From the NCBI GenBank assembly GCA_027067975.1, contig JAMOUS010000201.1, forward strand, positions 1 through 33,320: a stretch of DNA of 33,320 nucleotides, read 5' to 3'. Each line of letters opens with the position of its first letter. Positions within the stretch are counted from its first letter, which is position 1. Positions 1 to 33,320 of this stretch are shown piece after piece. Source of the DNA: Bacteroidales bacterium. Lineage in GTDB: Bacteria; Bacteroidota; Bacteroidia; Bacteroidales; VadinHA17. The position numbers and the translations under genes are program-made. Below the pieces are notes generated by a model. The model did no database searches, was not told the origin of the DNA, and was given only the letters and a program-made list of their open reading frames with translations.

Positions 1-1
1 A

Positions 2-289
2 GAGGTGTGCCCCGTCTGTAACGGCACCGGCAAGATCGGCCCCAGCATCCTGCTCATCGAGACCATCGAGAACCGCCTCAAAGAGATCCAGGAAAAACAC
101 CACTTCAAGAAACTCACCCTCCAGGTACACCCCTTCGTCGAAGCTTATATCAACAAAGGCCTCCTGAAATCGATCCGCCGCGAGTGGAACAAAAAATACA
201 ACTGCAAACTCGACGTCCAACCCCTCACCAGCCTCTCCTTCCTCGAATTCCACTTCCTCGACCCTTACGGCGACGAGATCATCGTCTGA
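2..289 (+). CDS. rng: Ribonuclease G (Rne/Rng family), C-terminal fragment
   Basis: Only the last 95 or so codons are present; the reading frame is open to the left edge, so the gene begins outside the window. The fragment opens with CPVCNGTG, which matches the zinc-link region of RNase E/G, where paired cysteines from two subunits hold a metal and support the tetramer. The rest, with a conserved HPFVEAYI segment and a C-terminus ending in DEIIV, resembles the small C-terminal domain of Bacteroidota RNase G. RNase G/E is a 5'-end-sensing, Mg-dependent endoribonuclease that matures rRNA and decays mRNA in the cytoplasm. The S1 and catalytic domains are not visible, so the assignment rests on this tail alone. 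A GTG codon at 5 is internal and is not the start. Confidence 0.82.
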   Translation, partial: EVCPVCNGTGKIGPSILLIETIENRLKEIQEKHHFKKLTLQVHPFVEAYINKGLLKSIRREWNKKYNCKLDVQPLTSLSFLEFHFLDPYGDEIIV

Positions 290-293
290 CCGC

Positions 294-317
294 AGCTACG
301 TAGACAACTACGTAGCT
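294..317. repeat. Perfect 10-bp inverted repeat after rng
   Basis: AGCTACGTAG and CTACGTAGCT are separated by the loop ACAA, 4 nt beyond the rng stop codon. No T-run follows on either strand, so it is not a classical intrinsic terminator, although it could stabilise the rng mRNA 3' end. Each arm contains the self-complementary octamer CTACGTAG, so on DNA it is also two copies of a palindrome 12 bp apart. The remaining part of this 287-bp gap, up to 576, holds no gene and no convincing promoter that I can see. Confidence 0.45.
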
Positions 318-576
318 CCCTCAAAACACACAGCTCCATCTTATTGCTATACAGTACATTACCGGACCACATAAATCCTCCCTGTCAGCACTTTTCTTGC
401 AGTATCTGAAAAGTGTCCTCAAAAATATCTTTTCCTGTAAACAGACTGAGGATGAATTTCCGTGAACTTCCCGGCCGGGGAGAAAGGAGCGGTTGCGCAA
501 ATCCGGGGTTTTTGTATTTTTATACGCCGTTTTGAACATTTTTGGAACGTAAACGGATTAGGTAACGAAGAAACGG

Positions 577-2706
577 ATGAAGATGATGAAAAAGACGATG
601 ATGTTACTGGCAGCCTGGACAGTGCTGCAGGTCACGATGACGGGTCAGATCGTGAATCCCGTACACTGGAGCTATTCGGTCGAGAAGATATCGGAGGATG
701 AGGTCGACCTGGTCTTCACCGCCAGGATCGATGACAAGTTCCACCTTTATGGCCTTGACATTCCCGACGGGGGGCCTGTCCCCACCTCCTTCCATTTTGA
801 ACCGTCTGAAGGATACAAGCTGATCGGAAAGGTCAAGGAGGCATCGGAAGGGGAGACCATTTACGATGATAATTTCAAAATGAAGCTGACGGTCTTCAGT
901 GGCAAGGCCGTCTTCAAGCAGCGGGTGAAGCTGCTGGAGGAAGGTCCGGTGACCGTAAAGGGATCGCTGGAGTTCATGTGTTGTGACAACTCCCGTTGCA
1001 TTCCCCCGCAGGAGGAGGAATTTTCCTTCACCTTGAAGAAGGGGGGTGAGGCTATCGTCAGTGGCGGAGGCTCACAGGCCCGTGAGGCTGGCGGGGTGGC
1101 GGCGGAAGCCGCCCCGGCCGCCGCCGGCGAGGCCGCCCCGGTGATGCAGGGGCAGATCGACCTGCAGGTGCAGGGCCAGGCGGTGACTCCGCCCTCCGGA
1201 ACACCCAAGGAAGAAGAAGCCCCCTCTCCCACCCAACCCGAGAAAGACCGCTCCCTCTGGCTCTTTTTTCTCCTCTCCCTGGGAGCGGGTCTGCTGGGCA
1301 CCCTCACCCCCTGCGTCTTCCCCATGATCCCCATGACCGTGGCTTTCTTCTCGCGCAGCATGGGCAGCCGCAGCAAGGCGATCCTCCAGGCCTTCATCTT
1401 CGGGGTGTCGATCATGCTCATCTATACCTCGGTGGGGCTGATCGTCTCGCTCACGAGTGCGGGGGCCGACTTTGCCAACACGCTCAGCACCCACTGGCTG
1501 CCCAATCTGATCTTCTTCCTGCTGTTCGTCACTTTTGCGGCGGCCTTCCTGGGCATGTTCGAGCTGGTGCTGCCCAACAGTCTGATCACCAAAGCCGACC
1601 AGCAGGTCGATAAGGGTGGCATGCTGGCCGCTTTCTTCATGGGCCTCACGACGGTGCTGGTCTCCTTCAGCTGCACAGGTCCCATCGTGGGGGCCCTGCT
1701 GGTGGAGGCCGCCTCGGGGGAGGTGTGGCGCCCCACCATCGGCATGCTCGGATTCGGCGTGGGCTTTGCCCTCCCCTTCACGCTGCTGGCCGTCTTCCCC
1801 TCCTGGCTCAAGGGCCTGCCCAAATCGGGCGGCTGGCTCAACTCCGTCGAGGTGGTGCTGGGCTTCCTCGTACTGGCCCTCTCGCTGAAGTACCTCTCCA
1901 ACATCGACCAGACCTACTCACTCCACCTGATGAGCCGGGAGGTGTATCTGTCCATCTGGATCGTCATCTTCTCCCTGCTGGGATTCTACCTGCTGGGAAA
2001 GATCAAGTTCAAGAAGGACAGTGACCTGCCCTATGTGAGTTTCCCAAGGCTGGTGGTGGTGATCGCCGTCTTTTCGTTCGTGGTGTACCTTATCCCCGGC
2101 CTCTTCGGCGCACCGCTGAAGGGCATCTCGGGACTGCTGCCTCCGATGAGCTCGCAGTCGTTCACACTGGCGGCCCCGCCGGCAGCGGCCGTGCCCGCCT
2201 CCTCCGGGGCGGACACCCCCGCCAGCCTCTGTGACACCCCCAAATACGCCGACAAACTGGAAATGCCGCCGGGATTGGCTACCTACTTCGACTATAAGCA
2301 GGCCCTCAGCTGTGCCCGCAAACAACGCAAACCGCTGCTGCTCGACTTCGTCGGCCACGCCTGTAGCAACTGCAAAGAGATGGAAACCACCGTTTTCACC
2401 GACCCGGAAGTGATCCGCATGCTGAAAGACCATTTCGTCATCGTCAAACTCTATGTGGACGACCGCACCAAACTGCCAGAAGAGGACTGGACCACTTCGA
2501 CCGTCGATGGTAAGGTGAAGAAGAAGATGGGGCAGGTGAACGCCGACCTGCAGATCTCCCGTTACAAGACTAACACACAGCCCTTCTATGTGATCATCGA
2601 CAACAACGAACAGACCTTGGGCAAACCGTTAGGACACACCCTGGACAAACAGGAGTTCCTCGATTTCCTGAAGAAAGGAAAAGAGGCTTTTGACAAACAA
2701 AAATGA
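577..2706 (+). CDS. dsbD: Thiol:disulfide interchange protein DsbD
   Basis: This 709-aa inner-membrane protein should carry electrons from cytoplasmic thioredoxin to periplasmic thiol proteins. A signal peptide (residues 1-23) leads a DsbD-alpha domain with the pair C135/C141 in CCDNSRC, matching the CxxxxxC of E. coli nDsbD. An Ala/Gly/Pro-rich linker (about 155-222) follows. The membrane domain (about 227-510) carries the two transport cysteines, C246 in TPCVFP and C366 in FSCTGP. The C-terminal thioredoxin-like domain (about 565-705) has C596-S-N-C599. All three redox pairs are intact, so electron relay is expected to work. C136 is an extra cysteine next to the N-terminal pair. ATG at 577 is chosen because it gives a proper signal peptide; ATG at 586 is also possible. 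The gene converges on hisS with 25 nt between stop codons and no obvious terminator. Confidence 0.93.
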   Translation: MKMMKKTMMLLAAWTVLQVTMTGQIVNPVHWSYSVEKISEDEVDLVFTARIDDKFHLYGLDIPDGGPVPTSFHFEPSEGYKLIGKVKEASEGETIYDDNFKMKLTVFSGKAVFKQRVKLLEEGPVTVKGSLEFMCCDNSRCIPPQEEEFSFTLKKGGEAIVSGGGSQAREAGGVAAEAAPAAAGEAAPVMQGQIDLQVQGQAVTPPSGTPKEEEAPSPTQPEKDRSLWLFFLLSLGAGLLGTLTPCVFPMIPMTVAFFSRSMGSRSKAILQAFIFGVSIMLIYTSVGLIVSLTSAGADFANTLSTHWLPNLIFFLLFVTFAAAFLGMFELVLPNSLITKADQQVDKGGMLAAFFMGLTTVLVSFSCTGPIVGALLVEAASGEVWRPTIGMLGFGVGFALPFTLLAVFPSWLKGLPKSGGWLNSVEVVLGFLVLALSLKYLSNIDQTYSLHLMSREVYLSIWIVIFSLLGFYLLGKIKFKKDSDLPYVSFPRLVVVIAVFSFVVYLIPGLFGAPLKGISGLLPPMSSQSFTLAAPPAAAVPASSGADTPASLCDTPKYADKLEMPPGLATYFDYKQALSCARKQRKPLLLDFVGHACSNCKEMETTVFTDPEVIRMLKDHFVIVKLYVDDRTKLPEEDWTTSTVDGKVKKKMGQVNADLQISRYKTNTQPFYVIIDNNEQTLGKPLGHTLDKQEFLDFLKKGKEAFDKQK

Positions 2707-2731
2707 TATTCCGAAGATATTAACAAGAGGG

Positions 2732-4114
2732 TTATTCTTTTGCCAGGATCTTTTTCAGATATTCGGCCAGTTCTCCGGCGGGCAGGGAAATCTGTTCGCC
2801 GCTTTGCATGTTGCGGAGGGAGACCTTCCCGGAAGCGATCTCATCCTCCCCCATGAGCACGACATAAGGGATCCCTTTCTGGTTGGCATAGTTCATCTGT
2901 TTTTTGAGCTTGGCAGGGTCGGGATACACCTCGGTGGCGATGCCTGCGCGGCGCAGTGCGGCGGCCAAGGGCAGAACGTGACTGATCTCGCCGGCGCCGA
3001 AGTGGATGAAGAGCACCGTGGTGGTCCGGGCGGTCTCTTCGGAAAACTTGCCGGTATTGAGCATCACGTCATAGATGCGGTCGGCGCCGAAGGAGACCCC
3101 CACACCCGAGACGCCGGACATGCCGAAGATGCCGGTGAGGTCGTCGTAGCGGCCGCCGCCGCAGATGCTGCCGATCTCCCACTCTTTGGCCGTCACCTCG
3201 AAGATGGTGCCGGTATAGTAGTCCAGGCCGCGTGCCAGGGTGAGATCGAAAACCACTTCCTGCCGCAGACCGCTCTGCCGGAGATGGTCGAGGAGCTGCC
3301 GCATCTCCTCCAGTCCGCGGCGCCCCGTCTCAGAGGCATCCAGCAAATTGTGTAAAAACCGCAGCTTTTCTGACTCACTCCCCTCATATTCAAGCACCGG
3401 CAATAACTCGTCGATGCTTTCCCCGTCAAGCCCTCGCTCCTGAAGTTCGGCTACGACACCTTCCTTCCCGATCTTGGCCAGCTTGTCAATGGCAACGGTC
3501 ATCTCGCGCATCTTCTCCCCCGCCCCGATCACCTCGGCGATGCCGGCGAGCACCTTGCGGTTGTTCAGGCGGATGGTCACCGGCACGTCAAGGCGGGTGA
3601 ACACCTCGTCAATGATCATCGTCAGCTCGGCCTCATTGAGGAGGGAGGAACTGCCAATGACGTCGACATCGCACTGGTAGAACTCGCGGTAACGTCCCTT
3701 CTGAGGCCGGTCGGCACGCCATACGGGCTGGATCTGATATCTCTTGAAGGGGAAGGTGATCTCGTTGCGGTGCTGCACCACAAAGCGTGCGAAGGGGACG
3801 GTCAGGTCGTACCGCAAGCCCTTCTCCGCAATCTTCAGCGAGAGCTGCCGGGCATCCATCGAAAGCAGCTCCTCACGGTCGATGCCCCGGAGGAAGTCGC
3901 CGGAGTTGAGAATGCGGAAGAGAAGACGGTCGCCCTCCTCGCCATATTTCCCTAACAGCGTGGAGAGGTTCTCCATCGCCGGCGTCTCGAGCGGCTGGTA
4001 ACCGTACCGAACAAAGACCCCCTCGATGGTCCGAAAGATGTGGTTACGCCGCATCATCTCCTGCGGCGGGAAATCCCGCGTTCCCTTCGGGATGGACGGT
4101 CTCTGCGTGGCCAT
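2732..4114 (-). CDS. hisS: Histidine--tRNA ligase
   Basis: This 460-aa class II aminoacyl-tRNA synthetase charges tRNA-His in the cytoplasm. It opens with the family signature PKGTRDFPP (residues 9-17, motif 1 region). Motif 2 is around [12 protein letters not shown] (136-147). The histidine-specific loop RGLDYYTG is at 295-302, GGGRYDDL follows at 319-326, and motif 3 includes GVSFGADR near 340-346. The last 95 or so residues form the anticodon-binding domain. The frame extends upstream to a TTG at 4165, but ATG 4114 is preferred because the protein then begins like other Bacteroidota HisRS and the upstream part overlaps a promoter-like box. It is the last of three minus-strand genes, 70 nt after the preceding one, and probably has its own promoter. 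Confidence 0.96.
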
Positions 4115-4139
4115 GACGTTCAAAAAATTGATGGAGGGA

Positions 4140-4147
4140 CAAAGATA
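4140..4147 (-). promoter_or_regulatory. Candidate hisS promoter (-7 box)
   Basis: The minus strand reads TATCTTTG, a perfect match to the Bacteroidota -7 consensus TAnnTTTG, 25 nt before the hisS ATG. A TTTG occurs upstream at 4166-4163 but only 15 nt away, shorter than the usual 19 or so, so the -33 element is weak. The position would give a leader of about 20 nt. Confidence 0.42.
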
Positions 4148-4184
4148 GTCCCAAATCGTCAACAAAAAAACCGGAGAGCATATC

Positions 4185-5039
4185 TCAGAACTTGCCGAGA
4201 CGTTTCAGGTCGGAGGGCAAGAGGCCGTCAGGTTTCTTTTTGGAGACGAGGTGGTAGTTGAAATAATACATTTCCCCCTGGGGATCGAGGATCATTTTGT
4301 ACACCCTGCCCTCCTCGGCGTTCTCGCCAGGCCCCACCTTAAAGAGGAAGGCCATCCTGGGATCGGGATTTTCGAGGGCTTTATCGATCTCATCGCGGCT
4401 CACCAGACGGAAAGGATGCGGATAAAGGGCTTTGATGGCGCCGGCATCGCGTAAATCGGGCGCCAGGTCTTCGCGAGCCAACCACAATTCCTTCTCCGCC
4501 AGGTCTTGCATGTTCACATTGTAATATTTCAGATAGCGGAATTTCAGCGAGGGGTTACCGGGATGCTGCAAGATATTGGTGACATGACGCTGAATGAAAC
4601 GAAGGATCACCTCCATCTTGGCCACATAACCATCATCTTCGGCGCCGGAATAAGCAAGCGGGAAAGAACAGAACTCCGGCATCTTCGAAAGGCTGTTGAC
4701 AGGATCCCCCAGAAGAAGGTTGAGGAAATCGTAATTCACCCCCGCCCGGTCTTTTTCAAAAGCCGTGGAAGTGAGCATGAGGAACGAATAGGAGGGATCC
4801 TTCATCCTTTTCTTGAATTCGTCGGTGTTGATAAACTCATAGGGAGTGATGTTCCACACCTTCTCGACGGCATCTTTCACCACGGCATTGAAGAGGGAGA
4901 AAGGATCATCTTCCAGAACGACACAGGTGGTGGAAGCTTTGAAAGCCTTCATCTGTGCTTCGGTAGGGAAAGGCCCCTGGGCCCACAGGAGGAGGGGAGA
5001 GGTCAGGAACCAAAGAGCGGAGAACACGATCTTCTTCAT
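4185..5039 (-). CDS. Secreted protein of unknown function
   Basis: This 284-aa protein has a clear signal peptide (residues 1-21, MKKIV start, hydrophobic core, AQ at the cleavage region), so it is exported. No membrane helix or enzyme motif is visible in the mature part. It begins with an [13 protein letters not shown]-like stretch ([15 protein letters not shown]), has the segment NITPYEFI near 63-70, and ends in basic, Lys-rich sequence. From memory it resembles an uncharacterised family of Bacteroidales exported proteins of similar length; I cannot name a domain. It lies 45 nt downstream of another secreted-protein gene, probably in the same transcript, and 70 nt before hisS. The hisS proximity is probably incidental because hisS has its own promoter-like box. 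An envelope-associated role is inferred only from export. Confidence 0.8.
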
Positions 5040-5084
5040 GGGTATAGGTTTTTGGATGATGGGGTCAAGTTTTTCCGGGAGGGA

Positions 5085-5825
5085 TCATTTCCCCACCGGC
5101 AGGTACACCGGGTTCCGTTCGTTAAACTTCCGGATGTACAAAAAACGCAATTGTTTCCGTTTGGCAGGCCCCAAACGGACATATTCGTCATAAAGCTCAG
5201 GGTCGCGCATCAGGGCCACCTCGACACTCTGGTTGGAATATTCCATGATCTTGCCGGTCTCGAAATCCAGGATAAATTGACGCATCTCCGTACGTTCGTA
5301 GGTAGTGGCCGTATAAGCGGGTGGGTAATAATAGCCGTAAGCCGGATAATAAAAACTGCTGTAAGGGTTGTAATAGCGGGTATCGAGAACGGTCCGTGTG
5401 CCGACAAAATGGCATATCCCCCCGACAATGGTGATCCGGTTGAAATTGCCATCGACCTGTACATAAAGGATGCCGTTGCGGGAATATCCCCATATATTGT
5501 CCCGTTTCACCTGGTGACGGTACCCCTGGTCGTCGTAAAAGGTGATGATATCATGAGAGAGCACCTTGTCAAAAAATGCCTGATCGTTCAGAGGTACGAT
5601 CGTCACAATATAGGCTTTGGGGATGGGATCGTTCTGTTTCACCTGGTCGAAACTCAGGAAGATTCCGTCTTTGAAGCGGAAATCCCTGTTGAGCACGGCC
5701 ATGTTCTCACTCTTTGATTTAGGAGAGTGTTCCGTAACGAACAACTCCTGGGCCGTGGCCGCTCCTGCCAGAGCGAACCACAGTACGAGAGACATCCGCA
5801 ATCTCCGTTCATGTAAGCTTTTCAT
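5085..5825 (-). CDS. Secreted protein of unknown function, Tyr-rich loop
   Basis: This is a 246-aa protein with an N-terminal signal peptide: a basic start, a hydrophobic stretch at about residues 12-22, and probable cleavage after ATA before QE. The mature part looks largely beta-type. It has a Tyr/Pro-rich stretch near 150-170 (YYNPYSSFYYPAYGYYYPPAY) and then FILDFETGKIMEYS, and ends in a basic tail. No known domain is recognised. Start choice is well supported: AAGGAGG lies 8 nt before the ATG (plus-strand 5834-5840), a textbook Shine-Dalgarno sequence, unusual in this phylum. The next gene follows after 45 nt, also secreted and unknown, suggesting a two-gene unit. It is divergent from the hybrid kinase at 5985 across 159 nt. 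Confidence 0.8.
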   Translation of the reverse strand: MKSLHERRLRMSLVLWFALAGAATAQELFVTEHSPKSKSENMAVLNRDFRFKDGIFLSFDQVKQNDPIPKAYIVTIVPLNDQAFFDKVLSHDIITFYDDQGYRHQVKRDNIWGYSRNGILYVQVDGNFNRITIVGGICHFVGTRTVLDTRYYNPYSSFYYPAYGYYYPPAYTATTYERTEMRQFILDFETGKIMEYSNQSVEVALMRDPELYDEYVRLGPAKRKQLRFLYIRKFNERNPVYLPVGK

Positions 5826-5833
5826 CCGTTCGT

Positions 5834-5840
5834 CCTCCTT
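5834..5840 (-). promoter_or_regulatory. Shine-Dalgarno sequence before the 5825 start
   Basis: The minus strand reads AAGGAGG, separated from the ATG at 5825 by 8 nt. This fixes the start at residue 1 rather than at the internal Met11. Most other starts inspected here lack such a motif. Confidence 0.7.
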
Positions 5841-5945
5841 TTTCCTTCGTTGGTCTAAGCCGCTCTCCTATTGTGAAGAGTTATTAAAATAACATTTTTT
5901 TATTCAAAATCCGAACAAATTTCATACCTTACCGTAAAATTGATG

Positions 5946-5953
5946 TATTTTTG
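5946..5953 (+). promoter_or_regulatory. Candidate promoter of the hybrid kinase (-7 box)
   Basis: TATTTTTG matches the Bacteroidota -7 consensus TAnnTTTG and lies 31 nt before the GTG start. The -33 region is poor: TTTC at 5920-5923, 22 nt upstream. Transcription would begin near 5960, leaving a short leader. Confidence 0.42.
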
Positions 5954-5984
5954 ATCTTGGAATAAGAACCATCGCCGGACGCCT

Positions 5985-7733
5985 GTGAAGACGGATCGTT
6001 TTTCCCGAATAGTCAACCTTTTGTCACTGGGTTACCAAGGTCCCAGGGTCGACGAATATCATCCCAAAATCCTGGTCATCAACCTGTTATCCACCTTTGT
6101 CATCATTATGCTTCCGGTGGCGCTGCTCTTCACTGCGATAGAACACTCTTCCTATCTTTCCACACTCTATTTTCTAAGCGGCGTGATCGGGGTCTACCTT
6201 CTCAATGTCCTGCTTTTCAAAAAGTTACAAAACTACCATCTTTTTGCGCTCATCTACTTGTCAGGCACCATTCTTATCGGAATCATTTTCCTTTTTTCGC
6301 TGATTCGTGAGAACTGGATCGTCTACTGGGCATTGGTATATCCCATGCTGGCGATTTATCTGCTGGGAGAGAAGAAAGGCAATTATTTTTCTCTGATCCT
6401 CCTTTTCATCCTGATCCTTGTGCTTTTCCTGTGGATTTCACCGGAGCACACCGATATATACATGCCGCTGAGTCACAAGATCCACATATTGTTCATTTAC
6501 GGGTTCCTGTGGTTGATGGGGAACATTTACAATTGGTACCTTGACCAGTCGTTGCAGAAAGTCCAGGAAGCCAATGAACTCATCCGCAAAGAGAACGAAA
6601 AGAAAGACCGTTTTCTTACGCAGCTTTCGCACCAGATCCGTACACCGCTCAACGACATCGTGGCGTTTGAGAGTCTTCTGAAGAAGACCCGTATCGCCGA
6701 GGAAGACCGGGAAATGTTCGAAATGATCATGGTGTCGACCACCAATCTGATTCAGGTGGTCAACTCAATCACCGAGACGGGAGCGTTCACCACTCCCATC
6801 AAGCAGGTGAGCCACGAACCTTTCCGTCTCCATGAGGTGTTCGATCAACTGAGAGAACTCAGCAACCGGCAATACGGTGAGAAGCTGAAGGTCACCTTCC
6901 CCTCCCGGGAGGAGGCGAATGTGGTGTTACGAGGCGATCGGGTGATCCTGAAGCAGATCATCATAAACGTCCTGGAAGGGATCTTCCGCAACCTTCACCA
7001 GAATGTCACCCATACGGATGTCTCCATCCATTTGGAAGAACAACGGGATAAGATGCTGCTGACACTGCAGTACCAGTGCGATCAGGCTCCATTTGACGAA
7101 AAACGTTTCCGCCATCTGACCGTTCTGGCCGACCAGGGTGTCCGGGTACTGAGCGATCCGGAAGACTTCCAGTACATCAACCTGCTGCTGGCCCGGAGCC
7201 TGGCCCATCAGTTGGGCGGCTCGCTCGAACTCACCCGCCTCGACGACGGCAAAACACCTTGTCTGAAGATCGTTCTGCCTTTCGGAAAAGTGGAAGAACC
7301 CCGGAAGGAAACTCCTGCAAAACCGGTCGCCAGCATCCCCACCTCCCAGAAAAAGGCGCTGAAAGATGCGATTGTCCTGCTGGCCGAGGACAACCCCATC
7401 AACCAGAAGATCGTCAAACTGAGCCTCCAGAAACATGTCAAACAGATCGACATTGCCCAGGACGGCAAAGAAGCGCTCGATCTGTACGGAACGACGCGTT
7501 ATGACTTCATCCTCATGGACATCCAGATGCCCAAAATGGACGGCATCACGGTCACCCGAAAGATCCGCGAGATAGAAGCCTCGACCAATACCCATACGCC
7601 GATCATCGCCATCACAGCCAATGCCATGCTGGGCGACCGGGAGACATGCATCTCTTCGGGGATGGATGAATACATCAGCAAACCCTTCCAGATCCAGACC
7701 CTCATCCGCATTATGAAAGAACTGCTCAAGTAA
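5985..7733 (+). CDS. Membrane hybrid histidine kinase with degenerate ATPase domain
   Basis: This is a 582-aa protein. Residues about 28-185 hold some six hydrophobic helices with little periplasmic sequence. A short coiled coil (187-207) leads to a HisKA domain with phospho-acceptor H216 in LSHQIRTPLN. The HATPase region (about 285-433) is abnormal: the N-box Mg-binding Asn is replaced (N328-V-L-E-G332), the DxGxG box reads D366-Q-A-P-F, and the Gly-rich G2 box is absent. The C-terminal receiver domain (about 461-582) is intact, with E468/D469, D512 in LMDIQMPKMDG, T544 and K566. It may therefore be a poor or inactive kinase working in a phosphorelay with another protein, although this is inference from motifs. 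GTG 5985 is the start: a stop codon (TGA 5952-5954) lies just upstream in frame with no ATG between. It overlaps the converging SpoIIE gene by 8 nt. Confidence 0.9.
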   Translation: MKTDRFSRIVNLLSLGYQGPRVDEYHPKILVINLLSTFVIIMLPVALLFTAIEHSSYLSTLYFLSGVIGVYLLNVLLFKKLQNYHLFALIYLSGTILIGIIFLFSLIRENWIVYWALVYPMLAIYLLGEKKGNYFSLILLFILILVLFLWISPEHTDIYMPLSHKIHILFIYGFLWLMGNIYNWYLDQSLQKVQEANELIRKENEKKDRFLTQLSHQIRTPLNDIVAFESLLKKTRIAEEDREMFEMIMVSTTNLIQVVNSITETGAFTTPIKQVSHEPFRLHEVFDQLRELSNRQYGEKLKVTFPSREEANVVLRGDRVILKQIIINVLEGIFRNLHQNVTHTDVSIHLEEQRDKMLLTLQYQCDQAPFDEKRFRHLTVLADQGVRVLSDPEDFQYINLLLARSLAHQLGGSLELTRLDDGKTPCLKIVLPFGKVEEPRKETPAKPVASIPTSQKKALKDAIVLLAEDNPINQKIVKLSLQKHVKQIDIAQDGKEALDLYGTTRYDFILMDIQMPKMDGITVTRKIREIEASTNTHTPIIAITANAMLGDRETCISSGMDEYISKPFQIQTLIRIMKELLK

Positions 7734-9075
7734 GGCGTGAAGTGGCCAGAGGATCAAGCCCCATGATTAGGACATCGTCCACCTGCCGGTAATCTCCCTT
7801 CCAAAAGGCAAAACTTTCGTAAAGAATCTGTTTCTGCCTCTCCATGGGCAATTCATGCACCGACAACAGCAGATGGCGGAAACGCCGGTACATGTATTTC
7901 TTCCCGCTGGGCCCGCCGAACTGATCGGGAAAGCCGTCGGTAAAGAGATACAGTTTGTCGTTCTCCTCAAGGGGGATGACATGGTTGGTGAATTCCTCTC
8001 CGCTCTCCGACTCCCCCAGTCCTACTGACACACGATCGCCTTTGAACTCAAGCAGTTTGTTCTCACGCACCAGATACAACGTATGGAATGCTCCTGCAAA
8101 CTCCAGGATTTTCTTGCCCCGGTCCAACGTACAGAAACTGATGTCCATGCCATCCTTGAGCAGCAGATCCTCCTCTCCGCGGCTGAAGGTATTGCTGATC
8201 CCGAAGTTCAGGATGTTGAGGATCTCTCCGGGATGGACAAGTCCCTGGTCGTTGATGATTTTGTCAAGGATCTCGAACCCGATCATAGACATGAAGGCGC
8301 CGGGCACACCATGGCCCGTACAGTCGGCCACGGCAAAAAAGATCCTTTCACCTTTGGCATAGAGCCAGTAGAAGTCGCCACTGACGATATCCCGCGGCAT
8401 ATACAGGATGAACGCCTCAGGAAAATGGCTGTGAAAGTAGTAGTCTGAAGGCAGCAGGGCCTGCTGGATCTTGCGGGCATAGCGGATGCTGTCGGTAAGG
8501 TCCTTGTGCATGGTGCTGAGCTGGTCGCGCTGCTTCTCCACCTCCTTGCCGATACGCTCTTTCTCTTTGAGGATCTGATTGGTCCGACGCAAGGTACGGG
8601 TACGATAGCGGAGATAGAGATAAAAGAGGAGGAGGACCAACATCACCAGGATAAGCTGGAAAGCTCCGGTGGTATGGAAAGGGATGGTGATAACGAGGGT
8701 GGTGATCTTGTGGGGTTCCGTCCAGCCCCCTTCGGAACGGGGATACCTTACCCACAAGGGGTATCGCCCACCTGAAAAGCCGGTGAGATAAGCGGAACGC
8801 CCCGTATGGAGGGTGTGCCAGTCGTCATCCCTTCCCAGGCGATATTGCAGCAGACCTTCATGAAAAAGGTCGGAGGAGAATTCTATCTCCAGCAGGGAAT
8901 GGGTGCGCAGACGCAGACGCACCAGGGTATCCGGTGGCACCTCCTTCCATCCGGCAGCGGTGAGGTAACGTACCCTCACCGGCATCTCACCTCCGGGAGG
9001 GGATGCCGTCATCCTCACCATGCTCCCCAACAGAAGCATCAAAACCGTGATTATCCCACCCCAGCTTGCACGCAT
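7726..9075 (-). CDS. Membrane SpoIIE-type Ser/Thr phosphatase with Y_Y_Y-like sensor
   Basis: This is a 449-aa protein. An N-terminal hydrophobic stretch (about 5-24) exports a periplasmic domain whose pattern (QYRLGRDDDWHTL, then SGGRYPLWVRYP) resembles the Y_Y_Y domain found after beta-propellers in two-component sensors; the propeller itself is missing. A membrane helix (about 137-157) and a coiled coil (162-195) lead to a PP2C/SpoIIE catalytic domain (about 200-445). The metal-binding acidic motifs are present: SGDF (D234), ADCTGHG (D251), DGMD (D311), FTDG (D380) and VDDV (D433/D434), so activity is expected. Such RsbU-like phosphatases usually dephosphorylate anti-sigma-factor antagonists; no such partner is visible here. 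A TTG at 9078 extends the frame by one codon, but ATG 9075 is the natural start. It follows the rplQ terminator, so it needs its own promoter, which I did not identify. Confidence 0.92.
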   Translation of the reverse strand: MRASWGGIITVLMLLLGSMVRMTASPPGGEMPVRVRYLTAAGWKEVPPDTLVRLRLRTHSLLEIEFSSDLFHEGLLQYRLGRDDDWHTLHTGRSAYLTGFSGGRYPLWVRYPRSEGGWTEPHKITTLVITIPFHTTGAFQLILVMLVLLLFYLYLRYRTRTLRRTNQILKEKERIGKEVEKQRDQLSTMHKDLTDSIRYARKIQQALLPSDYYFHSHFPEAFILYMPRDIVSGDFYWLYAKGERIFFAVADCTGHGVPGAFMSMIGFEILDKIINDQGLVHPGEILNILNFGISNTFSRGEEDLLLKDGMDISFCTLDRGKKILEFAGAFHTLYLVRENKLLEFKGDRVSVGLGESESGEEFTNHVIPLEENDKLYLFTDGFPDQFGGPSGKKYMYRRFRHLLLSVHELPMERQKQILYESFAFWKGDYRQVDDVLIMGLDPLATSRLT

Positions 9076-9159
9076 CAATTTATGAGATCAACCTACCCTT
9101 CCTGTAAAGATGGAAATATTCCCGAATATACACAACCGCTCTCCTGCCTGCGGAGAAAA

Positions 9160-9196
9160 AAAGATCCGCCGTGTCCGGGGACCTCGGCGGATCTTT
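9160..9196 (-). terminator. Intrinsic terminator of the ribosomal protein operon
   Basis: AAAGATCCGCCG (9160-9171) and CGGCGGATCTTT (9185-9196) form a perfect 12-bp stem around a 13-nt loop. Read on the minus strand, the hairpin ends in a run of seven T (plus-strand A 9156-9162). It sits 19 nt beyond the rplQ stop codon and closes the 18-kb operon before the SpoIIE gene. Confidence 0.9.
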
Positions 9197-9215
9197 ATGT
9201 TGCTGAAAACTCGGA

Positions 9216-9848
9216 TCAGTCTTTCTTCTCCTCTTTTTCCTCTTTCTTTTCCGCTTTGGGAGCTTCTTTGGCCGGTGAGGTTTCCTTTTTTTCTTCCTCC
9301 TGTACGGATGTTTCCTTCACCGTTTCGGTGGCGGAAGCTTCCGGCTGCTGTTCTTCTTCGGTGGTTCCGGCTGTCTGTTTCGTTTCTGCAGCGGGGGTTT
9401 CCTGGGCGGCACCGCCGCTCTTGCGGCGTCCCCGGCGACCGCGGCGCGTGCTCTTGCCCTTGCTCTCTTCCTTGGTGCCCAGCATCGCCTCATTGTAATC
9501 GACCAGCTCGATCATGCACATCTCGGCATTGTCACCGGGGCGATGTCCCAGCTTGAGGATGCGGGTATACCCTCCCGGACGGTCGGCCACCTTGGGCGAG
9601 ATCTCACGGAACAATTCAGCCACGGCATACTTGTTCTTCAGGTATGAGAACACGACCCTCCGCGAGTGGGTGGTATCCTCTTTCGACCGCGTGATCAGCG
9701 GCTCCACATACATACGCAATGCCTTGGCCTTGGCCAGGGTCGTGGTGATCCGCTTATGCATGATCAGCGAGACGGCCATGTTGGCCAGCATCGCCTGCCG
9801 GTGGGCACTCTTCCTCCCCAGATGGTTGAATCCTTTCCTGTGTCGCAT
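9216..9848 (-). CDS. rplQ: 50S ribosomal protein L17 with long charged tail
   Basis: The first 125 or so residues are a normal bL17, beginning [20 protein letters not shown] and with the [11 protein letters not shown] segment at about 90-100. L17 sits near the tunnel exit of the large subunit. The protein is 210 aa, much longer than the usual 115-130. Residues 129-144 are a basic stretch (RRGRRGRRK), and 145-210 are Glu, Lys, Ala and Thr-rich low complexity. Extended L17 tails occur in Bacteroidota; the role is unknown and the tail is probably disordered. It is the last gene of the operon, 24 nt after rpoA and just before the terminator. Confidence 0.97.
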
Positions 9849-9872
9849 CGTCTTATCTTCTACTTGTTAACA

Positions 9873-10865
9873 CTAATCTTTGTCCAGTTTATACTTGCTG
9901 GTATCCATGCCGAACTTCAGCCCCTGTTCCTCGAGCAACTCGCTCAGCTCGGCCAGCGATTTTTTTCCGAAGTTGCGGAACTTCAGCAGGTCGGACTTGT
10001 TGTATTTGACCAGATCGCCCAGGGTCTCCACCTCGGCAGCCTTCAGGCAGTTGAGCGCCCGCACCGAGAGGTCGAGATCGACCAGCTTGGTCTTGAGTTT
10101 CTGGCGCATGTGAAGGATCTCCTCGTCGAACTCTTCATTTTCCAACTCCTCCTGCTGATCCAACGTGATCTTCTCATCGGAGAAGAGCATGAAATGATGG
10201 ATGAGGATCTTGGCCGCCTCTTTGAGGGCCTCCTTGGGGTGGATCGACCCGTCGGTGGTGATCTCCAGGATCAGCTTCTCATAGTCGGTCTTCTGTTCGA
10301 CACGGTAGTTCTCGACCGAATATTTGACATTCTTGATCGGGGTGTAGATGGCATCGAGGGCAATGAGACCAAAGGGGGCATCCTCGGGCTGGTTCTCTTC
10401 GGAGGGCACATACCCCCGTCCCTTGTTGATGGCGATCTCCATGCGGAGGGTCACATCCGGCTCCATGTGACAGATCACATGATTGGGGTTGAGCACCTCG
10501 AAATTGTTGAGATACTTACCAATATCCCCGGCCGTGAGCTGCTCCTGGCCCGTGACCGTGACCATCACCTTCTCCTCGGTGGCATCGTCGACCCGTTTCT
10601 TGAAACGGACCTGCTTGAGGTTCAGGACGATCTCGGTGACATCTTCCATCACGCCCTTGATCGTGGAGAACTCATGCTCCACCCCGTCGATCTTCACCGT
10701 CACAATGGCATACCCTTCCAGCGAAGAAAGGAGGATACGCCGCAGGGCGTTGCCGATGGTGATACCATATCCCGGTTCCAGAGGCCTGAACTCGAATTTA
10801 CCAAAGTAATCCGAGGCCTCCAGCATGATCACTTTGTCCGGTTTCTGAAAAGCTAAGATAGCCAT
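9873..10865 (-). CDS. rpoA: RNA polymerase alpha subunit
   Basis: At 330 aa this has the normal length. The N-terminal dimerisation domain (about 1-235) includes the signature [18 protein letters not shown] (31-48), through which alpha dimers recruit beta and beta-prime. A flexible acidic linker (about 236-252) joins the C-terminal domain (about 255-320), which contacts upstream promoter DNA and activators. R269 in SVRALNCLK matches the DNA-binding Arg of E. coli alpha (R265), and the helix-hairpin-helix FGKKSLAEL is present. It lies in the alpha-operon order rpsM-rpsK-rpsD-rpoA-rplQ, 21 nt after rpsD, so polymerase and ribosome supply share one transcript. Confidence 0.98.
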
Positions 10866-10886
10866 GTATGAAAGGTATTTTATTGT

Positions 10887-11495
10887 TTACTTCGAATAGA
10901 GTTCGACAATGAGGTTCTCCTTGATGTTCTCAGGGATCTCCTCACGCTGCGGAAGGCTCATGAACTTACCGCTCATCTGGGCATCGTCCCATTCGAGCCA
11001 GCCGTACTGCGTATGGCGCTGGGAAGCGAGCGACTCGGTGATCACCTCGAGGGATTTGGAACGTTCGCGTACGCCGATGATATCGCCGGGACGCAGCTGA
11101 TAGGAGGGGATGTTCACCACCTTGCCGTTAACGGTGATATGACGGTGGCTCACCAACTGACGGGCAGCCGCCCGTGTGGGAGCGATCCCCAGACGGAATA
11201 CCACATTGTCGAGGCGCGACTCCAGCAACTGCAGCAATACCTCACCGGTGACCCCTTTCGCGGCCGAAGCCTTCTTGAAAAGGTTACGAAACTGACGCTC
11301 CAGCACCCCGTAAGTGTACTTGGCCTTCTGCTTTTCCTTCAATTGAATGCCATATTCCGAGGTCTTCCTTCTCCGTTTGTTCTGCCCGTGCATCCCCGGA
11401 GGATAGTTCTTTTTCTCAAAATATTTGTCGGGACCAAAAATGGGTTCCCCCAGTTTTCTGGCGATTTTCGACTTGGGCCCTCTGTATCTTGCCAT
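10887..11495 (-). CDS. rpsD: 30S ribosomal protein S4
   Basis: This 202-aa uS4 is an early 16S-binding assembly protein. It begins [16 protein letters not shown]. The S4-type RNA-binding module (about 94-155) includes [14 protein letters not shown] and the [12 protein letters not shown] stretch. The N-terminal zinc-binding cysteines of some S4 proteins are absent, as in the C-minus form. In E. coli S4 autorepresses this operon; no such leader structure is established here. It is 35 nt after rpsK, the widest gap in this part of the cluster. Confidence 0.98.
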
Positions 11496-11530
11496 TTTCT
11501 TTCAGATATTACGTTTTCAAACTTCTATGA

Positions 11531-11920
11531 TCACACTCTTCTGCGTTTGGGCGGACGGCATCCGTTATGGGGCAGGGGAGTGACGTCGATGATCTCGGTC
11601 ACCTCCAGACCCGTGCTGTGGATGGTACGGATGGCCGACTCGCGGCCTGTGCCGGGGCCTTTGACAAAGACCTTCACCTTACGCAAGCCCAGCTCATAGG
11701 CCGTGCGGGCACAGTCCTCGGCAGCCACCTGCGCCGCATACGGGGTGTTCTTCTTCGATCCCCGGAAACCCATCTTGCCGGCCGACGACCAACTGATCAC
11801 CTGACCGGCATTGTTGGTGATCGAGATGATGATATTGTTGAACGTCGCCTGGATGTGAGCCTGACCCACCGGCTCGACCTTTACGACCCTTTTCTTCGAC
11901 GATTTGGTTTTCTTTGCCAT
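11531..11920 (-). CDS. rpsK: 30S ribosomal protein S11
   Basis: A 129-aa uS11 of normal length. It has the conserved core [12 protein letters not shown], then [20 protein letters not shown] (about 49-68) and a C-terminal [13 protein letters not shown], rich in basic residues. S11 lies on the platform of the small subunit and helps form the mRNA exit cleft with S7 and S18. It follows rpsM by 19 nt in the standard order. Confidence 0.98.
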
Positions 11921-11939
11921 CTTTCTTACTGCTTACAGG

Positions 11940-12317
11940 TTATTTGGTTGCCTTTTTCTTGTTGGCAATGGTCTTTCTGCGACCTTTGCGCGTACGGGCG
12001 TTGGTACGGGTACGCTGTCCCCGCACCGGCATGCCGGTACGGTGACGGATCCCCCGGTAACAGCCGATGTCCATCAAGCGCTTGATGTTCATCTGAACCT
12101 CCGAGCGCAGCTCCCCTTCCAGCTTGTACTGCTCATTGAGGATCTTACGCAAGGCAGCGATCTGCTCATCGGTCCAGTCCTTCACCTTGATGTCGCGGTC
12201 GATACCCGCCTGATCAAGGATCTTCCGGGCAGTGCTCCTGCCAATGCCGTAAATATAGGTGAGGCCGATCTCGCCTCTCTTGTTCTTGGGCAAATCTACC
12301 CCTACAAGTCGTGCCAT
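11940..12317 (-). CDS. rpsM: 30S ribosomal protein S13
   Basis: A 125-aa uS13. The helix-two-turns-helix region is at [12 protein letters not shown] (about 24-35), and the C-terminal [20 protein letters not shown] segment reaches toward P-site tRNA. The protein ends in a Lys/Thr-rich tail. S13 bridges the head of the small subunit to L5 of the large one. It lies 21 nt after rpmJ. Confidence 0.98.
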
Positions 12318-12338
12318 ATATCTCTTTTTTTATCGTTA

Positions 12339-12455
12339 TTATCCCTGACGCTGTTTGTAACGCGGGTTCTTCTTGTTGATCACGTATACACGTCCTTTCC
12401 GCCTGACGATCTTACAGTCAGGCGTCCTTTTCTTTACCGATGCTCTTACTTTCAT
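12339..12455 (-). CDS. rpmJ: 50S ribosomal protein L36 (zinc-less form)
   Basis: This 38-aa gene runs from ATG at 12455 to TAA at 12339 and reads [19 protein letters not shown] at the start and NPRYKQRQG at the end, an unmistakable bL36. L36 normally binds zinc through three Cys and a His; only C14 remains here, so this is the C-minus form usual in Bacteroidota and does not need zinc. It sits between infA and rpsM, its expected place; the 55-nt gap from infA is the widest in the operon. Confidence 0.97.
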
Positions 12456-12510
12456 CTTCTTGTCCTTTATACTGTTCTTTTTCCGTTCTTCTCTTCTCTG
12501 GCCTCCGGTA

Positions 12511-12729
12511 TCACTTGTACCGGAAGGTGATGCGTCCTTTGGTCAGATCGTAGGGTGACATCTCCACCTTGACCCTGTCGCCGGGAAGGATCTTGATGTA
12601 GTGCATCCGCATCTTTCCCGAAATATGGGCGGTGATGACATGACCGTTCTCGAGTTCCACCCGGAACATGGCATTCGACAATGCCTCAATAACGGTACCA
12701 TCCTGTTCGATCGGCGGTTGTTTGGCCAT
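12511..12729 (-). CDS. infA: Translation initiation factor IF-1
   Basis: A 72-aa single OB-fold protein of exact family length, beginning [13 protein letters not shown] and with the conserved [22 protein letters not shown] region (about 29-50). IF-1 occupies the A site of the 30S subunit during initiation and helps IF-2 and IF-3. It starts 4 nt after map. Its stop codon lies in the loop of a small stem (see findings). Confidence 0.98.
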
Positions 12730-12733
12730 ATTT

Positions 12734-13534
12734 TCAGTTTTTACTTTTTAAGACTTCTTCAATATATGCAAATGTCGTCAAGATATCCGCTTTATTTTTC
12801 CGCACGGCAACGGCGTATTCATAATGTGCCGACGGTTTCCGGTCGGCAGTGTGGATGGTCCATCCGTCGCGGTCCTGGTAGACCTCTTTGACCCCCATGT
12901 TGATCATCGGCTCGATGCAGATGACCATACCTTCACGCAGTTTCGGACCTCTGCCTCTTTTGCCGAAGTTGGGCACCTCCGGGGGTTCATGCAGTTTCTT
13001 GCCGAGACCGTGCCCCACCAGTTCCCTGACGACGGAGAAGCCGTGGCTTTCGGCATGCTGTTGAACGGCATGGCCGATGTCGCCGACGCGGTTGCCCGCC
13101 ACAGCCTGCTCGACCCCCTTCTCCAGACACTCCCGCGTGACCCGCATCAACTCCTCTTTCTCGGGGTCGACCTCTCCTACCGCGAAAGTATAAGCAGAAT
13201 CGCCGTAGAAACCGTTGCGGATCACACCGCAATCGACTGAAATGATATCTCCCTCTTTCAACTCATATTCGGAAGGGATGCCATGGACCACCTGGTCGTT
13301 CACCGAGGTGCAGAGGGTGGCGGGAAAGCCGCCGTAACCCTTGAAGCCCGGGATCGCACCATGGTCGAGAATAAACTCCTCGGCGATGCGGTCGAGCTCG
13401 CGCGTGGTCACTCCCGGACGGATGTGCCGCGCCACTTCGGCGAGGGTCTGTGAGACCAGCAGGTTGTTCTCCCGCAGGATCTCGATCTCCTCGTCACTCT
13501 TCAATCTGTTCATCAAAGAACGTAAACCTTTCAT
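12734..13534 (-). CDS. map: Methionine aminopeptidase, type I
   Basis: This 266-aa cytoplasmic metalloprotease removes the initiator Met once the formyl group is gone. The five metal ligands are all present: D101 and D112 in [18 protein letters not shown]175 in [13 protein letters not shown]208 in CIEPM and E239 in HYEYAV. The substrate-binding H84 (VVHGIP) and H182 are also retained, so activity is expected. There is no N-terminal zinc-finger extension. The ATG follows the secY stop codon directly (0 nt), suggesting coupled translation. Placing it between secY and infA is a common bacterial order; adk, present there in Firmicutes, is missing. Confidence 0.98.
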
Positions 13535-14869
13535 CTATATAGCGGCCACTGCCCCGGCGCGGCCCTTGATGCGGCCGGTCTTCATCAGGCCGTCATAATG
13601 CCGCATGAGCAGGTGGCTTTCTATCTGTTGCAGCGTATCGAGGATCACCCCTACCAGGATCAGCAGGGAGGTTCCCCCGAAAAATCTTGCAAACTGGTTG
13701 TTCACTCCGACATTCACAGCGATGGCCGGCAGAATGGCGATGATCGCCAGGAAGATCGAGCCGGGCAGTGTGATGCGTGACATGATGGTGTCGAGGAACT
13801 CGGCCGTCTTGCGGCCGGGCTTCACACCCGGGATAAATCCTCCGTTTTTCTTCAGGTCTTCGGCCATCTGGGTCGGGTTGATGGTGATGGCGGTATAAAA
13901 ATAGGTAAAGATAATGATTAGGATCCCAACCACAAGGTTATACCAGAAACCGTAAATGTTGGAGAATGCCGTGGCAAACCAGCTGGCGCTTTCGGCCATG
14001 GCGCTGACGAACACCAGCGGCAGCATCATGATCGCCTGGGCAAAGATGATCGGCATCACGCCGGCAGCGTTCACCTTGAGCGGGATGTACTGCCGCACTC
14101 CGCCATACTGGCGGTTGCCGACGATCCGCTTGGCATACTGCACCGGCACACGGCGCGTGGCCTGCACCAGGGCTATGGTGGCCAGGATCACCAAAAAGAG
14201 GATCACCAGCTCGACCACAAAGGCGATCAGGCCGCCGGCACCGTTGAGACGAGCGCCGTACTCAGCCGCCAGCGCAAAGGGCAGACGGGCAATGATACCG
14301 ATCATGATGATCAGCGAGATCCCGTTGCCGATCCCCTTGTCGGTGATGCGTTCGCCCATCCACATCACAAACATCGTTCCTGTCGTGAGGATGATCACCG
14401 AAGAGATGGTAAAGAAAGTCCCCTTGATCACGAAAGCGGTTTCGGGCAGGCGGGCATGCAGGTTGGCCAGATAACTGGGTGCCTGCAGGAAAAGGATCAG
14501 CACCGTCAGGTAACGGGTGATCTGATTGAGCTTACGCCGGCCGCTCTCCCCTTCTTTCTGCAAACGCTGGAAATAAGGGATCGCGATGCCCAAGAGCTGC
14601 ACGACGATGGAGGCAGAGATGTAGGGCATGATGCCGAGGGCAAAGATCGAGGCCTGGGAGAACGCCCCGCCGGAGAACATATCCAGCAGGCTCATGATCC
14701 CCGTCGAGGTCTGGGCTTTGAGGTTGGCCAGTTGGGAAGGATCGATCCCGGGAAGGGTCACATACTTCCCCAGCCGGTAGATCAGGATAATACCCAGCGT
14801 GAAGAGGATCCGGTTTCTCAGATCTTCGATCTTGAATATGTTCTTTATGGTCTCGATCAATGATTTCAT
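13535..14869 (-). CDS. secY: Protein translocase subunit SecY
   Basis: A 444-aa integral membrane protein with ten expected transmembrane helices, forming the Sec channel with SecE and SecG. The signature YRLGKYVTLPGID lies near residues 31-43, and GISLIIMIGI near 183-192 is in a conserved helix. The C-terminal region holds the FIPGVKPGRKTAEFL loop (about 347-361), a ribosome- and SecA-contacting site. It follows rplO by 22 nt and joins map without a gap, so secretion capacity scales with ribosome supply. SecE is not in this window. Confidence 0.98.
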   Translation of the reverse strand: MKSLIETIKNIFKIEDLRNRILFTLGIILIYRLGKYVTLPGIDPSQLANLKAQTSTGIMSLLDMFSGGAFSQASIFALGIMPYISASIVVQLLGIAIPYFQRLQKEGESGRRKLNQITRYLTVLILFLQAPSYLANLHARLPETAFVIKGTFFTISSVIILTTGTMFVMWMGERITDKGIGNGISLIIMIGIIARLPFALAAEYGARLNGAGGLIAFVVELVILFLVILATIALVQATRRVPVQYAKRIVGNRQYGGVRQYIPLKVNAAGVMPIIFAQAIMMLPLVFVSAMAESASWFATAFSNIYGFWYNLVVGILIIIFTYFYTAITINPTQMAEDLKKNGGFIPGVKPGRKTAEFLDTIMSRITLPGSIFLAIIAILPAIAVNVGVNNQFARFFGGTSLLILVGVILDTLQQIESHLLMRHYDGLMKTGRIKGRAGAVAAI

Positions 14870-14891
14870 CGCAACAGTTTGTAGCTGTGAA

Positions 14892-15338
14892 TTAGATGGT
14901 GGTAGCCGTTCCTTTCAGCGCTTCGATGGCCTTGCGGGCCGAGGCTGAGAAAGCGTTGGCGGTGACGTCGAGCTTACGCTCGAGTTTGCCGTTGCCCAGG
15001 ATCTTCACCTTGGCATTTTTGGATACCAACCCGGCTTCGACGAGGGTTTCGACGTCGATCGCCTCGAGGTTGCGCTTGTCGGCCAGTGCCTGCAACATGC
15101 TGAGGTTGATCGCCTTGTATTCGACACGGTTGCGGTTTTTGAACCCGAATTTGGGTACCCGGCGCTGCAGCGGCATCTGTCCGCCCTCGAACCCGATCTT
15201 CTTGGAATAGCCCGAACGCGACTTCTGTCCCTTATGCCCGCGCGTGGCCGTCCCTCCCTTGCCGGAGCCTTCCCCCCGGGCAATGCGGGTCTTCTTCTTC
15301 ACAGATCCTTTTGCCGGCTTCAGATTACTGAGATCCAT
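14892..15338 (-). CDS. rplO: 50S ribosomal protein L15
   Basis: A 148-aa uL15 with the N-terminal basic, Gly-rich region RIARGEGSGKGGTATRGHKGQKSR-like (residues about 18-42) that threads through 23S rRNA, and the FEGGQMPLQRRVPKFGF signature (about 50-66). L15 is a late assembly protein near the peptidyl transferase centre periphery. The distal part is the globular domain ending in KAIEALKGTATTI. It lies 16 nt after rpmD. Confidence 0.97.
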   Translation of the reverse strand: MDLSNLKPAKGSVKKKTRIARGEGSGKGGTATRGHKGQKSRSGYSKKIGFEGGQMPLQRRVPKFGFKNRNRVEYKAINLSMLQALADKRNLEAIDVETLVEAGLVSKNAKVKILGNGKLERKLDVTANAFSASARKAIEALKGTATTI

Positions 15339-15354
15339 CGTCTTTCTGCTTTAA

Positions 15355-15537
15355 TTATTTTACTTTTTCAACTTTCACCAGATGGGTCACTTTTCGGATC
15401 ATGCCCATGATCTGCGGGGTGGCTTCCACCTCGACGACGGCATTGACCTTGTTGAGACCCAGCGCCTGGAGCGTCCTTTTCTGGCGCTCGGGGCTTCCGA
15501 TCTTGCTTCTTACCTGCGTGATCCTGACTTTTGCCAT
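15355..15537 (-). CDS. rpmD: 50S ribosomal protein L30
   Basis: A 60-aa uL30, one of the smallest genes here. It begins MAKVRITQVRSKIG and carries the conserved RTLQALGLNKV and GMIRKVTHLVKVE segments, closely matching the family length. L30 binds 23S and 5S rRNA regions of the large subunit. It sits between rpsE and rplO, its standard position. Confidence 0.96.
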   Translation of the reverse strand: MAKVRITQVRSKIGSPERQKRTLQALGLNKVNAVVEVEATPQIMGMIRKVTHLVKVEKVK

Positions 15538-15548
15538 TTTTCTTTCCT

Positions 15549-16064
15549 CTAACCGTTGAACACTTTATCGAGATCGATCCCCCGCTGTTCGGCCACCATG
15601 TAAGCGTCGCGAAGCTCGAGCAGGGCCTTGAAGGTGGCCTTGACAAGGTTGTGGGGGTTGGACGATCCTTTCGACTTGGCCAGCACGTTCTTCACACCCA
15701 CGCTCTCGAGGACGGCACGCATCGCCCCTCCGGCCTTCACACCGGTACCTTCGGAAGCGGGCTTGAGGAACACCTTGGCTCCGCCGTATTTTGCCGACTG
15801 CTCGTGCGGGATGGTCCCTTTGAGGATCGGCACCTTCACGAGGTTCTTCTTGGCATCTTCCACCCCTTTGGCGATGGCGGTGGTCACCTCGTTGGCCTTG
15901 CCCAGTCCATACCCGGCGATGCCGTTCTCGTCGCCCACGACCACGATGGCCGAGAAGCTGAAGGTACGTCCTCCTTTGGTCACCTTCGTCACCCGCTGGA
16001 TGCTCACCAGCCGGTCTTTCAGTTCCAGGTCGCTTGTCTTGACTCTTCTGATTCCGTTCGACAT
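15549..16064 (-). CDS. rpsE: 30S ribosomal protein S5
   Basis: A 171-aa uS5 that helps form the mRNA entry channel and contributes to decoding accuracy. The double-stranded RNA-binding-like N-terminal domain includes [21 protein letters not shown] (about 24-44) and [10 protein letters not shown] (51-60). The C-terminal domain has [21 protein letters not shown] (about 104-124). It follows rplR by 12 nt and precedes rpmD by 11 nt. Confidence 0.98.
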
Positions 16065-16076
16065 GATATCTTTAGC

Positions 16077-16436
16077 TTAAAATTTCAAACCACCTTTTCG
16101 AGCAGCATCTGCCAGTTCTTTCACGCGGCCGTGATAGAGGTATCCGTTGCGGTCGAAGACGGCTTCGGTGATCCCTTTTTCGACGAGGCGCTTGGCGATG
16201 AGCTCACCCACCAGCCGTGCCTGCTCTTTCTTGTCGCCTTTGAGCTTTTCGGTGATCTCTTTCTCCAGCGACGAGGCGCTGGCAAGGGTCACCCCGTGCA
16301 GGTCGTCGATGGCCTGCACATAGATCTGGCGGTTGCTGCGGAACACCGACAGACGCGGCTTGGTATCGGTGCCGGAGATATGTTTCCGCACCCGTTTTTT
16401 GATCCTCTGTCTGCGTTCAAGTTTCGTTAATCCCAT
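16077..16436 (-). CDS. rplR: 50S ribosomal protein L18
   Basis: A 119-aa uL18, which with L5 and L25 anchors 5S rRNA to the large subunit. The basic N-terminus ([17 protein letters not shown]) is followed by [19 protein letters not shown] and the C-terminal [20 protein letters not shown], both family hallmarks. It lies 19 nt after rplF. Confidence 0.98.
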
Positions 16437-16455
16437 CGTTCACACATTATAGACG

Positions 16456-17007
16456 TTATACACTGGCAGCTTTACCTGCTTTTCTTCTGATCTGTTCGCC
16501 CACATAGCGTATCCCTTTTCCTTTGTAGGGTTCGGGTTTACGCAGCGAGCGTATCTTGGCGGCCACGTGGCCCAGCAGTTGCTTGTCGTGGCTGCGGAGG
16601 GTCACAATGGGATTGCTGCGGCGTTCGGTCTTGGCCTCCACCTTGATTTCGGGCGGTAGCTCGATGACGAAGTTATGCGAATACCCCAGATAGAGGTCGA
16701 GCAGCTGCCCGTTGGCTTCGGCACGGAAACCGACCCCCACCAGCTCGAGCTGGATCTCGAAACCCTTCGACACCCCCACGACCATGTTGTTGATCAGCGA
16801 GCGGTAGAGGCCGTGCATGGCCTTGTGCCGCTTCTGGTCGCTGGGACGCTGCACCCGGATGATGCCATCCTTGATCTCCACCGTAATGTCGGGGTCGATC
16901 TTCTGGCTCAGCTCTCCCAATGGTCCTTTCACCGTCACCACATTGTCACGGTACTCAACAGTGACCCCCTCGGGGATCTGTATGGGCAGTTTTCCTATTC
17001 GTGACAT
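16456..17007 (-). CDS. rplF: 50S ribosomal protein L6
   Basis: A 183-aa uL6 with two repeated domains. It begins MSRIGKLPIQIPEGV and contains NNMVVGVSKGFEIQLELVGVG (about 73-93). The C-terminal EPYKGKGIRYVGEQIRRKAGK signature (about 159-179) is close to the sarcin-ricin loop region. L6 is part of the GTPase-associated stalk base. It lies 12 nt after rpsH. Confidence 0.98.
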   Translation of the reverse strand: MSRIGKLPIQIPEGVTVEYRDNVVTVKGPLGELSQKIDPDITVEIKDGIIRVQRPSDQKRHKAMHGLYRSLINNMVVGVSKGFEIQLELVGVGFRAEANGQLLDLYLGYSHNFVIELPPEIKVEAKTERRSNPIVTLRSHDKQLLGHVAAKIRSLRKPEPYKGKGIRYVGEQIRRKAGKAASV

Positions 17008-17019
17008 GATTCCTTTCTT

Positions 17020-17418
17020 TTAATATACGTAACACAAAACTTCCCCGCCGATGTTCAGTTTGCGGGCCTCTTTGTCGGTCATGACCCCCTGCGAGGTGGA
17101 GAGGATGGCGATGCCCAGGCCGTTGAGCACACGGGGCAGCTCATCGGCACCGGCATACTTGCGCAAACCGGGGCGGCTGACACGCTCCATCGTTTTGAAG
17201 GCGGGCACTTTCGTCTTGGGATGGTACTTCAGGGCGATCTTGATGATCCCCTGCTTGTTGTCCTCAATGAACTTGTAATTGAGGATATACCCTTTGTCGT
17301 AGAGGATCCGCGTGAGGGCCTTCTTCATGTTGGAGGCAGGGATCTCCACGACCTTGTGCCCGGCCTTGGCCGCATTGCGCAGGCGTGTCAGATAATCTGC
17401 AATCGGATCGGTTATCAT
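17020..17418 (-). CDS. rpsH: 30S ribosomal protein S8
   Basis: A 132-aa uS8, a primary 16S-binding protein of the central domain. It opens with [13 protein letters not shown] and ends with the [19 protein letters not shown] signature (about 101-119), then GGEVLCYVY. In E. coli S8 represses the spc operon by binding near rplE; whether that applies here is unknown. It follows rpsN by 33 nt. Confidence 0.98.
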
Positions 17419-17451
17419 TGCTTTCTCGTCTTTTCGTTTGTTAACACTCTC

Positions 17452-17721
17452 TTACCAGCTGGCCTTCTTGATGCCCGGGATCAGTCCCTGGGAGGCCATC
17501 TCCCGGAAGGTGATGCGGCTGAGCCCGAACAGGCGCATGTAGCCCCGCGGACGTCCTGTGATCTTGCAGCGGTTATGCAGACGGATCGGGTTGGAGTTGC
17601 GCGGCAGACGGCTTAAGCCGACATAGTCGCCTTCGGCCTTCAGCCGGGCACGCTTCTCTGCATACTTCTCCACCAGCTTCTGCCTCTTCACCTCACGGGC
17701 TTTCATTGATTCCTTTGCCAT
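17452..17721 (-). CDS. rpsN: 30S ribosomal protein S14 (long, zinc-less form)
   Basis: An 89-aa uS14 of the long class. It begins [13 protein letters not shown] and has the conserved [13 protein letters not shown] (about 51-63) and [18 protein letters not shown] end. Only one cysteine is left where the short form has a CxxC...CxxC zinc ribbon, so this is the zinc-independent type, matching the zinc-less L36 in this operon. S14 sits in the head of the small subunit. It lies 6 nt after rplE. Confidence 0.97.
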
Positions 17722-17727
17722 ATCTCT

Positions 17728-18288
17728 TTATTTTTTGCTTTTAAGGTCTTTGAACGGGATTCCGAACTCTTTCAGCAGGGCATACGCCTCTTCGTCGGTT
17801 TTGGCCGAGGTGACGAAGGTGATCTCCAGCCCCATAATCTTGTTGATCTTGTCAATGTCGACCTCGGGGAAGATGATCTGTTCACGGATGCCGAGGGAAT
17901 AGTTGCCGCGTCCGTCGAACTTGGTATTCACCCCGCGGAAGTCACGGATACGCGGGAGGGCCACCTTGATGAGGCGCTCCATGAACTCGTACATCCGGTC
18001 GCGGCGCAGGGTCACCTTCACCCCAATGGGCATTTTCTTACGCAACTTGAAGTTGGAGATGTCCTTGGTGGCCACCGTCTGTACGGCCTTCTGGCCGGCG
18101 ATGGCGGTGATCTCCTGGATGCCCTGCTCAATGAGCTTGCGGTCGGCCGTGGCTGCGCCGATCCCCTGGTTGATGGTGATCTTCAGCAGACGCGGCACCT
18201 GCATTACGGAAGAGTATCCGAACTGCTTCATCAGCGCCGGCATGATCTCTTCCCTGTACTTCTTCTTCAGTTCAGGTATGTATTCCAT
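17728..18288 (-). CDS. rplE: 50S ribosomal protein L5
   Basis: A 186-aa uL5 that binds 5S rRNA and contacts P-site tRNA. The conserved [13 protein letters not shown] (about 34-46) and [18 protein letters not shown] (about 93-110) are present, with [18 protein letters not shown] near the C-terminus. The start ATG overlaps the rplX stop by one base (TAATG), indicating translational coupling. Confidence 0.98.
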
Positions 18289-18611
18289 TACTTGATCTCC
18301 TCCCCTGATTTTTTAGAATAACGAACCAGTTTACCTTCTTCGTTGCGGCGACGGCCGATGCGTGTCGGCTCACCGGTAGCGGAGTCCACCACATTGAGGT
18401 TGGAGATGTGGATGGGGGCCTCCTTCTTGATGATCCCGCCCTGGGGATACTTGTTGTTGGGCTTGGTGTGGCGCGAGACGATGTTCACGCCCTCAACGAT
18501 GGCCCGCTGCTGTTTAACGAGCACCTCGAGCACCTTGCCCGTTTGGCCCTTGTACTCCCCGGCGTTGACATACACCAGGTCGCCTTTTTTGATATGTAAT
18601 TTCTTTGCCAT
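18288..18611 (-). CDS. rplX: 50S ribosomal protein L24
   Basis: A 107-aa uL24, an initiator of large-subunit assembly, located near the tunnel exit. The KOW motif is at [22 protein letters not shown] (residues about 9-30). Then come [14 protein letters not shown] and the [14 protein letters not shown] segment. It overlaps rplE by one base and lies 18 nt after rplN. Confidence 0.97.
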
Positions 18612-18629
18612 TGCCTTGAATATTTTCCG

Positions 18630-18995
18630 TTACAGTACTTCGGGAGCCAGGGAGATGATCTTCATATACCCGTCGCGCAGCTCACGTGCCACGGGACCAA
18701 AGATACGGGTGCCCCGCATCTCGCCGAGGTTGTTGAGCAGGACGCAGGCGTTATCGTCAAAACGGATGTACGATCCGTCCTTGCGGCGTACCTCTTTCTT
18801 GGTCCGGACGATCACCGCCTTGCTCACCATACCCTTCTTGGTGTCGCTGCCGGGCAGGGCGCTCTTGACGGTCACCACCACGAGGTCACCCAGCGAGGCA
18901 TACTTCTTGCGCGTGCCTCCCAGCACCCGGATCACCAAGACCTCCTTGGCTCCGCTGTTGTCCGCTACAGCTAAACGACTCTCTTGTTGTACCAT
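18630..18995 (-). CDS. rplN: 50S ribosomal protein L14
   Basis: A 121-aa uL14 of normal length, with the N-terminal [38 protein letters not shown] (about 55-73) and the C-terminal [24 protein letters not shown]14 forms an intersubunit bridge and is a target of silencing factor RsfS. It starts only 2 nt after the rpsQ stop. Confidence 0.98.
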
Positions 18996-18997
18996 GA

Positions 18998-19258
18998 CTA
19001 TTTAACTCTTTCGATGATTTCTACCAGTCTCCAACTCTTATGACGGCTCAGCGGCCGGGTCTCCATGATCCTGACGGTGTCGCCGACACTGCAGTCGTTG
19101 TTCTCGTCATGGACCATGAACTTCTTGGTCTTGTTGACAAACTTCCCGTAGATGGGGTGTTTGACCTTCCGCTTGACGGCCACGACGATGGTCTTGTCCA
19201 TCTTGTTGCTGACGACCACCCCGATCCTTTCTTTGCGCAAATTCCTGGTTGCTTCCAT
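18998..19258 (-). CDS. rpsQ: 30S ribosomal protein S17
   Basis: An 86-aa uS17, a primary 16S-binding OB-fold protein. Family signatures are [21 protein letters not shown] (about 8-28), [19 protein letters not shown] (about 34-52) and the [25 protein letters not shown] end. It lies 8 nt after rpmC and is followed closely by rplN. Confidence 0.98.
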
Positions 19259-19266
19259 TCTCTTTC

Positions 19267-19473
19267 TTATTTACTCAGTTTTCCTGCAAGCTCCCGCTGC
19301 CGCAGTTCGGTTTTCATGCGGGCGATGTTTCTCCGCGTCATCTTGAGCAGATTGGGATTGTCGAGCGGAGAGATCGCATGCTGCAGTTTCAGCTTCTGCA
19401 GGTAAGCCGTTTCGTTCTCGATCCTTTCGATCAGCTCCTTGTCGCTGAGCTCGCGTATCTCTTTTGTTTTCAT
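19267..19473 (-). CDS. rpmC: 50S ribosomal protein L29
   Basis: A 68-aa uL29, a helical protein at the tunnel exit that helps dock SRP and trigger factor. It has REL followed by [20 protein letters not shown] and [24 protein letters not shown], typical of the family. It lies 26 nt after rplP. Confidence 0.96.
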
Positions 19474-19499
19474 CTTTTCAGTTCATTTTAAGGGTGGGA

Positions 19500-19919
<420 letters not shown>

Positions 19920-19948
19920 GGTCCAATCTCTTTTTCAGGTTCAACACA

Positions 19949-20653
19949 CTATCTGCGGCGTCCGCCCCTGCGGTCGCGTTTCAGGCCGCCCGAACGCTTC
20001 ATGCCGATGTTGGGCGACAGATCCCGCTTGCCGTACACCTCACCGTTGCAGATCCACACCTTGATGCCGATCACTCCCACCTTGGTATGGGCCTCGGCCA
20101 GGGCATAGTCGATATCGGCACGCAGGGTGTGCAGGGGAATACGCCCCTCCTTGTACGTCTCGGAACGGGCCATCTCGGCACCTCCCAAACGGCCGGAGAT
20201 CAACACCTTGATCCCCTCGGCACCCATACGCATCGTCGAGGCGATGGTCATCTTGATGGCACGGCGGTATGAGATCTTACCCTCCACCTGCCGGGCGATG
20301 TTGTTGGCCACGATGGTGGCATCCAACTCGGGACGCTTCACCTCGTAGATATTGATCTGCACCTCTTTCTTGGTGATCTTCTTCAGCTCTTCCTTCAGCT
20401 TGTCGACCTCCTGGCCGCCCTTGCCGATGATGATCCCCGGACGGGCCGTGTTGACGGTCACCGTGATGAGCTTGAGCGTCCGCTCGATGATGATCTTCGA
20501 GACGCTGGCTTTGGCCAGACGTACGTTCAGGTACTCACGGATCTTGGTGTCCTCCAGGATCTTGTCGGCATAATCCTTCCCTCCGTACCAGTTGGAGTCC
20601 CAACCACGGATGATGCCCAGACGGTTCGATATCGGATTAACTTTTTGTCCCAT
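19949..20653 (-). CDS. rpsC: 30S ribosomal protein S3
   Basis: A 234-aa uS3 at the mRNA entry tunnel with helicase-like function. It begins [20 protein letters not shown]. The KH domain carries [11 protein letters not shown] (73-83), and the C-terminal domain includes [31 protein letters not shown]-type sequence (about 155-185). It ends in an Arg/Gly-rich tail. Its ATG follows the rplV stop directly (TAAATG), so translation is probably coupled. Confidence 0.98.
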
Positions 20654-21112
20654 TTATTTGGTATTAGTGTTTTCGGTTTCCACTTCTTCGTTGGTCGTTT
20701 CCTTTTCTGCTTCGGGCAGCACGAGGCTGTCGAGGATCACGGTGACATGGTTCGAGCGTTTCCTGATCCGGTAGGCACGGCCCTGCGGGGCGGGACGCAG
20801 CCGCTTGAGGGTACGTGCCTGGTCGACGAAGATCTCCTTGATGTAGAGATGGCTCTCTTCAACACGGGCACCTTCGTTCTTCTCCTGCCAGTTGGCGATG
20901 GCCGAGAGGACCAGTTTCTCCAGGCGCCGGCTGGCCTCCTTGTTGCTGTATTTGAGCAGATCCAGTGCCCTGTTCACCTCCAGGCCGCGGATCATGTCGG
21001 CCACCAGCCGCATCTTGCGCGGGGAGGTGGGGTCGTTGCGCAGCACAGCCCGGTACTGGCTCTTGCGGGCCTCCTTCAGGGCATTGGCACGTTCAGTCTT
21101 TCTCTTTCCCAT
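20654..21112 (-). CDS. rplV: 50S ribosomal protein L22 with acidic tail
   Basis: A 152-aa uL22, which lines the nascent-chain tunnel. The core has [22 protein letters not shown] and the C-terminal hairpin [22 protein letters not shown] (about 105-126), whose extended loop meets L4 in the tunnel. Residues after about 128 form an extra acidic tail rich in Glu, Thr and Asn, longer than the usual 110-aa proteins, as with L17 in this operon. It lies 18 nt after rpsS and abuts rpsC. Confidence 0.97.
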
Positions 21113-21130
21113 GACGAATCTCTTTTAGAA

Positions 21131-21397
21131 TTATCTTGCCTTACCTCCGTGACCTCTCCAGGTACGCGTGGGGGCGAACTCGCCCAGTTTGTGTCCCACC
21201 ATGTTCTCGGTGATGTACACCGGGATGAACTTGTTGCCGTTATGAACGGCGATGGTGTGCCCCACGAAGTCGGGAGAGATCATGGAGCGTCGCGACCAGG
21301 TCTTGATGACGGTCTTCTTGCCCGAAGCATTCATTTCGAGGATGCGCTTCTCGAGCTTGTAATCGATAAAGGGACCTTTTTTCAGCGAACGGCTCAT
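21131..21397 (-). CDS. rpsS: 30S ribosomal protein S19
   Basis: An 88-aa uS19 that forms a complex with S13 in the head of the small subunit. The signature [21 protein letters not shown] (about 34-54) and the [29 protein letters not shown] segment (to residue 84) are complete. It lies 7 nt after rplB. Confidence 0.98.
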
Positions 21398-21404
21398 GGC
21401 TTAT

Positions 21405-22238
21405 CTATCTTTTTCTTTTTTTCCTACGTTCAACGATCAGTTTGTTCGACGGCTTGTTTTTGGGCCGTGTCTTATAGCCTTTGGCGGGGAGGCCTTTCCG
21501 TGAGCGCGGGTGGCCGCCCGAGGCACGTCCTTCGCCGCCGCCCATGGGGTGGTCGACGGGGTTCATGGCCACGCCGCGTACGCGGGGCCTTCTGCCGAGC
21601 CAGCGTGAGCGGCCGGCCTTGCCCGAACGCACCAGCCCGTGGTCGCTGTTCGAGACGCTGCCGATGGTGGCACGGCATGTGACCAGCACCATGCGCGACT
21701 CGCCCGAGGGAAGCTTCACGATGGCATACTTTCCGTCACGGCTCGTCAACTGGGCATAGCTGCCGGCACTGCGTGCCAACGCCCCACCCTTGCCGGGATA
21801 GAGCTCGATATTGTGGATCACCGTACCCAGCGGGATGTCCGAGAGGAAGAGCGTATTGCCCACCTCGGGTGCCACTCCCTTGCCCGACATGATCGTCTGC
21901 CCCACCTTCAACCCGTTGGGGGCGAGGATATAACGTTTCTCCCCATCCTGATAGGCCACCAGCGCGATGCGGGCCGAACGGTTGGGATCGTACTCGATCG
22001 TCTTCACCACGGCCGGGATCCCGTCCTTGTCACGCTTGAAGTCGACGATACGGTAACGGCGCTTGTGCCCCCCGCCGATATAACGCATCGTCATCTTACC
22101 TGTGTTGTTACGCCCGCCACTCTTCTTCAGCGGAGCCAGCAACGACTTCTCCGGCTTGAGGGTGGTGATATCGTCGAAAACAGCAACGACCCTGTGTCTC
22201 TGACCCGGTGTGACCGGTTTCAATTTCCTGACTGCCAT
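21405..22238 (-). CDS. rplB: 50S ribosomal protein L2
   Basis: A 277-aa uL2, among the most conserved proteins of the large subunit, contacting the peptidyl transferase centre and bridge B7b. [16 protein letters not shown] (55-70) belongs to the N-terminal RNA-binding domain. The conserved loop [20 protein letters not shown] (225-244) includes H230, matching E. coli H229, a residue implicated in peptidyl transfer. The C-terminus is strongly basic (ERRKKRKR). It follows rplW by 6 nt. Confidence 0.99.
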
Positions 22239-22244
22239 AACTCG

Positions 22245-22535
22245 TTATATATTGCTGTAAAAATCAATGGTTTCTCCTTCGGCCAGCGTCACGATGGCCT
22301 TCTTGTACGAGGGGGTCTTCCCTTCGATGATGCCCGAGCGGGTATAGCGGTTCCGTTTCTTCCCGCCATAACGCATGGTATTCACCCGTTCGACGGTCAC
22401 ACCGTACATCTCCTCGACGGCCTTCTTGATCTGGATCTTGTTGGCCCGCTTGTCGACGATGAAACCGTAACGGTTCAGCGTCTCCCCCTGCTGCGTCATC
22501 TTTTCGGTAACGATCGGTTTGATCAGTATGTTCAT
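22245..22535 (-). CDS. rplW: 50S ribosomal protein L23
   Basis: A 96-aa uL23 at the tunnel exit, where SRP and trigger factor dock. It begins MNILIKPIVTEKMTQQGETL and has YGFIVDKRANKIQIKKAVEEMYGV (about 23-46) and then VNTMRYGGKKRNRY. It lies 12 nt after rplD and 6 nt before rplB. Confidence 0.97.
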   Translation of the reverse strand: MNILIKPIVTEKMTQQGETLNRYGFIVDKRANKIQIKKAVEEMYGVTVERVNTMRYGGKKRNRYTRSGIIEGKTPSYKKAIVTLAEGETIDFYSNI

Positions 22536-22547
22536 GGCTCTCTCTGG

Positions 22548-23180
22548 TTACTTGGTTTGGAGGTTCTCTTTGAGCGTTTCGATCGCCTTTTCGGAGATCA
22601 CCACGGCACCGGCATCCATCAGATGGTAGGTGGTCAGCTCTCCCACGGTGATCACCCGGGTCTTGGGCAGGTTCCGCGTTGAGAGGTAGACATTGTGGTC
22701 GGGTTCGGGCAGCACGAAGAGCGCTTTCTTGTCGGCCACGTTGAGGTTGTTCTCGAGGCGCAGCATCTCCTTGGTCTTGGGCTGCTCGAAGGTAAAGTCT
22801 TCGACCACCAGCAGTTGGTTGTCCTTGATCTTGTATGCCAGGGCCGACCGGCGTGCCAGCCGCTTGACCTTTTTGTTCACCTTGAAGGAGTAATCACGCG
22901 GACGGGGACCGAAGACGCGGCCGCCACCGCGGAACAGCGGCGAGGCGATGCTGCCAGCACGGGCCGTACCCGTCCCCTTCTGGCGTTTGATCTTGCGCGT
23001 AGAAGCTTTCACCTCGCCCCGCTCCTTCGACTTGTGCGTACCCTGCCGCTGTGAGGCGAGATAGAGCTTCACATCGAGATAGATGGCATGATCGTTCGGC
23101 TCGCTCGGGATCAGCCCGTCGTTGAGCTCCACCGTCCTGCCGGTCTCTTTTCCTTCCTTGTTCAGTACCTTCAGTTTCAT
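22548..23180 (-). CDS. rplD: 50S ribosomal protein L4
   Basis: A 210-aa uL4. The extended loop that reaches the tunnel lies around KRQKGTGTARAGSIASPLFRGGGRVFGPRPRDYS (residues about 70-103), and the C-terminal part has ITVGELTTYHLMDAGAVVIS-type sequence. In E. coli L4 also autoregulates its operon; here the preceding gap is only 1-base overlap (TAATG) with rplC, so no leader regulator is apparent at this point. Confidence 0.98.
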   Translation of the reverse strand: MKLKVLNKEGKETGRTVELNDGLIPSEPNDHAIYLDVKLYLASQRQGTHKSKERGEVKASTRKIKRQKGTGTARAGSIASPLFRGGGRVFGPRPRDYSFKVNKKVKRLARRSALAYKIKDNQLLVVEDFTFEQPKTKEMLRLENNLNVADKKALFVLPEPDHNVYLSTRNLPKTRVITVGELTTYHLMDAGAVVISEKAIETLKENLQTK

Positions 23181-23794
23181 TACTTTGTGATGATTAAGTA
23201 TGAACCCTTCGGACCCGGTACGGATCCCTTCACCAGTAACAGATTCTCCTCGGGGATGATCTTCATCACCCGCAGGGAGATCATTTTCACGTTACGCCCG
23301 CCGGTACGGCCAGCCATCTTCATCCCTTTGAACACCCTCGAAGGGTAGGACGAAGCGCCGAGCGAGCCCGGGGCGCGGTTGCGGTTGTGCTGGCCATGCG
23401 TGGCATCGCCCACACCGCGGAAGCCGTGACGCTTGACCACCCCCTGGAAGCCTTTGCCCTTGGAGACACCCTGGACATCTACCCAGGTATCATCCTTGAA
23501 GATGTCGACGGTGAGGGTATCCCCCAGCTTCACATTCTCAAAATCACTGAACTCCACCAGCTTGCGCTTGGGCGTGGTGCCGGCCTTCTTGAAATGCCCC
23601 AACATCGGCTTGGTCGTGTTCTTCTCCTTCTTGTCATCAAAACCGAGCTGCACGGCATCGTAACCATCCTTCTCCACCGTCTTGATCTGCGTCACGACAC
23701 AAGGCCCAGCCTGGATCACCGTCACCGGCACGTTGTTGCCTTCCTCGTCATAGAGGGAGGTCATTCCTATTTTCTTTCCTATCAATCCTTGCAT
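23180..23794 (-). CDS. rplC: 50S ribosomal protein L3
   Basis: A 204-aa uL3, an assembly initiator whose finger reaches the peptidyl transferase centre. It begins [20 protein letters not shown]. The finger includes [16 protein letters not shown] and [21 protein letters not shown] (about 131-151), then [18 protein letters not shown]. It overlaps rplD by one base and follows rpsJ by 21 nt. Confidence 0.98.
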
Positions 23795-23815
23795 GGTTGT
23801 ACAACCTTTCTAGTT

Positions 23816-24121
23816 TCACACCTTGATCTCAACCTCGACGCCGCTGGGAAGCTCAAGCTTCATGAGGGCATCGATCGTCTTGGGGGTGGAGCTGTAGATA
23901 TCCAGCAGCCGCTTGTGCGAAGCCAGCTGGAACTGCTCCCGCGACTTCTTGTTCACAAAGGGCGAACGCAACACCGTAAAGATCCGCTTGTGCGTCGGCA
24001 GCGGGATCGGCCCGCTCACAATGGCCCCCGTCGACTTGACCGTCTTCACGATCTTCTCGGCGGACTTGTCCACCAGGTTGTGATCGTACGACTTCAGCTT
24101 TATCCGAATTTTCTGGCTCAT
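23816..24121 (-). CDS. rpsJ: 30S ribosomal protein S10
   Basis: A 101-aa uS10, head-domain protein that also acts as NusE in antitermination. [21 protein letters not shown] at the start and the [29 protein letters not shown] loop (about 37-65) are typical. It lies 24 nt after fusA, without the tuf gene that often intervenes, and without the long S10 leader known from E. coli. Confidence 0.98.
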
Positions 24122-24145
24122 TATTCTTTCGCTGTTATTATTGAA

Positions 24146-26251
24146 CTATACTTTGATGATCCCTTTGATGTTCTCGATCACTTTCTCCGCGATCTCCGGC
24201 GGCACCGGCTCGTAATGGGAGAACTCCATCGACGAGGTGGCACGCCCTGAGGTGATGGTACGCAACACCGTCACATATCCGAAGTTCTCCGCCAGCGGCA
24301 CCTTGGCCTTGATGACCCGTGCACCGGCCTTCGACTCCATCCCTTCGATGCGGCCGCGCCGCTTGTTGAAGTCGGTGATCACATCGCCCATGTACTCCTC
24401 GGGGGTCACCACCTCCACCGACATGATCGGCTCCAGGAGGATGGGCTCGCCCTTGGGGGCAGCGTTCTTGAAGGCATGCTGGGCCGCGATCTGGAACGAG
24501 AGCGAGTCGGAGTCGACAGGATGGAACGATCCGTCCTTGACCACCACCTTCAGGTTGTCCATGGGGAAGCCGGCCAGCGGGCCGTTCTGCATGGCGATCT
24601 CGAACCCTTTCTGGATGGCCGGCATGAACTCCTTGGGGATGTTGCCGCCCTTCACCTCGTCGATGAACTGCAGGCCGGTGACACCTTCGTCGGCCGGACC
24701 GATCTCGACAACGATGTCGGCAAATTTCCCTTTTCCCCCGGTCTGTTTCTTGAACACCTCGCGGTGTTCGACCGTCTTGGTGAGGGCCTCCTTATAGGCC
24801 ACCTGCGGCTGCCCTTGGTTGCACTCGACACCGAACTCACGCTTGAGGCGGTCGACGAGAATCTCCAGATGGAGTTCCCCCATGCCGCTGATGATGGTCT
24901 GCCCCGACGCCTCGTCGGTCTTCACCTTGAAGGTGGGATCCTCTTCGGCCAGCTTGGCGAGGGCCGCACCCAGCTTGTCGACGTCGGCCTGTGTCTTGGG
25001 CTCGATGGCCACGCCGATGACCGGCTCGGGGAAGGTCATCGACTCCAGCGAGATGGGCCGCTGGAAGTCGGTGATGGTATCACCGGTCTTGATATCTTTC
25101 AGTCCCACGGCCCCGCAGATGTCGCCCGCCTCGATCACGTCGCGGGGGTTCTGCTTGTTGGCATGCATCTGATAGAGCCGGTTGATACGGTCTTTCTTGT
25201 TGGTACGGGGGTTGAGCACGGTCATCCCCGGGGTGATCTTCCCCGAATAGACGCGCAGGTACACCAGGCGGCCCACATAGGGGTCGGTGGCGATCTTGAA
25301 GGCCAGGGCGGCCAGCGGCGCCTTGGGGTCGGGATCACGGGTGATCTCCTCGCCCGTCTTGGGATTGATGCCTTTCACCGGCCCGATGTCGAGAGGGCTG
25401 GGCAGGTAGGCGACGATGGCGTCGAGGAGACGCTGCACCCCCTTGTTCTTGAAAGCCGACCCGCACATCACCGGCACGATGGTGCCGTCGATGGTGGCAC
25501 GGCGGATCACCGCGGCCATCTCATCGGGGGTGATGGAGTCGGGATCTTCGAAATACCGCTCGAGCAGCTCGTCGTCTTTCTCGGCGACGGCTTCGACCAG
25601 CTTGTTGCGCCACTCGGCCGCTTCGTCGGCCAGCTCGGCGGGAATCTCCTCCAGGCTGTACTTCGTGCCGAGGGTCTCGTCATCGTACCATACCACCGCC
25701 TTGTTCTCCATCAGGTCGATGACCCCGCGGAAGGAGTCCTCCGATCCGATGGGAATCTGTACCGGCACGGGATTGGCCTTGAGCTTTTCGCGGATCTCGT
25801 TGACGACACCGAAGAAGTCGGCACCCACGCGGTCCATCTTGTTCACGAAGGCGATGCGCGGCACACCGTACTTATCGGCCTGGCGCCATACGGTCTCCGA
25901 CTGGGGTTCCACGCCGCTCACGGCACAGAAGACGGCCACGGCACCGTCGAGGACGCGCAGCGAGCGCTCCACCTCAACGGTAAAGTCGACATGGCCGGGA
26001 GTATCGATGATGTTGATCTTGTATTCTTCGCCCTTGTATTTCCAATAGGCCGTCGTAGCGGCGGAGGTGATGGTGATCCCCCGCTCCTGCTCCTGCACCA
26101 TCCAGTCCATCTGGGCAGCACCGTCGTGCACCTCACCGATGCGGTGCGTGATCCCCGTATAGAAGAGGATACGCTCCGTCGTGGTGGTCTTGCCCGCATC
26201 GATGTGGGCCATGATCCCGATGTTCCTCGTATATTTCAGACGGTCTGTCAT
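24146..26251 (-). CDS. fusA: Elongation factor G (canonical)
   Basis: This 701-aa translational GTPase drives mRNA-tRNA translocation and, with RRF, ribosome recycling. All G motifs are standard: AHIDAGKTT (15-23), RGIT with T60 in switch I, DTPGH with catalytic H87, and NKMD (137-140). The domains II-V follow, including the conserved [19 protein letters not shown] of domain III and [21 protein letters not shown] at the C-terminus. The length is normal for EF-G. It sits between rpsG (27 nt) and rpsJ (24 nt). A divergent paralog with altered G motifs is encoded 1.3 kb away at 27544, so this copy is the housekeeping one. Confidence 0.99.
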
Positions 26252-26278
26252 GCTCTCTGATCTCTTGCGCTTATCTTT

Positions 26279-26755
26279 TTAGAACCGGAAGTGTGCAAAA
26301 GCTTTGTTGGCCTCGGCCATCCGGTGCATATCTTCTTTCTTCTTGAAAGCTCCCCCTTCGTGGTTGTAGGCAGCGATGATCTCGGCGGCCAACTTCTCGC
26401 TCATGCTCTTGCCGTTGCGCTTGCGGGCAAAGAGGATGAGGTTCTTCATGCTCAGCGACACCTTACGGCTGGGACGCACCTCGATGGGCACCTGGAAGGT
26501 GGCTCCCCCCACACGGCGGCTCTTCACCTCCACCTGCGGGGTAACGTTCTCCAGCGCCTTCTTCCACACCTCCAGCGGCGAAAGATCCTCTTTCTTCATC
26601 TTCTCGCCGATGATATCCATCGCCTCATAAAAGATCTTGAACGCGAGGTTCTTTTTCCCCTGCAGCATCAGGTTGTTGACGAACTGCGTCACCAGGGGAT
26701 CGTTATATCGCGGATCCGGAAGGATGGTCCTCTTTTTGGGTTTTGCTTTCCTCAT
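26279..26755 (-). CDS. rpsG: 30S ribosomal protein S7
   Basis: A 158-aa uS7, primary 3'-major-domain 16S binder that contacts E-site tRNA. It begins [20 protein letters not shown], has [20 protein letters not shown] and the [19 protein letters not shown] hallmarks, and ends with [19 protein letters not shown]. It lies 18 nt after rpsL. Confidence 0.98.
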
Positions 26756-26773
26756 GGCAAAAAAATCTTCTTT

Positions 26774-27148
<375 letters not shown>

Positions 27149-27183
27149 AAAACAGCTTTTTATGAATTTTAAAAATTGGACTG

Positions 27184-27213
27184 CAAAGGTATTCTTTTTT
27201 TTTAAAAAACAAC
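27184..27213 (-). promoter_or_regulatory. Candidate promoter of the ribosomal protein operon
   Basis: The minus strand reads GTTG (27213-27210), 18 nt, then TACCTTTG (27191-27184), a perfect match to the Bacteroidota -7 box TAnnTTTG with a TTG at -33. An A/T tract fills the spacer. Transcription would start near 27177, leaving a leader of about 29 nt before rpsL. Confidence 0.66.
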
Positions 27214-27262
27214 ACTCATTAAACGGATTTCTTCATCCGTCCCCAAACTCATACCCGTTGTG

Positions 27263-27278
27263 CTTTATATATATAAAG
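27263..27278. promoter_or_regulatory. Perfect 16-bp AT-rich palindrome
   Basis: CTTTATATATATAAAG is fully self-complementary. It lies between the two divergent promoters, about 50 bp upstream of the rpsL -33 region and 180 bp upstream of the paralog's -33. It could be an operator for a dimeric regulator or just AT-rich sequence; I cannot assign a protein. Confidence 0.35.
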
Positions 27279-27297
27279 GTATGATCCTGGTGCAGGC

Positions 27298-27339
27298 TCC
27301 GGGAAAGAATTCATCCGCAGATTGTTTTCTTCTCCCGGA
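27298..27339. repeat. Imperfect inverted repeat between divergent promoters
   Basis: TCCGGGAAAGAA (27298-27309) pairs with TTCTT-C-TCCCGGA (27327-27339), giving 12 pairs with one bulged C and a 17-nt loop. No T-run follows on either strand, so it is not a typical terminator. It lies upstream of the predicted paralog start site, so it would be transcribed only from a more distal promoter. Confidence 0.4.
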
Positions 27340-27455
27340 AAAACAGCGGCACAAAAATATACTTTTTTACTAAAACCAAAAAATATGGCAGGCTTTTTTC
27401 AAATTTTTGTCTTTCAGTCATTAAGAATGACACCTCTTTTCCTGCGGCGAGGTTA

Positions 27456-27486
27456 CTTGACAGAAAACAAAAAATTATTACTTTTG
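27456..27486 (+). promoter_or_regulatory. Candidate promoter of the EF-G paralog
   Basis: CTTG (27456-27459), a 19-nt spacer and TACTTTTG (27479-27486) match the Bacteroidota -33/-7 pattern TTTG-N19-TAnnTTTG with a single mismatch at -33. Predicted start near 27492 gives a leader of about 50 nt ending in an A-rich stretch before the ATG. Confidence 0.68.
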
Positions 27487-27543
27487 GTGCACTTTTCCGA
27501 GGCAGAAATTATTTTGTTCAATCATAGATAATTACAAAAGAAG

Positions 27544-29694
27544 ATGAAAACGTACCAGACGAAACAGATCCGCAATGTAGTGTTGTTGGGGAACGCCGGT
27601 TCGGGGAAGACCACGCTGGCCGAAGCGATGATGTATGCCGGCGGGGTGATCGACCGGAAAGGAAGTGTCGACCAGAAGAACACGGTCTCCGACTACAACC
27701 CCATCGAGCTGGAGCAGGGCAGTTCGGTGTTCTCCACCGTATGCTACACGGAATACCAGGACCACAAGATCAACTTCCTCGATGCACCGGGTCTTGACGA
27801 CTTCGCCGGCCAGGCGGTGGCGGCCATCCATCCGGCCGATATGGCCCTGATCCTCGTCAATGCCCCCAACGGCGTGGAGGTGGGTACGGAGATCCACTAC
27901 CGCCACACCGACGAGCGCAACAAGCCCGTCACCTTCGTCATCAACGGCCTCGACCATGAGAAGTCGAACTACGAGAAAAGCATCGAAACCCTCAAGGAAA
28001 GTTTCGGCAACAAGATCGCCGTCGTGCAGTTCCCCGTGAACGAGGGCGACACCTTCAACGCCATCGTCGATGTGCTGAAGATGAAGATGTACAAATATGC
28101 CGGCGGCAAGACCGAGGTGCTGGACATCCCCGATGAATACCGCGACAAGGCGGAAGAGCTGCACAACGAACTGGTGGAAAAGGCGGCCGAGAACGACGAA
28201 GGACTGATGGAGCTCTTCTTCGAGAAAGAATCGCTCGACGAGGAGGAGATGCGCAAGGGCATCAAGGAGGGGCTACTGCGCCGCGACCTGATGCCGGTGT
28301 TCTGCACCTCGGCCAAGAAAGATGTCGGCATCGACCGGCTGCTGGAGTTCATCATCAACACCGCCCCGGCCCCCGACGAGATGCCGGCACCCGTCAACTC
28401 GAAAGGGGAAGAGGTGCCTTGCGACCCCAAAGGGCCCGTGTCGCTCTTCGTCTTCAAAACCTCCATCGAAGAACATATCGGCGAGGTCAACTTTTTCAAG
28501 GTGATGTCGGGAGAGCTGAAAGAGGGCATGGACCTCATCAACACTTCGGTGTCGGCCAAGGAGCGCATCAACCAGATCTTTGTCACCGCCGGCAAGAAGC
28601 GTGAGAAGGTGCCCTCGATGATGGCCGGCGACATCGGCAGCACCGTCAAGCTGAAGAGCACCAAGACCAACCACACGCTCAACGAGCCAGGACAGGACTG
28701 GACCTGGCCGGCCATCGAGTATCCTTCCCCCAAATACCGCACCGCCATCAAAGCGGTCAACGAATCGGACGACGAAAAGCTCGGCGAAGCCCTCTCGCGT
28801 TTCCACGAGGAGGATCCCGCCGTGCTCATCGAATATTCGAAAGAGCTCAAGCAGATCATCATCCATGGGCAGGGAGAACATCACCTGAACATCCTGAAGT
28901 GGCATCTCGACAACATCTTCAAGATCGAGACCCAGTTCATGCCGCCGAAGATCCCCTACCGTGAGACAATCACCAAGGTGGCGCAGGCCTCGTACCGTCA
29001 CAAGAAACAGACGGGCGGTGCCGGCCAGTTCGGCGAGGTGCACCTGGTCATCGAACCGTACCGCGAGGGGGCACCCGACCCCGACACCTACAAGGTGAAC
29101 GGCAAAGAGATCAAGGTGTCCGTACGCGACAAGCAGGAGATCGATCTCGACTGGGGCGGCAAGCTGGTCTTCTACAACTGTATCGTCGGCGGCGCCATCG
29201 ACGCCCGCTTCCTACCGGCCATCCTCAAGGGGATCATGGAACGCATGGAAGAAGGGCCGCTCACCGGCTCCTATGCCCGTGACATCCGTGTGGCGGTCTA
29301 TGACGGCAAGATGCACCCGGTCGACTCGAACGAGATCTCGTTCAAGCTGGCCGGCCGGAATGCCTTCAGCATGGCCTTCAAAGAAGCCGGCCCGAAGATC
29401 ATGGAACCCATCTACCTGGTGAACGTCTGGGTGCCCAGCGACCGCATGGGCGACGTGATGAGCGACCTACAGGGACGCCGCGCCGTGGTGATGGGCATGA
29501 CCAGCGAAAAAGGCTTCGAGAAGATCACCGCCAAGGTGCCGCTGGCAGAGATGAACAAGTACTCTACCACCCTCAGCTCACTCACCAACGGACGGGCTAT
29601 CTACACCATGGAATTTTCCGAATACCAGCAGGTACCGGCAGAGATCCAGGAAGAACTGCTCAAAGCCTACGAGGCCGAACAACAGGAAGACTGA
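27544..29694 (+). CDS. fusA2: EF-G paralog (EF-G2-like translation factor)
   Basis: This is a 716-aa EF-G-family protein with the full domain I-V layout, sharing EF-G features such as GQGEHHLNILK, RHKKQTGGAGQFGEV and EFSEYQQVPAEIQEELL near the end. The GTPase motifs are altered: the P-loop reads GNAGSGKTT (16-24), switch I RGIT is replaced by Q58-G-S-S61, DTPGH is DAPGL with L84 where EF-G has the catalytic His, and NKMD is NGLD (134-137). The nucleotide-binding lysine K22 is kept. These changes fit the Bacteroides EF-G2, reported to support translocation without GTP hydrolysis and to be needed under nutrient limitation and for gut colonisation; this function is inferred by homology. The gene has its own promoter-like sequence, a terminator, and lies head to head with rpsL. 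Confidence 0.93.
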   Translation: MKTYQTKQIRNVVLLGNAGSGKTTLAEAMMYAGGVIDRKGSVDQKNTVSDYNPIELEQGSSVFSTVCYTEYQDHKINFLDAPGLDDFAGQAVAAIHPADMALILVNAPNGVEVGTEIHYRHTDERNKPVTFVINGLDHEKSNYEKSIETLKESFGNKIAVVQFPVNEGDTFNAIVDVLKMKMYKYAGGKTEVLDIPDEYRDKAEELHNELVEKAAENDEGLMELFFEKESLDEEEMRKGIKEGLLRRDLMPVFCTSAKKDVGIDRLLEFIINTAPAPDEMPAPVNSKGEEVPCDPKGPVSLFVFKTSIEEHIGEVNFFKVMSGELKEGMDLINTSVSAKERINQIFVTAGKKREKVPSMMAGDIGSTVKLKSTKTNHTLNEPGQDWTWPAIEYPSPKYRTAIKAVNESDDEKLGEALSRFHEEDPAVLIEYSKELKQIIIHGQGEHHLNILKWHLDNIFKIETQFMPPKIPYRETITKVAQASYRHKKQTGGAGQFGEVHLVIEPYREGAPDPDTYKVNGKEIKVSVRDKQEIDLDWGGKLVFYNCIVGGAIDARFLPAILKGIMERMEEGPLTGSYARDIRVAVYDGKMHPVDSNEISFKLAGRNAFSMAFKEAGPKIMEPIYLVNVWVPSDRMGDVMSDLQGRRAVVMGMTSEKGFEKITAKVPLAEMNKYSTTLSSLTNGRAIYTMEFSEYQQVPAEIQEELLKAYEAEQQED

Positions 29695-29700
29695 CAAACA

Positions 29701-29726
29701 AAAAGCTGCCTCCGGGCAGCTTTTTG
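29701..29726 (+). terminator. Intrinsic terminator after the EF-G paralog
   Basis: AAAAAGCTGCC and GGCAGCTTTTT form an 11-bp stem around the 4-nt loop TCCG, followed by GTTTT. It begins 6 nt after the stop codon. The A-run on the other side means it could also stop minus-strand transcripts from the converging PKD gene, whose stop codon is 54 nt away. Confidence 0.88.
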
Positions 29727-29780
29727 TTTTACGTTTGAAACCTGAAACGGGGAGCTTGCCTCCTTACGTTGCGGGTTTCC

Positions 29781-31085
29781 TTATTTCTTCTCTCTGAACA
29801 GGTAGACGGTGCCGCGGTATAGTTTCCCCTCATAGCGGATGTCGTCCCATCCCACGGCACGGATGACATAGTAGTAGACACCCGGGCTGGCCTCGCCGTG
29901 GCCGTTGATACGGCCGTCCCAACCGAGCCACTCCTTGATCTCATCGCTCCCCCCCTGCCAGTCGTACACCTTATACCCCTGCCGGTTGAACACCTTCACG
30001 TGGATATAACGGAGCGACTTTCCATATACCCGAAAGTAGTCATTGTACGAATCTCCGTTGGGCGTGAAGACATTGGGGATCTCGAGGGCGGAAGGATCCA
30101 CCTTGATAACCTTGGAAAGGGTGTCAATGCAATAGCCGCCCGGGAAGCGCTTACCTTTCACCAGCAGCTTCACGACATAATCTTCATGCGGAGGGGTGGG
30201 GATATAGTATTTGTGGGGATCGGGGGTCTCCAGGTCGGAGAAGGTGCTGTCGCCGAAATCCCAGAGGTACTCCACCGCATTGCGGGAACGGTTGGAGAAG
30301 GTCACCTCGAGCGGGGCCTCCCCATGGTCGGGGTCCACCTCGAAATCGGCTTTCACCTGGATGGTCTCGACATACACCTCCCCCCGGGCACTGCAGCCGA
30401 AACTGTCGGTGACGGTAAGATAGAACCAGGTATCTTCCAAGGGAGGGGAATAGGTGGTCTTGGGGTTCTCATCGACTTCCGGGTAGGGGATCGGGGAGGG
30501 CGGGTTGGAGCTCCACAGCACCTCCAGTCCGTTTTCCAGGGGGATGGCGGAAGAATCTCCCGGATCGTAGGTAAAAAAGGGGGTCACGGCGATCTCGCGC
30601 GAGAGGGCCAGGCGCCGGCATTTGTTCTGTTGGATGGCGATGCTCACGGAAGGGGTGTCGATCATCACCCAGCCGTAAAGGGTGGTGTCGTAGCCGCCGG
30701 CGTCGGTAATCCGTACGGCATAGCCGCCGCTATGGAGGCCGGTGGCGGTGGAGCGGCTCACGCTGCTCTCGCTCTTCACGAGCGAATCATAGGCGAACGC
30801 CACAGGGTTGAACATGCGCCAGGCAAAATCCCACGGGCCCGTACCTCCCGGCGGCAGAGCCTGCACCTCGCCCGTGACGGAAGGATCATCGCCACCACAC
30901 CAGACAAATACCGGATCGCGCCGCAGTCCCAGCGTGTCGGTGGGATAATGCACCGTATCCACCGCCGAGGCGGTGGGCGCCGACAGCTGGGCCTCCACCA
31001 TGAGGGGCAACACCAGCAACAATGCCACTGTCAACACAGCATGCAAACGTCTCCCCCATCCTCCTGTATTGCGGTGAATGATCAT
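29781..31085 (-). CDS. Secreted PKD-domain protein with type IX (type B) sorting domain
   Basis: This is a 434-aa exported protein. Residues 1-33 form a signal peptide (basic start, long hydrophobic core, AQ cleavage region). A PKD domain lies at about 245-330, with DHGEAPLEVTFSN and YLWDFGDSTFSD. The last 100 residues (about 334-434) carry the gliding motility-associated C-terminal pattern: NVFTPNGDSYNDYFRV, KVFNRQG, GWDGRINGHGEASPGVYYY and YRGTVYLFR, a type B sorting signal for the type IX secretion system. It is thus expected on the cell surface or released. The region between (35-240) is beta-rich with no known domain. The frame is open up to 31385, but ATG 31085 is chosen: it gives the signal peptide, and the longer version would overlap the uvrD coding region. 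Substrate or ligand is unknown. Confidence 0.9.
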   Translation of the reverse strand: MIIHRNTGGWGRRLHAVLTVALLLVLPLMVEAQLSAPTASAVDTVHYPTDTLGLRRDPVFVWCGGDDPSVTGEVQALPPGGTGPWDFAWRMFNPVAFAYDSLVKSESSVSRSTATGLHSGGYAVRITDAGGYDTTLYGWVMIDTPSVSIAIQQNKCRRLALSREIAVTPFFTYDPGDSSAIPLENGLEVLWSSNPPSPIPYPEVDENPKTTYSPPLEDTWFYLTVTDSFGCSARGEVYVETIQVKADFEVDPDHGEAPLEVTFSNRSRNAVEYLWDFGDSTFSDLETPDPHKYYIPTPPHEDYVVKLLVKGKRFPGGYCIDTLSKVIKVDPSALEIPNVFTPNGDSYNDYFRVYGKSLRYIHVKVFNRQGYKVYDWQGGSDEIKEWLGWDGRINGHGEASPGVYYYVIRAVGWDDIRYEGKLYRGTVYLFREKK

Positions 31086-31244
31086 CGGCAAAATGAAAAA
31101 TCCCTTCGTGGTCAAATCAAGAACGAAAATAGTGGAAAATATTTTATCCGGCATCTTATTCCCTGAAAAAGCAAGTCCCGGAGCATGTTCATAACTTGAC
31201 GAAAGAAAGGGGCAAGCTCCAGAGAATATCTGGCAAAGTATCTT

Positions 31245-31252
31245 TATTTTTG
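31245..31252 (+). promoter_or_regulatory. Candidate uvrD promoter (-7 box)
   Basis: TATTTTTG matches TAnnTTTG and ends 17 nt before the uvrD ATG. I do not see a good TTTG about 19 nt upstream. The leader would be about 10 nt. The 184-nt divergent gap shared with the PKD gene holds nothing else that I can identify. Confidence 0.4.
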
Positions 31253-31269
31253 AGGACGCAAAATTTCCC

Positions 31270-33320
31270 ATGGACATCGATTTCCTGAACGATCTGAACG
31301 AGGCGCAGCGTGAGGCGGTGCAGCACACCGAAGGGCCGTCACTGATCATCGCGGGGGCGGGGTCGGGCAAGACGCGGGTGCTCACCTACCGCATCGCCTA
31401 TCTTTTGAAGCAAGGCGTGCCTCCCTGGAAGATCCTGGCGCTCACCTTCACCAACAAGGCGGCGGGAGAGATGCGTGAGCGCATCCGCCAGTTGGTGGGC
31501 GAAAGCGCCGCCACCCGCCTGTGGATGGGCACCTTCCACTCCATCTTCGCCCGCATCCTGCGCAGCGAGGCCGAACGACTGGGATACACCCCCAGCTACA
31601 CCATCTACGACACACAAGACTCGCGCAACCTTCTGAAGACCATCATCAAGGAGCTCAAGCTCGACGACAAGACCTACAAGCCTTCGACGGTCCACCACAA
31701 GATCTCTTGGGCCAAGAACCAGCTCATCACCGCCCGGCGCTATTCCTCCATCCCCGAACTGGTGCAGCGCGACCGCCGCAGCCGCATGGAACGCACCGGC
31801 GAGATCTACAAGATCTACGCCCGACGCCTTATGAAAGCCGACGCAATGGACTTCGACGACCTCCTCCTCAACATGAACATCCTCTTCCGCGACTTCCCGG
31901 AAGTCCTGGAAAAATACCGCGACTATTTCCGGTACATCCTCGTCGACGAGTACCAGGACACCAACCTGGCCCAGTACATGATCGTAAAAAAACTTTCGGA
32001 AGAGCACAAGAACCTTTCGGTGGTGGGCGACGACGCCCAGAGCATCTACTCTTTCCGGGGTGCCCGCATCGAGAACATCCTCCATTTCCAGCAGGATTTC
32101 CCCGAGGCCAAGGTGTTCAAGCTCGAACAGAACTACCGCTCCACCCAGAACATCGTCAACGTGGCCAACAGCCTGATCCGCAACAACGCCGACCAGATCC
32201 CCAAGAAGATCTTCTCGCACAAGGAGGAGGGCACCCCCATCGAAGTGCTCGAAGCCGACACCGACAAGGAAGAGGCTTTCATCGTGGCCAACAAGATCTT
32301 CGACGAGCATATGCAGGAGCAGTGGCGGTACGGGGATTTTGCGATCCTCTACCGCACCAATGCCCAGTCGCGGGCGTTCGAGGAGGCATTGCGGCGCCGC
32401 AACATCCCTTACAAGGTATGGGGTACGCTCTCTTTTTACCAGCGTAAGGAGATCAAGGACGTGCTGGCCTATTTCCGGCTGGTGGTCAACCCCGCCGACG
32501 ATGAGGCCTTCAAGCGGATCATCAACTATCCCGCACGCGGCATCGGCAATGTCACCCTCGAAAAACTGGAAACGGTCGCCAACGAACGGAACATCCCCCT
32601 CTGGGAAGTGGCATGTGATCCGTTGCACTACCAGGTCCCCCTCAATGCCGGCACACGCAACCGACTGGCGGCTTTCATGGAGATGATCAAAGGCTTTGCC
32701 GCCAAGCAGGACCAACTTGATGCCTACGAGCTGGCCTACCTCATTACACAGGAGAGCGGCATCCTGAAAGACCTCCACGGCCACACCATGGAGGAGGTGA
32801 GCAAATATGAGAACGTCAAAGAGCTGCTCAACAGCATCAGCGAGTTCATCAGCAACCCCGAGCAGCAGGGGCGGATGGTGCGCCTGGACGAGTTCCTCCA
32901 GAACGTCGTGCTCCTCACCGACCAGGATACCGACACCGACAATCTCGCCGACACCGTCAAGATCATGACCGTCCATGCCGCCAAGGGGCTGGAGTTCCGG
33001 CACGTCTTCATCGCCGGCATGGAGGAGAACCTTTTCCCTTCGCAGATGTCACTGGGGACGCAGAAGGAACTGGAGGAGGAGCGACGGCTCTTTTATGTGG
33101 CGCTCACCCGTGCCCGCGAACGGGTGACCATCACCTACGCCAATACGCGCTACAAGTGGGGCAACATCACCCCCAGCACCCCCAGCCGCTTTCTGCGGGA
33201 GCTTGACCCCCGCTATGTGCAGTTCCCCGATTTCGGGAGCACCCCGCCCCCTACCGGCGCCGCATCTTCCTTTATTTCTCCTTCTTCTCCCTCTTCTCCC
33301 CCACCCCCCCGACGCACGGT
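31270..33320 (+). CDS. uvrD: UvrD/PcrA-type DNA helicase, 3' end missing
   Basis: The frame runs from ATG 31270 off the right edge: about 683 codons of a protein that usually has 730-790. It is a superfamily 1A 3'-5' helicase for nucleotide excision and mismatch repair and removal of proteins from replication forks. Motifs: Q-motif area LNEAQREAV (9-17), Walker A GAGSGKTR (29-36), Ia LTFTNKAAGEM, II VDEYQDTN with D226/E227, III VGDDAQSIYSFRGA (252-265), IV QNYRST, V TVHAAKGLEF and VI VALTRARE (about 610-617). All are intact. The visible end becomes Ser/Pro-rich low complexity, as in the linker before the C-terminal part of PcrA. UvrD versus PcrA naming cannot be settled here. It is divergent from the PKD gene. 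Confidence 0.95.
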   Translation, partial: MDIDFLNDLNEAQREAVQHTEGPSLIIAGAGSGKTRVLTYRIAYLLKQGVPPWKILALTFTNKAAGEMRERIRQLVGESAATRLWMGTFHSIFARILRSEAERLGYTPSYTIYDTQDSRNLLKTIIKELKLDDKTYKPSTVHHKISWAKNQLITARRYSSIPELVQRDRRSRMERTGEIYKIYARRLMKADAMDFDDLLLNMNILFRDFPEVLEKYRDYFRYILVDEYQDTNLAQYMIVKKLSEEHKNLSVVGDDAQSIYSFRGARIENILHFQQDFPEAKVFKLEQNYRSTQNIVNVANSLIRNNADQIPKKIFSHKEEGTPIEVLEADTDKEEAFIVANKIFDEHMQEQWRYGDFAILYRTNAQSRAFEEALRRRNIPYKVWGTLSFYQRKEIKDVLAYFRLVVNPADDEAFKRIINYPARGIGNVTLEKLETVANERNIPLWEVACDPLHYQVPLNAGTRNRLAAFMEMIKGFAAKQDQLDAYELAYLITQESGILKDLHGHTMEEVSKYENVKELLNSISEFISNPEQQGRMVRLDEFLQNVVLLTDQDTDTDNLADTVKIMTVHAAKGLEFRHVFIAGMEENLFPSQMSLGTQKELEEERRLFYVALTRARERVTITYANTRYKWGNITPSTPSRFLRELDPRYVQFPDFGSTPPPTGAASSFISPSSPSSPPPPRRT

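Follow-up and report, generated by a model that had tools for sequence, protein, structure and literature searches.

The window analysed here is a 33,320-nucleotide stretch of DNA from a member of the Bacteroidales, which carries on its forward strand, at 5985..7733, the gene for a pseudo hybrid histidine kinase of 582 aa that begins with GTG and has an unbroken frame on translation. From the N- to the C-terminus, the protein consists of a membrane region, a DHp (HisKA) domain, a degenerate CA domain and a receiver. The hydrophobic membrane region (6057..6539, residues 25-185) contains approximately six helices, counted by eye, and shows a weak MASE6-like match, with an E-value of 6.9e-5 that lies below the Pfam cut-off (search at E<=0.1). 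It is followed by the DHp/HisKA domain (6603..6770, residues 207-262, Pfam E 1.2e-8), in which the potential phospho-acceptor H216 (codon at 6630..6632) sits in an H-box of canonical type, SHQIRTPLND. The degenerate CA domain (6816..7295, approximately residues 278-437) is predicted to have a histidine-kinase ATPase fold from which the ATP boxes are absent: by alignment, Gly332 (6978..6980) stands at the place of the N-box Asn and DQAPF (residues 366-370, 7080..7094) at that of the G1 box, while residues 391-399 (7155..7181) occupy the position of the G2 glycine loop. The receiver domain (7374..7712, residues 464-576, Response_reg E 4.4e-27) has a complete pocket on a receiver fold, formed by E468, D469, D512, T544, Y563 and K566, with D512 (codon at 7518..7520) as the phospho-acceptor. 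H216, G332, DQAPF, D512, T544 and K566 all lie where the sequence-only reading of this DNA had placed them.

The pseudo-kinase gene is convergent with a gene on the reverse strand (7726..9078), with which it overlaps by 8 bases and which encodes a SpoIIE-family (PP2C-type) phosphatase of 450 aa with SGDF and DxxGHG motifs; L17 and rpoA lie beyond it. On the other side, the reverse strand encodes a divergent conserved protein of 246 aa (5085..5825), without a Pfam match and with a signal-peptide-like N-terminus by eye, and a second conserved protein of 284 aa (4185..5039), also without a Pfam match, followed by hisS. Elsewhere in the window two elongation factor G genes, for EF-G and a Bacteroid-type EF-G2, are found near each other (24146-26251 and 27544-29694).

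The ATPase domain of the pseudo-kinase gave no Pfam match to HATPase_c at E<=0.1, and none of the 24 places found by a genome-wide HATPase_c search falls in its gene. When aligned with 68 hybrid kinases taken from public genomes, the column of the N-box Asn was N in 68/68 of these and G in the pseudo-kinase and its two closest relatives, D394, F395, Y397 and N399 were found where the aligned kinases place the glycines of the G2 loop, and the column of the G1 Asp corresponded to C365, one residue before D366 of DQAPF, with the glycines missing in either register. The alignment therefore confirmed the absence of the N-, G1- and G2-box residues that had been noticed from the sequence of the protein. 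G1 and G2 patterns matched 0/47 and 0/47 members of the family to which this protein belongs, and 65/68 and 55/68 of the distant hybrid kinases; among 15 nearer hybrid kinases, ten of which come from genomes within the order and five from the window's own genome, they matched 15/15 and 13/15. By the same pattern matching, the five own-genome kinases retained G1 in 5/5, the N-box in 5/5 and G2 in 4/5.

The N-box has been lost less uniformly, as its full pattern is present in 1/47 members and the Asn itself survives in 32/90. Neither strict nor loosened G1 and G2 patterns matched the ATPase domain of any of 90 members, and a loose DxGxG gave only two matches in the whole set, at residues 104 and 198 (zero-based), both before HisKA. 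We therefore rejected the possibility, raised with the original observation, that the boxes are displaced rather than lost. HATPase_c still matches 9/47 members at E<=0.01, and the region is therefore a worn ATPase domain and not an unrelated insertion. Judged by these sequences, which supply the proposed alignment of orthologues, loss of the ATP boxes is a family trait and not local decay, and the view that the protein would be incapable of ordinary autophosphorylation, and would depend on a partner kinase, is well supported, with G1 or G2 kept in 0/90 members.

Structure prediction had been suggested as a means of deciding if an ATP pocket survives. An AlphaFold2 model of the cytoplasmic part, built from 71 sequences, had a mean pLDDT of 79 and a pTM of 0.51, in which confidence was high for the receiver and the larger part of the ATPase remnant and low for the DHp (pLDDT about 50-66). 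A model from three close sequences, without canonical kinases, had nearly the same secondary structure (mean pLDDT 70). In the prediction, the CA remnant retains the histidine-kinase (Bergerat-type) ATPase fold, and the segment at the position of the G2 loop falls within a helix (392-409) that would close the ATP pocket. In Foldseek searches, RetS was the best match of the three-sequence DHp-CA model, with GacS, HK853 and plant phytochromes scoring close, and ShkA and GacS came above RetS for the larger, 71-sequence model; VIA-align 2 gave Z values of about 11-15 for the solved kinases listed, RetS and plant phytochromes being tied at the top. Spo0B and ChpT were not among the 50 structural matches listed for each model comparison, which excludes nothing.

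The extent of the family was assessed with profiles of increasing breadth. A search with the single sequence matched 17/40 genomes, the own genome included, at E<=1e-60, and a 16-member profile at 1e-90 gave 41 matches in 38/149 genomes of the order, 30 of which are family members. Ten of the other 11 matches were read, and these kept G1 in 10/10 and G2 in 9/10 and all fell outside the family on the tree, so that the presence of a canonical kinase within the family was rejected; the eleventh (G156 C60) was left out of this reading, as was a match in G036. At 1e-90, a 47-member profile found 26 matches in 25/40 genomes, among them one canonical kinase that had already been read (G029 C6, L252) and the one in G036, left unread. 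At 1e-105, the same profile matched at least 75/393 sampled genomes of the order, own genome included, a lower bound because three candidates were scored per genome. A class-level search, with four candidates scored per genome, found one genome beyond the window's own among 295, and the family is likely restricted to the order.

In a tree built from DHp and receiver columns without the CA, a branch with an SH-aLRT of 100 separates the 47 members from 29 outgroup kinases. A single old loss of the ATP site is the simplest history. This tree contains column 216, which was omitted from a second tree of 90 rows; both were quick trees with some long branches. Fourteen of the 68 distant kinases entered the 47-member tree, and the outgroup retained L007 and L248, although these lack strict H-box and G2 patterns. 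Six of 53 kinase-like frames were left unaligned, namely the two halves of a gene in G022 and fragments in G087, G060, G052 and G079, and seven distant sequences (L041, L046, L054, L070, L089, L100 and L109) were dropped from 77 reference kinases. Long open frames occur in members belonging to many of the order's families. In one clade of eight, with proteins of 446-507 aa, the N-terminal region is shorter too, and in four of these the profile match continues upstream through stops, which makes the frame ends unsure. Two individual genes are unusual in other ways: in G022 an in-frame TAG splits the pseudo-kinase gene (L122:7415-9142), and the member from G012 (L167:8616-10139) has a run of glycine/aspartate-rich repeats of approximately 70 residues inserted in the degenerate ATPase domain, just past the N-box position.

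Conservation is distributed very unevenly along these proteins. Mean pairwise identity among the 47 members was 63% in the receiver, 41% in the DHp, 22% in the CA and 16% in the membrane region; the corresponding values for the 68 distant hybrid kinases, a broader sample, were 43% (receiver), 48% (DHp) and 38% (CA). In the receiver, E468, D469 and the phospho-acceptor D512 are kept in 90/90 members, and T544, Y563, K566 and P567 in 89/89 that were readable. Position 216 is occupied by His in 76 of the 90; of the others, 10 have Tyr there, two Arg, one Phe and one Asn, so that the potential phospho-acceptor of the DHp is replaced in 14/90, which requires at least seven changes on the 90-row tree, three of them forced by well supported branches. 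As these members lack His and the receiver site is intact wherever it can be read, phosphorylation of the receiver would be the function common to the family, and not autokinase activity or relay through His.

Many pairs of members are saturated at synonymous sites and hence gave no dN/dS ratio. In the three least saturated pairs, all of them His-bearing and the third with a pS of 0.54-0.65, dN/dS was 0.016, 0.030 and 0.019 for the receiver, 0, 0.10 and 0.02 for the DHp and 0.21, 0.18 and 0.08 for the CA. His-less pairs that gave a ratio, with synonymous sites near saturation, had values of 0.03-0.11 for the receiver (five pairs), 0.21-0.29 for the DHp (three pairs) and 0.20-0.64 for the CA (five pairs). 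In those pairs that could be used, purifying selection acts on the ATPase remnant, and in His-less pairs constraint relaxes on the DHp and CA but not on the receiver. In addition, six aligned members of the same genus share QGVRV and then, at the G2 place, EDFQYI followed by N or S and LL, a common motif which suggests that, within this genus, the CA remnant serves some function of its own.

A comparison with 82 canonical kinases identified 5 family-specific positions in the DHp and 18 in the receiver, 6 of which are located at 472-485, in helix 1, with the other 12 spread over the domain. Helix 1 of receivers and the DHp are mutual binding surfaces. The family-specific residues are compatible with a conserved docking between receiver and DHp, either in cis or with a common partner.

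Gene order has been retained in part of the family. A SpoIIE phosphatase gene is found within 500 bases of the pseudo-kinase in 29/47 members, at a distance of -25 to +49 in 26 of these, and the divergent, apparently exported protein within 400 bases in 31/47; 18/47 members have no SpoIIE gene within 500 bases, one of them at a contig end. The SpoIIE neighbours range from approximately 270 to 1150 aa, the long forms apparently having an extra N-terminal part. All SpoIIE-adjacent members keep His (29/29), and 0/6 of the His-less members among the 47 are SpoIIE-adjacent; this link is a lead, since both traits may follow the tree. In G013 the pseudo-kinase is present and SpoIIE is missing at the site, and this genome, together with the 18 members without the neighbour, weakens the linkage as proof of function. 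Both genes are missing from an otherwise kept site in G008 and G019 (rated 84 and 74% complete), where no family match was found at 1e-90, and neither the pseudo-kinase nor the divergent exported protein had a match in G002, a close relative of the same genus that is rated 100% complete. Synteny at a locus next to ribosomal genes may also be passive. A partner-switching module with SpoIIE was considered and rejected for want of a nameable partner, as the own genome has seven SpoIIE matches and no HATPase_c_2 match above the cut-off. The single HPt match in the genome (L262:5754-6594, contig C302 of G000) lies next to clpB. By eye, the HPt gene is directly upstream of a gene for a STAS-like protein, and this pair is a possible link between phosphorelay and partner switching.

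The reading that we favour, at somewhat better than even confidence, is that the protein is a membrane-tethered phosphate acceptor similar to RetS, in which the receiver is the working end and phosphate arrives from another kinase or HPt protein. Without use of ATP, with a His that can be lost and with a receiver that can be phosphorylated, the phosphate must come from elsewhere, and the precedent of RetS favours an acceptor tethered to the membrane. D512 would be phosphorylated by another histidine kinase or an HPt protein, for which the canonical hybrid kinases of the own genome and its single HPt match are candidate donors, and the T544-Y563 pair would then alter docking of the receiver, either to the DHp/pseudo-ATPase scaffold of the same protein or to a partner. 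As its output, the protein could withdraw phosphoryl groups from a partner kinase, in the way that RetS drains GacS, or its scaffold could signal by a change of conformation. H216, where kept, may add a phosphatase or back-transfer site that the family overall can dispense with. The proposal that the protein acts as a phosphatase or phosphotransfer hub through its His thus fails as a family-wide function and survives as a possible extra activity in an H216-bearing member such as this one. Some observations speak against the acceptor reading or do not single it out: the presence of His in 76/90 members and the low dN/dS of a well conserved DHp indicate that His chemistry probably matters in most members, T-Y pairs are common in ordinary receivers, the family-specific receiver positions lie mostly (12 of 18) beyond helix 1, the docking-face residues fit a relay equally well, and the DHp is modelled with low confidence. 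The flow of information might also be reversed, a tentative idea to which we give limited weight, with the receiver using the kinase-derived scaffold as its output so that cytoplasmic kinases which phosphorylate D512 signal through or at the membrane. The partner could then be, for example, the convergent SpoIIE phosphatase or the divergent exported protein, and neither ATP binding nor even His would be needed.

A phosphotransferase of the Spo0B, ChpT or PhyT kind, in which H216 takes phosphate from D512 or another receiver and passes it on while the pseudo-ATPase docks receivers, appears rather unlikely, despite the intact H-box of this protein, the predominance of His in the family and its retention by all 29 SpoIIE-adjacent members. 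The predicted helix at the G2 place recalls the lid of ChpT, described as replaced by extra helix turns (PMC3433190), and PhyT provides a precedent (PMC5898713); nevertheless, in 14/90 members His is replaced with the receiver untouched, and constraint on the receiver persists in His-less pairs, so that such a role is possible for this member and not for the whole family. An inhibitory heterodimer partner, whose DHp and pseudo-ATPase bind and block a canonical kinase with the receiver secondary, would agree with the Foldseek ranking of RetS, which is described as inhibiting GacS autophosphorylation, but that match is unspecific, and the model predicts the reverse of what is seen among the cytoplasmic parts, where conservation is lowest in the CA and highest in the receiver; we consider it improbable. 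A kinase that retains activity through ATP motifs of unusual form or position might draw on the predicted survival of the ATPase fold, the N-box Asn of 32/90 members and the remaining HATPase_c matches, yet it is very hard to reconcile with the absence of G1/G2 patterns from 90 ATPase domains and with the helix predicted at the G2 place in this protein. The least credible explanation is a decaying gene without function, to which the broken copy in G022, the empty sites in G008 and G019 and a CA ratio of up to 0.64 in one His-less pair could be ascribed, as it conflicts with the ratios of both CA and receiver in the three least saturated pairs and with the long open frames across many families of the order; a pseudogene was rejected on dN/dS, although many pairs are saturated and the most reliable ratios are those of three His-bearing pairs. 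The receiver classes presented in the available text of PMC9981736 gave no test that decides between these readings.

Several pseudo histidine kinases whose ATPase domain is degenerate are already known, among them RetS, PhyT, ChpT, DivL and the subfamily II ethylene receptors. To our knowledge, they are known mostly as single cases, and our search of the open-access literature found these precedents but no paper on an order-wide family that keeps its receiver and has lost His repeatedly. With the ATP site gone, His gone repeatedly and the receiver still in place, the family provides a natural experiment on where in a hybrid kinase the signal resides, and it cautions against counting proteins with HisKA and receiver domains as kinases by domain labels alone.

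The pseudo-kinase and RetS are alike in combining a degenerate HATPase domain with an intact receiver. The sensor region of RetS is of the 7TMR-DISM type, unlike the weakly MASE6-like membrane region of the pseudo-kinase (Pfam at E<=0.1). In the available text of PMC5992135, RetS of Pseudomonas aeruginosa is described as having a degenerate HATPase without G-boxes, as unable to autophosphorylate and as having two receivers, the second of which accepts phosphate from GacS, whereas the pseudo-kinase has one receiver. PhyT of Sphingomonas melonis is likewise membrane-bound with a degenerate ATPase domain and a conserved DHp His, and differs in its HRxxN-type DHp motif, in transfer through its His and in that no receiver is mentioned in the available text (PMC5898713). 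The subfamily II ethylene receptors are eukaryotic, with another ligand and output, and are likened here by description only. Some of them carry a receiver. In plants they are described as pseudo histidine kinases with a degenerate ATPase domain (PMC7994261). ChpT and Spo0B share with the pseudo-kinase a DHp and an ATPase-like domain and differ in that His is their working residue, while the family lacks it in 14/90 members and has it here. Neither ChpT nor Spo0B is known to have a membrane region or a receiver. ChpT is described as binding no ATP (PMC3433190). The Tyr typical of DivL is found in 10/90 members of the family, although the pseudo-kinase of the window has His. In DivL, Tyr replaces His, and the protein is not known to have a fused receiver. 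The Caulobacter protein is described as a kinase core put to a new use, sensing whether a receiver is phosphorylated (PMC4211667).
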